Below are positions 1 through 64,000 of a DNA stretch of 64,000 nucleotides, in pieces. The translations under genes and the position numbers were made by a program. The notes under the pieces were generated by a model. That model was given only the letters and a program-made list of their open reading frames with translations. It searched no databases and was not told the DNA's origin. The stretch covers positions 434,001 to 498,000 of the forward strand of contig NZ_CP027786.1 in NCBI RefSeq assembly GCF_003795145.1, in the 5' to 3' direction. The stretch's first letter is position 1. Every line of letters starts with the position of its first letter. This DNA is from Tetragenococcus koreensis (GTDB lineage Bacteria > Bacillota > Bacilli > Lactobacillales > Enterococcaceae).

Positions 1-1
1 T

Positions 2-490
2 ATCTATCCTTTAGCTGTAATGACAGGCATGCATCATCTATTTATAATGATCGAAACCCAGTTACTAGCAGCAACAGGATTTAACCCATTGATTACGGTT
101 TGTGCAATGTACGGATTTGCCAACGCTGCAGTCGCTTTTGCTGTTGGGATGCGAGCAAAAAATAATAAAGTAAAGGTCATTGGATCAAGTGCTGGAATTA
201 CCCAACTACTAGGTGTAAGCGAACCGGCGCTATTTGGTATTACTGTTCGTTACGGAATGAAACCGTTAGCTGTAATGTTAGGTTGTTCAGCTGTTGGTGG
301 GGGAATATTAGCAGCTCTTGGTATTCAAGCAAATTCTTATGGTTTGGCCGTTATTCTTTCACCGTTAATGTATATTTATGAACCCTATCAGTTAATTAGT
401 TATATTTTAGTTGGAATCGCTACTTTTGTCGTTGCTTTCATACTAACTTACGTTTTTGCCGTTCCTAAAGAATTGTTAGCGGAAGAATAA
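2..490 (+). CDS. PTS sugar permease IIC domain, C-terminal part (cut by window start)
   Basis: The reading frame is open from the first bases, so the gene begins upstream. About 162 residues are visible, very hydrophobic, with the GVSEPALFGI signature that marks the IIC domain of the glucose/sucrose/beta-glucoside PTS family. The segment around GMHHLFIMIETQLL resembles sucrose- or N-acetylmuramate-type permeases more than trehalose types. The protein ends soon after the last membrane segment, so no IIA domain is fused at the C-terminus. It is an inner-membrane sugar channel. The substrate cannot be read from this fragment. A terminator at 611-658 closes the unit. Confidence 0.85.
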   Translation: MYPLAVMTGMHHLFIMIETQLLAATGFNPLITVCAMYGFANAAVAFAVGMRAKNNKVKVIGSSAGITQLLGVSEPALFGITVRYGMKPLAVMLGCSAVGGGILAALGIQANSYGLAVILSPLMYIYEPYQLISYILVGIATFVVAFILTYVFAVPKELLAEE

Positions 491-571
491 GTAGTTTAGT
501 TTAACAGAAATAACGATTAAAAAACTAGCGAAATATTTTAGAATTATGCCAGCGGTAAACATTAAAATCAC

Positions 572-603
572 CTGTTTAAGTTCAAATGAAATTGTTTAAA
601 CAG
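572..603. promoter_or_regulatory. Inverted repeat, candidate enhancer for the sigma-54 activator
   Basis: CTGTTTAA at 572-579 is mirrored by TTAAACAG at 596-603. The right arm lies in a perfect 10-bp palindrome, TGTTTAAACA (593-602). It sits about 80-110 bases upstream of the predicted start site of the sigma-54 promoter, the usual place for a LevR-type activator. The binding role is inferred from position. Confidence 0.45.
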
Positions 604-610
604 ATAAATT

Positions 611-658
611 AAAGCTTGTAACCTTGAAATAATAAGGGTTATAGGCTTTTTATTTTTT
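611..658 (+). terminator. Rho-independent terminator after the upstream PTS gene
   Basis: A 13-bp stem (611-623 with 637-649, two G-U pairs) is followed by a T-rich run to 658. It lies directly in front of the sigma-54 promoter and separates the two transcription units. Confidence 0.65.
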
Positions 659-673
659 GGCATGCTTATTGCT
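658..673 (+). promoter_or_regulatory. Sigma-54 (-24/-12) promoter of the mannose-type PTS operon
   Basis: TGGCAT-N5-TTGCT matches the RpoN consensus TGGCAC-N5-TTGCW in all but one base. The invariant GG (659-660) and GC (671-672) are 12 bases apart, as required. The predicted start is near 684, so the leader would be only about 13 bases and the Shine-Dalgarno sequence would lie at the very 5' end. A sigma-54 activator gene follows the operon at 4109. Confidence 0.8.
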
Positions 674-696
674 TATATAAGGGTGAGGTGATGTTA

Positions 697-1116
697 ATGA
701 AAAAAAGATATTTAGTGGCCACACACGGAGAGTTGGCCAAAGGGTTTCAGAGTTCTTTAAACATTTTGGCAGATAAAGGTAACAGTATTGAAATCATAAA
801 CGCTTATGTAACTGATGAGGACTACACTTCTCAAATTGTCGAATTTATTCAAAGTGTCGAGCAAGATGAGCAAGCAATTATTTTTACCGATTTATTTGGT
901 GGAAGTGTGAATCAGAGAGTACTGGCAGAAGTACTTACCCAAAAAAAAGAGAATATTTTTATTATATCTAATGCCAATTTAGCTATTCTATTGACATTAA
1001 TTGTAGGGAGTGAAGAAGAGAAATTAACAGATGCGTTGATTTCAGACGCAATTGAGGAAAGCCAAGTAAGGTTAGTACAAACAAGTATGCCAACAGAAGA
1101 CGAAACATTTTTTTAG
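697..1116 (+). CDS. Mannose-family PTS component IIA
   Basis: The protein has 139 residues with the fold and N-terminus of mannose/sorbose-type IIA proteins. THGELAKGF carries the phosphorylated histidine (about residue 10), and IFTDLFGGSVNQ is the second family signature. It takes phosphate from HPr and passes it to IIB (next gene). GTG at 688 and ATG at 691 are in frame, but ATG 697 is preferred because GGGTGAGGTG ends 6 bases before it. It is the first gene of a IIA-IIB-IIC-IID-HAD operon driven by the sigma-54 promoter at 658-673. The sugar is unknown. Confidence 0.9.
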   Translation: MKKRYLVATHGELAKGFQSSLNILADKGNSIEIINAYVTDEDYTSQIVEFIQSVEQDEQAIIFTDLFGGSVNQRVLAEVLTQKKENIFIISNANLAILLTLIVGSEEEKLTDALISDAIEESQVRLVQTSMPTEDETFF

Positions 1117-1127
1117 GAGGAGAAGGA

Positions 1128-1625
1128 ATGATAACACAAGTAAGAGTAGACGATCGATTGATTCACGGACAAGTAGCCGTTGTTTGGACAAAGGAATTAA
1201 ATGCCCCATTACTAGTCGTCGCAAATGATGAAGCAGCCAAAAATGAAGTGACTCAAATGACATTAAAAATGGCCGTACCTAATGGAGTGAAATTATTGAT
1301 CCGTTCGGTAGATGAGGCGATAGAAGTTTTCAATGATCCACGCGGTAAAGACCGTCGGATTTTTGTCATTGTCAATAGCGTCAGTGATGCAACAAAAATT
1401 GCGCAAAATGTAGAAGAAATCGAAGCCGTAAATGTAGCGAACACTGGCCGGTTTGATAAGTCAGATCCAAGCACAAAAACGATGTTATTTCCAAGTGTGC
1501 AATTGAATCCTGATGAGCTTGAAGCAGCAAAAGAACTAGCAAAAATTGAGCAGGTGGATAGTTATAACCAAGTCTTACCTACAAATTCCAGATACAATTT
1601 AAAAGATGCATTAAGTAAGCTATAA
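1128..1625 (+). CDS. Mannose/sorbose-family PTS component IIB
   Basis: The protein has 165 residues, the normal length for the family. It begins with the hallmark VRVDDRLIHGQV, in which His13 is the phosphorylation site. It is a cytoplasmic carrier that passes phosphate from IIA to the incoming sugar at the IIC/IID channel. AGGAGGAGAAGG lies just before the ATG. The gene is 11 bases after IIA and 18 bases before IIC, consistent with one operon. Confidence 0.92.
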   Translation: MITQVRVDDRLIHGQVAVVWTKELNAPLLVVANDEAAKNEVTQMTLKMAVPNGVKLLIRSVDEAIEVFNDPRGKDRRIFVIVNSVSDATKIAQNVEEIEAVNVANTGRFDKSDPSTKTMLFPSVQLNPDELEAAKELAKIEQVDSYNQVLPTNSRYNLKDALSKL

Positions 1626-1643
1626 AAGGAGGAATAAATAACT

Positions 1644-2453
1644 ATGTTGATAGAAGCAACATTAGCTGCTCTTGCAGTATTCATTTGTTTTGCCGGAAAC
1701 TATTTAACAGGACAAAGTATGATGGAGCGTCCCTTGGTTGTCGGTTTAGTTACAGGAATTTTAATGGGAGATATGAGAACCGGCGTTTTAATGGGAGCTT
1801 CATTAGAAGCGATCTTCTTAGGAAATGTCAATATAGGTGGTGTAATTGCTGCTGAACCGGTAACGGCAACGACACTTGCCACAACCTTTGCAATTATTTC
1901 TAATATTGAACAAAACGCTGCAATGACTTTAGCTGTTCCTATTGGAATGCTAGCTGCTTTTGTCGTAATGTTTTTGAAAAATGTGTTTATGAATATTTTT
2001 GCGCCATTTCTAGATAAAGCAGCCCGGGAAGATAATCAAAAAATGATTGTTGGTTTACATTATGGTACGTGGGTTATCTATTATTTGATCATTGCTTCTA
2101 TCTCTTTCATTGGAATTTTAGCAGGAAGCGGTCCTGTTAATACATTTGTTGAAAATATTCCAGAAAGATTGATGAACGGCTTGAGCGCTGCCGGAGGATT
2201 GTTGCCTGCCGTTGGGTTTGCGATGTTAATGAAATTACTCTGGGATAATAAACTAGCTGTGTTTTACATTTTGGGCTTTGTCCTTACCGCTTATTTAGAT
2301 CTACCCGCTGTGGCAGTTGCAGTCATCGGCGTTGTTATCTGTGTTGTTAGTGCACAAAGAGACTTGCAAATGCGAGATATTTCTACCAATGGAAATAACA
2401 ATGCAGCTGGCCCCATGACCAAAGAAGAAGAGGAGGATGACTTTTTCGCATGA
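1644..2453 (+). CDS. Mannose/sorbose-family PTS component IIC (membrane)
   Basis: The 269-residue protein has many hydrophobic segments and the family-typical stretch GVLMGASLEAIFLGNVNIG near residues 50-70. The tail is hydrophilic and acidic, rich in E and D, and ends in a run overlapping the next gene. IIC forms the sugar channel together with IID. An AAAAGGAGG ribosome site is well placed. The stop overlaps the IID start by 4 bases, suggesting translational coupling. Confidence 0.9.
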   Translation: MLIEATLAALAVFICFAGNYLTGQSMMERPLVVGLVTGILMGDMRTGVLMGASLEAIFLGNVNIGGVIAAEPVTATTLATTFAIISNIEQNAAMTLAVPIGMLAAFVVMFLKNVFMNIFAPFLDKAAREDNQKMIVGLHYGTWVIYYLIIASISFIGILAGSGPVNTFVENIPERLMNGLSAAGGLLPAVGFAMLMKLLWDNKLAVFYILGFVLTAYLDLPAVAVAVIGVVICVVSAQRDLQMRDISTNGNNNAAGPMTKEEEEDDFFA

Positions 2454-3277
2454 AATTACAAGAAGATTTAAGCAGAGAAGAAAAAAAGATGATGCGTTCA
2501 GTGTTTTGGCGTTCTTGGACGATGAATGCGAGTAGAACAGGTGCGACTCAATATCACGCAGTCGGTGTTATTTATACCTTACTTCCAGTTATTAATCGTT
2601 TCTATAAAACAAAAGAAGAGCGGGCCGATGCGTTAGTTCGCCATACTACTTGGTTTAATGCAACAATGCATCTTAATAACTTTATTATGGGTTTAGTTTC
2701 TTCGATGGAAAAGCAAAACAGCGAAGACGAAAACTTTGATGCAAGTTCTATTACAGCGGTAAAAGCTTCTTTAATGGGACCTATTTCTGGTATTGGAGAT
2801 TCATTTTTCTGGGGAATTTTACGCGTCGTCGCAGCAGGAATCGGAATTTCATTAGCAAATACGGGGACTCCTTTAGGGGCTATTGTCTTTTTACTCTTGT
2901 ATAATATTCCAGCATTTTTAATCCATTACTTCGCTTTATACGGTGGTTACTCTGTTGGAGCGAGCTTTATTCAAAAACTCTATGAATCAGGCGGCATGCA
3001 GATTCTAACCAAAGCGTCCAGTATGCTGGGGTTGATGATGATGGGAAGTATGACTGCTTCAAACGTTGATTTTGAAACGATCTTAGAAGTAAATGTTGCA
3101 GGTAGTGAAGAAACAATGAGGATTCAAGAATATTTAGATCAGCTTTTTGTAGATATTGTGCCTTTAGCTGTTACATTGATTGCGTTTTGGCTACTACGTA
3201 AAAAAGTCAATGTTAACTATGTCATGCTAGGTATTATGTGCCTAGGAATTATTCTTGGTTTATTAGGAGTTTCCTGA
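2450..3277 (+). CDS. Mannose/sorbose-family PTS component IID (membrane)
   Basis: The 275-residue protein has the IID layout: a hydrophilic N-terminal half with RSWTMNASRTGATQYHAVG and the FNATMHLNNFIMG segment, a glycine-rich GPISGIGDSFFWG motif, then C-terminal membrane helices. It partners IIC in sugar uptake. It starts inside the IIC stop (ATGA) and ends one base before the HAD gene. Length and motifs are ordinary. Confidence 0.9.
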   Translation: MKLQEDLSREEKKMMRSVFWRSWTMNASRTGATQYHAVGVIYTLLPVINRFYKTKEERADALVRHTTWFNATMHLNNFIMGLVSSMEKQNSEDENFDASSITAVKASLMGPISGIGDSFFWGILRVVAAGIGISLANTGTPLGAIVFLLLYNIPAFLIHYFALYGGYSVGASFIQKLYESGGMQILTKASSMLGLMMMGSMTASNVDFETILEVNVAGSEETMRIQEYLDQLFVDIVPLAVTLIAFWLLRKKVNVNYVMLGIMCLGIILGLLGVS

Positions 3278-3278
3278 T

Positions 3279-3995
3279 ATGAGCGTTGCTGTATTTTTTG
3301 ATGTAGATGATACATTATTAGATAACTATGCTGCGTTTAAGGAAACATTACTTGAACTTTTTCCAAGAAAAAATTTGTCAGAAACCTACCTAAAAGAACT
3401 TTACAAAGAATTTAGGGTTCATAGTGAAGCGATTTATAACCAATATCGCATCAATCAAACAACCAGTAATGAAAACATGCATGTTCGATGGCAAATGATC
3501 ATAAATGAATTAAATGCAATGAATGACTCATCTTTTTTAGAAAAGCTAGATGATTTATACCATGTTAAACAAAAGCAACAGAAGCTTCCAAAAGAGTATA
3601 TCAATTTATTTTCTTTTTTAAGCAACCAGCAAATCCAATTTGGTGTGTTAACGAATGGGTTAGCAGATGCTCAAGCAAATAAAGTTAAGCAACTACAGCT
3701 GCACAATTATATGTCTCCAGACTTGATTTTTATTTCTGAAGTTATTCAAGATGCCAAACCCAATTTTAGTTGTTTTAGAAAAATAGAACAACTTGTTCCT
3801 AAAGCAGTTGACTCATTTATTTATTTAGGCGACAGTTTTAAAAATGATATTGAACCATTATTAAATAGTCAATGGTGCCCAATTTGGATCAATCGTTTTA
3901 ACAATCAAACTGAAAAAGAAGGTTATATTGAAGTAAAAAATAATGAAGAAGCAGTAATGACGATAAAAAATTTGATTCAAAAAAGTACTTTATAA
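3279..3995 (+). CDS. HAD-superfamily hydrolase, likely sugar-phosphate phosphatase
   Basis: The 238-residue protein opens with FFDVDDTLLDN, the HAD motif I with nucleophile and acid/base aspartates. LTNGL (motif II) and YLGDSFKNDIEP (motif IV) follow. The helical cap between motifs I and II fits subfamily I, YjjG/HAD-IA type. The gene lies 1 base after the IID stop, so it belongs to the operon. From that context it probably dephosphorylates a sugar phosphate made by the transporter, or detoxifies excess. The substrate is an inference. Confidence 0.8.
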   Translation: MSVAVFFDVDDTLLDNYAAFKETLLELFPRKNLSETYLKELYKEFRVHSEAIYNQYRINQTTSNENMHVRWQMIINELNAMNDSSFLEKLDDLYHVKQKQQKLPKEYINLFSFLSNQQIQFGVLTNGLADAQANKVKQLQLHNYMSPDLIFISEVIQDAKPNFSCFRKIEQLVPKAVDSFIYLGDSFKNDIEPLLNSQWCPIWINRFNNQTEKEGYIEVKNNEEAVMTIKNLIQKSTL

Positions 3996-4003
3996 AATAT
4001 ATT

Positions 4004-4046
4004 ATTGGCGTGAACAAACTTCTTTAAGCTGATTGTTCACGCCAAT
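4004..4046 (+). terminator. Terminator-like hairpin after the PTS/HAD operon
   Basis: A perfect 14-bp inverted repeat (4004-4017 with 4033-4046) is followed by a weak T-rich tail. It separates the operon from the activator gene. Confidence 0.6.
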
Positions 4047-4108
4047 TTCTAATTTAAGATGATTTTTGAACTTATTTTAGGTATCTTAATAAGTTGGAGG
4101 TGTTAGAT

Positions 4109-6637
4109 ATGAAAATAAAAACACGTCAGGACCTTTTAGCTGCTTTAAAAAAAGGCAAACCAGACATGACAACCACTGAAATTGCGGAGGCTGTAAAGTT
4201 GAGTCGCTCAGTGACAAGCCTTTATTTAAATGAACTTTTAGCAAATGGCGAAGTTATCAAGAAAGGATCCAAGCCAATTTATTGGCAGTTAGCTGATTTT
4301 TCGGAAAGTAAGAACGCAGAAGATATTTTCCAGAAATTTATCGGCAGTAATGGTAGCGTAAAAGAAGCAATTAATAAATGTAAAGCTGCAGTTCTTTATC
4401 CTCCTTTGGGTTTGCCCCTTTTAATTCATGGTGACAGTGGGGTTGGCAAAAGTTATTTAGCAAAACTAATTTTTGAGTATCTTAAAGCAAAACAAGTAAA
4501 TGGGACTGAAAAGTTTTTGGTTTTTAACTGTGCTGATTATGCAAATAATCCAGAGCTTATCTCTTCTATCCTTTTCGGACATACAAAAGGAGCTTTTACT
4601 GGCGCAGATAGCGCAAAGAAAGGTTTGTTAGCTCAGGCGGATCAAGGTGTTTTATTTCTTGATGAAGTTCACCGTTTGTCCCATGAAAATCAAGAAAAAT
4701 TATTTCAATTTATGGATACCGGACATTTTCGTCCGATAGGAGAAGAAGAAAAGACTGTGACGTCTAATGTTCGCTTACTATTTGCTACGACTGAAAAACC
4801 AGAAAAAGTTTTATTGCCAACTTTTTACAGACGTATATCTGTCACAATTCATTTACCATCTTTTCATCAACGACCGATTTTTGAAAGAATTGAGTTAATT
4901 AAATACTTATTTTTAAATGAAGCAAAACGGATTAAAAAAGATCTAAAAATAAGTCAGAGAGTTTTTTCAAAAATGACGGAAGAAAAATTGTCTGGCAATG
5001 TAGGAAGCTTAACAAATGAAGTGCGGATGTTATGTGCTGATATGTTGAGAAAGAATAACGACGAAGAAGTTATTAAAATTGGGGAGCCGCAAGAAAAAGA
5101 TTGGATCTATCTTTTTCAAACAGATTCCATATTCGATGAAAAGACGCAAGCCATTCAAAAGCTAAGCCAGTCCTTTTCAAACCTATTTAATAAAGACATT
5201 GATTTTCCTGAATTAAAGAAAAGCATCTATCAATTTAACCAGGATTTTTTAACGGAATTATTCTCAAGTGACAATGATTGTCTTTTCTATCATATTAAAA
5301 ATAGTATTCAAAACAGAAATAAAAATACAATAGATAATGAACCTTTAACTGAAGAAGCTGTTTATTGTTTATATAATGTTATAAAACTTAATGAAAATAA
5401 CGATCACGCCGAAAAATTAGGCAAGGTCAAGCAACAATTAGTGAGTGAATATCCTCGAACAGTTGCATTAGCGAATAATTTGACAAAAGATCTTAACCAG
5501 GAAATTAAAGAATTTGCCGAAACCATACTTGCTATTTTACTGATTGATTCTGTTTCAGAAGACATCCGTTATCACGCTTTACTGGTTGCGCATGGGAATT
5601 CTACTGCATCAAGTATTCAAGCTGTAACCAATAGGTTGTGTGGAGATTACGTTTTCGATGCTATTAATATGCCATTAACTTCTTCGATTCGCGATATTAT
5701 TTCTCAAGTAAAAATTTGGCTTTCTGAAAGAGACACTTCACAAGGCGTCGTCATGTTAGTGGATATGGGATCGTTAACGCAACTATACAAAAGTTTAAAA
5801 CCACAAATTTTAGGAGAATTATTGGTCATTAATAATTTAACGACTTCATATGCATTAGACATTGGTCAAAAATTACTCAACGGAAAATTATTTTATGACA
5901 TCGCTAAATCTGCAGAAAATAATTTTAAAACAGAAGTACAGTATTTTGAAGGCTTTGAAGTAGAGAAAAACATTATTATTTCAAGTATTTCCGGTAAGGA
6001 CGTTGCTAAAAAAATCCAATCGATTTGCCAAAAATACCTTGATCCAGATGTTAAGTTAATTGTATTAAAATTCAATGAATTATTGAATACGCTGGAACTC
6101 GCTCATAGCCAACAGGATTATCTGGAATCAACTGTTTTAGTGTTGAGTACCTCATATCTAGACAATAAAACCGAAATACCGACGATTAATTTGTTAGATG
6201 TGGTAGATGAGGATGCCGAAACAAAATTAGAACAATCGTTTAAAAACCTGATTCATCCAAATGATATTACGAACATTTTAAATGAATTTATCCAATTTTT
6301 CTCAAAAGAAGGGCTGTCAGAAAAATTAGTTTTTCTAAATCCAGATGTCATTATTCGACAAGTAGAAGATGTCGTTGAAAAGCTTGAACGACGGTTTAAC
6401 TTGAAATTATCGGCAAAAATGCGTTTTAATTTGTTGATGCACTCAGCACTTCTAATTGAAAGAACAATATTAGGGGTGGAAGATTATTCCGTTCCTGAAA
6501 ATATAGATGAAATAAAAATCAATGGAAGACTGTTTTACCAGAACGCTAAAAATGTTTTCTATTCCTTAGAGCAATTCTATAAAATTCAAATTTCTGATTG
6601 GGAACTATATGTGATTTATGAACTGTTAATCTCTTAA
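4109..6637 (+). CDS. LevR/ManR-type sigma-54-dependent PTS regulator
   Basis: About 842 residues. An N-terminal winged-helix part (1-60) is followed by an AAA+ sigma-54 interaction domain: Walker A GDSGVGKSYLAK, the sigma-54 contact loop GAFTGA, and Walker B-like GVLFLDEVHR. PTS-regulation domains follow, with an EIIA-man-like segment (ALLVAHGNSTASS, candidate phospho-His) and a C-terminal PRD with MHSALLIERTI. Such proteins open sigma-54 promoters and are tuned by PTS phosphorylation. The ORF extends to TTG 4094, but ATG 4109 has GGAGGTG 6 bases upstream. The target is very probably the promoter at 658-673. The activator lies downstream of its operon with its own leader. Confidence 0.92.
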   Translation: MKIKTRQDLLAALKKGKPDMTTTEIAEAVKLSRSVTSLYLNELLANGEVIKKGSKPIYWQLADFSESKNAEDIFQKFIGSNGSVKEAINKCKAAVLYPPLGLPLLIHGDSGVGKSYLAKLIFEYLKAKQVNGTEKFLVFNCADYANNPELISSILFGHTKGAFTGADSAKKGLLAQADQGVLFLDEVHRLSHENQEKLFQFMDTGHFRPIGEEEKTVTSNVRLLFATTEKPEKVLLPTFYRRISVTIHLPSFHQRPIFERIELIKYLFLNEAKRIKKDLKISQRVFSKMTEEKLSGNVGSLTNEVRMLCADMLRKNNDEEVIKIGEPQEKDWIYLFQTDSIFDEKTQAIQKLSQSFSNLFNKDIDFPELKKSIYQFNQDFLTELFSSDNDCLFYHIKNSIQNRNKNTIDNEPLTEEAVYCLYNVIKLNENNDHAEKLGKVKQQLVSEYPRTVALANNLTKDLNQEIKEFAETILAILLIDSVSEDIRYHALLVAHGNSTASSIQAVTNRLCGDYVFDAINMPLTSSIRDIISQVKIWLSERDTSQGVVMLVDMGSLTQLYKSLKPQILGELLVINNLTTSYALDIGQKLLNGKLFYDIAKSAENNFKTEVQYFEGFEVEKNIIISSISGKDVAKKIQSICQKYLDPDVKLIVLKFNELLNTLELAHSQQDYLESTVLVLSTSYLDNKTEIPTINLLDVVDEDAETKLEQSFKNLIHPNDITNILNEFIQFFSKEGLSEKLVFLNPDVIIRQVEDVVEKLERRFNLKLSAKMRFNLLMHSALLIERTILGVEDYSVPENIDEIKINGRLFYQNAKNVFYSLEQFYKIQISDWELYVIYELLIS

Positions 6638-6711
6638 GATGTTTACACAACGTAATGATTATAATTACTTCGTTACAAAAATAGAATGAGCCAATATAAT
6701 TTGACGGTTTT

Positions 6712-6743
6712 GAACAAAAGGCTAGATTTCTAGTCTTTTGTTC
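6712..6743. terminator. Strong hairpin after the activator gene
   Basis: A 15-bp stem (6712-6726 with 6729-6743, one G-U pair) centred on TCTAGA. There is no clear T tract on either side, so it could end transcription weakly or protect mRNA ends. Confidence 0.45.
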
Positions 6744-6816
6744 ATTACAATAAAAGAAAAGGCATACAATTGTAGATGTAGTCTTTTCTAACAAATTTCC
6801 GTAAAAGAGGTTTTCC

Positions 6817-7692
6817 ATGAGTTTATATCTAGAGATCCCACAGTTAGACCAGCAATTTCCTTATCGGATGTTAGTAAATGACGGAATGACAATCGTTTAT
6901 CCACACTGGCATAAGGAAATTGAGATCATTTATGCCAAGTATGGCAAAGTGAATATTGGTCTTGATGGAGAAGTCATTACGCTAGAAGAAGGAGAAATTA
7001 TTTATTTTGCTAGTGGCCAGCCACATTATTTTTTGGCTTCACCGGAAAGCGTTCGTTATGTATATCAGTTTGACTTAAAATTGTTCGATGAAGCCATTTT
7101 GCGTAAAAATGAAGAAGATTCCTTATTTTCTTTGTTTGAAGAGGGTCAACGACATAGCCGTTATTGGCCGCAAGAATTTGCCAAAATGGTGCAAAATTTA
7201 TTACTGGAATTATTTGAATTGCAAGATGCTGAAGCGCAAGGGGAAAATTATTTAGTTTTAGCGATATTGTATCGTTTAATCGGGGAGTGTTATCGAGCTT
7301 TGCCGAAGAAACAATCGTTGAAAACTAAAAAAGTACCGAATGCTATTCAACAAAAAGAAACATTACAGCGTCTGAATAAAGTATTTGATTACATCGAAAA
7401 TCATTATCAAGAGGTGATGACGATTGATGATGTGGCTAAATATGTCGGTTTTAGTCCTTATTATTTTACACGCTTTTTTAAAACCAACACCGGACAAACG
7501 TTCATGCAGTTTTTAACAGAGTACCGGATCAATCAAGCACAATTTATTTTAGGTAACGAAAAATTACCAATGGCCGAAGTGGCGGAAAGAGCAGGTTTTG
7601 CTAGTGTGAAGACCTTTCATCATGTGTTTAAAGAAGCAGTTGGGCAATCGCCACTACAATATCAAAAGAAGATGAGTCTATTGTCTTCTTGA
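6817..7692 (+). CDS. AraC-family transcriptional regulator with cupin sensor domain
   Basis: The protein has 291 residues. The N-terminal part has the cupin-like sugar-sensing pattern (PHWHKEIEIIYA, then GEIIYFASGQPHYF). The C-terminal 100 residues hold two helix-turn-helix units: DDVAKYVGFSPYYFTRFFK and MAEVAERAGFASVKTFHHVFK, the AraC signature. An AGAGG site precedes ATG 6817. It is followed by its own terminator and then the Gfo/Idh/MocA-ThuA operon on the same strand, which it likely controls. The promoter-proximal palindrome at 7793-7804 is a candidate operator. The inducer is unknown. Confidence 0.9.
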   Translation: MSLYLEIPQLDQQFPYRMLVNDGMTIVYPHWHKEIEIIYAKYGKVNIGLDGEVITLEEGEIIYFASGQPHYFLASPESVRYVYQFDLKLFDEAILRKNEEDSLFSLFEEGQRHSRYWPQEFAKMVQNLLLELFELQDAEAQGENYLVLAILYRLIGECYRALPKKQSLKTKKVPNAIQQKETLQRLNKVFDYIENHYQEVMTIDDVAKYVGFSPYYFTRFFKTNTGQTFMQFLTEYRINQAQFILGNEKLPMAEVAERAGFASVKTFHHVFKEAVGQSPLQYQKKMSLLSS

Positions 7693-7728
7693 AAGAAAAG
7701 CATAGTTTAAGACATGAAACAAATTTTT

Positions 7729-7757
7729 AGCCTGAGCAAATCGCTGCAGGCTTTTTT
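7729..7757 (+). terminator. Rho-independent terminator of the AraC gene
   Basis: AGCCTG (7729-7734) pairs with CAGGCT (7747-7752) and is followed by a run of T. Confidence 0.75.
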
Positions 7758-7791
7758 GTTGTGTCATCAATTTTAGTTAAAAAGCAATATC

Positions 7792-7873
7792 TGGGAATTT
7801 TCCCTCAGGAAAACAGGAAGAATCATTACTGATTCTTCGTTATAATAAATAGGTAAGGTTTAAAACGTTTTCA
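7792..7873 (+). promoter_or_regulatory. Promoter and operator region of the oxidoreductase operon
   Basis: It contains a 12-bp palindrome GGGAATTTTCCC (7793-7804), a 9-bp inverted repeat (7817-7825 with 7830-7838) and a consensus -10 TATAAT (7841-7846) without a clear -35. A cre-like TTAAAACGTTTTCA (7860-7873) runs into the ribosome site, where CcpA binding would block elongation. The lack of a -35 suits activation by the AraC protein. The same palindrome recurs at 57593. Confidence 0.6.
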
Positions 7874-7884
7874 GGAGGGAAGCT

Positions 7885-8976
7885 ATGACAGTTAAAGTTG
7901 GCATTATTGGCTGCGGTGGAATCGCAAATGGGAAACATCTACCGGCGCTATCGCAAATTAAAGAAGTAGAATTTGTCGCTTTTTGCGATATTATCGTTGA
8001 GCGCGCACAAAAAGCAAAAGAAGAATACGGCAAGGTAAATTCAGAAATATTTGAGGATTATAATGAAATGCTTGAGTCAATTGATCTAGATATGGTTCAC
8101 GTATTGACGCCTAACGATACTCATGCAGTGATTTCGATTGCGGCAATGGAGGCAAACAATCACGTAATGTGTGAAAAACCAATGGCAAAAACATCTAAAG
8201 AAGCGCGACAAATGATCGAAGTTTCAAAGCAAACGGGCAAGAAGTTAACCATTGGTTATCAAAACCGGTTCAGAACAGATGCGCAATATTTGCATGAGAT
8301 TTGCCAAGAAGGCGAATTAGGCGAAATTTACACAGCGAAAGCCCATGCGATCAGACGGCGTGCGGTACCAACATGGGGTGTATTTTTAGATGAAGAAGCC
8401 CAGGGTGGTGGTCCGCTGATTGATATTGGAACCCATGCGCTGGATTTAACTTTGTGGATGATGGGTAATTATAAGCCAAAATATGTTGTCGGCAATACTT
8501 ATCACAAATTAGCTGAAACAAAAAATGCTGCGAATGCTTGGGGTCCTTGGGATCCGAAAGAATTTACAGTAGAGGATTCGGCATTTGGTTTTATTGTAAT
8601 GGAAAATGGAGCGACTATTTTTCTTGAAGCCAGTTGGGCGTTAAACAGCTTGGATGTCAAAGAAGCGAAAACAACCTTGATGGGAACCAAAGGCGGTGCG
8701 GACATGAATGATGGTTTGACGATCAACGGCGAAGATCATGGGTTACTTTATGATAAAGAAATTCAATTAGAAACCGGTGGGGTTGACTTTTATGATGGAG
8801 AAGGCGATGACCCAGAATTGTTAGAAGCTCAATCATGGATTAAAGCAGTAACTAATGGTACCGAAGTTGTTGTTAAACCGGAAGAAGCTTTAGTAGTCAC
8901 AGAAATCTTAGAAGCGATTTATAAAGCGTCTGCAACAGGTGAACCGGTTTATTTGTATGAAAGGGGTGCTAGATGA
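7885..8976 (+). CDS. Gfo/Idh/MocA-family NAD(P)-dependent oxidoreductase
   Basis: 363 residues. The N-terminal Rossmann motif [14 protein letters not shown] binds the nucleotide, CEKPMAKT carries the family EKP lysine, and [20 protein letters not shown] is the substrate-domain signature with the catalytic DxGxH-type histidine. The family oxidises or reduces sugar, cyclitol or amino-sugar hydroxyls. AGGAGGG precedes the ATG. It overlaps the ThuA-like gene by 4 bases. In this setting it is a candidate for oxidising a glycoside or sugar to a keto form. The exact substrate is not readable. Confidence 0.9.
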
Positions 8977-9683
8977 TTAATGTAACAATTTGGAACGAGT
9001 TTCGTCATGAAAAAACAGATGAAGCAGTGCAAAAAATGTACCCTAAAGGAATTCATGGACAGTTAGCAACTGTCATTGGAGAAGAATGTTCGGTGAAAAC
9101 GGCAACTTTGGATGAACCAGAACATGGTTTAACAGAAAAAGTATTGGAAGAAACGGATGTCTTGCTTTGGTGGGGACATATTGCTCATGATGAAGTTGAT
9201 GACGCAATTGTTCAACGAGTACATGACCGTGTTCTACAAGGAATGGGACTAGTCGTACTTCATTCAGGACATCTATCCAAGATTTTTAGAAAGTTAATGG
9301 GAACGTCTTGTGACTTGAAATGGCGAGAAGATGGTAAATCCGCTCGTCTCTGGAATGTGAACCCTAGTCATCCAATTGTCGCAGGAGTTGGTGAATTTAT
9401 TGACTTGGAACATGAAGAAATGTATGGCGAGCATTTCGATATTCCGGCACCAGATGAATTAATTTTTGTCAGTGGATATCCTGGAAGCGAAGTGTTCCGT
9501 AGTGGTTGTGTTTTTCGCCGCGGTAACGGCAAGATCTTTTATTTTCAACCAGGACATGAGACCTACAATAGTTACTACAATGAAAAAGTGCAACGTGTGA
9601 TAAAAAATGCGGTTCATTTTTGTGCACCGACTGAAAATATTTACCCTACTTATGGACATTATGAAGGAGAGGATAACAAATGA
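8973..9683 (+). CDS. ThuA-like protein (trehalose utilisation family)
   Basis: 236 residues with the ThuA/class I amidotransferase-like fold: [26 protein letters not shown], and the C-terminal [19 protein letters not shown] typical of the family. The usual glutamine-amidotransferase cysteine is not visible at the expected place. ThuA proteins accompany sugar dehydrogenases that make 3-keto-sugars in rhizobia, but their precise chemistry is poorly known. It is coupled by 4-base overlaps to both neighbours, so it is translated as part of the same pathway. Confidence 0.85.
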
Positions 9684-10648
9684 AATTAGGCGTATTTACA
9701 CCCCTATTTAATAACTTAACATTTGATGAAATGATCGAAGAAGCAGCTGAAAAAGGGTTGGAAGCAGTAGAAATTGGTACCGGAGGTTCTCCGGGTTCGG
9801 CACATTTAGACATTGATCAATTGCTGGCAAGTAGTGACGCTCGTAAAGAATATTTGCATAAATTACAAGATAAAGGATTAGAAATCTCGGCTTTGAGTGC
9901 GCACCATAATCCAATTTCAGCAGATAAAGAAATCGCGACACAAGGCGATGAACTGCTGCGCAAAACGATCAAATTAGCGAATTTGATGAATGTCCCCGTT
10001 GTTAACGGTTTTTCTGGAGTATCCGGTGGTAATCCAACTGATACAGCGAATAACTGGCCGGTACTTCCTTGGCCGAGTTCTTATTCAGATATTTATAAGT
10101 ACCAATGGGAAGAGAAATTAATTCCTTATTGGAAAGAAATTAATACAGAAGCTGAAAGTGCCGGAGTGAAAATCGGCATCGAATTGCATGGTGGCTTCTT
10201 ACTTCATACGCCATACACAATGTTGCGTTTGCGTGAAGAAACCGGTAAAGCGATCGGTTGTAATTTGGATCCAAGTCACATGTGGTGGCAAGGGATCGAT
10301 CCAGTTGCGGCAGTGAAAATTTTAGGGAAAGAAAACGCCATTCATCATTTCCATGCTAAAGATACCTATTTGGATCAAGATAATATCAATATGCACGGAG
10401 TAACGGATATGCAGCCTTACAACAATGTTGAAACGCGTGCTTGGACTTTCCGTACGGTGGGCTACGGTCATGACATGAAAGTTTGGTCAGATATCATCTC
10501 AGCTTTACGAATTTATGGCTATGATCATGTTTTAAGTATTGAACATGAAGACCCGATCATGTCGATCGATGAAGGTTTGACTAAAGCCATTAAGAATTTA
10601 AAAGGCGTGATGATTAAAGAAGAACCATCTGAGATGTGGTGGGCATAA
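9680..10648 (+). CDS. Sugar phosphate isomerase/epimerase-like TIM-barrel protein
   Basis: 322 residues of the xylose isomerase-like/AP endonuclease 2 family. Visible metal-binding signatures are [15 protein letters not shown] (Glu), [12 protein letters not shown] (Asp/His), IHHFHAKDT (His) and VLSIEHED (Glu). The family includes IolE/IolI and the 3-keto-glycoside isomerases or beta-eliminases. Given two flanking dehydrogenases and ThuA, a role on a keto-sugar or keto-glycoside intermediate is likely but inferred. It starts in the ThuA stop. Confidence 0.85.
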
Positions 10649-10660
10649 GGAGAGGTGTAA

Positions 10661-11692
10661 ATGACAGCAGTAAATTTTGTGATCGTAGGGTTTGGTGGCA
10701 TGGGCAGCTACCATGAAAAAAATTTGATGCCAACAGAAAAAGAAAAAATTAACCTAATTGGTGTTTACGATATCTTAGAAGAAAGACAAGAGGTAGCTCA
10801 CGAAAAGGGGTTGTTTACCTATGAAAGCTTTGAGGCGGTTTTAGCTGACGAGAAAGTAGACGCAGTACTGATCGCTGTACCAAATGATCTGCATAAAAGT
10901 ATGAGCATTGCCGCATTAAAAGCCGGAAAACATGTGGTCTGTGAAAAACCAGCGACTTTAAATACGGCCGAGTTTGATGAAATTTTGGCAGTTGCTGCCG
11001 ATACTGGCAATCGTTTTATGGTTCATCAGAACCGACGTTGGGATCCGGATTTTTTGATGGTACGGAATTTGTATCAAAATAAACCGATTGGTTCGGTATT
11101 TCAAATTGAATCGCGTGTAAACGGCGCAAATGGCATCCCTGGTGATTGGCGTCATTTAAAAAAACACGGTGGTGGCATGCTTTTAGACTGGGGCATTCAT
11201 TTGTTAGACCAAATCCTTTGGTTAGTTGATTCACCAATTAAAGATGTCAAAGTTGATTTTAGCTATATTTTAGGTGATGAAGTCGATGATGGGTTCACCA
11301 GTTTTATTACTTTTGAAAATGGGGTAAAAGCATTGGTTGAAGTTGGTACGACTAATTATGTTAAGTTGCCGCGCTGGTATGTCAAAGCGACAGAAGGAAC
11401 TGCACGGATTGATGACTGGGATCTGTCTGGTGAGATGGTTCGTGCTGTACAAACGGCTAACGAGTCGATGCCTCAACCTATCCAAGCTGGCGTTGGGTTA
11501 ACTAAAACCATGGCGCCGCCTTCAGAAGATGCCACAGAAGAGTTAGCATTACCAGAGGCAACAGCTGAATATGATACTTTTTACAGTAACGTTTATCATG
11601 TGATTCGTGATGGCGCACAGCCCATTGTAAAAAATACAGAAGTTCGCAATGTTTTGCTGTTAATTGAGCAAATGTTCGAGGAAGATAAATAA
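10661..11692 (+). CDS. Second Gfo/Idh/MocA-family oxidoreductase
   Basis: 343 residues, clearly diverged from the first copy at 7885. Rossmann motif VIVGFGGMGSYHEKN, CEKPATLN with the family lysine, and GGGMLLDWGIHLLDQILWL. AAGGAGAGG precedes the ATG, 12 bases after the isomerase gene. Two different dehydrogenases in one operon suggest an oxidise/rearrange/reduce cycle. It is the last gene, followed by a strong terminator. Confidence 0.9.
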   Translation: MTAVNFVIVGFGGMGSYHEKNLMPTEKEKINLIGVYDILEERQEVAHEKGLFTYESFEAVLADEKVDAVLIAVPNDLHKSMSIAALKAGKHVVCEKPATLNTAEFDEILAVAADTGNRFMVHQNRRWDPDFLMVRNLYQNKPIGSVFQIESRVNGANGIPGDWRHLKKHGGGMLLDWGIHLLDQILWLVDSPIKDVKVDFSYILGDEVDDGFTSFITFENGVKALVEVGTTNYVKLPRWYVKATEGTARIDDWDLSGEMVRAVQTANESMPQPIQAGVGLTKTMAPPSEDATEELALPEATAEYDTFYSNVYHVIRDGAQPIVKNTEVRNVLLLIEQMFEEDK

Positions 11693-11773
11693 ATTATCTA
11701 TTGTTTTAGATAAGCTCCCTGCTAATTAGACATGTTCTCTAATGTTAGGAATTTTTGAAACTACGACAAAAGA

Positions 11774-11828
11774 AAAAATAGCCTGCATCATTTCCCTAAA
11801 AAATAAGGGTTTGATGCAGGCTATTTTT
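11774..11828 (+). terminator. Strong terminator of the oxidoreductase operon
   Basis: A 17-bp perfect stem (11774-11790 with 11812-11828) ends in T residues. It is A-rich on the other flank, so it may act in both directions. Confidence 0.85.
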
Positions 11829-11935
11829 AATTAAATCACTCAAATTTTAATAGGTTTAAAATATTTTATATGTTATTATTTTTATAACAGTAAAGTTTAT
11901 GACGGTGGCTATCTTTTTGAAAGGTGGTGGTGCTT

Positions 11936-12079
11936 ATGAAAATAGCACTGAAATCTATAGAAAGGAGACGCTCGTTGTCTGCCGCTGAGGCGATAGGGCT
12001 AATGATCAGTTTCGGTTTGTTAACCGCAACAGTGATCTTTGGCATCCTATCCATAGTGAAAAATGACAATAAAAAATAA
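11936..12079 (+). CDS. Small holin-like toxin of a type I toxin-antitoxin locus
   Basis: A 47-codon ORF; the likely product starts at TTG 11975, with AAAGGAG 7 bases upstream, giving 34 residues that begin MSAAEAIGLMISFG. It has one membrane helix and a charged KNDNKK tail, the pattern of putative holin-like toxins (Hol_Tox/Fst-like) of lactobacilli and enterococci. ATG 11936 has its own GGTGG site and would add a basic N-terminus. A convergent promoter and shared terminator lie downstream, so an antisense RNA antitoxin is expected. Function is inferred from family pattern and layout. Confidence 0.7.
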   Translation: MKIALKSIERRRSLSAAEAIGLMISFGLLTATVIFGILSIVKNDNKK

Positions 12080-12182
12080 CCGTCTACTTTAGCAGAGTAC
12101 GGTTATTTTTTAAATAATCACAACTTTGCCACCGTCTTACTCGGTGCTGTTGGAGGACGTATAATCAGTGCGTCCTCTTTTC
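12071..12182 (-). ncRNA. Candidate antisense RNA antitoxin convergent to the small toxin
   Basis: A minus-strand promoter (12189-12217) would give a transcript from about 12182. It contains a GAGGACG/CGTCCTC hairpin and ends in the bidirectional terminator AAAAAATAACCGT (12071-12083)/ACGGTTATTTTTT (12099-12111), which also ends the toxin mRNA. The two RNAs overlap over the terminator. The word GACGGTGGC occurs in both transcripts near their 5' ends (11901 region plus, 12130 region minus), recalling the paired repeats of par/Fst loci. Confidence 0.55.
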
Positions 12183-12188
12183 ATTTAT

Positions 12189-12217
12189 AGTGTAGCAAAG
12201 TATCTAGGAAAACTCAA
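12189..12217 (-). promoter_or_regulatory. Promoter of the candidate antisense RNA
   Basis: On the minus strand TTGAGT (12212-12217), a 17-base spacer and an extended -10 TGCTACACT (ending 12189) are seen. Confidence 0.6.
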
Positions 12218-12442
12218 CTATTTGCATCTTTAAGTATGTGTCAAATACGACTATTTCGTATAATAATATAGTCATTTTTGCTGTTGGCATTATTATGCGA
12301 GTCAAAACACTAACTGACTCTCCATGTTCGAAAAAATGAGGGTCGTACCTCACTCAAGCATATTCTCTGAAAAGCGAAAAATAGAAAAAATATTTAAGAA
12401 GAGTGATTGGCGAAAATTTATACCATTAATTGAAGAAAATAG

Positions 12443-12690
12443 TGGTATAAAAAGGAATTAACCACATAAGAACGACAAACTGGTGGTATAACTTACAAGC
12501 TGTCCCACTAGTTTGTCAAAGTTATGTTCTTAATTTAAGAAAATGGGATGAAAAAAGAGCTTTTAACTAAATTTAGCGCATAAGAAAGCAAAAGTGATGG
12601 CATAAAAAAACAGTTAACCCATAGGAATAGCAAACTAGTGATATAACTTATGTTTTATCCCACTAGTTTATGAAAGTCATGGTATAATTC
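12443..12690. repeat. Two imperfect copies of a ~90-bp hairpin-forming repeat
   Basis: Copies at about 12443-12531 and 12599-12687 share GGTATAAAAA/GGCATAAAAA, a TTAACC word, ATATAACTTA-like centres and the arms ACAAACTGGTGG/CCCACTAGTTTGTC or GCAAACTAGTG/CCACTAGTTTATG. Each copy can fold on itself. There is no ORF. The offset is 156 bases. It may be a decayed MITE-like element or duplicated operator. Nothing else recognisable is found between 12220 and 12800 except a 29-codon open stretch ending near 12462. Confidence 0.5.
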
Positions 12691-12799
12691 CAGCCAATTG
12701 ACCTCTACCAAAAATTTGCTTCTTTGTAATATTAAAGACAGCCAGCATCACACACATTTTTCTGCAATACAAGAGACTTTTTTCCGCTAAAACTGTATT

Positions 12800-12976
12800 T
12801 TAAGTTTTCTTCACCAACATTAGTTCTATTTTAAATATGTTGGCTCGGGCAATAAATAGTTCCGGTTCTGCTGTGTTGATTTCATACGATAAACTGTTGC
12901 GGTACTTTTTAATGGTATTAATTACCTCATTATCCTCCACAAATATTTTGTAACTTGTTTCGTTTTCAAAGTCTTG
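12800..12976 (-). pseudogene. Gene fragment of unknown function
   Basis: The minus strand has about 58 codons reading QDFENETSYKIFV, then VINTIKKYRNSLSYEI and ELFIARANIFKIELMLVKK before a stop. An in-frame TAA lies just upstream, so it has no start and looks like the C-terminal end of a lost gene. I do not recognise the family. From 12977 to 13268 I see only short out-of-frame scraps and the leader of the next gene. Confidence 0.4.
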
Positions 12977-13268
12977 AAATTACAAGGCGCCATTGATGAT
13001 CAAGGACTGAAACAAACCGGAAGAGCCATCATGAAACTATTTTCAACGTCGTAGCGAGCTTAGTTAATTTAAAAAAATAATGGTTGAAATAGAAAGCGAT
13101 TCATGCTAATTTAATGGTAGACATTTTTTGGACTGTTACCGGTGTGACCAGGCATAACCTAAATGAGCTGACATAGGCAAAAATAGTAATTCTGTTTTTG
13201 TAGTGTGGGGCTTATTTAGGTTTTTTATTTGGGCAATTATACATTAAATAGGAGAGGAAGTATAAGTT

Positions 13269-15236
13269 ATGAGTAAAGATAACTACGATGATTTAGCTCG
13301 TGATATCATCGATCATGTCGGTGGCGAGGAAAACGTAGCAGGGCTTCGTCACTGTGTTACCCGTTTACGTTTTAATTTAAAGGATGAAAATAAAGCGGAT
13401 ACGGATTATTTGAAAAATAAAGAAGGTGTTGTCACGGTTATGAAAAGTGCTGGGCAATACCAAGTTGTTATAGGAGAACAAGTAGCTGAAGTATACGAAG
13501 CAATAGTAAACCAAACAAATATTGGCGGAGATGCTTCTGCTAGTGAATCCAGTGATGGCGGAAGTGAAAACGATAACCGAAATGTACTTGATAAGTTTAT
13601 TGATTTCATTTCAGGTGTTTTCCAACCCTTCTTGATGGCTCTGGCTGCCACTGGGATGATCAAAGGACTTGTAGCATTATTAGGAACAGTAGGTGTTGAC
13701 CCAGAAAGTGGTTTATATCAAGTACTGAATTTTGCTGGTGATGGTTTCTTCCAATTCTTACCAGTGATGGTTGCGATTACCGCAGCTCGTAAGCTAAAAA
13801 TGAATGAGTTTACAGCTTTGGCGATTGCGGTTGCTTTCTTACATCCGGAAATCAATAATTTGATGACAGGGGATGTGATGTATACGCTGTTTTCTGGCAC
13901 AGCATTTGAATCTCCGATTTATTCCACATTTATAGGGATTCCAATTATTATGCCACCTAATGGGTATTATTCAGCAATTATTCCGATCCTAGTATCCGTA
14001 TGGTTAGGTTCTGTAGTAGAAAAATGGGTGAAAAATATTATTCCAGGTGTTGTTCGTTCATTCTTAACGCCATTTTTTACCGTTATGATCGTTTTTGTCA
14101 TTTCATTAATCGTGATTGGACCGATTGCTAATTGGGCTTCCACATTAGTCGGACAATTTTTCCTTGTCGTTCAAGGGTTTAGTCCACTGCTATTTGGTGC
14201 TTTATTGGCACTTTCGTGGCAATTATTAGTTATTTTTGGACTGCATTGGGGTATTGTCCCAATTATGTTTATTTTGTTAGCAGAACAAGGCTATGAAACG
14301 ATTGGGCCTGTAATGGTAGCATCAACGTTTGGTGTGTTAGGAGTTATCATTGCGTTACTTATTAAATCCAAATCTAAAAAAGTACGAGACATTGCGTTAC
14401 CAGGTGCGATTTCGCTGGTATTTGGCGTTTCAGAACCAACGATTTATGGTTTAATGCTGCCAATGAAACGTTCCTTCTTATATGCGTTGATCAGTAACGC
14501 AGTAGGTGGTGCCTATATTGGTTCTATGAATGTGGTAGGTTACCGTGCTGGCGGTTTAGGTGTATTTTCAATCTTTAATACGATTAATCCTAACGGCAAT
14601 TTAGATATGAACTTTTGGAATGTAATTATCGGATTTGCTTTGTGTACTGTAGTTGGTTTTGTACTTCAAATGGTATTCCCAGTGCCATCTTTAGAAGGTG
14701 ATGGAAATGAAGGGCAAACTGCAAGCAACAAAAACGATGATAAAGGTTTAGTAAGTAGTGAAGAGTTACAAGAAAGTGCCAAAGAAGACATTATTGCTAG
14801 CCCAATGCAAGGACAATTGGTTCCAATAACTGAAGTAAGCGATGAAGTATTTTCAAGCGAAGCTTTAGGAAAAGGCGTGGCTATAAAACCTGAAGTTGGC
14901 GAAGTAAGAGCTCCAGCAAATGGTGTTATTTCAACTCTATTTCCTACGGGACATGCGGTTGGAATGAAAACCGATGAAGGGACAGAGGTTCTGATTCATA
15001 TCGGATTAGATACTGTTGAACTGGAAGGAAAATATTATGAAATTTTGGTAAAACAAGAGCAACGAGTAAACGCCGGTGATCTACTTATTAAGTTTGATAA
15101 AGCAGGTATCGAAAGTGAAAACTATGATATGATTACGCCGATAGTTATTACCAACTCTGGTGATTTTAAAGCAATCGATGTGACTGAAGAGACAGAGGTT
15201 ACACCAGGCGATTATTTATTAACCGCTATAAAATAA
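13269..15236 (+). CDS. PTS beta-glucoside-type permease IIBCA
   Basis: 655 residues with the domain order IIB-IIC-IIA. IIB has GLRHCVTRLRF with the phospho-Cys at residue 29. IIC (about 110-470) has GLHWGIVPI and GVSEPTIYG, typical of the beta-glucoside subfamily. IIA (about 500-655) has EVLIHIGLDTVELEG with the phospho-His near 577. It imports and phosphorylates an aryl- or di-beta-glucoside. AGGAGAGG precedes the ATG. No phospho-beta-glucosidase or antiterminator gene is adjacent, so it stands alone. A GH1 enzyme at 48.8 kb could process the product. Confidence 0.9.
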   Translation: MSKDNYDDLARDIIDHVGGEENVAGLRHCVTRLRFNLKDENKADTDYLKNKEGVVTVMKSAGQYQVVIGEQVAEVYEAIVNQTNIGGDASASESSDGGSENDNRNVLDKFIDFISGVFQPFLMALAATGMIKGLVALLGTVGVDPESGLYQVLNFAGDGFFQFLPVMVAITAARKLKMNEFTALAIAVAFLHPEINNLMTGDVMYTLFSGTAFESPIYSTFIGIPIIMPPNGYYSAIIPILVSVWLGSVVEKWVKNIIPGVVRSFLTPFFTVMIVFVISLIVIGPIANWASTLVGQFFLVVQGFSPLLFGALLALSWQLLVIFGLHWGIVPIMFILLAEQGYETIGPVMVASTFGVLGVIIALLIKSKSKKVRDIALPGAISLVFGVSEPTIYGLMLPMKRSFLYALISNAVGGAYIGSMNVVGYRAGGLGVFSIFNTINPNGNLDMNFWNVIIGFALCTVVGFVLQMVFPVPSLEGDGNEGQTASNKNDDKGLVSSEELQESAKEDIIASPMQGQLVPITEVSDEVFSSEALGKGVAIKPEVGEVRAPANGVISTLFPTGHAVGMKTDEGTEVLIHIGLDTVELEGKYYEILVKQEQRVNAGDLLIKFDKAGIESENYDMITPIVITNSGDFKAIDVTEETEVTPGDYLLTAIK

Positions 15237-15264
15237 AAGATAAATAGCTTACTTTAAAAGATTG

Positions 15265-15316
15265 TCCTCAAAGTAGGATCATTGATGATAATGGTCTTAT
15301 TTTGAGGAGATTTTTT
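15265..15316 (+). terminator. Terminator after the IIBCA gene
   Basis: TCCTCA (15265-15270) pairs with TGAGGA (15303-15308), with further imperfect pairing inside, followed by a run of T. Confidence 0.7.
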
Positions 15317-15360
15317 CCTTTTTAGGGGAAAAACACGCCTTTAATTTCCATTTTTATACA

Positions 15361-15436
15361 ATGTAAGCGAAAACAATCAACTTGTATAATAAAAATAGAA
15401 GCTAAATAAAAAGAAGTACGGCTTGTGTGGTATAGT
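15361..15436 (+). promoter_or_regulatory. cre site and promoters of the allantoin genes
   Basis: ATGTAAGCGAAAACA (15361-15375) matches the CcpA consensus WTGNAANCGNWNNCW at every fixed base. TATAAT follows at 15385-15390. A second candidate is the extended -10 TGGTATAGT (15428-15436), about 49 bases before the permease ATG. The layout predicts carbon catabolite repression of allantoin use. Confidence 0.6.
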
Positions 15437-15484
15437 AAAAGTGAAACGAGTCATTGAATTGCAAAATTGGTAAGGAGGCTTTAA

Positions 15485-16975
15485 ATGGCGAGCTCCGATT
15501 ATGTAGTTACGGACAAAGAAGTCGAGACATTTGAAGAACGAGGGTATAATGAGGATCTAATCCCAAAGCGTGGATCACAACGAAATATGTCAACCAGAAA
15601 TTATTTTACACTTTGGATGGGGTCGGTTCATAATATCCCTAATTATACAGCTGTTGGTGGGTTCCTTTACTTGGGAATTTCACCCATCAATGTCATGCTG
15701 GCGATTGTAGTCAGTTCGCTGGTTGTGGCAACTTTTATGATATTGAATGGACGAGCAGGTTCTAAGTATGGGATTCCATTTGCTATGCACTTAAGGTCTG
15801 CATATGGGAATTTAGGCGCAAAACTACCTGGATTTTTAAGAGGGTGTGTGGCAGCAATCGCCTGGTTTGGTTTGCAGACCTATACAGGGTCGCTAGCATT
15901 ACTAGTTATCATGGGTAAAATTTGGCCCGGTTTTTTAGATATCGGCGGTTCCTTTGATTTTTTTGGTATTAGTGCTCCTGGACTTATTGCTTTTACTCTT
16001 TTTTGGATTTTAAATGTACTTATCGGATTTGGTGGGGGCGATATTCTAAATAAATTTACCGGAATTTTAGGTCCAGTAATTTATGTAGTCATCATTGCGA
16101 TGACAATTTGGGCGATTCGTGTCGCAGGTGGGATGTCGCCTATACTTTCTTATGATGTGAGTGCAGCATCGAGTAATAATCCTCCGATTCTAGTTTATCT
16201 GATGATTATTAATTCGGTCTTAGGCGTTTGGGCAGCGCCGGGTTCTAGTGTTTCGGACTTTACGCAAAAGGCCAAATCAACAAAAGATCAAATGTTGGGA
16301 CAAACATTAAGTTTTGTTGTTAGTTATTTAGTATTTGCTTTTTCAAGCGTGGTGATCCTAATCGGAGGTTCGATCCATTTTGGTGTACAAGAGTGGAATA
16401 TTGTCAATGTGATTAATAAGTGGGATAATTTACCCGCAGTTATTATAGCAACAGGGGTCTTCCTAATGACCACAATTTCAACCAATACTACGGGCAACAT
16501 TATTCCGGCAGCGTATCAACTCACTGCGTTATTACCTAAAAGGATTAATTACCGCAGGGGAGTTATTATTGCAAGTATTGTTAGTTTTATTATTATGCCG
16601 TGGAAATTGATGGAAAATGCGGATAGTATTTTTATCTTTTTAAATTCTATTGGAGCCGTGTTAGGACCAGTTGCAGGTGTTATGATAACTGATTTCTTTA
16701 TTGTTCATAAACAACACATTGATTTAAACGAACTTTATATGGATACAAAAGAAAAAAACACAAAAAACAAATATTTTGGTGTGAATACTGCAGCCTATAT
16801 AGCAACGATTTTAGGTTTAATTATCTCAATTAGTGGACAATTTATAGCAAGTATTCGTGTAGTTTCAGACATATCATGGTTAGTCGGTTTTGTTTCAGCA
16901 GGAATTATCTATCTATTGCTAAAAAGTTTCTATACGAAAAGGATTGCTAGAAAAGCTTACGAGGAGGAAACGTAA
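15485..16975 (+). CDS. pucI: NCS1-family allantoin permease
   Basis: 496 residues with about 12 hydrophobic segments. The N-terminal part with NYFTLWMGSVHNIPNYTAVG and the GRAGSKYGIPF motif fit NCS1 nucleobase/allantoin/hydantoin symporters; GAPGSSVSDFTQ-like (AAPGSSVSDFTQKAKS) and NTTGNI are further family marks. It should import allantoin with a cation. The gene abuts the allantoinase with no gap, which supports the substrate. TAAGGAGG precedes the ATG. The symbol is by analogy with Bacillus PucI; allP is an alternative name. Confidence 0.85.
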   Translation: MASSDYVVTDKEVETFEERGYNEDLIPKRGSQRNMSTRNYFTLWMGSVHNIPNYTAVGGFLYLGISPINVMLAIVVSSLVVATFMILNGRAGSKYGIPFAMHLRSAYGNLGAKLPGFLRGCVAAIAWFGLQTYTGSLALLVIMGKIWPGFLDIGGSFDFFGISAPGLIAFTLFWILNVLIGFGGGDILNKFTGILGPVIYVVIIAMTIWAIRVAGGMSPILSYDVSAASSNNPPILVYLMIINSVLGVWAAPGSSVSDFTQKAKSTKDQMLGQTLSFVVSYLVFAFSSVVILIGGSIHFGVQEWNIVNVINKWDNLPAVIIATGVFLMTTISTNTTGNIIPAAYQLTALLPKRINYRRGVIIASIVSFIIMPWKLMENADSIFIFLNSIGAVLGPVAGVMITDFFIVHKQHIDLNELYMDTKEKNTKNKYFGVNTAAYIATILGLIISISGQFIASIRVVSDISWLVGFVSAGIIYLLLKSFYTKRIARKAYEEET

Positions 16976-18340
16976 ATGCAAAACGAATTAGTCATCAAGA
17001 ACGGTCTGGTTCTTTTAGAAGACGGCGAGGTAAGGACCGATATTGGCGTCAAAGATGGTAAAATCAATATGATCGGTAACAACCTTGAAGGTGAACAAGT
17101 CATTGATGCATCAGGATTAATTGTTAGTCCAGGGATGGTAGACGCACATGTGCACATTACAGATCCCGGCGGCGGTTATCGTGATGAATGGGAAGGCTAT
17201 ATAACGGGGACTGCAGCAAGTGCAAAAGGCGGCGTTACTTCATTTATGGAGATGCCTTTAAATCAAGTACCAGCAACTGTGGACGAAGAAACGCTAAATA
17301 TTAAATATCAAGCAGGAGAAAATAAGCTAAAAGTAGATGTTGCTTCATTTGGCGGATTGGTTCCCTTTAACCTTGAAGGCGGTATTCAAGAATTAGATGC
17401 AGGCGGTGTGGCAGGCTATAAATGCTTTTTAGGTTCTTGCGGCGATCCTTTAATTACAGGAGATTTCCAAAATGTCGATGATTATTCGTTATATGAAGGG
17501 ATGCGACAAATTGCTAAGACTGGCAAAGTGCTAGCGATTCATTCTGAAAATGCGCCAATTACTGACAAACTTGGTGAAATTGCGGTAGCAAATGGGGAAA
17601 CGTCAATGGAAGAATATGTCGCAACTCGCCCTGCGTTTACCGAAGTCGAAGCGATTTGTAAAGCCATTTTAATGGCCAAAGTCACAGGTTGTCGTCTTCA
17701 TATTGTTCATGTCGCTTGTAAAGAAGGGGTCGAAGAAGTCATCAAAGCCCGAGAAGAAGGTGTGGACGTGACTTGTGAAACGTGTGTTCATTACCTTTAC
17801 TTTGCAACAGAAGAACTTAACGCCATTGGTCCAGTGGCAAAATGTTCACCCCCAATTCGTGAACAAAAACAACAAGATGCTTTATGGGAACATGTCCAAG
17901 CAGGAAATATCAGTTTTGTCACTTCAGATCATTCACCTTGTACACCCGATTTGAAAGACACGGAGGATGCTTTTGAAGCTTGGGGAGGCATTGCAGGACT
18001 GCAAAATGATGTAGATATTTTATTTGACGAAGCGGTACAAAAACGAGGGATGCCATTAAAACAATTCGTTCAAATGATCGCTTCTAAACCAGCTGATCTT
18101 TATAACCTGGACCAAAAAGGACGTATCAGCGTGGGTAAAGATGCCGACTTTGTTTTAATCAAACCGAATTCTTCTTATACATTAAAAGCGGAGGATTTAG
18201 AATACAGAAATAAAATCAGCCCTTATATCGGAAGAGAAATTGGAGCACAAGTTTACAAAACAATTTTAAGAGGACAAACGATTTATAGCAAAGGAACAGG
18301 TGTGACAGCAGAATTTCCAGGAGAGTTTATCAAGAAGTAA
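16976..18340 (+). CDS. allB: Allantoinase
   Basis: 454 residues of the cyclic amidohydrolase family. Metal-binding DAHVHITDPGG (HxH), the lysine to be carboxylated in GVAGYKCFLGS, LAIHSENA, HIVHVACKEG and the catalytic aspartate in VTSDHSP are all present. GGYRDEWEGY and SFMEMPLN distinguish allantoinases from dihydroorotases. It opens the allantoin ring to allantoate. No allantoate amidohydrolase or ureidoglycolate gene is in the window, so the rest of the pathway would lie elsewhere. GAGGAGG inside the pucI end serves as ribosome site. Confidence 0.9.
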   Translation: MQNELVIKNGLVLLEDGEVRTDIGVKDGKINMIGNNLEGEQVIDASGLIVSPGMVDAHVHITDPGGGYRDEWEGYITGTAASAKGGVTSFMEMPLNQVPATVDEETLNIKYQAGENKLKVDVASFGGLVPFNLEGGIQELDAGGVAGYKCFLGSCGDPLITGDFQNVDDYSLYEGMRQIAKTGKVLAIHSENAPITDKLGEIAVANGETSMEEYVATRPAFTEVEAICKAILMAKVTGCRLHIVHVACKEGVEEVIKAREEGVDVTCETCVHYLYFATEELNAIGPVAKCSPPIREQKQQDALWEHVQAGNISFVTSDHSPCTPDLKDTEDAFEAWGGIAGLQNDVDILFDEAVQKRGMPLKQFVQMIASKPADLYNLDQKGRISVGKDADFVLIKPNSSYTLKAEDLEYRNKISPYIGREIGAQVYKTILRGQTIYSKGTGVTAEFPGEFIKK

Positions 18341-18360
18341 GCGGTTGTGAAAAAGTATTG

Positions 18361-18406
18361 AAAAACCTGCAAAATAACGAGTGATCGTTCATTTCGCAGG
18401 TTTTTT
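18361..18406 (+). terminator. Terminator of the allantoin operon
   Basis: AAAACCTGC pairs with GCAGGTTTT, with inner AAAAT/ATTT pairing, and ends in six T. The loop and stem closely resemble the terminator at 43893-43943. Confidence 0.85.
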
Positions 18407-18570
18407 GGTAAAAAGAAATACAGAGATAATAATATTTTTTACAGGATTGCTGATCAAGATAATTATTTCAAAAAAGTTGTTGTAGTAACTCGTGGAACTT
18501 ATCATAACAGATTTAGTGGACAGTGTGGTTTTCTTTAAATCATGGAAAGCATACACAGGAGAAAACAAAC

Positions 18571-18599
18571 TAGACAGATACTTATTTTTTTGCTATAGT
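18571..18599 (+). promoter_or_regulatory. Promoter of the P-type ATPase leader
   Basis: TAGACA (18571-18576), a 17-base spacer and the extended -10 TGCTATAGT ending at 18599. Predicted start near 18606, 20 bases before the structured leader. Confidence 0.7.
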
Positions 18600-18625
18600 G
18601 GCTAAGTAAATAAAATAAACAAACA

Positions 18626-18693
18626 GGTTGAGCGTAAGCTTTCAAGACATAACTTCCAAGGGTGAGGAAGGTCTTGTTTGCTTGCGCTTTTTT
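18626..18693 (+). ncRNA. Structured leader RNA with terminator (copy A), candidate riboswitch
   Basis: GGTTGAGC opens the element. An outer stem GCGTAAGC (18632-18639)/GCTTGCGC (18680-18687) is followed by six T, i.e. a terminator. Nested inside are CAAGAC (18643)/GTCTTG (18671) and CTTCC/GGAAG closing the loop AAGGGTGA (18658-18665). The same GGTTGAGC start, TTCAAG word and AAGGG(G)TGA hairpin occur before the V-ATPase operon at 23763. Shared sequence plus a terminator before two ion pumps suggests transcription attenuation by a common signal, Na+ or another cation being the obvious candidate. The class is not identified. Confidence 0.65.
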
Positions 18694-18719
18694 ATGTTTG
18701 ATTATAGTTTTTTGGAGGG

Positions 18720-21491
18720 ATGAAGGAATTGAAATTTTATCAACAATCTAAAGATAAAATCATCGAGCAATTTAATGTCGATATACAAAATGGCCTGACA
18801 GACGAGCAGGTATCACAACAACGGGATGAGTTTGGTGAAAACAAACTCCCTGAGAAAAAAGAAGACCCTTATTGGAAAGTCTTCCTTAAAAACTTTAAAG
18901 AGCCTATTGTTATCGTGTTAATGGGTGCTATAGTTTTATCTTTATTAAGCTCGTTTTATTCGATACAAATCGAAGGCAATATGGAAAGTGGAATGGAATC
19001 CTTATATGAAGCAATCGCTATTTTTGTTTTGATTCTCATTAATGCTTTTCTAGGGTTCTGGCAAGAAATTAGTGCGCGTAAGAGCTTAAATGCACTAAAA
19101 GAAATGAACACTCGCCATACAACTGTACTACGCAATGGTCAATGGGAAACGATCCCCGTAAATGAATTGGTTGTCGGTGATGTGGTAAGTAATACTGTTG
19201 GTGACTTTGTCGAAGCTGATGTTCGTTGGGTAGATACCAATGAGTTACAAGTGATCGAAGCTCACTTAACGGGTGAAGCGGACGCGATTGAAAAAGACAC
19301 AAAAGTCATTAACGAAGACGCGGAATTGGGCGATCAAACCAACATGGGTTTTTCTGGTTCTACTGTTTCTAATGGACAAGGAACGGGTGTCGTTGTAGCC
19401 GTAGGGCAAGACACGGAACTAGGGAATATTGCCCAAATGATCGAATCCGTTGAAACGAAACCTTCGCCATTACAAAATACGGTTAATAAACTAACAAAAA
19501 CGTTGATGTTTGTTGCAGGTGGCGTTGTTGTCTTTACCATTGTCGCTGGAATCATTCAAGCAGGTGAGTTAAGTTTTGATTCCATTGCCTCTGTTTTATC
19601 AACATCCATTGCTTTAGCAGTTGCTTCGATTCCTGATGCGTTACCTGCTGTTTTATCGATTGTTTTAACGATTGGTGCTAGTAAGATGGCAAAAGACAAA
19701 GGGTTGATTAAATCCTTGTCTAGTGTTGAAACTTTAGGGGCTACTTCCTATATTGCTTCTGATAAAACAGGAACGTTAACCAAAAATGAGATGACAGTGG
19801 TTCAGTATCATGCCAATGGTCAAGACTACAAGGTTACTGGGTTAGGTTATAAACCAGAAGGTGAGATTAAAAATAATGGGGATTCTTCTGATTCTTCCGT
19901 TGAAAAATCACGTAATTTTTTACTCGGCGCGGTCTTATGTAACGAATCCGCTATACAAGAAAATAATGGCGAATATCAACCGCTAGGTACGCCTACAGAA
20001 GTAGCTTTAACAGTGTTAGGTAGAAAAGTAGGCATTAGTCGAGAAGAGTTATTAGAAAACAAAGAACTTATTCGAACACTACCTTTTAGTAGTAGTCGTA
20101 AAATGATGAGCGTTGTTGTAAAAGAAGGTGACAAGTACACCTTATATACAAAAGGAGCACCGGACGTCTTAGTTAATCATAGTTATGGTATTTTAAAAAA
20201 TGATCAAGTCGACACTTCTGAACAAGAAAGAACCAACTTTTTAACAACTGTCGATGAATATGCAGAAGGAGCTCTACGCACGTTAGCTGTGGGACAAAAA
20301 GAAATCTCAGAAGACGAAGCAACCAATGGCACAGTGGAAACCTTAGAAGAAGATCTAGTTATCACTGGTGTTGCAGGAATTATTGATCCCGCTCGTGAAG
20401 AAGTAAAAGAATCCGTAAGAATCTTGCATAATGCCCAAGTTGAAGTCGTTATGATTACAGGTGACCATGAGAAAACAGCTAGAGCGATTGCCCAAGAATT
20501 AGGCATTGTCAAAGATAAAAATGCTCCAGTTATTCGAGGCGCTGAAATCGAAGAAATGACAGATGAAGAACTATTTGAAAAGGTGAAAGACACCAATGTT
20601 TATGCTCGGGTTTCTCCAGAACATAAACAAAGAATCGTTAAACAATTGCAAAAGTATGGTCAAATTACCGCGATGACCGGCGATGGCGTAAACGACGCGC
20701 CTGCGTTGCGTATTGCAGATATTGGTATTGCTATGGGAATTACTGGTACCGAAGTAACGAAAGATTCCTCTGATTTAGTATTATTAGACGATAAATTTAC
20801 GACTATTGAAAGAGCTGTAGAAAATGGGCGGACGATTTATGGCAATATTAAAAACTTCATTCGTCATGAAATCACGACCAACGTCGCAGAAGTTTTATCT
20901 ATTCTGATCGGATTATTGTTCTTCACTCAAACTGTGGGGCACATTCCTGCTGCTACTCCAACGTTAACAGCATTAATGGTTTTATGGGTCAATATGATTA
21001 GTGACGCCGTTCCTTCATTTTCTTTAGGCTATGATGTAGCGGAAAAGAATATCATGGACGATGGCCCTCGGGACCCTAATGAATCAATTCTGGCTAATTA
21101 TACTTGGTCACGTGTTTTAATTCGTGGTTTCTTTACGGGGCTTCTCGTTTATGTTGCTTTCCTTTGGGCCGCTCATGAAGGTATGGCCGCCGATCAAGCA
21201 CAAACAGTGGCTTTTCTAACGCTAGTTTATGGACAATTATGGCACGTATTTGATGCACGTAGTTCGAAAACTTTATTTAGAAGAAATCCATTTGAAAATA
21301 AATATTTAGTTGCTGCTGTCTTGTTTGCAGGAATTTCTTCTTTCCTTGTAACGATTATCCCATTCTTTAATTTAGTAATGGGGACAGCGCCATTAGAAGG
21401 TTCTGTTTACCTAATGGTTCTATTTATTCCTGCTTTACCAACACTGATATTATCAGGAATTAAAGAACTATTTGGCATTAAAATTTGGTAA
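18720..21491 (+). CDS. P2-type cation-transporting ATPase (Na+ or Ca2+ pump)
   Basis: 923 residues with the full P-type plan: N-terminal cation-ATPase domain, actuator loop HLTGEADAI (about 183), phosphorylation site SDKTGTLTKNE (Asp near 348), nucleotide domain, hinge AMTGDGVNDAPALR (about 651), and ten membrane segments. Membrane helix 4 reads PDALPAVL, with Asp where SERCA has Glu in PEGLP, and helix 6 has NMISDAVPS. This is the SERCA/PMR-like group that includes bacterial Ca2+ and Na+ pumps. GGAGGG abuts ATG 18720, so TTG 18729 (10 bases after it) may be the true start. The leader shared with the Na+ V-ATPase favours Na+ export, an inference. Confidence 0.88.
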   Translation: MKELKFYQQSKDKIIEQFNVDIQNGLTDEQVSQQRDEFGENKLPEKKEDPYWKVFLKNFKEPIVIVLMGAIVLSLLSSFYSIQIEGNMESGMESLYEAIAIFVLILINAFLGFWQEISARKSLNALKEMNTRHTTVLRNGQWETIPVNELVVGDVVSNTVGDFVEADVRWVDTNELQVIEAHLTGEADAIEKDTKVINEDAELGDQTNMGFSGSTVSNGQGTGVVVAVGQDTELGNIAQMIESVETKPSPLQNTVNKLTKTLMFVAGGVVVFTIVAGIIQAGELSFDSIASVLSTSIALAVASIPDALPAVLSIVLTIGASKMAKDKGLIKSLSSVETLGATSYIASDKTGTLTKNEMTVVQYHANGQDYKVTGLGYKPEGEIKNNGDSSDSSVEKSRNFLLGAVLCNESAIQENNGEYQPLGTPTEVALTVLGRKVGISREELLENKELIRTLPFSSSRKMMSVVVKEGDKYTLYTKGAPDVLVNHSYGILKNDQVDTSEQERTNFLTTVDEYAEGALRTLAVGQKEISEDEATNGTVETLEEDLVITGVAGIIDPAREEVKESVRILHNAQVEVVMITGDHEKTARAIAQELGIVKDKNAPVIRGAEIEEMTDEELFEKVKDTNVYARVSPEHKQRIVKQLQKYGQITAMTGDGVNDAPALRIADIGIAMGITGTEVTKDSSDLVLLDDKFTTIERAVENGRTIYGNIKNFIRHEITTNVAEVLSILIGLLFFTQTVGHIPAATPTLTALMVLWVNMISDAVPSFSLGYDVAEKNIMDDGPRDPNESILANYTWSRVLIRGFFTGLLVYVAFLWAAHEGMAADQAQTVAFLTLVYGQLWHVFDARSSKTLFRRNPFENKYLVAAVLFAGISSFLVTIIPFFNLVMGTAPLEGSVYLMVLFIPALPTLILSGIKELFGIKIW

Positions 21492-21513
21492 CTTATTGAA
21501 TTTAAACTGTATA

Positions 21514-21565
21514 AAAGCAAGGTATTATTTCTAAGTCATTTAATACCTTGCTTTTATTTTTTTAT
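21514..21565 (+). terminator. Terminator of the P-type ATPase gene
   Basis: A 15-bp perfect stem (21514-21528 with 21542-21556) is followed by T-rich sequence. Confidence 0.85.
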
Positions 21566-21647
21566 TCTAAGTTGTAAGTGGTTGCTAAGTTTGGCTTTCT
21601 CAGCTAAATTTCCAGCAAACTGGCTAGATTCTTGTGTAGTTTAGTAG

Positions 21648-21776
21648 GAAAGCCAGTGTCTTCTACTATTAGGTGGTCTTATCATATTTATTGCTATGAA
21701 GTTTGTTTATAACTTAGATGAGGACAAGATGGAAAAAATTCAAGATAAATTAGCAGTGAGAGATTCTGCAAAATAA
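21648..21776 (+). pseudogene. C-terminal remnant of a GPH-family sugar:cation symporter
   Basis: About 42 codons follow an in-frame stop. The end reads GGLIIFIAMKFVYNLDEDKM and then EKIQDKLAVRDSAK, the last membrane segment and cytoplasmic tail (YxLDExK) of glycoside-pentoside-hexuronide symporters. No start or upstream part remains. The stretch 21777-22056 holds no gene I can support. Confidence 0.55.
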
Positions 21777-22056
21777 TCGTAAACATTTATATTTTTACCG
21801 TTGCCAACCAATTGGCTACTAGTGTGAAGGATAAAGTGTTGTAAGTTCCTTCATTTTAGAATGGTTTAGTTTGAAGCTTGAGTAATTTTCAAAATTTAAA
21901 TGAATAGAAAAATGGCTGCGGATTGTTATGATAATAATCATCTTGTAGCCTTTCGTCGAGTGAGGAATGTAAAAATTTTTATTCCAAATATTTTTATGAA
22001 TAAATCGCGATGTTGAAAGTCCTTGTCTTACAAGGATTAACGATTGTAATAAAAAA

Positions 22057-22116
22057 GAAATCGGAAGGTAAAACCCTATGAAATGAGGATTTGGCCTTTC
22101 CGATTTCTATTTTTTT
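22057..22116. terminator. Bidirectional terminator-like hairpin left of the IS
   Basis: GAAATCGGAA (22057-22066) pairs with TTCCGATTTC (22098-22107). T residues follow and A residues precede it. It may belong to the vanished upstream gene or shield the IS from read-through. Confidence 0.6.
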
Positions 22117-23540
22117 AGAATTTCACGGTATAAATGAAAATAGAAAAAAGAATCATAAGAAAAGCCGACAAATCGAGCGATTTCCACTATAATAGTAGTA
22201 ACGACAAAACTAAATAGGAGGCTTTTCTTATGAATTCTGAAACTATTGTACCATACAATATCAACTTATTTGAAGATTTTGATTGCGGACCGCTTCAAGA
22301 GTTTGAAGCTCTATTAAATCAGATCCCTTACCAGCACTTGATCCAGGAATTAGATGACCGACGTGCGAGCGGTCGCGATGATTGGCCGAACGAAGCGATG
22401 TTTCGCTGCTGGATTGCGATGTTTGTCTTCCATCATCAAGGGCCCACGGAGTTAATCAATGAACTTGAGCGGAATCCTTTTTTACGTCATGCTTGTCATC
22501 TTGAACCACGCTACAATCGAAAAAACGGCCACAAAAGTTTAGCTCCTAGTCCTTCAGCTTTCACACGATTTCAAAGGCGACTGATCGATGTTCAAGACCT
22601 GCTCGACGCCCTATTTGCCCATATGACCGAGGAGCTACAAGAAGCGCTCTCCGACCTCGGCGAAAGCTTAGCTTTGGATGGCAAAATTATTGAAGCCTAT
22701 GCCCAAAGACCGCCAAAAAAGAAAAAATGCGAGGGGCGTCGAGATCACGATGCCAATTATACCCAAAAGACTTATACCTCTACGACGAAAGAAGGGAAAA
22801 TCCAAACAAAATCCGCTTGGTTTTATGGTTATCGCGTGCATCTAATCGCCGATGCCAGATATGAGTTGCCCCTTTTATTTCGAGTAACACCCGCGGCGAA
22901 TGGGGAAAAAACGGTGGCTAAGGAAATGGTGGCCCAAATGCCTTCCTGGCTGGCGGAACGTTGCGACCATTTATCCGCAGATAAAGGCTATGACGGAGGA
23001 AAATTACGCGAGATCATTGAAGATCGAGGGATGAAGCCGATCATCGATATCGTGAATCATTGGCAAGGAGAAAGCACCCGACAATATCAAGACACCGACT
23101 TCGTTTATACTTATAAAGGAGAAGTTTATTATGTGAGCGATCGAGGAAAGCTTATCCGAGCGCAATACAAGGGGTATCATGCCGCTTCGGACACCCTTCG
23201 TTATGAAACGCATCCGAAAAATGGGGCGGGGATTCATCGGGTTTCGATTCCACGTGCCGAAGATCCCCGGGTCTTTAACTTGATCGGGCGGGATTCGAAA
23301 AAATTTCAACGTTATTATAACGAGCGCTCCGCCGTGGAACGGGTCAACGGTCGTATCGACCGCGATTATCTCTTTGAAGATCACCGGGTACGGGGCTTAG
23401 CGAAAATGAAATTGCACGTGACCACCACATTTTGCTTGATGTTAGCGAAGAAAAAACGCGCCTTAGCCCAAGAAAAACGACCCGCGGCGTAACTCTCGCC
23501 ATCATAAAAAAACACGGTGTATTTTTACCCGTGTCTTTCG
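22117..23540 (+). mobile_element. IS element with IS1182/IS5-like transposase
   Basis: One intact transposase gene (22230-23492). Candidate imperfect terminal repeats are GAATTTCACGGTATAAAT at the left (22118) and, inverted, GAAAGACACGGGTAAAAA at the right (about 23521-23540). They share about 12 of 18 positions. No clear target duplication was found, so the ends are approximate. The coding part is markedly richer in G+C than its neighbours, a sign of recent arrival. A hairpin at 23512-23534 probably terminates the transposase mRNA. Confidence 0.6.
22230..23492 (+). CDS. Transposase, DDE type, IS1182-like
   Basis: 420 residues. The N-terminal DUF772-like region has NEAMFRCWIAMFVFHHQGPTE. The DDE catalytic domain shows ALDGKIIEAYA (first Asp), LSADKGYDGGKLR (second Asp) and YYNERSAVERVNGRI (Glu). 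The ORF is complete and uninterrupted, so the element may be active. AGGAGG precedes the ATG. Codon use, with many CGG, GCG and GAC-type codons, is unlike the neighbouring genes. Confidence 0.9.
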   Translation: MNSETIVPYNINLFEDFDCGPLQEFEALLNQIPYQHLIQELDDRRASGRDDWPNEAMFRCWIAMFVFHHQGPTELINELERNPFLRHACHLEPRYNRKNGHKSLAPSPSAFTRFQRRLIDVQDLLDALFAHMTEELQEALSDLGESLALDGKIIEAYAQRPPKKKKCEGRRDHDANYTQKTYTSTTKEGKIQTKSAWFYGYRVHLIADARYELPLLFRVTPAANGEKTVAKEMVAQMPSWLAERCDHLSADKGYDGGKLREIIEDRGMKPIIDIVNHWQGESTRQYQDTDFVYTYKGEVYYVSDRGKLIRAQYKGYHAASDTLRYETHPKNGAGIHRVSIPRAEDPRVFNLIGRDSKKFQRYYNERSAVERVNGRIDRDYLFEDHRVRGLAKMKLHVTTTFCLMLAKKKRALAQEKRPAA

Positions 23541-23698
23541 TGCGCTCTTTTTTAAAGAAAGACTGTTCAAGAAAAAAAGAAAACGTTTATTTTTCCTTAT
23601 TAAATGGGAAAAAACGTGGGTTTTCTTCTTTTTATTTCTTTTTTTATCTTTTTTACGAAAAAAATGAAGCAGCGCAAAAGATTCTTTATAAGTAGAGG

Positions 23699-23727
23699 TT
23701 TCCAAACGAGAAATGTTTTGCTATACT
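23699..23727 (+). promoter_or_regulatory. Promoter of the ntp V-ATPase operon
   Basis: TTTCCA (23699-23704), a 17-base spacer and extended -10 TGCTATACT ending at 23727. It resembles the TTTTGCTATAGT promoter core of the P-type ATPase at 18594. Start expected near 23734. Confidence 0.65.
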
Positions 23728-23762
23728 AAAAGAGTAATTAAATCGTGAATAGTATAACTAAT

Positions 23763-23842
23763 GGTTGAGCAAATTGTTCAAGGATAGCGTTCTTCAAGGG
23801 GTGAGAAGAACATTATTTGGATAGCAAGCCTCAACCTTTTTT
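23763..23842 (+). ncRNA. Structured leader RNA with terminator (copy B), candidate riboswitch
   Basis: GGTTGAG (23763-23769) pairs with CTCAACC (23830-23836), and six T follow. Inside, GTTCTTC (23789-23795)/GAAGAAC (23805-23811) closes the loop AAGGGGTGA. The opening GGTTGAGC, the TTCAAG word and the loop match leader A at 18626, though the terminator stems differ in sequence, so the fold appears conserved. It lies 45 bases before ntpF. The known Na+ induction of the E. hirae ntp operon makes Na+ a natural ligand candidate. This is not proven and the class is unassigned. Confidence 0.65.
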
Positions 23843-23887
23843 GTTTATCTTCTAAGAAGAAGATAAAGTTGAAAGTGGGGTGAGAAT

Positions 23888-24197
23888 ATGCAAGAAGCTT
23901 TGGAACGAATCAAACAAGCTGAAGCGAAAAATGAACGTAATGAACAACAAATGTGGGCAGATTTAAAAGAATATGAACAAGAAAAAAATGAGCAATTAAA
24001 AATGCTTGAACGTGAGAAGAAAGAAGAAAGAGATAATATACTCACTGAAATTCAAGAAAAGTATGAAGAACAGCTTCAGCAACAACAATTTTCCTTAGAG
24101 CAAGAAGTTAATACAGAAGATGAGAATTATAAACAATCTTACCAAAAAAATCGGGGGAAAGTTGTGGAACAAATTATCGAGGGAGTGAACCAAAAAA

Positions 24198-24208
<11 letters not shown>
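23888..24208 (+). CDS. ntpF: V-type Na+-ATPase subunit G/H (NtpF), stalk coiled coil
   Basis: 106 residues, almost entirely charged helix rich in E, K and Q with heptad character, as expected for the peripheral-stalk subunit that pairs with NtpE. It opens the nine-gene operon, as in E. hirae. GGGGTGAG lies before ATG 23888. Its stop overlaps the ntpI start by 11 bases. Identification rests on coiled-coil character and operon position. Confidence 0.8.
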
Positions 24209-26635
<2,427 letters not shown>

Positions 26636-26659
26636 TGAGGGTCAAAGGAGGGGAAATCC

Positions 26660-27244
26660 ATGGATGCAATTGAAACGATTATTCATGATATTGATCAACA
26701 ATCAGAAAATGAGCGAATAACTAAGAAAAATGAGCGATTAGAAGAGATAGAGCAAACATTTGAGACGGAAAAACAAAAGATCGAAAAAGCTCATGAAGAA
26801 CAACTAGCTACACAAAAAGACCGTTTAGAGAAAAAATTTCGACAAGAAAAAAATCGTAATACTGTACAAGCACGACAAGCGCGCTTAAAAAGAAAACAAC
26901 AGTACTTAGAACAAATTTTTGAAGATGCTTATCAAGAAATGGCGCAGTGGGATGTGCAAACAACCCGAGAATTTTTGCTGTCTTCTCTTAAGCAAAGTGG
27001 ACTTATCAAAGGAAAAATAATTCCGGGCGGTTTAACCGATGATTCTGTTTATTCTGCTGAATGGATCGAACAAATCAACCACTCAGAAGGGATGGAACTT
27101 TCCTTAGGCGAAAAAAGTTCGAGTTCAGAGCATGGTTTTTTACTTGAAGTTGCAGGAATTCAATACAATTTTTACTATCACGAATTATTGGCTGAAGTAA
27201 AAAAATCAGCTAGTGGTGAAATCATGCAAACCTTATTTACGTAG
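26660..27244 (+). CDS. ntpE: V-type Na+-ATPase subunit E (NtpE)
   Basis: 194 residues. The N-terminal 100 are charged coiled coil (peripheral stalk with NtpF). The C-terminal part folds as the head that binds the catalytic hexamer (GFLLEVAGIQYNFYYHELLAEV). AAAGGAGGGG is before ATG 26660. Position between ntpK and ntpC matches E. hirae. Confidence 0.88.
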   Translation: MDAIETIIHDIDQQSENERITKKNERLEEIEQTFETEKQKIEKAHEEQLATQKDRLEKKFRQEKNRNTVQARQARLKRKQQYLEQIFEDAYQEMAQWDVQTTREFLLSSLKQSGLIKGKIIPGGLTDDSVYSAEWIEQINHSEGMELSLGEKSSSSEHGFLLEVAGIQYNFYYHELLAEVKKSASGEIMQTLFT

Positions 27245-27258
27245 AGGAGGAGGACGCA

Positions 27259-28251
27259 ATGAAGGATTTATATCATACAGTCAATCCCGCGGTGCGCTTG
27301 AAAGAAACTGAGTTACTTACCAAAGAAACGTTTGAACAATTAATCGCAGCGGAATCGTTTGAAAAAATTAGAGAATTGTTGAATCCGACAGTCTATAGTA
27401 AATATTTAACGGATCATTTTCAATTTCATTTTGAAGAAAGTTTGGATGAAGAATTAGATAAAACTTATCAAGAAATGATTGAACTAGTACCTGATCCAAC
27501 AATTGTATGGATTTATACGATGCGTTATACCTTTCATAATTTGAAAGTTTTAACCAAAGCGGAAAAAATGCAGGAAGATTACGATCATCTATTTATGCCT
27601 GATGGTTTCTACTCAATTGAAGAAGTCAAGTCCGCAATTGAAAATGGGGTATCAGGAGTGCTTCCCAAATCAATTATTGAAGCGATTCACGATGTTAACC
27701 AATATTTTGAAGAATCGGCTATTTTACAGGGGATTGATGTCATTTATGACCGCCATTTTTTAACGGAACAGCGTCGTTTAGCAGAGGCATTAAAATACCC
27801 GGAACTATTACAGGAAGTTATTGCCTTTATTGATTTTAATAATATCATTACAATGGCTAGATGTATTTTGCAAAATCGCAGTCAAGCGTTTATGTCTGCT
27901 GTTTTGTCCGATGCAGGTTCAATAAAAAAGGAGACTTTTTTAAACTTTACTGATCAATCAATGGAAGAGTATATAGCCTTTTTAGGAAGAACAGATTATG
28001 GACGTTTGTTAGAGCCAGCTTTGCAAAAGGACAAAATTGATTTTTTACAGTTAGACTTGATCAAAGATAACTATCTGACGTCTTTGTATGAAAGGTCGCA
28101 AACAACCGCTTTTGGCCCGTTACCATTATTAGCATTTTTAAATGCCAAAGATATTGAAATAATGAATTTACGTTTGCTCATTGTAGGAAAACGAAGTGGG
28201 TTTACTAAACAGCAAGTAAGAGAAAGGATGCGTGAAATCAGTGAGTTATAA
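27259..28251 (+). CDS. ntpC: V-type ATPase subunit d/C (NtpC)
   Basis: 330 residues, helical. The start ([17 protein letters not shown]) and the [13 protein letters not shown] and NIITMARC segments are typical of the subunit that links the central shaft to the c ring. AGGAGGAGG precedes the ATG. It overlaps ntpG. Confidence 0.9.
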
Positions 28252-28552
28252 AATTGGGGTTATCGGTGATAAAGAATCGGTGCTTCCCTTCAAGTTATTC
28301 GGTTTTACGGTCAAATATGGCAATAATTTAACAGAAATTAACCAAACCTTTGATGAAATGGTAGAAAAAGGTTATGGCGTAATTTATATTACAGAATCAT
28401 GTGCGCAACAGATTGACAAAAAAATTGAAAAAATTAAAGGACAACTTTCGCCAGCGGTCGTTTTGATCCCTGACCACGATGGTTCAAGAGGAATCGGTCT
28501 TGAATCGGTGCAAGAAAATATGAAAAAAGCAGTCGGACAAAATATTTTATAG
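28241..28552 (+). CDS. ntpG: V-type ATPase subunit F (NtpG)
   Basis: 103 residues starting [14 protein letters not shown] at GTG 28241, which agrees with the family start. An in-frame GTG at 28232 would add three residues. Visible marks are [11 protein letters not shown], the [14 protein letters not shown] turn and the C-terminal VGQNIL. It binds NtpD in the central shaft. It overlaps the ntpC stop. Confidence 0.88.
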
Positions 28553-28568
28553 GAGAGGGGATGATCAA

Positions 28569-30350
28569 GTGAAAGTTGGCAAAATTACAAGAATTTCTGG
28601 ACCATTAGTGATGGCTGACAATATGGAAGAAGCCAGTATACAAGATATTTGTTATGTAGGCGATTTGGGCGTTGTAGGAGAAATCATTGAAATGAGAGGC
28701 GATGTTGCTTCTATTCAAGTGTATGAAGAAACTTCCGGTATTGGCCCTGGTGAACCGGTCCAAACAACGGGGGAAGCACTTTCAGTTGAATTGGCGCCGG
28801 GTATCGTTTCGCAAATGTTTGATGGGATTCAACGCCCCTTAGACGTTTTCGCTGAAAAAACAGACAGTACATTTTTAAGTCGTGGCGTAAAAATTCCTGC
28901 ATTGGATCATGAGAAGAAATGGCAATTTCAACCCAATGTTGTCGTTGGCGATGATGTGATTGAAGGAGACATTTTAGGAAATGTACAGGAAACAAAACTC
29001 ATTATGCATAAAATCATGGTACCAGTGGGGATAAATGGTAAAGTAAAAGCGATTTATGATGGTGAATTTACGATTGATGAAGTTATTTGTGTGATTGAAA
29101 CAGTAAATGGGGATAAAGAATTAACCATGCTACAAAAATGGCCGGTTCGTCGTTTCCGCCCAGTGAAAGAAAAACTCAATCCTGATGTACCTATGTCTAC
29201 TGGACAGCGGGTTATTGACACCTTCTTTCCTGTAACCAAAGGGGGAGCTGCAGCAGTTCCCGGCCCGTTTGGAGCGGGTAAAACGATCGTACAGCATCAA
29301 ATTGCCAAATGGGCAGATGTCGATTTGGTCGTTTATGTTGGTTGTGGTGAACGGGGCAATGAAATGACTGATGTCATGAATGAATTCCCTGAATTGACCG
29401 ACCCAGAAACTGGGGAATCCTTGATGAAGCGGACCATTTTAATTGCTAACACTTCGAATATGCCGGTATCTGCCAGAGAAGCTTCGATTTATACGGGAAT
29501 TACCATCGCTGAATATTTTAGAGATATGGGCTATTCGGTTGCCATCATGGCAGATTCTACCTCGCGTTGGGCAGAAGCTCTACGTGAAATGTCGGGTCGG
29601 CTTGAAGAAATGCCCGGTGATGAAGGCTATCCAGCTTATTTAGGTAGTCGCTTAGCGGAATATTATGAACGCGCGGGTAATGTGGTGGCTTTAGGTGCAG
29701 AGAAACGGCAAGGAAGCATTACCGCAATTAGTGCAGTTTCGCCATCTGGTGGTGACATGTCAGAGCCTGTTACCCAAAATACACTACGTGTGGTTAAAGT
29801 ATTCTGGGGCTTAGATTCGACGTTATCACGACAACGGCACTTTCCTGCTGTTGATTGGTTACAAAGTTACTCGCTTTACTCAGATGATGTGAATGAGTAT
29901 TTTGATCAAAAACTGGGTGCTGATTGGTCTGGACTAGTCGGTGAAAGCATGCGAGTATTGCAAAAAGAATCGGATTTAAATGAGATCGTACGTTTAGTCG
30001 GTGTTGATTCTCTTTCGGAAAAGGACCAATTTGTTCTAGAGATTGCTAAAGAACTCAGAGAGGACTATCTGCAACAAAATGCGTTTGACGATGTCGATAC
30101 CTTTTCTTCAATTGACAAGCAATATTACATGTTGAATACAATTATTTCTTTCTATAATGAAGGAATAAATGCCCTAGACTTAGGCGGTTATTTATCTGAA
30201 CTTTTAAGTGGGACTTCTGCCTTAAGAGATAAAATTGCCCGTATGAAAAATGTTCCTGAAGATAACCTACAACAAATTAGTGATTTACAAAGTGAAATAA
30301 AAGAAACGATCCGAGATACCCTGCAAAAAGGAGACATGGCGAATGATTAA
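28569..30350 (+). CDS. ntpA: V-type Na+-ATPase catalytic subunit A (NtpA)
   Basis: 593 residues, the same length as in E. hirae. Walker [12 protein letters not shown], the GCGERGNEM catalytic glutamate segment and [31 protein letters not shown] are present. It starts at GTG 28569 with GGAGAGGGG 8 bases upstream. It hydrolyses ATP at interfaces with NtpB. The stop overlaps the ntpB start by 8 bases. Confidence 0.96.
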
Positions 30351-31719
30351 AGAATATAAAACAATCACTGAAGTAGTCGGTCCTTTAATGATGGTAGAAA
30401 ATGTTGAAGGGGTAAAATCCGAAGAACTGATTGAAGTGCGCATGCAAAATGGTGAAACGCGCCAGGGACAAGTCTTAGAAATCGAAGAAGATAAAGCCTT
30501 AATTCAAATTTTTGAAGGAACTTCTGGGGTCAATATGAAAGAATCGGTAGTCCGTTTTCTAGGCCATCCCTTGGAATTTGGCGTATCTGAGGATATTCTA
30601 GGGCGTGAATTTGATGGCTTAGGTCGTCCTAAAGATGGCGGGGCAGAAATCTTACCCGAAAAAACACTTGATATTAACGGAGAAGCGATCAATCCTTACT
30701 CACGTGATTATCCTGACGAATTTATTCAAACGGGAATTTCGACTATTGACCACTTGAACACCTTAGTACGAGGCCAAAAATTGCCGGTTTTTTCTGCTTC
30801 TGGTTTACCTCACAAAGAATTGGCGGCTCAAATTGCGCGTCAAGCAACTGTTTTAAATTCAGATGATGAGTTTGCTGTGGTGTTTGCCGGTATTGGGATT
30901 ACCTTTGAAGAAGCGGAGTTTTTTATGCAAGACTTTCGTGACACAGGGGCGATTGATCATTCCGTTGTCTTCATGAATTTAGCGAGTGATCCTGCCATTG
31001 AACGAATTGCGACTCCGAAAGTAGCCTTGACTGCTGCCGAATATTTAGCCTATGAAAAAGGGATGCACGTATTAGTCATTATGACAGATATGACTAACTA
31101 CTGTGAAGCTTTACGTGAAATATCTGCTTCGCGTCGTGAAGTTCCTGGACGTCGTGGTTATCCAGGCTACCTATATACCAATTTAGCCACTTTGTATGAA
31201 AGAGCGGGAAGAATCAAAGGCGCTAGTGGTTCGGTAACGCAGATCCCGATACTAACGATGCCAGAAGAAGATATCACCCATCCAATTCCTGACTTGACAG
31301 GCTATATTACGGAAGGACAAATTATTCTCTCACGTGATTTATATAAAAATGGGATCCAACCACCAATTGATGTCCTGCCTTCGTTATCCCGTCTAAAAGA
31401 TAAAGGGACCGGAGAAGGCAAGACAAGGCGAGACCATGCAGCAACTATGAACCAATTATTTACTGCTTATGCACAAGGAAAGCAAGCTAAAGAGCTAGCC
31501 GTCGTTTTAGGTGAAGATGCTTTATCTGAATCAGATAAAATTTACTCTAAATTTGCAGATGAATTCGAGGACAAGTATGTAAACCAAGGTTTTAAAACGA
31601 ACCGAACGATTGAAGAATCGTTAGATTTAGGTTGGAAATTACTGGATATGCTTCCTCGAAATGAATTAAAACGAATCAAAGACGACATGCTCGATGAATT
31701 TCTTCCAGAAAAGGAGTAG
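30343..31719 (+). CDS. ntpB: V-type Na+-ATPase subunit B (NtpB)
   Basis: 458 residues, as in E. hirae. The region equivalent to Walker A reads [17 protein letters not shown], lacking the P-loop lysine as usual for B subunits. [32 protein letters not shown] is seen in pieces typical of the family, including the arginine finger area. It forms the hexamer with NtpA. AAAAGGAG in ntpA precedes the ATG. Confidence 0.96.
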
Positions 31720-31725
31720 GTTGCT

Positions 31726-32358
31726 ATGGCAAAATTAGATGTTCAAGCCACTCGGATGGAAATGTCTCATCTTTCTGATCAATTATCAACGGCCAAAAGA
31801 GGCCATAAGCTGTTAAAAGATAAGCAAGATGAATTGATGCGGCAGTTTATTACATTGATTCGTAAAAATAATGAATTACGCAAAGAAGTAGAAGAGAAAA
31901 TGGCACGTGCTATGAAAGCTTTTCGTTTAGCCAATGCATCTTTGAATGAAAATTTTATCGAAGAAATGTTCATTTTACCAGCAGCAAATGTCACCTTAGA
32001 TATGGCAAAAAAAAATATTATGAGTGTGTCTGTGCCGATTATGAACTTTCAATATGATGAAGATTTCTTAGAAGCGCCCATTGAGTATGGTTTTTTAAAT
32101 TCCAACGCTCCATTAGATAAATCGATTGATGGGTTTACAGATGTTTTACCGCAGTTGTTGGAACTAACTGAAATTGAAAAAACTTGTCAGCTCCTTTCCG
32201 ATGAAATTGAAAAAACTCGGAGACGGGTCAACGCACTGGAATATATGACAATTCCTGAATTGGAAGAAACGATTTATTATATTCAGATGAAGTTAGAAGA
32301 AGATGAACGCGCAGGTGTCACAAGAATGATCAAAGTAAAAAATATGCGGCAGAATTAA
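31726..32358 (+). CDS. ntpD: V-type ATPase subunit D (NtpD), central shaft
   Basis: 210 residues, as in E. hirae. Long N- and C-terminal helices ([18 protein letters not shown]; then [20 protein letters not shown]) form the rotating shaft. It starts 6 bases after ntpB. It is the last ATPase gene here; E. hirae continues with ntpH and ntpJ, which are absent apart from a short NtpJ-like remnant at 32535. Confidence 0.93.
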
Positions 32359-32466
32359 TGATCTTTAGCAGAAATGAGACAAAAAATAGGTCGTAAAGAA
32401 AAGAGAAGTTTATATAAAGTAAAATAAGGTAAAAAAAGACCTTTGGTGGATTTCAATCAAATGATT

Positions 32467-32530
32467 CCTATAAAATAGACATTGGAAAAATCTCTTAGAG
32501 AGGTTCTTTGAACTATTTTATAGGGATGTT
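32467..32530 (+). terminator. Long stem-loop with T run after ntpD
   Basis: CCTATAAAATAG (32467-32478) pairs perfectly with CTATTTTATAGG (32513-32524), then GATGTTTTTT. A smaller CTCTTAGAGAG fold lies in the loop. It can end the ntp operon or attenuate the small ORF that follows 4 bases later. Confidence 0.7.
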
Positions 32531-32534
32531 TTTT

Positions 32535-32636
32535 ATGACAATAGAAACAGAAAAAGTTCGTTTTGCTTCATTTCAATTCTCTTCAGTAAATAAACAGATT
32601 ATCGGTTTTGGATTGTTTGCTATATTTTACCGTTAA
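32535..32636 (+). pseudogene. Short NtpJ/KtrB-like remnant
   Basis: A 33-codon ORF directly behind the stem-loop. FSSVNKQIIGFGLFAIF resembles the first membrane segment of Ktr/NtpJ K+ transporters (FSxVQ....GF pattern), and the position is where E. hirae has ntpJ. It stops after that segment. It could also be an unrelated small membrane peptide. From 32637 to 32865 there is only the leader of the next gene; a cre-like TGTAAGCGCTAATA lies at 32739-32752. Confidence 0.4.
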
Positions 32637-32865
32637 AAAGGTTAGAATATTTAATAAACTGGAATTGCTAATAAATTCTTTATCACAAATTTAACTAATT
32701 GTATTGACTAATTAGTTAAATTGCTATAGGTTGAAATTGTAAGCGCTAATAATATTAGAGGCTCCGCGTTATTTATTAAAATAAGTTGTGTAAGCAATGT
32801 CTTGTGATTTATCAAACAAATTTATAATTGTTTTAGTATTTTTCAACAAAATGGAAGGAAACTAT

Positions 32866-33882
32866 ATGCAAAAAAAATTACATATCGAAAATCAAAATGT
32901 AGATGTAGATCAGTTAATATATAAAATTGGAAGTTATCATTACAATTGGCATAATAATCTTGAATTGTTTTGGTTGATTTCAGGCAGAATTGAAATGACC
33001 GTTGATGGCTGCTCTCAAGTTATGGAAAAAGGCGATATAATTTTAATAAACTCTAACAGTGGACATGTCACATTTGCTTTAAAACCTAATAGTATAGCTA
33101 TGAGAATGTATATTTCCCCAGATTTTTTTATTAAAAATAGCTATAATTTGGATCAAGGTTATTTTGAATTAAATACGTTATGGGAAAAAAACAACCCTGT
33201 CTTTCAACATTTAAGAAAAGCTTTGGCTAATTTATATTTGTGTACTGAAAATGGTACAAAAAATTTAGTAAAAATAAATAAATATTTATTTTCCATTGCA
33301 GATTTGCTTTCAGAGTTTTATCAAAAAGGCAACAAAAAAATGAACCTTCAAGCGGTTACACAAGGTGAAACAGCAATGGATACTGTAGTTGAGTATATAA
33401 AAAATCATTATGCAGAAGAGATCACTTTAGATTTATTAGCCAAAAAATGCAACTATTCTTCCTCATATTTATCTAAATTGTTTAAGTCGGAACTTGGGAT
33501 AAATTTTTATGAATACTTAACCCGGCATCGTTTGATTTATGCTATAAAGGATTTAGCAAACCCTGAACTAAAAATATCAGAAATTACTTTTAGGAATGGT
33601 TTTAGTGATGTCAAATCCTTTAATAATATGTTTAAAAAACACTTCCAACAGACTCCATCAGCTTACCGTAACCAATTAAATAATGATTTAAAAATAGTGG
33701 ATAGGCAATTTAAGAAAGATTTGACGACTGAAGAAAAAGAGGATATTACCTTGTACCTAAAAAAATTAGTATCTAATGGTAGTGTACAACTTGAAAATCC
33801 GTGTTCTGGTTGCTTGGCAAAAGAATACGAAGAAAAATATTTTGGTTTAGTAAAAAATATAAAACAAGTCATGCCAAACTAA
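32866..33882 (+). CDS. AraC-family regulator with cupin domain and C-terminal CxxC tail
   Basis: 338 residues from ATG 32866, chosen because GGAAGGAAAC lies 6-7 bases upstream; the frame is open further up without a good site. A cupin part (SYHYNWHNNLELFWLISG, GDIILINSNSGH) is followed by two HTH units (LDLLAKKCNYSSSYLSKLFK and ISEITFRNGFSDVKSFNNMFK). About 75 extra residues follow, with PCSGCLAKEYEEKYFG, unusual for AraC proteins. It probably controls the divergently unlinked downstream tartrate/dicarboxylate genes. A terminator follows. Confidence 0.85.
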   Translation: MQKKLHIENQNVDVDQLIYKIGSYHYNWHNNLELFWLISGRIEMTVDGCSQVMEKGDIILINSNSGHVTFALKPNSIAMRMYISPDFFIKNSYNLDQGYFELNTLWEKNNPVFQHLRKALANLYLCTENGTKNLVKINKYLFSIADLLSEFYQKGNKKMNLQAVTQGETAMDTVVEYIKNHYAEEITLDLLAKKCNYSSSYLSKLFKSELGINFYEYLTRHRLIYAIKDLANPELKISEITFRNGFSDVKSFNNMFKKHFQQTPSAYRNQLNNDLKIVDRQFKKDLTTEEKEDITLYLKKLVSNGSVQLENPCSGCLAKEYEEKYFGLVKNIKQVMPN

Positions 33883-33940
33883 AAAATGGATAGTCGATTT
33901 TTGTTGTAACTTTTTAGTCAATAATCAGCTTAGCTTATGG

Positions 33941-33968
33941 GAAACGGTTTAATACCGTTTCTTTTTTT
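33941..33968 (+). terminator. Terminator of the AraC gene
   Basis: GAAACGGT (33941-33948) pairs with ACCGTTTC (33954-33961), then seven T. Confidence 0.9.
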
Positions 33969-34192
33969 GCGCTTAAATAAACAAAAAGATACTTGGTAAA
34001 TATGTAATTCGATATAAAAAATATTGTGAACTGTTTAATTATCGGATAGAAATACTATTTACATTTGTCATAATTAAACATAGTTAATTGTTCGTAAGTT
34101 AGGGGATGTTTGATTAAGGAAAAGTATAGACAGAAGCATCTAAATAAATTGTTTTGTATATTAAATATTTTAAAAATAGGGGGGACCGCGTT

Positions 34193-35113
34193 ATGAGATA
34201 TACGTATGAAGAAGTCGCGTTGTCAACAGAAGCGAAAAAAATGAGAGATATATTGGTCGATTATATTGGCGTTGTTAGTCATAGGTTACCTGATGATATT
34301 GCAATGAAAATTAAAGAATTAGGAAAAATTGAGATAGATCCGTTACAACAATTAGTTTATGCCACTATGAGAGAAAACCAAATGCTTGCTGAAGACTTAG
34401 ACCGTCCGAGTTGTCAAGACACCGGGGCTTTACAATTTTTTATTAAAGTAGGTACTAATTTTCCACTAATCAATGAATTAAATGTAATTTTAAAAGAAGC
34501 AGTTTACTTGGCAACCAAGAGTATCCCATTACGACATAATGCAGTTGAAACGTTTGACGAATATAATACTGGGTTAAATATTGGAACCGGTTTACCTACG
34601 ATTTACACTGAACTTGAACAAGATAGCGACACCATTGAGCTTTATGTATATATGGCTGGAGGTGGCTGTACTTTACCTGGTGCTGCTAAAGTTTTAATGC
34701 CAGGGGAAGGATATGAAGGCGTTGTTCGTTTTGTGATGGATCAAATGACTAGTTATGGGATTAACGCTTGTCCTCCTTTACTTGTAGGAATTGGCGTAGC
34801 TACTTCTGTGGAAACGGCAGCAATGAATTCTAAATTTGCTTTAATGCGTCGCGCAGAAAGTATTAGCCCTAATGAAAATGCGGCTAAAATGGAAGGTTTG
34901 TTAGAAGAAGGGATTAATAACATTGGTTTAGGTCCTCAAGGATTTGGTGGACAAAAGTCAGTAATGGGCGTAAATATTATCAATACTGCCCGTCATCCTT
35001 CTACGATAGGTGTTGCTTTAAACACGGGTTGCTGGTCTCATCGTAGAGGGAAAATTATTTTCGATAATAATTTAAATTATGAATTACCATTACACGAAGG
35101 AGTATCACTATGA
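34193..35113 (+). CDS. ttdA: L(+)-tartrate dehydratase / class I fumarase, alpha subunit
   Basis: 306 residues. RPSCQDTGALQFF, YMAGGGCTLPGAAKV and NTGCWSHRRGK contain the three cysteines expected to bind the [4Fe-4S] cluster. ATG 34193 is preferred, with AGGGGGG upstream. The next gene overlaps by 4 bases and encodes the beta subunit. Downstream genes for an anion carrier and oxaloacetate decarboxylase favour tartrate-to-oxaloacetate chemistry, but fumarate/malate interconversion cannot be excluded from sequence alone. Confidence 0.85.
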   Translation: MRYTYEEVALSTEAKKMRDILVDYIGVVSHRLPDDIAMKIKELGKIEIDPLQQLVYATMRENQMLAEDLDRPSCQDTGALQFFIKVGTNFPLINELNVILKEAVYLATKSIPLRHNAVETFDEYNTGLNIGTGLPTIYTELEQDSDTIELYVYMAGGGCTLPGAAKVLMPGEGYEGVVRFVMDQMTSYGINACPPLLVGIGVATSVETAAMNSKFALMRRAESISPNENAAKMEGLLEEGINNIGLGPQGFGGQKSVMGVNIINTARHPSTIGVALNTGCWSHRRGKIIFDNNLNYELPLHEGVSL

Positions 35114-35721
35114 AAGAATTTCACTTAACTACACCTATTTCAGAAGAAGATATTAAGGATGTTCAAATTGGAGATATTGTTTATTTGGATGGAATTATCG
35201 TAACTTGTCGAGATGTTGCTCATCGTCGTGTCGTTGAAGAAGGGCTAGACCTACCTGTTGATGTTAAAGATAAGGCTATTTTACATGCTGGACCGATTAT
35301 TAAAGAAAAAGAGAACGGTCAACATGAAATGGTTGCTGTTGGTCCCACTACAAGTATGCGAATGGAAAAATTTGAAGAACAATTTATAAAAAAAACGGGG
35401 GTACGGTTAGTTGTTGGCAAAGGGGGAATGGGCCCGGGCACTGAAGCTGGGTGTAAAAATTATAATGCTTTACATCTTGTATATCCGGCAGGGAATGCTG
35501 TCTTTGCTGCGACTAAAGTTGAAAAAATTGTAGACGCACAATGGAAAGATCTAGGCATGCCAGAAACACTATGGGCTTGTCAGGTGAAAGATTACGGGCC
35601 ATTAGTGGTTTCAATTGATACAAATGGTGATAATTTATTTGAAAAAAATAAAATTGAATTTAATAAGCGTAAAGAAGAAGAAATTGCACGAATTAATAAA
35701 GAAGTAAGGTTTATCAAGTAA
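35110..35721 (+). CDS. ttdB: L(+)-tartrate dehydratase / class I fumarase, beta subunit
   Basis: 203 residues, close to E. coli TtdB length. GDIVYLDGIIVTCRDVAHRR, LHAGPI, VGPTTSMRME and VGKGGMGPGTE are family signatures of the C-terminal fumarase domain. It begins in the alpha stop, so the two subunits are translationally coupled. It is followed 49 bases later by a transporter gene. Confidence 0.85.
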   Translation: MKEFHLTTPISEEDIKDVQIGDIVYLDGIIVTCRDVAHRRVVEEGLDLPVDVKDKAILHAGPIIKEKENGQHEMVAVGPTTSMRMEKFEEQFIKKTGVRLVVGKGGMGPGTEAGCKNYNALHLVYPAGNAVFAATKVEKIVDAQWKDLGMPETLWACQVKDYGPLVVSIDTNGDNLFEKNKIEFNKRKEEEIARINKEVRFIK

Positions 35722-35770
35722 AGCTGATAAGAACGCTTTACTTGAATAAATCATAGGAAGGAGAAATTCA

Positions 35771-37042
35771 ATGGATTCTGCTGTTATTACACTTCTATTT
35801 TTGGCTTTCGCCATTGTTATGTTTGTAATGGAAAAAATACCTATCGTGCTTACTTCTATGATTGTCTGTATAGGTTTGGTTTTGACGAGAGTATTAGGTC
35901 CAGAAGAAGCTTTTTATGGTTTTGTGGATACTAATGTGATTTTATTTGTGGCGATGTTCATTGTTGGCGGGGCTCTTTTTGAAACGGGAATGGCAAATAG
36001 GATCGGTGGTCTTGTCTGTAAATTTGCTAAGACAGAAAGGCAACTGATTGTCGCTATTATGGTTATTACAGGAATGATGTCTGGTTTTTTGTCTAATACA
36101 GGTTCGGCAGCAGTCTTAATTCCTGTTGTGGTGGGAATTGCTTCTAAAACTGGATATTCGCGATCAAGGTTATTATTACCATTAGCTTTAGCAGCAGCGA
36201 TGGGAGGAAATCTTTCTCTCATTGGCGCACCTGGGAACTTGATCGCTCAATCAGCTTTACAAGATGCAGGATTAAGTTTTGGCTTTTTTGAATTTGGATA
36301 TATTGGACTTCCAATTTTAATTTGCGGAATTTTTTTCTATAGCTTTATCGGTTATCGTTTTTTGCCTAACGAAACCAGAACTGATGAGAATAGTACGTTT
36401 TCAGCAGAAGATGATAATTTTTCTTATGTTCCAAAATGGAAACAAACTTTGTCGTTAATCATCTTGATTATGACTATTTTAGGTATGATCTTTGAAAATC
36501 AGATTGGAATACCTTTGTATATTACCGGATGTGTGGGTGCAATATTCCTTGTTTTATTTGGAGTGATTACAGAAAAACAAGCATATAAAGCCATTGATAT
36601 GCAAACAATTTTTCTGTTTGGAGGGACGTTAGCTTTAGCAAATGCTTTAGAAACTACAGGAGCTGGAAATTTAATCGCAGATACTGTTATTGGCTTATTG
36701 GGACAGAATGCTTCACCATTTGCTTTATTAATAGCTGTTTTCCTATTGGCAGCCATTTTAACCAATTTTATGTCGAATACGGCAGCCACTGCATTATTAG
36801 TTCCAATAAGTTTGTCTATTGCAACAGAGATGGGAGCTGACCCAAGAGCAGTTTTAATGGCAACCGTTATAGGAGGTTCTTGTGCTTATGCAACTCCGAT
36901 TGGAATGCCTGCTAATGCAATGGTTTTATCACCAGGGGGCTATCGTTTCATAGACTATATAAAAGCAGGTCTACCATTGATGATAGTTTCCACAATTATT
37001 GCTCTGGTATTATTGCCCATTCTTTTTCCATTTTATTCTTAG
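35771..37042 (+). CDS. DASS/SLC13-like dicarboxylate carrier
   Basis: 423 residues, about 11 hydrophobic segments. SNTGSAAVLIPV and, in the second half, SNTAATALLVPIS form the paired hairpin signatures (SNT) of the DASS/ArsB superfamily. Context (tartrate dehydratase upstream) suggests uptake of tartrate or a related dicarboxylate, perhaps in exchange for a product or with Na+. AAGGAG precedes the ATG. No terminator of its own is evident; 37043-37260 contains nothing recognisable. Confidence 0.8.
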   Translation: MDSAVITLLFLAFAIVMFVMEKIPIVLTSMIVCIGLVLTRVLGPEEAFYGFVDTNVILFVAMFIVGGALFETGMANRIGGLVCKFAKTERQLIVAIMVITGMMSGFLSNTGSAAVLIPVVVGIASKTGYSRSRLLLPLALAAAMGGNLSLIGAPGNLIAQSALQDAGLSFGFFEFGYIGLPILICGIFFYSFIGYRFLPNETRTDENSTFSAEDDNFSYVPKWKQTLSLIILIMTILGMIFENQIGIPLYITGCVGAIFLVLFGVITEKQAYKAIDMQTIFLFGGTLALANALETTGAGNLIADTVIGLLGQNASPFALLIAVFLLAAILTNFMSNTAATALLVPISLSIATEMGADPRAVLMATVIGGSCAYATPIGMPANAMVLSPGGYRFIDYIKAGLPLMIVSTIIALVLLPILFPFYS

Positions 37043-37261
37043 GGGTATAGTAGTTATCGCTAACTTGAAATTTTTACTCACGAAAGAGACTGATTATTTA
37101 CAGAATTTCTCGTGATTTGATACTGATATATCATATATTTATCTACTTTATAGCCTTTAGGAATTTAGCAATTTAGCAATAATTCAAGCATGTGGAATCG
37201 TTATAGTAAAATTTACGCTGATCCACTTTTGATATATTTAATTATGAAAATAATAAGTTTA

Positions 37262-37322
37262 TAAAAAAAGAACGCCCTTTGGTTAATTTCATTTCTTTGA
37301 AATTGCCAAAGGACGGCTTAGA
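37262..37322 (-). terminator. Terminator of the minus-strand carrier pseudogene
   Basis: On the minus strand CCTTTGG...CCAAAGG arms flank an inner GAAATT/AATTTC stem, followed by TTCTTTTTTT. It lies just beyond the stop at 37359. Confidence 0.75.
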
Positions 37323-38059
37323 TTTGTTACACTAACTTCAATATTCAATAATTCATTATCATAATAGTATTGAGAACAACACACTTGCAATAACTAAGAT
37401 AATAGCTCCGCCTAAACGACTAGATAATTGAGCGTAAGCCATTAATCCCATGCGGTTAGCAGCACCTAATACGGCTAAGTCTCCTGAACCGCCACGATTT
37501 GCCATACATAGTCCAGCTGTAACAGCTGTATCGATTGGGTAAAACCCTACTAGGTAACCAACAGCACCTGATCCAAGTACTGCACCGACGATAATAAATA
37601 AAGCCACAACGATATTTGGAAGTGTAACAGCTGCAAGCAATTCGTTTAGGTCAAGATCGACACCAACACCAACCATGATTAGTAGTGTTAAGTGTTTTGT
37701 AAAGAATGATTGCAAACGTTTAGCTCCCATACGAACATTAAGCGGAACAACCCCTAATGCACAAAGGATAACTACAAAGATAACCATGTAAGCTAATTCG
37801 TGAATTGGGAAACCAAAAATTTCAGGTAATAATACATTACTGAATAATAGACCCACTGAATAAGCTCCAAGAGCAATTAAAAGACCGGATGCAACATCTC
37901 CAAGTGTTGGAGTGTAATCTTCATCTGCAAGATCATTTTCTTCAGCTCCGCGAATGATTGTCTTTCCGTCACCTGTTAGTTTAGGGAAAGCATCTCCAAG
38001 TTTGTTTAGTAAAGCAGCAGCAAAAATCGCAAAAATATTTCCAACAGTTAAGATAATAA

Positions 38060-39580
38060 CTCAAGTTTCGCACATGTAAAATGATATTAAACAACGGTCT
38101 TATCAACTCTTAGGTCGAAAAAAGTCCTGATATTGACTGCCTACCTTTTTATACAAAAAGAACTCCTTTTGTTTTATAATTGATTTAACCACAAACCAAA
38201 AACAAAGGAGTTCTTGCCTTTATGGTACACTTAAAAGCTATTAAAAATCAATTACCGAATGAAATAAAAGCCCTTTTTTCTGAATTAAAAGTCACGCAAT
38301 TTTTAAAACAAGCCCATATGGAAAAGCAAAAAGGGTATTCGGTGGCTATTCTATTCACTTTTCTCTTTAGCCTCGTCTTTAAAGGAAAATCCTTAAACCA
38401 AGTTCTCAGTGGGCGGGAAAGCGACCAATACATGAAAAAAGATACCGTGTATCGATGGATGAACAATCCCCATAACAACTGGCGTCTGTTTTTACTTCGG
38501 TTTAGTGCGTCTGTCATCGAAAAGCTCCATTCTTTAACGGATACGAAAACCCATATTCGGACGTTGATCTTGGATGATTCGACGTTTTATCGTAATCGAA
38601 GCCAAGAGGTACCAGGCTTAGCTCGTCTTTGGATCATGCGCTCAAACAAGGATACAAAGGGTATCGTATGCTTACTTTAGGGTTCTCCGATGGCTATTCT
38701 TTCATTCCGATTGATTTCGGGTTACTATCCGGTAAGAAAAAAGTGAACCAAACAATAGCAGAAAAAGATCAACGAACCGTAGGAGCCAAACGATTCAACG
38801 AATCAAGTCGTAAAATGCCCGAAGTGGCACTTGAGATGGTTCAACGCGCCTTGAACCAAGGGATTTACGCCACCCATGTGTTGATGGATAAATGGTTTAC
38901 TTCCCCTAAAATGATAGACCAATTACACGATATGGGGATTCACACCATTGGGATGGTGAAAAATGGAAAAACCAAATACCTTTTTCATCAACGTTTATAC
39001 AAGCTGGAAGAACTTTATGCCAAATCTACGAAAGAATATACACAAGAAGCGATTATTTCCTCGATTGTGGTGAAACCAAGCTCCGGCAAAAATCCCGTGA
39101 AAATCGTTTTTGTCAAAAATCACAATAAGAAAAGTGCTTGGTTGGCGATTATGACCGATGATCTGGATTTATCTTCCCAAGAAATGGTCAAAACATACTC
39201 GGCGAGATGGGACATCGAGACATTTTTTAAGGCATCGAAATCATTGCTTCATCTGACTAAAGAAACACAAACGCGACATTATCAAGCCTTAATTTGTCAC
39301 ACCACCATTGTGTTCACACGGTATATTTTATTAAGCTGGCAGCAGCGCTGTGCCAATGATGAGCGGACCTTAGGTGGCTTATTTTATGAACTGGGCGATC
39401 AAATAAAAGAACTCGATTGGTCCGCTGCTCTTATCGAATTAGTACATATTATTCAAGCGGTAAGTGAAGAATCAGGAAGCCAATTACAAGATTTTATTAC
39501 AAGTCAACTCCAACACTGGGTGGATACTCTGCCCCGTTATATCAAGGCTTATCTCCCAGATTTGGTGTGCGAAACTTGAG
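38060..39580 (+). mobile_element. IS4-family-like insertion sequence inside the 2HCT carrier gene
   Basis: 1521 bp with perfect 15-bp terminal inverted repeats CTCAAGTTTCGCACA / TGTGCGAAACTTGAG. It is flanked by the 7-bp direct repeat ATAATAA (38053-38059 and 39581-39587), a clear target duplication. The repeats are still identical, so insertion is recent on this scale. Its own transposase is frameshifted. Confidence 0.95.
38222..39579 (+). pseudogene. IS4-like transposase, frameshifted
   Basis: The first frame runs 38222-38680 and carries LILDDSTFYRNR (first Asp). A second frame, -1 relative, open from about 38629 to 39579, carries VLMDKWFTSP (second Asp) and YSARWDIETFFKASK, the Y-2-R-3-E-6-K signature of IS4 elements. 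Homology to the intact transposase at 51752 resumes near ARL/DHALKQ, so one base has been lost around 38620-38630. No classic slippery heptamer is there, so mutation is likelier than programmed frameshifting. The stop lies in the right terminal repeat. Confidence 0.85.
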
Positions 39581-40580
39581 ATAATAATAGCAAAACTGTA
39601 GTAAACTTCGCTTCCTTCACCAGTAATACCAGCATAAACTTCAGATAGAGGAATTGCGCCACCACCGTTTCCGCCGCCCATAATAGGTAGCGTATAGTGA
39701 GTAATCGCTTCCCCAGGCGTAATACCGAAAAATAGACCGCCTAAGATAGCAAGCAACATAGCGCCTACTAAACCACCAAGTATAGCCGGGAAATAACCGG
39801 CAAAACTTTTCATTAATATCTTTCTTTCTAAAGATAATACCGATCCAGTAATTAATACAACAATATAAAATGATAGAAAGTTAATTTCACTCGTAAAATT
39901 ATCAATAGAAGATACATAAGTTGATGGGATTAAATTATAAGTTCCGATAACTGATGTACCAATAAATGCTAACAGAATTCCTCCGCCAATGTATTTATTC
40001 CAAATAGGTAGACGTTTGCCGATTTCATTTAAAGGAATACCAATTGCTAACATAAGGGCAAAAGTACTCGGCATATCGGTACCTAAAGCACCTGAAAACA
40101 TCGCTGAAAGGATAAGTATACAGGCAACAATCGTTACGTACCATGGAGCGCCGTATAATTTCAACCCTTTCTTTTTCTCATCATTAGCCATAAAATTTCG
40201 CTCTCCTTATTATTAAAATTTAATTTTTGTAAATATAGGCTCATTAAGAGTTAATAAATAAATCCTAAACCTCACTTTCTATTTATTTATATAATTAAAT
40301 GCAGATGTTTACTGCATCCTTTAATCACAGAATAATCATAAGGGATGCGGTAACCGTATTCAATGCTTTTTCAAAAAAAGTACACTGAAAAAACACTATA
40401 GAGTGGATTTCTCATCATTAAAAAAGGAAAAATCAAATGGAAAACAAAGTGCAACATGTGTTTTAGGTGTTTTTTTGCCTAACTTTGGTTGACTGGTCTG
40501 GGATATCACGTAAAATGAGATTGTATATGTCAGCTTTTTTTATGAAGGATGATAATAAAAAGAAAGGAAAGGGAAAAGAC

Positions 40581-41984
40581 ATGAGCGAAAATAAAAAAAT
40601 CAAGTTAATGGAAACTGTCTTAAGAGACGCTCATCAAAGTTTAATGGCTACTAGAATGTCGACAGAAGACATGCTTCCAATTGTTGAAAAATTGGATAAA
40701 GTGGGCTATGAAGCATTAGAATGTTGGGGTGGAGCGACTTATGACGCAGCTATCCGTTACTTAAATGAAGACCCTTGGCAAAGATTGCGAGAAATTCGTA
40801 AACGAGCAAAAAATACTAAACTACAAATGTTGTTGCGGGGACAAAACTTATTAGGTTATCGTAACTACGCTGATGATGTAGTAGAAAGTTTTGTTGCTAA
40901 AGCTGCTGAAGCTGGAATCGATGTTTTCCGAATTTTTGACGCTTTAAATGATGTAAGAAATTTAGAAACTTCGCTTAAAGCTGTCCAAAAGGCTAATAAA
41001 CATGCTCAACTTGTTCTTTGCTATACAATTAGCCCTGTTCATACTGTGGATTATTATCGTGATCTAGCAAAAGAATTAGTAGACATGGGCGCTGATTCAC
41101 TTTGTGTAAAAGATATGGCAGGGATTATGACTCCTGAAGTTGCCAAAGAATTAGTTAGTGAATTGAAGAAAGTCGTTGATGTTCCTGTAGAAATTCATAC
41201 TCATTCAACGAGTGGCACTTCGGAAATGACATATCTAGAATCTGTAAAAGCAGGTGCTGATATCATTGATACAGCCATTTCTCCTTTTGCAGGCGGAACA
41301 AGCCAACCAGCTTCTGAAACGTTAGCTTATGCTTTAAAAGAGTATGGCTATGAATTAGATGTTGATATGGATCTAATGGAAGAAATTGCTGATTACTTCA
41401 AACCGATCAAACAAAAATACGTCGATGAAGGTGTTTTTGATTACAAAATGATGGATGTAGAGCCAAATGCTTTATTCTATCAAGTGCCGGGTGGTATGTT
41501 ATCTAATCTTTATTCTCAACTTAAACAAGCGAATGCTACAGATAAATATGAAGATGTTCTTAAAGAAGTACCTGCAGTCCGCAAAGACTTAGGTTATCCA
41601 CCGTTAGTAACACCGATGAGCCAAATGGTAGGAACACAAGCTGTCTTTAATGTATTGGCAAAAGAACGTTACAAGATGGTTCCTAATGAAATTAAAAACT
41701 ATATTCGCGGAGAATATGGAAAGTCTCCAGCTCCAGTGGATAAAACTGTGCAAGAAAATATCATTGGTGACGAAGAAGTTATTACAGAACGTCCAGCTGA
41801 TCGCTTACAACCAGAAATGGAATCATTGGCAGCTGAATTAGGTGATTTAGCCAAAACAGAAGAAGATGTATTGACTTATGCATTGTTCCCACAAATTGGA
41901 CTAACTTATCTAAAAAATAAATATGCACCAAAATCAGAAAATAATGATGATGGCATTACTAAAATTAAAGTTACACAGGTATAA
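40581..41984 (+). CDS. oadA: Oxaloacetate decarboxylase alpha subunit (carboxyltransferase)
   Basis: 467 residues from ATG 40581 (AAAGGAAAGGG upstream). The carboxyltransferase TIM barrel has METVLRDAHQSLMATRM with the metal aspartate, LCVKDMAG with the lysine to be carbamylated, and IHTHSTSG with two metal histidines. There is no biotin domain; that is a separate protein at 42310, as in E. faecalis. It transfers the carboxyl group of oxaloacetate to biotin. It is the first gene of oadA-G-D-B, divergent from the broken 2HCT carrier. The 40192-40580 gap holds promoters for both directions that I could not pin down. Confidence 0.92.
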   Translation: MSENKKIKLMETVLRDAHQSLMATRMSTEDMLPIVEKLDKVGYEALECWGGATYDAAIRYLNEDPWQRLREIRKRAKNTKLQMLLRGQNLLGYRNYADDVVESFVAKAAEAGIDVFRIFDALNDVRNLETSLKAVQKANKHAQLVLCYTISPVHTVDYYRDLAKELVDMGADSLCVKDMAGIMTPEVAKELVSELKKVVDVPVEIHTHSTSGTSEMTYLESVKAGADIIDTAISPFAGGTSQPASETLAYALKEYGYELDVDMDLMEEIADYFKPIKQKYVDEGVFDYKMMDVEPNALFYQVPGGMLSNLYSQLKQANATDKYEDVLKEVPAVRKDLGYPPLVTPMSQMVGTQAVFNVLAKERYKMVPNEIKNYIRGEYGKSPAPVDKTVQENIIGDEEVITERPADRLQPEMESLAAELGDLAKTEEDVLTYALFPQIGLTYLKNKYAPKSENNDDGITKIKVTQV

Positions 41985-42001
41985 TAAGAGAGGGTGTCAG
42001 A

Positions 42002-42289
42002 ATGTCAAACTTTACAATCCTAGACGGTCTCGTACTAATGGTAGCCGCTATGCTTACTGTGTTTATTGTATTGTTAGGTTTATGGGGAATTTTGATCATT
42101 GTAAAAAATTTGGTTGAAAGACAAAATAGTCAGCAAGCAGCTCCAACTAATAATAATCAAGCAGAAGTAACTGTAAATGAGGGGAAACCGGAACCTTCAG
42201 AAGGAAAAACAGAAGATGGTTCGATTCCACCTGAAAAAGTAGCTCTTATTATGAGTCTGTTAGTTGATAAAAGTAAAAGAAATAAATAA
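42002..42289 (+). CDS. Oxaloacetate decarboxylase gamma-like small membrane subunit
   Basis: 95 residues: one N-terminal membrane helix ([22 protein letters not shown]), then a hydrophilic tail rich in N, Q, E and P. This matches OadG/OadH subunits that hold the alpha and beta parts together. It lies 17 bases after oadA and 20 bases before the biotin carrier. Identification rests on topology and position. E. faecalis calls the equivalent oadH. Confidence 0.78.
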
Positions 42290-42309
42290 AAAAATTGGGA
42301 GGAACGAAA

Positions 42310-42699
42310 GTGAATAAATATGAAGTAGAAATCGACGGTAAATTATACCGCGTTACGATCGAAGAAATTAGTGAAAATGAAAGAACAGAACCAAAAAACA
42401 ATAATAATAATGAAAATAATGCGCAACAACAACAAGCAAGCCCTTCGACTGAACAAGCACAACCAGCGCCTGCTCCATCTTCTGGAAGTGGCCAAAACGT
42501 CACAGCTCCAATGCCAGGCAATATCTTTAAAGTATTAGCTCAACCAGGGCAATCAGTTAAAGAAGGAGAAACAGTGGTTGTCTTAGAAGCAATGAAAATG
42601 GAAAATGAAATTGTAGCTCCTGCAGATGGCACTATTTCCGCTGTACATGTAAAAGAAGGACAATCAGTGGAAGCTGACGACGTATTATTTGAATTATAA
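42310..42699 (+). CDS. Biotin carboxyl carrier subunit of oxaloacetate decarboxylase
   Basis: 129 residues from GTG 42310; the frame opens at TTG 42295, but GGGAGG at 42297 serves as the ribosome site. A flexible N/Q/P/A-rich linker (about 30-60) leads to a biotinyl domain with [14 protein letters not shown], in which the lysine of AMKM is biotinylated. It shuttles CO2 from OadA to OadB. The equivalent in E. faecalis is oadD. Confidence 0.9.
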
Positions 42700-42721
42700 T
42701 TTCTGAGGAGGTACCAAAAAG

Positions 42722-43852
42722 ATGTTTGATGTCGTAAACGAATTGGTTCAAAACTCAGGAATACTAAGTATGACTTATAAGGAATTGATTATGATTATCG
42801 TTTCGCTTATTTTCTTGTACTTAGCTGTTCGAAAAGGGTATGAACCATACTTATTAATACCGATCGCTTTTGGAATATTGTTGGTAAATCTACCATTAGG
42901 CGGCGTAATGGATGCACCATCAAATGGCGAATCGGGAGGACTTTTGTATTACCTCTATCAAGGGGTTGACTTAGGGATATACCCTCCTTTGATCTTTTTA
43001 TGTTTGGGAGCTTCAACGGATTTCGGTCCACTTTTGGCTAACCCTAAAACATTACTATTAGGAGCCGCAGCACAGTTTGGTATTTTTAGTGCTTTCTTTT
43101 TAGCCATTGTTGCAGGCATGTCACCAGAAGAAGCGGCTTCTATTGGTATTATTGGTGGGGCAGATGGTCCAACAGCGATCTATTTAACAAGTCAGTTAGC
43201 TGACCATATCTTACCTGCGATCGCTTTGGCGGCTTATTCATATATGGCTTTAGTGCCAATTATCCAACCACCTCTTATGCGATTACTTACTACTGAAAAA
43301 GAACGTAAAGTGAAAATGGAACAATTGCGTACGGTATCTAAAAAGGAAAAGATTTTATTTCCTATTGTAACTACGCTTTTTGTTACTTTAATTATTCCAT
43401 CAGCAACGACTTTGGTAGGAATGCTAATGTTAGGAAACCTTATACGTGAAAGTGGACAAGTACCTAAATTATCTGAAACATTGCAGAACTCATTTATGTA
43501 TATTGTGACTATTCTTTTAGGTGTTTCTGTCGGTGCAAAAGCAACGGGTGAAACTTTCTTAACGTTGAATACACTTATTATCACAGTGTTAGGTCTTATC
43601 GCTTTTGCTGTAGGAACTGCTTCTGGTTTGTTATTAGGTAAATTGATGTACAAGATGACAAACGGACAAATTAATCCTCTAATTGGGGCAGCGGGGGTTT
43701 CTGCCGTACCAATGGCAGCTCGTGTTGTTCAAAAAGAAGGTATTAAATACAATCCAAGTAATTATCTTCTGATGCATGCGATGAGCCCTAACGTTGCTGG
43801 GGTTGTCGGATCAGCTGTTACTGCGGGTGTATTGTTATCCTTCTTCGGTTAA
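42722..43852 (+). CDS. oadB: Oxaloacetate decarboxylase beta subunit, Na+ pump
   Basis: 376 residues with about nine membrane segments. GIIGGADGPTAIYLTSQLA contains the aspartate essential for Na+ binding in this family, and AAGVSAVPMAARVVQ is a second signature. It decarboxylates carboxybiotin and exports Na+. AGGAGG precedes the ATG. It is the last gene of the cluster, followed by a terminator. Confidence 0.94.
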   Translation: MFDVVNELVQNSGILSMTYKELIMIIVSLIFLYLAVRKGYEPYLLIPIAFGILLVNLPLGGVMDAPSNGESGGLLYYLYQGVDLGIYPPLIFLCLGASTDFGPLLANPKTLLLGAAAQFGIFSAFFLAIVAGMSPEEAASIGIIGGADGPTAIYLTSQLADHILPAIALAAYSYMALVPIIQPPLMRLLTTEKERKVKMEQLRTVSKKEKILFPIVTTLFVTLIIPSATTLVGMLMLGNLIRESGQVPKLSETLQNSFMYIVTILLGVSVGAKATGETFLTLNTLIITVLGLIAFAVGTASGLLLGKLMYKMTNGQINPLIGAAGVSAVPMAARVVQKEGIKYNPSNYLLMHAMSPNVAGVVGSAVTAGVLLSFFG

Positions 43853-43892
43853 TTTATATAATGTAGATGGTCATATAGTAATTGTGATAGAT

Positions 43893-43943
43893 AAAACCTG
43901 TGAAATGACGAGAAATCGTTCATTTTACAGGTTTTAATTTTTG
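43893..43943 (+). terminator. Terminator of the oad operon
   Basis: AAAACCTGTGAAATGA pairs with TTCATTTTACAGGTTTT (43919-43935, one G-U pair), then T-rich sequence. Stem and loop resemble 18361-18406. Confidence 0.85.
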
Positions 43944-44010
43944 GTTTTAAAGCTAGAATAGCTCATAATTTCTAAAGTTCATTTACTTTTTCTCATGCTC
44001 ACTTTCAATA

Positions 44011-44095
44011 CATAAGTTTAGTTAATCTCTTTCTTGACGCTATTTTCATGACACAAGTTTAGGAAAGCTTTGTCGTATATTCCCTCATAAACTTG
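44011..44095 (+). promoter_or_regulatory. Repeated CAAGTTTA motifs in the betaine operon leader
   Basis: CATAAGTTTAG (44011-44021) and CACAAGTTTAG (44052-44062) are direct repeats 41 bases apart. TAAACTTG (44088-44095) is the inverted form of CAAGTTTA (44054-44061). A TTGACG (-35-like) lies between the direct copies, and TATAAA follows at 44101. They are candidate sites for an osmotic or choline-sensing repressor. No such regulator gene is adjacent. Confidence 0.45.
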
Positions 44096-44161
44096 CTTTA
44101 TAAAATAAGGTCACGTATTCTTAATTATAAAGTTTCAAACAGCAGTAAATGGGGGATTAAA

Positions 44162-45631
44162 ATGAATTTAAATCTATATATTAAAGGTAAATGGCATACG
44201 CCAACGAATGGGCAAAATAGAGAAATCGTTAATCCAGCAAACGGTGAGGTTATTTTCCATACAGTCGATGGAAATAAAGATGATGTCCAAGCAGCTATTC
44301 AAGCGGCACGTTCCAGTTTTGATCAAAGGGATTGGCCAGAAATGACTAGTGCACAGCGTTCACGTTTGTTAATGGAAGTTGCGGACCGAATTGAAAAGCA
44401 GTTAGATACTCTAGCAGAACTGGAAATGTTGGATAATGGTAAACCGCTACATGAAGCTAAAATTGATGTTCAAGATGCGGCCGACTGCTTTCGCTATTAT
44501 GCTTCTATTATCCGAAAATCCAATGGGAAAACTTTTAATCCTGCGCCAAACTTAGAAACAGTAGTTGTGCGTGAGCCAATCGGCGTTTGTGGCTTAATTG
44601 TTCCATGGAATTTTCCTTTACTAATGGGCGTGTGGAAAATCGCAGCGGCGTTGGCTGCAGGGAATACGATTGTGTTGAAACCTTCCGAGGTTACCCCAAT
44701 AACAGCAGTCAAACTATTTGAAATTTTTGCTGATACCGGTTTTCCGGCAGGTGTTGTTAATCTAGTAATGGGTGAAGGGAAAATAGTAGGTAACGAACTG
44801 GCTATTAGTCATGATGTAGATATGGTTTCTTTTACTGGAGGAACAGAAACGGGTAGGCAGATCATGAAAGCTGCTAGCGGTAATTTAAAGAAAGTTTCTC
44901 TTGAATTAGGTGGGAAGTCACCCAATATTATTTTTGCCGATACGGATATCGAACTGGCCGTAGATTATGCGCTATATGGTATTTATTATGGCGCTGGACA
45001 AATTTGTTCAGCTGCTTCCAGAATTTTAGTAGAGGAATCTATCTACGATGCATTTGTGGATCGCTTTGTGGCGCGGGCTAGTAAAATCACAGTGGGACCG
45101 GGGAATAATCCAGATACTGAGATGGGGCCGCTGGTTAGTGAAGAACATATGCAAAAAGTGCTAGATTATATTCGGATAGGTCAAGAAGAGGGCGCACGTC
45201 TTGCTTGTGGCGGCAATAGGTTAAGGAATACTGGGCTTAGCGCTGGATATTTTGTCGAACCTACTGCTTTTATTGATGTAGAGCAAAATATGAGAATTGT
45301 CCAAGAAGAAGTATTCGGTCCTGTAGTTACGATTCAGAAATTCACCGATGAAACAGAAGCAATCGAACTGGCTAATGGTACCAGGTATGGTTTAGCAGGA
45401 GCTGTATTTACAAATGATGGTAATCGGGCTTGGCGCGTTATTAAAAAAATAAAAGCAGGAATAACTTGGATTAATACGTATCATGAAAATTATTACGAAG
45501 CTCCTTGGGGTGGTTATAAAGAAAGCGGCATTGGCAGAAGCTTGAGCGAAACAGGTTTAGACGAATTTTCTGAACTTAAACAAATTAATATTAATCTCCA
45601 GCCCGATATGATTAATTGGTTTAGGGAATAA
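44162..45631 (+). CDS. gbsA: Betaine aldehyde dehydrogenase-like aldehyde dehydrogenase
   Basis: 489 residues from ATG 44162 with GGGGGA upstream. NAD-binding VSFTGGTETGRQI, general base LELGGKSPN and catalytic cysteine GAGQICSAASRI are all in place. The FNEAPWGGYKESGIG-like end (EAPWGGYKESGIGRS) is common in betaine aldehyde dehydrogenases. Pairing with an iron alcohol dehydrogenase mirrors Bacillus gbsAB, which oxidises choline to glycine betaine. Exact specificity is inferred from this pairing. Confidence 0.82.
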   Translation: MNLNLYIKGKWHTPTNGQNREIVNPANGEVIFHTVDGNKDDVQAAIQAARSSFDQRDWPEMTSAQRSRLLMEVADRIEKQLDTLAELEMLDNGKPLHEAKIDVQDAADCFRYYASIIRKSNGKTFNPAPNLETVVVREPIGVCGLIVPWNFPLLMGVWKIAAALAAGNTIVLKPSEVTPITAVKLFEIFADTGFPAGVVNLVMGEGKIVGNELAISHDVDMVSFTGGTETGRQIMKAASGNLKKVSLELGGKSPNIIFADTDIELAVDYALYGIYYGAGQICSAASRILVEESIYDAFVDRFVARASKITVGPGNNPDTEMGPLVSEEHMQKVLDYIRIGQEEGARLACGGNRLRNTGLSAGYFVEPTAFIDVEQNMRIVQEEVFGPVVTIQKFTDETEAIELANGTRYGLAGAVFTNDGNRAWRVIKKIKAGITWINTYHENYYEAPWGGYKESGIGRSLSETGLDEFSELKQININLQPDMINWFRE

Positions 45632-45736
45632 ACAAGATCAACCGATGCCTAAAAAGCTCTGCGAAGTTACCAATTATTTATTGGTTAAAAATGTTTTATT
45701 CAAAAAATAAATAAGATGAAGAGAAGAGGACGATAG

Positions 45737-46900
45737 ATGAATTTTGAATATTTGATGCCCACCAAAGTAATTACCAAGAAGGGTGTAAGTGCCGATATTG
45801 GATATTATGCAAATGAATACCATTTGAAGTATGTGCTGATTATTTCCGATAAAGGTGTGGAAAAAGCAGGGCTGTTAACACCTATTTACCATAGCTTAGA
45901 TGAGTATCAGATTCAATATAAATCATTTTATGATGTGAAACCCAATCCTCATGATACTGATTGTGATCGAATCGCTGCAAAATTTAGCGATGCAACTATC
46001 GACGCGATTATTGCAATTGGCGGAGGAAGTGTGATTGATACGGCTAAAGCAGTAAGTATTCTTTGCACAAATAAGGGGACAATAAAAGATTACGAAGGGA
46101 TGGAGGTAGCCAAACAACCGCCGCTTCCGCTTCTTTGTGTCCCTACGACTGCTGGAACAGGAAGTGAAGTAACGAGTTGGTCAATTATTACTGATACTAC
46201 CAAACATTATAAAATGGGGGTAGGCGACCAACGTATTATTCCTAAACTCGCTTTGTTGGATGTAGAACTGACACAATCAATGCCCGCTTCGGTTGCTGCT
46301 AGTACAGGTTTGGATGCACTAACTCATGCGATTGAGGCCTATACGTGTCGTATAGCCAATCCCATTACCGATGGCTTAGCCCTTCATGCTATTCGACTGG
46401 TTAAGGAGAACTTAGCGACAGCAGTTCAAGATGGGGACGCGGCTGCAAGAGAAAATATGCTGATTGCTAGCTTAATGGCAGGAATCGCCTTTGGGAATGC
46501 AGATACTGCAGGGGTACACTGTTTATCTGAAGCCATTGGTGGTAGATATGATACTTCACATGGGGTGGCAAATGCTATTTTTCTACCCTATATGTTCCAT
46601 CATAATATGGATGCTGATTTTAAAAGACATGCAGAAGTTGGTTTTGCATTAGGAGTGGATGCTGGCAATACAGTGGAGAAAGCGGCATACGAAACGGTGG
46701 AAATTTTATTAGACTTCAACCAGCAATTTAATATCCCTGCATTTGCGGAACTGGATAAGGTAGAGCAAAACGATTTTCAACAATTGGCTGAAACGGCCGT
46801 ACAAAGTTCATCCAATCCAAATAACGCTAAAGAAATGGCTGTACCCGATTATGTAAAAGTAATGGAAGAGGCTTATCGGAATGTCTTAGCATATAGTTAA
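45737..46900 (+). CDS. gbsB: Type III (iron) alcohol dehydrogenase, GbsB-like choline dehydrogenase
   Basis: 387 residues. Nucleotide motif AIGGGSVIDTAKA, TTAGTGSEVT, and the metal ligands in DALTHAIEAY, GVHCLSEAIGG and SHGVANAIFLPYM identify the iron-dependent family. It lies 105 bases after gbsA on the same strand with no strong terminator between. It would oxidise choline to betaine aldehyde for the GbsA step, giving the osmoprotectant glycine betaine. Other alcohols remain possible. Confidence 0.82.
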   Translation: MNFEYLMPTKVITKKGVSADIGYYANEYHLKYVLIISDKGVEKAGLLTPIYHSLDEYQIQYKSFYDVKPNPHDTDCDRIAAKFSDATIDAIIAIGGGSVIDTAKAVSILCTNKGTIKDYEGMEVAKQPPLPLLCVPTTAGTGSEVTSWSIITDTTKHYKMGVGDQRIIPKLALLDVELTQSMPASVAASTGLDALTHAIEAYTCRIANPITDGLALHAIRLVKENLATAVQDGDAAARENMLIASLMAGIAFGNADTAGVHCLSEAIGGRYDTSHGVANAIFLPYMFHHNMDADFKRHAEVGFALGVDAGNTVEKAAYETVEILLDFNQQFNIPAFAELDKVEQNDFQQLAETAVQSSSNPNNAKEMAVPDYVKVMEEAYRNVLAYS

Positions 46901-46971
46901 AGAAGAAGCGTTTATTTTTTTCTATAAGTTTGAAATGATGTTGGACTGTTTACATTTATATTAGAAAAAAG

Positions 46972-47010
46972 CCTGTGAAATGATGATTTCTTATCATTTC
47001 ACAGGTCTTT
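46972..47010. terminator. Terminator after gbsB
   Basis: A perfect 13-bp stem (46972-46984 with 46993-47005) with CTTTTG after it and an A run before it, so it may serve both strands (the OppA remnant ends at 47030). Confidence 0.8.
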
Positions 47011-47029
47011 TGTTTAGAGCTTATATCTT

Positions 47030-47283
47030 TTATTTTCTATAAACATCTTTCAATGTCACGGGTGCAGCAAAAGTATGATAATTCATTCCGGCAATATCAT
47101 CACTTTGTAAGACGGATTGTTGGTTTTGGCTAATTGAAATCATACCGCTGTGTTTTCCATCATTTCTTTTTCTGCTGCTATTAACGCTTCCCAACGTTTT
47201 TGGGGATCATTAGCATATTTTCCTGAGGCATCGTCCAATAGTTTATCATAAGTATCGTTTGAATAATTTCGATCATTTCCAGA
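47030..47283 (-). pseudogene. C-terminal remnant of an OppA-type peptide-binding protein
   Basis: The minus strand encodes SGNDRNYSNDTYDKLLDDA, QKRWEALIAAEKEMMENTAV, then after a frameshift GMNYHTFAAPVTLKDVYRK and a stop. This matches the end of oligopeptide ABC transporter binding lipoproteins. The rest is missing: the remnant is cut at about 47283 where the 41-bp tandem repeat begins. It has both a truncation and a frameshift. Confidence 0.65.
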
Positions 47284-47295
47284 AAACTTTCCACA

Positions 47296-47582
47296 TTGGA
47301 GGCAACTTTACGGATGTGCCACCAAAACTATTTATATTGGAGGCAGCTTTGCGGATGTACCTCCAAAACTATTTATATTGGAGGCAACTTCGCGGATGTA
47401 CCACCAAAACTTTTCATATTGGAGGTAACTACGCAGATGTACCACCAAAACTATTTATATTGGAGGCAACTTCGTGGATGTACCGCCAAAACTATTTATA
47501 TTGGAGGCAACTTTGCGGATGTACCTCCAAAATTTTTCATATTGGGGTCAACTTTACGGATGTGCCTCCAAAGTTTTCTATT
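47296..47582. repeat. Tandem array of seven 41-bp units
   Basis: Units start at 47296, 47337, 47378, 47419, 47460, 47501 and 47542, exactly 41 bases apart. The core is TTGGAGGCAACTT, GCGGATGTACC, CCAAAACTATTTATA. Each unit can form a TTGGAGG/CCTCCAA stem, with variable middle base in the right arm. 41 is not a multiple of 3, so the open frames across it rotate and are not a gene. Substitutions are scattered, with the last unit most divergent. Between 47600 and 47867 nothing recognisable is present. Confidence 0.9.
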
Positions 47583-47867
47583 ATGGTTCTTTTTTACTAA
47601 CCTAAGGCTCTTAATCAATCAAAGCACTCGCCGTTAAAAAGCTAAAGACACCTCAAGTAAATGAAATGTCAAAATAATAATTTTTTTGAATAGTAACTAA
47701 GATGTGTGGACAACTTCTTTTTATTTTTCTTCTTTTACTTGGAATAGAAAGATTTCCAAATAGATTCAACAAATTTGTTCTATTTTATAAAGCGCTTAAT
47801 GTTTCACATAGCGTAAAACATTTTTCATTATTAAAGATAATTTAATTACCTGACATTTTATTTAGCG

Positions 47868-48659
47868 TTACTGAGTTTTCTTATTTTCTACCATGTAATG
47901 ATTTCCTAGTAATTCTACAAACGCTAACAGCTTGTACTTACCTGTGCGCTCTAAATCATGGTTTCCTAATGAAACAACGGTATCGAATAAAGAGGACAGC
48001 TTCATATGTGGGTTTTGAGTAATTAAGACATTGCTAGCTTTTGAGTTAATAATCGATAGCGTTAAATCTTTTTGCATGACTAGCGACCCTTCAAGTGAAA
48101 CAACGATTACCAAATCGTCCTTTTTTAAATAGGGAATGATTTCATGTTGCTTTCTGCCATCTACTGGATAAACGGCTTCTTTGCCACAATTTAAAAGAAC
48201 TGTCTGTAAAATCATGGTTATATTTCCCGGAATTAACGTGGAAAACAAGTAAATTCGCTGACTTTCTTGTATTTTTTTACTGATGGTTTCAAGTTGCTTG
48301 GGATCAAAGTGATTAATAAAGGTATTAAATTCATCGCTTACCGTTTGCAATTCGGCTAACAGTAATTTGTTGATGGGCTGTTTTTCTTTTCTAGCTAAAA
48401 GATCGAGTTCCATTTCGTTTTCTTCTAATTGCATTAAAAAGTAATCTTTTTTAAACTCGCTAAATCCTTCATAACCCAATTTCTTAGAAAAACGTGTGAC
48501 ACTAGCTTCGGATAGATGACAGGCCTTGGCGATATCAGTGATCGTAATCGATTGACGATAAAGGTTATTTAATAAATATTGTGCGATAATATGTTCTGTA
48601 TCGTTTGTTTGATAGTGGTTCAAAATGTCTTGTATTGAAAGAATTAATCCACCACTCAT
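47868..48659 (-). CDS. RpiR-family transcriptional regulator with SIS domain
   Basis: 263 residues from ATG 48659 (AAGGAGTG upstream on the minus strand; GTG 48668 is too close to that site). The N-terminal HTH has ITDIAKACHLSEASVTRFSKKLGYEGFSEFK, the RpiR signature. The C-terminal SIS sugar-phosphate-binding domain has YLFSTLIPGNI and VIVVSLEGSLV. It is divergent from the GH1/PTS pair at 48806 and probably regulates it through the repeats at 48704-48732. Confidence 0.88.
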   Translation of the reverse strand: MSGGLILSIQDILNHYQTNDTEHIIAQYLLNNLYRQSITITDIAKACHLSEASVTRFSKKLGYEGFSEFKKDYFLMQLEENEMELDLLARKEKQPINKLLLAELQTVSDEFNTFINHFDPKQLETISKKIQESQRIYLFSTLIPGNITMILQTVLLNCGKEAVYPVDGRKQHEIIPYLKKDDLVIVVSLEGSLVMQKDLTLSIINSKASNVLITQNPHMKLSSLFDTVVSLGNHDLERTGKYKLLAFVELLGNHYMVENKKTQ

Positions 48660-48703
48660 GAAATACACTCCTTTTCTGAATTGTATCCTTAATTTTCATA
48701 AAA

Positions 48704-48763
48704 TGAAAGTAGGGAGCGATATGTGAAAGTAGTATAGTAAATTCGAAAGTGTAAGCGCTTGTT
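48704..48763 (+). promoter_or_regulatory. Operator repeats, -10 and cre site before the GH1 gene
   Basis: TGAAAGTAG occurs at 48704-48712 and again at 48724-48732, 20 bases apart (two helical turns), directly before -10 TATAGT (48733-48738). A cre-like TGTAAGCGCTTGTT follows at 48750-48763. The repeats suit the adjacent RpiR protein; the cre predicts catabolite repression. Confidence 0.55.
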
Positions 48764-48805
48764 ATTGTGCTATGCTTAAACTATAAATTGGAAGGGAGAA
48801 TTTTA

Positions 48806-50182
48806 ATGAAGTTACGTGATGATTTTTATTGGGGAAATTCTGTATCCAGTATGCAAACAGAGGGCGCTTGGAATGAAGGAGGCAAAGGAAAATCTGTTTA
48901 TGATATTAGAGAAGCAACAGAAAATGCTTCCGATTGGAAAGTAGCGACAGATTCTTATCATCGCTACCAAGAAGATTTTGATTATATGCAGGATCTAGGG
49001 ATGAATATGTACCGCTTTCAAATTTCCTGGAGTCGAGTCAATCCAGAAGGAAATGGCGAGTGGAACGAAGAAGGGATTGCGTTTTATGATCAATTTATTG
49101 ATGAGCTGATTGCTCGCGGGATCGAGCCGATGGTTTGTTTGTATCACTTTGATACGCCGCTGCACTTAGCCGAAACCTACAACGGATTTATTTCAAAAGA
49201 AGTAGTAAATGCGTTTGTTCGCTACGGAAAAGAAATGGTTGATCGTTTTGGTCATAAGGTGAAACACTGGTTGACTTTTAATGAACAAAACATTTTTAGC
49301 ATGCCAGATGAAGGATTCCGAGTTGCAGGTTATTTAACTGGCGAGCAAACATTAGAAGAATTATACCAAATTCAGCATAATACGATGGTTTGTCATGCCA
49401 GTATTGCTAACTATATTCATGAAAATACTGATGCCAAAATCAGCGGTATGCTGGCTTATCAGGAAGTTTATCCGGCAACGAGTCATCCGGAAGATATACG
49501 TTTAGCACGTGAATTTGATGAATTTCTAAATCATCATTATTTAGACATGTATACCTACGGCAAACGACCAGACTCCTATTTGAAATTTATTGAAAACCGT
49601 AAGTTTGACCTAGCGATTACTGAAGAAGAGTTAGCTGAAATTATGAAATTGCGCAGTGATTATTTGTCCTTTAGCTATTATTCCAGTACGACCATAGACC
49701 ATACACAAGTACCAGCAGATGCTGCACCGAATGAATATATGCCACTTGGTAAAAAAGATAATCCTTATATTGATACGACGGAATGGAATTGGCAGATCGA
49801 TCCTGATGGTTTCCGTGATATTTTAAATAAAATCTATCAACGATATAACCTGCCCGTTTTTCCAATCGAAAATGGGATTGGCGTTATAGAAAAGTGGGAT
49901 GGCAAACATCCAATTGAAGATGATTATCGCATTGCTTACCATAAAGACCATCTCCTTGCTTTGTTAAAGGCGGTTAACCTAGACGGTGTAGATGTCTTAG
50001 GATACTTAGGTTGGGGACTAATTGATATTTTAAGCTCACAAGGAGACATGCGCAAACGCTATGGCGTGGTTTATGTTAATCGGGAAAATCATGATCTAAA
50101 AGATTTAAAACGAGTCCCTAAAAAAAGTTATGATTGGTTCAAACAAGTCATTCAGACAAATGGTGATTATCTATTGAAATGA
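48806..50182 (+). CDS. Glycoside hydrolase family 1, probable 6-phospho-beta-glucosidase
   Basis: 458 residues from ATG 48806 (GAAGGGAG upstream). The GH1 N-terminus FYWGNSVSSMQTEGAW, acid/base TFNEQN (near 170) and nucleophile FPIENGIG (near 355) are present. It hydrolyses phosphorylated beta-glucosides made by PTS uptake. The following IIC gene supports a phospho-glycosidase role. It is controlled by the divergent RpiR gene and a cre site by inference. Confidence 0.9.
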   Translation: MKLRDDFYWGNSVSSMQTEGAWNEGGKGKSVYDIREATENASDWKVATDSYHRYQEDFDYMQDLGMNMYRFQISWSRVNPEGNGEWNEEGIAFYDQFIDELIARGIEPMVCLYHFDTPLHLAETYNGFISKEVVNAFVRYGKEMVDRFGHKVKHWLTFNEQNIFSMPDEGFRVAGYLTGEQTLEELYQIQHNTMVCHASIANYIHENTDAKISGMLAYQEVYPATSHPEDIRLAREFDEFLNHHYLDMYTYGKRPDSYLKFIENRKFDLAITEEELAEIMKLRSDYLSFSYYSSTTIDHTQVPADAAPNEYMPLGKKDNPYIDTTEWNWQIDPDGFRDILNKIYQRYNLPVFPIENGIGVIEKWDGKHPIEDDYRIAYHKDHLLALLKAVNLDGVDVLGYLGWGLIDILSSQGDMRKRYGVVYVNRENHDLKDLKRVPKKSYDWFKQVIQTNGDYLLK

Positions 50183-50192
50183 GGCGATAGAA

Positions 50193-51485
50193 ATGAATAG
50201 TAAATTTATGAATAAGTTTGTGGAAATAGCTTCAAAAATTGGAAATCAAGTGCACCTACGCTCTTTACGTGATGCATTTGCAACCATTATTCCGATGTTT
50301 ATTTTGGCAGGCTTAGCCGTATTGATCAATAATGTATTGTTTCCCTTTATTTTTTCTGGTGAAACTTTAACTGTCGCACAAGATTTTGGGAACAGTATTA
50401 ATAACGGAACGTTAAATATTGCCGGACTATTGTTGTGTCCTACGATTGCCTATTTTTTATCTTCAAATAAAGGCTTTGCCAATCCAATCTCTGCGGCAGT
50501 TGTAGCCATGGCAACTTACATTACGATTATGCCACTAGCCGTAGATGTGCCTTTTAATGAGTCAACGATCGAAACAACAGGTGCATTAACTTATGAAAAT
50601 TTAGGCACAGAAGCGATGTTTGTTGGTATCATTATTGGATTGGTAGCGACTGAAGTCTTGTTAGCATTGAATAAAACGAAGGTGCTGCGGATCAATTTAG
50701 GCGAACAAGTTCCACCGGCGGTTTCGAAATCCTTTAGTACTATGTTACCAGCGATTATTACTGTTTCCTTATTTGCTGCACTTTCCTTACTTTTACAAAT
50801 CACGTTAAATATGGATTTGATTACGCTGATCGTGACGCTTATCCAACAACCACTGCGCGCAGTGGGGGCTAGCTTACTTGGCTATTTATTCTTATATAGT
50901 TTTGGCAATCTTTTATTTACGTTTGGGATTCACCAATCGGTTATTAATGGCCCTTTTACTGAACCATTTTTAACACAAAATATTAACGAAAATATGATTG
51001 CTTATTCGCAAGGCACAGAACCGCCTAATATTTTGACGATTAGTTTTCAAACGTCTTTTGCGCAAATGGGTGGAACGGGTGCAACCATTTGTTTACTAAT
51101 TGCAATTCTGATCTTTTCCCGGATGAAATCTTACCGGGAAATGGCTAAATTAAGTTTAGCTCCAGGACTTTTTGAAATCAATGAACCTGTAATCTTTGGC
51201 TTGCCCATTGTTTTTAATATTCCGATGATTATTCCATTTGTCATCATACCGATTATCCAAACATTAATTGCCTATGCTGTAACAGCACTCGGTTGGATTA
51301 GTAAGACCGTCGTCTTTATCCCTTGGGTCACGCCCCCAGTTATCAGTGGTTATCTCGCTACAGCAGGCGATTGGCGCGCACCGATTTTGCAAATCATTTT
51401 GATTACACTGGGCGTCATCATTTACCTGCCATTTCTAAAAATCAGTGAACGCGTATTGAAACGTCAAGCTGAAATGAATAGTTAA
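50193..51485 (+). CDS. PTS permease IIC, lactose/cellobiose family
   Basis: 430 residues with about ten membrane segments. HLRSLRDAFATIIPMFILAG near the N-terminus and GLFEINEPVIFGLPIVFN near residue 325 are family signatures. Only the IIC channel is encoded here; the IIA and IIB partners must come from elsewhere. It starts 10 bases after the GH1 stop, so import of a beta-glucoside and its hydrolysis are co-expressed. Confidence 0.9.
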   Translation: MNSKFMNKFVEIASKIGNQVHLRSLRDAFATIIPMFILAGLAVLINNVLFPFIFSGETLTVAQDFGNSINNGTLNIAGLLLCPTIAYFLSSNKGFANPISAAVVAMATYITIMPLAVDVPFNESTIETTGALTYENLGTEAMFVGIIIGLVATEVLLALNKTKVLRINLGEQVPPAVSKSFSTMLPAIITVSLFAALSLLLQITLNMDLITLIVTLIQQPLRAVGASLLGYLFLYSFGNLLFTFGIHQSVINGPFTEPFLTQNINENMIAYSQGTEPPNILTISFQTSFAQMGGTGATICLLIAILIFSRMKSYREMAKLSLAPGLFEINEPVIFGLPIVFNIPMIIPFVIIPIIQTLIAYAVTALGWISKTVVFIPWVTPPVISGYLATAGDWRAPILQIILITLGVIIYLPFLKISERVLKRQAEMNS

Positions 51486-51490
51486 TTTGT

Positions 51491-51532
51491 AACAGCAAGG
51501 ATGAGTGCTATTTTTCACTGATTCTTGCTGTT
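51491..51532 (+). terminator. Terminator of the GH1/IIC operon
   Basis: AACAGCAAG (51491-51499) pairs with CTTGCTGTT (51524-51532), with partial inner pairing. Confidence 0.65.
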
Positions 51533-51615
51533 TCATTTATGTTGTAGGGGGGAATGAACAAAGGAGAGCATTACCTATTCAATTATGTTTAGCGAAGGGT
51601 TAACTTTTGTTAATT

Positions 51616-53184
51616 ACTAAAACTTGAAAGGACCAAAATAGCGTTGATCCCTTGATAAATCAGACAAATTTAACAAAAAAATAGCATGAACGATCTCAAA
51701 CTTGGTATAATAGAGTTAACCAAAAACCACTAACCAAGGAGTGTTCATGCTATGTCAATTATAACACAAACAAACTCAACTTCGGAAGAATTTTCGCATT
51801 CCATATCGAACTTTTTCCATCGTTTCCATCTTTCTGATGCGCTGAAAAAATCCAACGCAAAGCACAAGAAAGGGCATCCAGTTTCTGTTATTTTTTCTTT
51901 TTTACTGGCTTCGATTTTTACCCATGGCTCGACCTATCGCTCTTATCGAAAACAAAAAGAAGAACTCCCCTTTTCCGATAAAACGTTTCGAAATTTGTTA
52001 AATGATCCACGGATCCACTGGCAAAAACTTCAGATTTTGATTGCAAAAGCGGTCTTGGCTTTTTTACGTCCGCTAACAAGTCAAGATCGGAAAACGACCT
52101 TTATCATCGATGATTCCATGTACACACGCTTAAATGCTCAAAAAGTCGAATGTGCAGCACTCCAATATGATCACGCCCAAAAGAAATATTTGAAAGGCTT
52201 TCGCTATTTACAGTTAGGCTGGAGTGACGGCAATAGCTTTATCCCTGTCGCTTTTTCGCTGCTTTCAGGAAAGCGAAAAATCCAATCAAATAACCCCTTG
52301 GGGGACCAACGGACAAACGCGGGAAAACGCCGCGCACAGGCTTTCCGCAAAGGAACAGAAGTAACGGTAGAACTCTTACGTGAGGCGCTGAAACAAGGCG
52401 TCCAAGCCGACTATGTCTTATTTGATACCTGGTTTTCGAGTCCTAAAATGTTTCAAGAGATTCGCACCTTGCAATGCCACTGCGTCGCCATGATCAAACG
52501 TTCAAAGAAGGTGCATTATCGTTATCAAGGACAAATGATGGATGTCAAACAAATCTTTCAAGCCAATAAAAAGCGTCGCGGCCGCTCACGTTATCTCCTA
52601 AGCGTCCAAGTGGAAGCCCTGGTTGACAACGAGAGATTGCCGATAAAATTAGTCTATATTCGAAATCGCAATAAGCGCAATGAGTATCTCGTTTTGGCTT
52701 CCACAGATCCAGCCTTAACCGAAGACGAAATCATTCAGCTTTATTCCCGACGCTGGAATATTGAAATTTACTTTAAAATGTGTAAACAATACCTAAAATT
52801 AGCGAAATACCAAGGCCTTTCCTATGATGGCATTTTCGCTCATACCACGCTCGTTGCAGTTGCCTATATGATTTTAGCCGTTCAAGAACGTGAGAGTAAA
52901 GACGACCGCACGTTGGGGGAGTTGTTTTATCTTCTACTCGATGAGCTTTCCGAGTTTTCCGTGGCCGAAGCAATCTTGCAGTTATTGGATTTATTTCAAG
53001 AAGCTTTCGCCAACGAATATGTCTTAGATGAGACGGTTTTAAATAACATTATCGAGCAGTTTCTTGCCAAGCTTCCCTCTTCGGTCCAAAATCAACTCAA
53101 AGGGACGGGGACAAGTTAATTTTCCTTTAGAAAATGCCTGCATAGCAAGGGATAAGACTGTAAAAAGAGGTTTCAAGTTTTAGT
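51616..53184 (+). mobile_element. Intact IS4-family-like insertion sequence
   Basis: 1569 bp with perfect 14-bp ends ACTAAAACTTGAAA / TTTCAAGTTTTAGT, flanked by the 6-bp direct repeat TTAATT (51610-51615 and 53185-53190). It contains one uninterrupted transposase. It is related in protein sequence to the element at 38060 but has different ends, so the two are distinct IS types. Confidence 0.9.
51752..53119 (+). CDS. IS4-family transposase
   Basis: 455 residues. FIIDDSMYTR (Asp), VLFDTWFSSPKMF (Asp) and YSRRWNIEIYFKMCK (Glu, Y-2-R-3-E-6-K signature) form the DDE site. The frame is complete. AAGGAGTG precedes the ATG, and the extended -10-like TTGGTATAATAG at about 51704 should drive it. Confidence 0.93.
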   Translation: MSIITQTNSTSEEFSHSISNFFHRFHLSDALKKSNAKHKKGHPVSVIFSFLLASIFTHGSTYRSYRKQKEELPFSDKTFRNLLNDPRIHWQKLQILIAKAVLAFLRPLTSQDRKTTFIIDDSMYTRLNAQKVECAALQYDHAQKKYLKGFRYLQLGWSDGNSFIPVAFSLLSGKRKIQSNNPLGDQRTNAGKRRAQAFRKGTEVTVELLREALKQGVQADYVLFDTWFSSPKMFQEIRTLQCHCVAMIKRSKKVHYRYQGQMMDVKQIFQANKKRRGRSRYLLSVQVEALVDNERLPIKLVYIRNRNKRNEYLVLASTDPALTEDEIIQLYSRRWNIEIYFKMCKQYLKLAKYQGLSYDGIFAHTTLVAVAYMILAVQERESKDDRTLGELFYLLLDELSEFSVAEAILQLLDLFQEAFANEYVLDETVLNNIIEQFLAKLPSSVQNQLKGTGTS

Positions 53185-53246
53185 TTAATTATTGAAAATA
53201 GGCGTTATAATTAATTTGTAAATAATTCGTATAGGAAGTGCTGACA

Positions 53247-54465
53247 ATGGATGAAAAGAAAAAAGTAGATTTACTTTCCGAAATGATTCAAACCAAATCA
53301 ATCAACGGTAACGAAAAAGAGGTAGCTAAGACCTTGCAACGAGAGCTAAATGAAGCGGGAATTTCTAATGAAATTTTGCCATTTGGTGATAATCGTGCAA
53401 ATTTAGTCGCAACTTTAGGGAGCGGGCATCCTGTATTAGCCGTTTCTGGCCATATGGATGTGGTTGATGTTGATGAAGAAAATTGGAATACTGATCCATT
53501 TGAGTTAGTTGAAAAAGAGGACATGTTTTACGGTCGAGGCGTAACGGATATGAAGGCGGGATTAATAGCGTCAGTGATTGCGATGATCGAATTAAAAGAA
53601 GCTGGAACTCCACTTAAGGGAACCATTAAGTTATTAGCTTCTGGCGGCGAAGAAGTTGGCCAATTAGGGGCTGAAAAAATGGCAAACCAAGGCTATATGA
53701 AAGATGTCGATGCTTTGCTGATTGCTGAACCAAGTGGTTATCGTTGTGTATATGCAAATAAAGGGGAACTAAATGTAACGATTAATTCTAAAGGGAAAGC
53801 TGCTCACAGCTCAATGCCAAAAGCAGGAATTAATGCTGTTGAACATTTGTTGCAGGTGTTAAATAAGATTGAAAATAAAATCAAAGAAGCAACGGATGGC
53901 ATCGAAAAATGAAGTACTAGGAGATACTGTATTTAATATCGATGTGATTAAGGGCGGTAATCAAATCAACGCGATTCCCGCATCAGCGCAAGCACAAATT
54001 AACATGCGAACGATTCCTGAATTCCCTAATGATAAATTAGAAGAACTCTTTAAAAAAGTGATTGCTGAATATAACCATCAAACAGATGCGCAAATTGATT
54101 ATTCAGTGACCATGAATACCATTCCTATTACTGGAAAAAAAGATTCTTCTTTGGTTAAACTCATCCAAAAAATTGGTCAACCTTACGTACAAAACCAAAA
54201 AATGTCAGATGATGAAATTAAAGCAGCTAAAAAATCAGCTGAATTAATGGGGATGAAGTTTTCCACCGATGAAATTTTAACCATGGGTATGTCCGCCGGT
54301 ACGGACGGTTCAAAATTTTTGATCGACCAACCTGAAGGTTTTGATTATGCGATGTTTGGTCCCGGTAACGATACGATGCACAAAGATAACGAAAGCTTAT
54401 CAAAACCGATGTACTTTAACTTTATAGAAATCTTCAAACAATTGTTTGCTGAGTATCTAAGCTAG
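53247..54465 (+). pseudogene. M20-family peptidase/deacylase, frameshifted (copy 1)
   Basis: Two frames encode one protein: 53247-53912 and, +1, 53869-54465. Homology to copy 2 shows one extra base near 53900 (ATCGAAAAATGA, where copy 2 continues GINNDVLGG). Metal-binding SGHMDVVDVDEENW and YGRGVTDMKAG, SGGEEVGQLG and the C-terminal GPGNDTMHKDNE are intact. The family includes ArgE/DapE-type deacylases; argD next door hints at acetylornithine. The start is ATG 53247 with AGGAAG upstream. Confidence 0.85.
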
Positions 54466-54490
54466 CTCACCAATCTAAAAACTTTTGTAG

Positions 54491-54520
54491 ACTGTCTACT
54501 AATTGAGTAGGCAGTTTTTT
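54491..54520 (+). terminator. Terminator of M20 copy 1
   Basis: ACTGTCTAC (54491-54499) pairs with GTAGGCAGT (54507-54515), then six T. Confidence 0.85.
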
Positions 54521-54542
54521 CTTATTTTTCTAAACATTGTCT

Positions 54543-54584
54543 TTTGTCAAAACTCTGACAAAGAGCTTCATCCTATGTTACGAT
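54543..54584 (+). promoter_or_regulatory. Inverted repeat and candidate promoter before argD
   Basis: TTTGTCA (54543-54549) and TGACAAA (54556-54562) form an inverted repeat that overlaps a -35-like CTGACA, with TACGAT 18 bases downstream. The remaining leader to 54867 (about 280 bases) has no convincing ORF; short scraps near 54640-54720 may be decayed coding sequence. Confidence 0.35.
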
Positions 54585-54867
54585 GAAATTGTAGATGACA
54601 GTTGGAATGAATTTAAGCGGCTTTTAAAGTTCTTAAACAAAAGTATTTCAAGAAAATTGTTGTATATCTTTGTAATCAAGTGCACAAACGGATGGTTCGA
54701 CGAACGCCGCATATAAAAAAGAATCGATTTATTGAATCGTTTGAAAACGCATACTTCATTGGTGCTATAGAAAGTTTTTAATAGAGCATAAGGTTTTGTG
54801 AGGGTCATTTTTTAATCGGCTTGTAGAAATTTTACCAGCAGACCATAGCAGGAGGAGATGGGTTCAG

Positions 54868-56016
54868 ATGAAAAGTTATTTATTTCCCACTTACCAAAGA
54901 AAATCATTTGAGATTGTAGAAGGGACAGGCAGTTGGGCCAAGGACAATTTAGGTAACGCCTATCTTGATTTTACCAGTGGGATCGGTGTGACAAATCTTG
55001 GCTACCAGCATCCTTTAATCGAATCAGTATTAATAGAACAAGCCCAAAAAATCTGGCATACCACCAATCTATACGAAAACCATCTGCAGGAAGCTGTTGC
55101 ACAAAGATTAGCTAATGGGCAGGATTTTTTGTCGTACTTTTGCAGTAGCGGCGCTGAAGCTAACGAAGCTGCAATCAAATTAGCAAGAAAATATACGGGG
55201 AAGTCAGAGATCATTTCTTTTGAAAACTCTTTTCACGGCCGGACATATGGAGCAATGTCAGCTACCCCACAAGCCAATATACAAGCTGGTTTTTCACCGT
55301 TGGTTCCAGATTTTGTTTATTTACCCTTTAATGAGATTACTCCTTTAAAAAGACAAATCAATCAAAATACGGCTGCAGTCATAGTGGAATTAATTCAAGG
55401 AGAAGGCGGAATCGTTCCAGCCGATATTGAATGGGTGCAGCAAGTCGCTCAACTGTGTCACGATAACGATGTCCTTTTGATTATCGATGAAGTACAAACT
55501 GGAATCGGCCGAACCGGAACGCTTTTTGCCTATGAACAATACCAGATTGAACCTGATATCTTTACTTCGGCTAAAGCACTTGGCAATGGTTTTCCAGTTG
55601 GCGCAATGGTAGGCAAAGAAAAATTGAAGTCGGCTTTTGGAGTTGGAAGCCATGGCACGACTTTTGGAGGGAACCCATTAGCGATGGCGGTTGCCAATGA
55701 AGTGTTAACAATTATACAAACCACCGATTTGTTGTCAGAAGCCCAAGAAAAAGGTACCTATTTTTTTGAACGCCTAACTACCATTAATCCTAAATATATT
55801 AAAGAAATTCGTGGTAAGGGGCTAATGGTCGGGATTGAATTAAAAGAAAGTCTTGCGGTAGCAGATGTAATCAATGAATTAACTGATGTAGGATTATTAA
55901 CTTTAAATGCCGGGACGAACACCTTGCGGCTTTTACCTCCACTGACACTCACCAAAGCAGAAATCGATATTGGAATTGATAAATTAAAAGCTGTTTTGGA
56001 AAATCCTACTTTTTAG
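54868..56016 (+). CDS. argD: Acetylornithine aminotransferase-like class III aminotransferase
   Basis: 382 residues, normal for ArgD. YLDFTSGIGVTNLGYQHP, CSSGAEANEAAIKLARK, FHGRTYGAM, IIDEVQTGIGRTG and SAKALGNGFPVGAM, whose lysine binds pyridoxal phosphate, are all intact. It converts acetylornithine to the semialdehyde, reversibly. AGGAGGAG lies before the ATG. It is flanked by two broken M20 deacylase genes, which suggests a once-linked ornithine/arginine or lysine step. No other arg genes are visible. Confidence 0.88.
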   Translation: MKSYLFPTYQRKSFEIVEGTGSWAKDNLGNAYLDFTSGIGVTNLGYQHPLIESVLIEQAQKIWHTTNLYENHLQEAVAQRLANGQDFLSYFCSSGAEANEAAIKLARKYTGKSEIISFENSFHGRTYGAMSATPQANIQAGFSPLVPDFVYLPFNEITPLKRQINQNTAAVIVELIQGEGGIVPADIEWVQQVAQLCHDNDVLLIIDEVQTGIGRTGTLFAYEQYQIEPDIFTSAKALGNGFPVGAMVGKEKLKSAFGVGSHGTTFGGNPLAMAVANEVLTIIQTTDLLSEAQEKGTYFFERLTTINPKYIKEIRGKGLMVGIELKESLAVADVINELTDVGLLTLNAGTNTLRLLPPLTLTKAEIDIGIDKLKAVLENPTF

Positions 56017-56121
56017 TATATTTATAGTTAAGAAGTCGAGCTTAAAATGCGTTATTTTTCATTTTGAAAAAAATAAGTGCTAGACTATTATTGTAAGTAG
56101 GTTTTGTAAGGAGTGTTTAAT

Positions 56122-57339
56122 TTGGATAAAAAAGAAAAAATGTCTTTATTACAAGAAATCATTCAAATCAAATCGGTCAACGGCGATGAAATGGATGTTG
56201 CAAAAATTTTAAAGAGAGTGTTGGATGATGCCGACATCGACAATGAAATTTTACCATTTGGTGATAATCGGGCAAATCTAGTCGCAACGCTAGGTGAAGG
56301 TCATCCAGTTTTAGCTGTTTCTGGACATATGGATGTGGTGGATGTTGATGAAGAAAATTGGGATACTGATCCATTTAAATTAGTTGAAAAAGGCGATATG
56401 CTTTATGGTCGTGGCGTGACAGATATGAAAGCTGGTTTAGCTGCTTTGATCATTGCGATGATTGAACTAAAAGAAGCAGGAACACCGCTTAATGGCACCA
56501 TTAAATTACTAGCAACTAGTGGTGAAGAAGTGGGACAATTGGGCGCTGAAAAATTGACTGAACAAGGTTATATGAAAGATGTGGATGCCTTGATGATCGC
56601 TGAACCAAGCGGTTATCGTTGTGTATATGGTAATAAAGGTGAACTAAATGTTACCGTAAATTCAAAAGGGAAGGCTGCTCACAGTTCGATGCCTAAAGCA
56701 GGTGTTAATGCTGTCGAACACCTATTACATTTGCTAGCTAACATTGAAGGCAAAATCAAGCAAGCAACAGACGGTATTAATAATGATGTCTTGGGCGGTA
56801 CAGTATTTAATATTGACGTGATTAATGGCGGTAATCAAATCAATGCAATTCCCGCTTCAGCTCAAGCATAAATTAATATGCGAACCATTCCTGAATTTAC
56901 CAATGATAAATTGGAAGGCATCTTTAAAGAAGCCATTGCTGAGTATAATGATAAGACGGATGCTCAAATTGATTATTCAGTGACAATGAACACCATTGCT
57001 ATTACTGGAAAAGAAGATTCTTCTTTGATTAAGCTTATTCAAAAAATCGGAAAACCTTATGTGCAAAACCAAAAAATGTCAGATGACGAAATTAAAGCAG
57101 CTGAAAAATCAGCTGAATTAACTGGAATGACGTTTTCAACCGATGAAATTTTGACCATGGGCGTTTCTGGCGGAACAGATGGCTCAAAATTCTTAATTAA
57201 CCAACCAAAAGGCTTTGATTATACAATGTTTGGGCCTGGTAATGACACCATGCATAAAGATAATGAAAGTTTGGCAAAATCGATGTATTTTGATTATATT
57301 GATATTTACAAACAGTTATTTACTGAATATTTAAGTTAA
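56122..57339 (+). pseudogene. M20-family peptidase/deacylase, nonsense mutation (copy 2)
   Basis: About 405 codons from TTG 56122 (AAGGAG 8 bases upstream) interrupted by TAA at 56869-56871. Copy 1 has CAA at the same codon (SAQAQINMRT), so one C-to-T change made the stop. All metal and catalytic motifs are as in copy 1, and the remainder is open to 57339. The two copies are very similar along their length and arose by duplication, with argD between them. Confidence 0.88.
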
Positions 57340-57360
57340 TCAAACTGAATATAATAATGA

Positions 57361-57408
57361 AAGCAAGCGAATGTAACCTAGCGATAGGATATTCACTTGC
57401 TTTTTGTT
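57361..57408 (+). terminator. Terminator of M20 copy 2
   Basis: AAGCAAGCGAATGTAACCT (57361-57379) pairs imperfectly with AGGATATTC-ACTTGCTT (57386-57402), then T. Confidence 0.8.
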
Positions 57409-57591
57409 TTCAAGAAATGTCTAATAGAAGGGCTAATATAATAGCTCATCTGTTTGTTATATTTTAGACGTTGGGAAGTGGATCATCATACCATTTCTCA
57501 ATTTTTTTGTTCTTGTAAATTAAAGAATAATTCTCTTTTTAAACTTGTTAAATCCTTGGCAATTAAGGGATATTGGTAAATAAGAAATTAT

Positions 57592-57707
57592 TGGGAATTT
57601 TCCCACAAAATAGGAAAAATATAGAAATGAGAAGTACAGTTCCATTTGCTTTGTAAACCCTATCATTCATAATAAAATTTGCTACACTTAAATCAGCAAA
57701 CGATTTC
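57592..57707 (+). promoter_or_regulatory. Operator palindrome, extended -10 and weak cre before the alpha-glucoside operon
   Basis: TGGGAATTTTCCC (57592-57604) is identical to 7792-7804, and the following bases (CA..AAA.AGGAA.AAT) are also alike. An extended -10 TGCTACACT ends at 57688 without a good -35, and a weak cre-like CAGCAAACGATTTCA lies at 57693-57707. From 57420 to 57590 nothing else is recognised. Confidence 0.5.
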
Positions 57708-57737
57708 AAATTAAATTTATGAGGAAGTGAAAGAGTA

Positions 57738-60693
<2,956 letters not shown>

Positions 60694-60707
60694 TGGAATA
60701 AAGGATA

Positions 60708-60749
60708 GGTTCTCAGATGTTAAATTGTTTTAGTATCTGAGAGCCTTTT
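60708..60749 (+). terminator. Terminator of the alpha-glucoside operon
   Basis: TCTCAGAT (60711-60718) pairs with ATCTGAGA (60735-60742), extended by GG/CC, then TTTT. Confidence 0.75.
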
Positions 60750-60847
60750 GTGTTGGTATAAATTAAAAAAACGTCCTGGTAACATTTTTTAGTTGCACTT
60801 CCGCCTTGTGTTACAATTAAAACACAAATTAGTGGAGGTTGAAACTT

Positions 60848-61609
60848 TTGAATATAGAAACTTTAATTAATGAACATTATGATCATTTAAATGAAAATGA
60901 CCAACATATTGCTAAATATATTATTAACCATGAAGAAGAGTGCAAATATTTGTCCATTATCCAGTTGGCAGAAGTTACCTTGACATCAAAATCTTCTATT
61001 TTACGTTTTACTCAAAAACTAGGTTTTTCTGGGTATAGTGAATTTAAATACGCATTGAAACAGCAAAAATTACAACAACAAGAGCAGCAATCTTTTGTGG
61101 CTATGCAGCAAGAGGACTTATTACAAACAGCTAAGATTTTCAGCCAGCAAAATGTTACTCCTGTGTTAGAAGCTTTCGATCGTGCAGACTCGATCTACTG
61201 TTATGGAACCGGTTGGGGTCAACGGGATGTTTTGCAGAATTTCATGCGCAGCGTCATTCCGCTGCAACGTTTTCCGATACATTTACAATCGCAAAAAGAG
61301 CTAAGCATTGTTTTAGATGGCTCGATTACAGAAAAAGATTTGATGATTGTTCTTTCATTAAGTGGAGAAAATAAGCCTCGAGAAGACATTTTGAATCGTA
61401 TGAGGTTAAAAAATATTCCTATCTTATCGATTACTAATATGAGTAGAAATCGCCTGGCTTCAAAAGCTACCTACAATTTATACTACCAATCTACGGAAAT
61501 TGGCGAAGACACGCACGAAATTTTCAGCATGATGCCGTTATTTCAGGTGATGGATTTGTTTTATCGGGCGTATGTGGATTACAAGCAAATTGATTTAGAG
61601 CAATTGTAG
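60848..61609 (+). CDS. RpiR-family transcriptional regulator
   Basis: 253 residues from TTG 60848, which is 9 bases after TGGAGGT; the TTG at 60839 touches that site and is unlikely. The HTH reads IIQLAEVTLTSKSSILRFTQKLGFSGYSEFK. The SIS domain has YCYGTGWGQRD and LMIVLSLSGENKPRE, fit to bind a sugar phosphate. It follows the alpha-glucoside PTS/GH4 genes on the same strand but has its own extended -10 promoter (TGTTACAAT near 60808), and is their likely regulator. Confidence 0.88.
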   Translation: MNIETLINEHYDHLNENDQHIAKYIINHEEECKYLSIIQLAEVTLTSKSSILRFTQKLGFSGYSEFKYALKQQKLQQQEQQSFVAMQQEDLLQTAKIFSQQNVTPVLEAFDRADSIYCYGTGWGQRDVLQNFMRSVIPLQRFPIHLQSQKELSIVLDGSITEKDLMIVLSLSGENKPREDILNRMRLKNIPILSITNMSRNRLASKATYNLYYQSTEIGEDTHEIFSMMPLFQVMDLFYRAYVDYKQIDLEQL

Positions 61610-61631
61610 ATAAAGTTTAGCAAATTAAGAT

Positions 61632-61677
61632 AAAAAAGTGAGCAAAACAACATAAGATGTATTTTTGCTCGCTTTTT
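61632..61677 (+). terminator. Terminator of the RpiR gene
   Basis: A-rich arm AAAAAGTGAGCAAAA pairs with TTTTGCTCGCTTTTT. Confidence 0.85.
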
Positions 61678-61699
61678 CTCGTGCATTGACATGGGTACA

Positions 61700-61731
61700 C
61701 AAAAAAAGAAGAGATATTAGCGATCTCTTCT
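61700..61731 (-). terminator. Terminator of the minus-strand Abi-like unit
   Basis: AGAAGAGAT (61707-61715) pairs with ATCTCTTCT (61723-61731). On the minus strand it is followed by seven T. Confidence 0.85.
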
Positions 61732-61733
61732 TA

Positions 61734-61804
61734 ATCAGTATTACTACGCTTTCCTAAAAAGGAGGCGAAGCGAGGTTTCTACCTCATATGTTACTATAAC
61801 AGTA
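61734..61804 (-). ncRNA. Structured 3' segment between the Abi-like gene and its terminator
   Basis: The segment of about 70 bases is non-coding and holds two adjacent hairpins: ACCTC/GAGGT with a 4-base loop (61772-61785), and CGCTT-TCCT/AGGA-GGCG-AAGCG (61747-61772). With the terminator it makes about 105 bases of folded RNA after the stop codon. Some Abi/HEPN proteins are encoded beside an RNA that binds them. Here only the structure and position are seen; the RNA role is a hypothesis. Confidence 0.35.
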
Positions 61805-62365
61805 TCATTCGCTTTTGAACTCGTCAAGTATTTTTCTTAAAGAACTAAAGAAACGCTTAATATCGTTATTTTGTTCGTGCAAAGCGATCGTTTGTTCAAC
61901 TCTATCTAAATAAATAGAAAATTCCTGGTATCTATGATAATTCATACCCTGAGAACACATAATTCTATATAGTTCAAAAACAGAAAAGATTTTTGCAACT
62001 TTTAAATTTTTAATTTCTTCTTTCTTCAACCCCATACGTTGAGCATTTGTAAATACTGGTTTGTATATTCTGCTGGTTTTTTGTAAATTTAATAAAATCG
62101 GCTTGTTATGGGCACAAGAATTACGAATATCAGAGACATAGCGTATATTGTTATTGATGAGTTTTAAATAATTATTTGTAGGATATTTATCAACTAAATA
62201 ATTTACAAAAAATCTTAATTTGCCTATAGAAGCTAAATCTAAAACTACCCAAATGGGTGATTCATTATAGTATTTTTCAAAATTACGCCTCCAAATAATC
62301 ACTTTATCAGAATAGGACCAACTTAGAAAAATTAGCGAAAGTTTTATAACCAATTTAGTCACCAT
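61805..62365 (-). CDS. Abi-family (AbiD/AbiF-like) HEPN protein, short form
   Basis: 186 residues. YYNESPIWVVLDLASIGKLRFF and VSDIRNSCAHNKPI match the middle and HEPN parts of Abi_2 proteins; R81-NSCA-H86 is the RX4H ribonuclease motif. Full-length AbiD/AbiF proteins are around 300 residues, so about 100 or more N-terminal residues are missing. A TAA lies directly before ATG 62365 in frame, so this is a truncated or naturally short form. Phage defence by RNA cleavage is the family role. It is in a unit with the small gene at 62419 and a structured 3' RNA. Confidence 0.7.
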   Translation of the reverse strand: MVTKLVIKLSLIFLSWSYSDKVIIWRRNFEKYYNESPIWVVLDLASIGKLRFFVNYLVDKYPTNNYLKLINNNIRYVSDIRNSCAHNKPILLNLQKTSRIYKPVFTNAQRMGLKKEEIKNLKVAKIFSVFELYRIMCSQGMNYHRYQEFSIYLDRVEQTIALHEQNNDIKRFFSSLRKILDEFKSE

Positions 62366-62418
62366 TTAATCCTAATTGTCCTAGTAAGGTATTTAAATAT
62401 ATAAAGATACAAGTCCAT

Positions 62419-62649
62419 TCAAGCTGGCATAGGCGTGTTTATCACACAATATTTTTTAACGACAAACTGGTTTCTACTATTAGAATAACCACAAACAACA
62501 ATTTGGCTGTCTTCTTTTACATCATACAGAAAATTAAGTGAGTGGCTGGCAATCAAACAACTTACATCATCAATTTTAAAATGGACAAGTGGATGAGTGC
62601 TCAGCTTTAGCACTTTTATTTTTGATACTTTACCTCTTACAGTTTGCAT
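62419..62649 (-). CDS. Small protein of unknown function
   Basis: 76 residues from ATG 62649, with AAAGGGGTG upstream on the minus strand. It is rich in beta-forming residues (GKVSKIKVLKLSTHPLVHFK, SQIVVCGYSNSRNQFVVKK), reminiscent of a small OB-like barrel, but I do not recognise the family. It precedes the Abi-like gene by 53 bases under a strong promoter, so it may be an accessory or antitoxin-like partner. No membrane segment or signal peptide is present. Confidence 0.6.
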   Translation of the reverse strand: MQTVRGKVSKIKVLKLSTHPLVHFKIDDVSCLIASHSLNFLYDVKEDSQIVVCGYSNSRNQFVVKKYCVINTPMPA

Positions 62650-62711
62650 AGCGATCACCCCTTTGTTTTCTGTCTATATGTTTCTGTTTCTTTCTTCTAA
62701 GCTTATATTCT

Positions 62712-62740
62712 ATTATAGGAACGAACGTTTGCATTGTAAA
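62712..62740 (-). promoter_or_regulatory. Promoter with LexA/DinR-box-like sequence for the Abi-like unit
   Basis: On the minus strand TTTACA (62735-62740), a 17-base spacer and TATAAT (62712-62717). GAACGAACGTTTG on the plus strand (62719-62731) fits the Gram-positive SOS box core GAAC-N4-GTTY and fills the spacer, where a repressor would block RNA polymerase. Confidence 0.55.
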
Positions 62741-62856
62741 GCGAACAAAAAATAAAAAAACTTACCTTTAAAAGGTAAGTTTATTATGTATGCCATGAAT
62801 TTTAATAAGTTATTCAGCTATAAAGTTGCTTAATTTGAAAAATACTATTATATCAA

Positions 62857-62941
62857 TGCGGATGGTGGGAGTCGAACCCACACGGACACAATGTCCACAT
62901 GAACCTGAATCATGCTTGTCTACCAATTCCAACACATCCGC
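62857..62941 (-). tRNA. tRNA-Leu (anticodon CAG)
   Basis: An 85-base class II tRNA on the minus strand. Acceptor arm GCGGATG/CATCCGC, D-arm with TTGGTAGA, anticodon loop TTCAGGT giving CAG, a long variable arm, and T-arm GGGTTCGACTCCC are all present. The discriminator base is A. CCA is not encoded. Confidence 0.95.
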
Positions 62942-62956
62942 TTTACAACAAAGTCT

Positions 62957-62984
62957 ATTATATCAATGTTTATAGCTTTGTCAA
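62957..62984 (-). promoter_or_regulatory. Promoter of tRNA-Leu
   Basis: On the minus strand perfect TTGACA (62979-62984), 16-base spacer, TATAAT (62957-62962). Confidence 0.9.
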
Positions 62985-63113
62985 TAATGTTCCGATTCTC
63001 ATTTTTCAATTTGAATGCCAAATTGAATACCATTTATTTTCAACTCTTAAATAGTTAATAAAGTTTGCTTGATATTTAGTTGCCGTTCATTTTTCTAACG
63101 AAAAACGTATTTC

Positions 63114-63127
63114 TTGATGGCCATCAA
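63114..63127. promoter_or_regulatory. Perfect 14-bp palindrome upstream of the P1B ATPase
   Basis: TTGATGGCCATCAA followed by seven T, about 57 bases before the ATPase start. It may be an operator for a metal-responsive regulator or a small terminator. TACACTGTA at 63150, resembling half of a CopY-type box, lies nearer the gene. Confidence 0.35.
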
Positions 63128-63184
63128 TTTTTTTCTTCACTACTTTAAGTACACTGTAATTGTAAAGAAGGGAGAGATTAAAAA

Positions 63185-64000
63185 TTGAAAATACAACAAT
63201 GGATTATGCAGCATAAAAATCATTTGGCTTTTATTACTGGTCTATTGATTATTTTTGCTAGTATCGCAAAATTTATCTTTACGTGGTCATTAGGTTATCA
63301 AATTGCACTGATTATTGCTTCAATCATCGGAGTGCTGCCGATTTTCCTGCAAGCTTATCAAGCATTACGAGTTCGAGTGCTTAGTATCGATTTGTTAGTT
63401 ACCATCGCGGTTTTTGGCGCTTTTTTGATTGGTGAATATAATGAGTCAGCGATTGTGACTTTTTTGTTTTTATTCGGCAGTTTTTTAGAACAAAAAACCT
63501 TGGAAAAAACACGTACGGCAATTCAATCTTTAACAAAAATGGCACCTAAAAGTGCTTTAAAAATAACAGCTGACGGAGAAAATGAATCAGTTGAAATTGA
63601 TGATATTGCTAAAGATGATCGCTTATTAGTAAAAACCGGGGCTCAAGTTCCCGTAGATGGAACTATTTACGAAGGAGAAGGTTACCTGAATGAAGCCAGC
63701 GTGACTGGTGAATCGCAGCAAAGTAAAAAGACACAAGGCGATGACGTTTTTGCGGGCACGTTTTTAGACAACGGAACCTTAAAAATAAAGACCAAAAGAA
63801 TAGGTGAAGATACTACTTTTGGCAAGATTATCGAACTTGTAGAAGAAGCGCAGGATAGTAAATCCAGTGCCGAACGTTTTATCGATAAATTTGCAAAATA
63901 TTACACACCGGCCGTGCTTATTTTATCTTTAATTGTGGGTATTTTGAGTCAAAATGTTCGTTTAGCCATCACTATTTTGGTTTTGGGCTGTCCGGGCGCT
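63185..64000 (+). CDS. P1B-type metal-transporting ATPase, N-terminal part (cut by window end)
   Basis: 272 residues are visible from TTG 63185, with GGGAGAG 8 bases upstream. There is no N-terminal CxxC metal-binding domain. Helices are followed by the actuator motif ASVTGESQQSKK and the transmembrane metal motif LVLGCPGA, CPG instead of the usual CPC, at the very end. This fits the heavy-metal P1B group (Zn/Cd/Co or Cu). The phosphorylation and nucleotide domains lie beyond the window. Metal specificity cannot be settled here. Confidence 0.85.
   Translation, partial: MKIQQWIMQHKNHLAFITGLLIIFASIAKFIFTWSLGYQIALIIASIIGVLPIFLQAYQALRVRVLSIDLLVTIAVFGAFLIGEYNESAIVTFLFLFGSFLEQKTLEKTRTAIQSLTKMAPKSALKITADGENESVEIDDIAKDDRLLVKTGAQVPVDGTIYEGEGYLNEASVTGESQQSKKTQGDDVFAGTFLDNGTLKIKTKRIGEDTTFGKIIELVEEAQDSKSSAERFIDKFAKYYTPAVLILSLIVGILSQNVRLAITILVLGCPGA

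Follow-up and report, generated by a model that had tools for sequence, protein, structure and literature searches.

The Na+-I (DUF1646) riboswitch class (RF03071) precedes the genes of V-type ATPases in enterococci and clostridia and the 'mgtA' gene of Lactococcus (White et al. 2022, PMC9337991). For class members other than the ones discussed below, that study demonstrated that Na+ is bound and turns the switch ON, with a KD of about 2.2 mM for C. acetobutylicum 66 kefB and of about 15 mM for L. garvieae 53 mgtA, and the kefB member, whose read-through is Na+-dependent, switches on with Na+. The Na+-II riboswitch, a variant nhaA-I motif named in the same paper, is likewise an alkali-cation sensor for ion transporter genes. 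Expression of the E. faecalis ntp operon (EF1492-1500) shows a mean 6-fold rise at 30-60 min in 6.5% NaCl (PMC3995695). The available part of PMC7724050 makes no mention of DUF1646, EF1492, V-type, or ntp, the word antiterminator is absent from White et al. (PMC9337991), and, judging by titles and the openings of abstracts, none of the papers retrieved on Tetragenococcus and riboswitches concerns the switch of the leaders described here.

The window, i.e., the whole stretch of 64,000 nucleotides of Tetragenococcus koreensis DNA that was analysed, contains two leader RNAs on the forward strand, of which leader 1 (18626-18693) precedes a P-type ATPase gene and leader 2 (23763-23842) precedes an ntp V-ATPase operon. 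Tetragenococcus is a salt-loving lactic acid bacterium. According to our analysis, both leaders are very probably Na+-I (DUF1646) riboswitches acting as transcriptional ON switches, where Na+ binding and switching of the two RNAs are deduced from their class. They resemble the class in having P1 and P2, the conserved P1 base and P2 loop, a terminator that excludes the aptamer, and ion transport genes downstream (PMC9337991), and leader 2 matches the enterococcal V-ATPase member (EF1492 of E. faecalis; PMC9337991) in both class and kind of operon.

Both leaders open with GGTTGAGC, carry TTCAAG, and display the hairpin loop, AAGGGTGA at 18658-18665 in leader 1 and AAGGGGTGA at 23796-23804 in leader 2, as the first-pass annotation had reported; the nucleotides conserved in the class, namely GGTTG at the P1 base, TTCAAG, and the P2 loop AAGGG(G)TGA, are thus held by both. 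The leader 1 aptamer spans 18626-18670 (P1, 18628-18645; P2, 18653-18670) and scores 43.8 bits with the RF03071 covariance model, above the cut-off of 40.5, with a genome-wide E-value of 9.3e-8. The leader 2 aptamer spans 23763-23811 (model match, 23763-23810; P2, 23789-23811) and scores 32.1 bits, under that cut-off, with a genome-wide E-value of 8.7e-5; a search of 5.6 kb against all Rfam families returned RF03071 for it at an E-value of 7.5e-4. One pair in each match is flagged as nonstandard. Chance resemblance of the leaders was considered and is rejected on the genome-wide E-values. Between 18400 and 24000, no Rfam family except RF03071 was reported at an E-value of ≤1, and the genome yielded no third RF03071 match at ≤0.001. 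Neither the Na+-II riboswitch nor Li+ riboswitches, the latter reportedly alkali-cation sensors governing ion transporter genes, were thus reported in this interval from Rfam 15, a release which may lack their models. The first-pass annotation had proposed that both pumps are under attenuation control by a single RNA sensor, with Na+ as the leading ligand and DUF1646/Na+-I as a class to compare. The covariance search, which returned this class and not an unrelated element, and the literature support that proposal, whose answer is already known: since the class is in Rfam, the leaders are not a new sensor.

The two promoters are of a similar extended -10 type, as previously noted, with TGC ahead of the second hexamer in both. 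The promoter of leader 1 (18571-18599, forward strand) consists of TAGACA, a 17-nt spacer with TGC at its end, and TATAGT, and a similar site was recognized by eye upstream of six of seven P-type leaders of other Tetragenococcus genomes. The promoter of leader 2 (23699-23727, forward strand) consists of TTTCCA, a 17-nt spacer likewise ending in TGC, and TATACT; its sequence TGCTATACT recurs in L178 and L186, and a similar site was seen by eye upstream of the ntp leaders of both relatives inspected. Promoter-like sites in the region number 21 versus 15.3 in shuffled sequences (standard deviation, 4.2), which is not clearly higher.

Folding of both leaders bears out the earlier observation that the terminator stem is built from the element's own outer arms. 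In leader 1, nt 5 to 14 (18630-18639), which are taken from the P1 hairpin, are predicted to pair with nt 55 to 64 (18680-18689), and the T run occupies nt 63 to 68 (18688-18693). In leader 2, the 5' arm comprises nt 1 to 7 (23763-23769), with the conserved GGUUG within it, and pairs in the predicted fold with nt 68 to 74 (23830-23836), followed by the T run at nt 75 to 80 (23837-23842). In both folds, the terminator and P1 are mutually exclusive. A simple terminator scan, restricted to loops of 3 to 8 bases, found four sites versus 4.7 in shuffled sequences, picked up P2 of leader 1, and listed neither of the two long leader terminators.

These folds suggest a mechanism in which P1 and P2 would form in the nascent RNA and create a Na+ site from the P1 base together with the P2 loop. 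At high Na+, the folded aptamer would keep P1, no terminator would form, and transcription would read through into the pump genes; at low Na+, the downstream strand would displace P1 and form the terminator, with P2 remaining folded in the terminated form. Invasion would start with CAAGAC/GUCUUG in leader 1 before extending to nt 5 to 14 with nt 55 to 64, and would involve nt 1 to 7 with nt 68 to 74 in leader 2. The order of these steps is a model; minimum-energy folds are blind to kinetics. The published kefB terminator is described as forming only at the cost of P2 (PMC9337991), whereas in the folds of leaders 1 and 2 it consumes P1 and retains P2, so that the switching step is proposed here by analogy. 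The pump genes are most likely read only when intracellular Na+ is high.

Covariation among homologs was found for P2. Of 93 distinct leaders, 85 were scored at five pairs each (the eight with other loops being left out); all 425 cells were paired, an outcome obtained in 0 of 1,000 shuffles, and four of the five pairs showed changes on both sides. The MAFFT alignment A1, which gave 48 of the 88 distinct aptamers, placed the arms of P-type and V-type leaders in differing registers, and P2 pairs were therefore counted by script outward from the loop. Script counts for upper P1 (e.g., 19 CC cells) were not used, since the register is wrong where UUU precedes CAAG. It had further been claimed that pairing rather than sequence is kept in the terminator, and own arms indeed pair better than swapped ones: among leaders selected for such a stem, and with relatedness uncorrected, 16 of 2,000 swaps were as stable as the own arms for P-type leaders, and none of 2,000 for P-type plus other leaders, for V-type leaders, or for all together.

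In the family survey, 102 of 105 genomes contain an RF03071 match. The 113 leaders lie before V-ATPase genes (92), P-type ATPases (14), and other genes (7), six of the last being cation transporters. Within the genus, the switch stands ahead of a close orthologue of the P-type ATPase in all eight genomes having one and ahead of a close ntp operon in three of three, while a ninth Tetragenococcus genome, G102, has neither the P-type orthologue nor an RF03071 match. In the genome studied here, the surroundings of the second V-ATPase and of three other P-type ATPases gave no RF03071 match at an E-value of ≤0.1. Compared with the direct terminator of the Tetragenococcus leaders, 36 of the 92 family V-ATPase leaders have a separate downstream terminator that starts outside the aptamer and look like a relay type; four of the 92 have no terminator above the threshold, and the direct platform is thus not general.

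The P-type ATPase (18720-21491, forward strand; 923 amino acids) is probably a Na+ exporter, a cargo we infer. Its nearest solved relatives are the Ca2+ pumps lmo0841, SPCA, and SERCA, its NCBIfam scores exceed only the general P-type cut-off and stay below all specific ones, and it carries the motifs IPDALPA, NVAEV, and GQLWHV. Among P-type ATPases, the switch pattern occurred only where the ion-site motif is altered (31 of 60 vs 0 of 19). We tentatively propose, at somewhat less than even odds, that the Na+ switch marks a subgroup of P-type ATPases of lactic acid bacteria which export Na+ and not Ca2+ or Mg2+ (Asp for Glu in M4, IPDALP; Gln in M8, GQLWHV), and that together with ntp it makes up a two-pump Na+ regulon of Tetragenococcus, whose switches, because their terminators consume different parts of P1, possibly have different Na+ thresholds.

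Three other explanations deserve weighing. Leader 1 might work while leader 2 has drifted into a constitutive or weak attenuator, ntp being controlled mainly by its promoter. The subthreshold score of leader 2 and the insertion sequence lying 14 bp upstream of its -35 hexamer fit such drift, which we nevertheless consider improbable: the P1 base, TTCAAG, and the letters of the P2 loop are all preserved, promoter and leader are retained in two relatives, and G-U changes in these relatives leave the pairing of the terminator arms in place.

A class membership in shape only, with the ligand changed to Li+, Ca2+, or another cation, is compatible with the remark of White et al. that altered specificity of some members may occur (PMC9337991) and with the kinship of the P-type ATPase to Ca2+ pumps. 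It is nonetheless very improbable given the intact conserved nucleotides, the resemblance of the ntp rotor to the solved Na+ V-ATPase, and the Na+/H+ exchangers among the downstream genes of the family. Slightly less probable still is the reverse direction, with Na+ halting transcription, for which no supporting evidence emerged; folding alone does not fix the direction, but P1 and the terminator exclude each other, the tested kefB member turns on (PMC9337991), and NaCl raises E. faecalis ntp (PMC3995695). With Na+-responsive ON switching as the preferred reading, two pumps of a salt-loving bacterium are placed in one Na+-sensing regulon, the ntp V-ATPase gains a direct mechanism for its possible induction by Na+, and there is a handle on whether Ca2+-pump-like P-type ATPases of lactic acid bacteria transport Na+. 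Class, ligand, and V-ATPase link being already published, the contribution concerns the class members, the expression platform, and the annotation of genes; new here are the P1-consuming terminator, the fit of own arms, the relay-like V-ATPase leaders, and the link to altered-motif P-type ATPases.

The ntp operon (23888-32358, forward strand) comprises F, I, K, E, C, G, A, B, and D. K, A, and D exceed their NCBIfam cut-offs, I has a strong but sub-cut-off match, and F has none; the letters F, E, C, G, and B were assigned on the assumption of the E. hirae gene order. Aligned to the solved E. hirae Na+ rotor (2bl2), NtpK retains the Thr, Gln, Gln, and Glu positions which we take to be the Na+ ligands. 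The two units are separated by an insertion sequence (21996-23684, forward strand; transposase, 22230-23492), whose transposase has a sub-cut-off best NCBIfam match to an IS1182 transposase. The genome holds eight copies, the other seven being 99% identical. Disruption of the ntp promoter by this element was dismissed, since it ends at 23684, ahead of the -35 hexamer. An ancient common tandem of the two switches was likewise rejected: in the two other, draft Tetragenococcus genomes with both switches (G099 and G103), these lie on separate contigs whose lengths imply a distance of more than 10 kb as a minimum, so that the side-by-side layout is not a conserved tandem. In G103 (L218), ntp directly follows allB.

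According to our covariance model search, both leaders belong to the Na+-I riboswitch class (DUF1646 motif, RF03071). The leader preceding the P-type ATPase gene (leader 1, 18626-18693) matches the Na+ riboswitch aptamer at 18626-18670 on the forward strand with 43.8 bits, above the Rfam cut-off of 40.5, and the leader preceding the ntp V-ATPase operon (leader 2, 23763-23842) matches at 23763-23810 on the same strand with 32.1 bits, under that cut-off and detected at a looser threshold. These are the only RF03071 matches at E ≤ 0.001 in the 2.73-Mb genome (E values of 9.3e-8 and 8.7e-5), and no other Rfam family was found at 18400-24000 at E ≤ 1. The first-pass annotation, which had suggested such a search, described twin leaders with a common hairpin and terminators built from their own outer arms, a description borne out by the sequence; its interpretation that one RNA sensor serves both pumps, with Na+-I/DUF1646 as a class to compare, is judged right since RF03071 matches both. 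The class was previously known, and the case is an ordinary, well-supported one. The finding is already known in kind because White et al. (2022, PMC9337991) report that the class acts as an ON switch, binds Na+ (KD of about 2.2 mM for the kefB member and, for L. garvieae mgtA, about 15 mM) and rejects other cations, and state that the switch is found with V-type ATPase genes in enterococci and clostridia. At 6.5% NaCl, E. faecalis EF1492-1500 is reported to be up 6-fold on average (PMC3995695). Our analysis adds members, an expression platform that consumes P1 and, as a testable guess, a pump subgroup.

On folding, the terminator of leader 1 joins nt 5-14 to nt 55-64 and encloses CAAGAC/GUCUUG and P2 (-29.1 kcal/mol), and that of leader 2 joins nt 1-7 to nt 68-74 (-25.0 kcal/mol). 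In minimum-energy folds of shorter transcripts, leader 1 holds P1 and P2 at nt 44-48, with lower P1 displaced by nt 52, and leader 2 holds both at nt 48-64, with P2 extended from nt 56. The folds of full and shorter transcripts therefore indicate that terminator and P1 are mutually exclusive and that P2 is retained, whereas the kefB terminator, as presented by White et al. (PMC9337991), forms at the expense of P2. Both promoters carry a TG preceding the second hexamer (TAGACA-17-TATAGT for leader 1 and TTTCCA-17-TATACT for leader 2), and similar sites were recognized by eye upstream in relatives for six of seven P-type leaders and two of two ntp leaders.

Within the same family, this genome included, RF03071 matched at E ≤ 0.001 in 102 of 105 genomes and above the cut-off in 82 of them, in a search whose stricter filters lost weak matches. 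The survey set comprised 113 leaders, namely, 111 fetched places and the two in the window; according to tblastn of the window proteins within 700 nt, they precede V-ATPase genes (92), P-type ATPases (14), or different genes (7), the last being, by Pfam, four Na+/H+ exchangers, one TrkH, one Na+/Ca2+ exchanger, and one ABC permease. The leader of the permease case (L189), which has an altered P2 loop and lies 375 nt from the gene, may be a relic, perhaps of a lost pump gene. One genome (G059) has four matches (L099, L110, L175, and L199), preceding two P-type ATPases, one V-ATPase, and one Na+/H+ exchanger.

Across the family leaders, P2 covaries. The first 56 nt distinguish 93 leaders, of which the 85 with the loop AAGGG(G)(T/C)GA showed standard pairs in 425/425 cells of the five loop-proximal P2 pairs, a count matched by 0/1,000 shuffles (mean, 380); pairs 2 to 5 changed on both sides, and pair 1 was invariant. 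A terminator beginning in P1 is found in 72 of the 113 leaders (V-ATPase, 52/92; P-type, 14/14; other, 6/7). Among leaders selected for such a stem, and by a statistic that ignores relatedness, 5' arms paired with their own 3' arms had a lower mean duplex energy than those paired with swapped ones: -13.85 versus -12.13 for P-type leaders (n = 11 distinct; 16/2,000 swaps equally stable), -14.17 versus -10.87 for P-type plus other (n = 17; 0/2,000), -13.01 versus -11.10 for V-ATPase (n = 37; 0/2,000), and -13.38 versus -10.75 for all (n = 54; 0/2,000).

A separate hairpin terminator lies further downstream in 36 of the 92 V-ATPase leaders (within L091-L201, e.g., L092, L110, and L195), and four of the 92 have no terminator above threshold. 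The 5' arm of the separate terminator often resembles the P1 strand (ACTTTCAA or ACTTCAA). In 34 distinct leaders of this type (33 V-ATPase and one exchanger), we tested the stretch lying between P2 and the terminator for its ability to pair with the P1 region and with the terminator 5' arm; the two best pairings share at least 6 nt in 34/34, an overlap easily reached in short segments, and p < 0.05 against mononucleotide shuffles was obtained for the terminator arm in 27, the aptamer in 21, and both in 17. These leaders are compatible with a possible relay antiterminator, in which P1 held by Na+ would free the middle segment, which would in turn block the terminator. We did not find such a relay described in the sections of White et al. 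consulted (PMC9337991).

Eight of nine Tetragenococcus genomes encode a close P-type ATPase orthologue (81-100% identity), with the switch in front in 8/8; the remaining genome, G102, lacks both. Three of the nine carry the close ntp operon (subunit I 86-100% identical), with the switch in 3/3. Genome G097 contains broken fragments, with stops, of a subunit I gene related to that of the ntp operon (G097:C1:275367-275918; 52-62% identical), and the family RF03071 search gave no match at this place. All nine genomes also contain a second V-ATPase, 33-34% identical in subunit I; in this genome its rotor subunit is 59% identical to the NtpK of the window, and no RF03071 match at E ≤ 0.1 surrounds it or three other P-type ATPases. 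This distribution, together with the unmatched paralogues, therefore indicates that the switch tracks particular pumps.

The P-type ATPase (18720-21491, 923 aa) has its closest named relatives in a Tetragenococcus MAG (93%) and in T. halophilus, T. solitarius, and T. muriaticus (81-83%), which places the window in this genus. The ATPase falls under every specific NCBIfam cut-off, and its nearest solved structures are the Ca2+ pumps lmo0841, SPCA, and SERCA. Compared to lmo0841, it has Glu replaced by Asp in M4, Ala by Glu in M5, and Arg by Gln in M8, and it retains SERCA's Asn and Glu in M5 and Asn and Asp in M6. Among 81 sequences (78 P-type ATPase loci, with T. halophilus in three records and one record split into two loci, and three paralogues of this genome), the M4 IPD is present in 60 and absent in 19, and the stretch is missing in 2. 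By a letter pattern rather than a covariance model, the switch was detected upstream of 31/60 loci with IPD versus 0/19 without IPD; one of the 60 (L071) comes without upstream DNA. The pattern is absent in the other 29/60, including all 22 IPDAMP and IPDSMP forms, and the IPD motif is therefore wider than the switch; the 31 loci also tend toward closer kinship with the query. The subgroup (window 18720-21491; L013-L090) combines the M4 IPD with an M8 motif that is mostly GQLWHV. We infer that the IPD- and switch-bearing P-type pumps may export Na+. White et al. (PMC9337991) consider that pumps annotated as MgtA or KefB may transport Na+.

The ntp operon seems to stop at subunit D. No ORF of at least 80 aa is listed at 32358-32797, before the AraC-like gene at 32797, and therefore ntpH and ntpJ, genes known from E. 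hirae, do not directly follow subunit D. An insertion sequence at 21996-23684, one of eight copies in the genome, ends 14 bp upstream of the ntp -35. Together with the P-type ATPase unit, it separates allB from ntp (window 16976-23888), and in a relative's genome (G103, L218) ntp directly follows allB. Elsewhere in the window, Rfam identifies a match to rli28, an sRNA of Listeria (11864-12048; 76.8 bits), and a downstream gene at 13269 is, by eye, PTS transporter-like.
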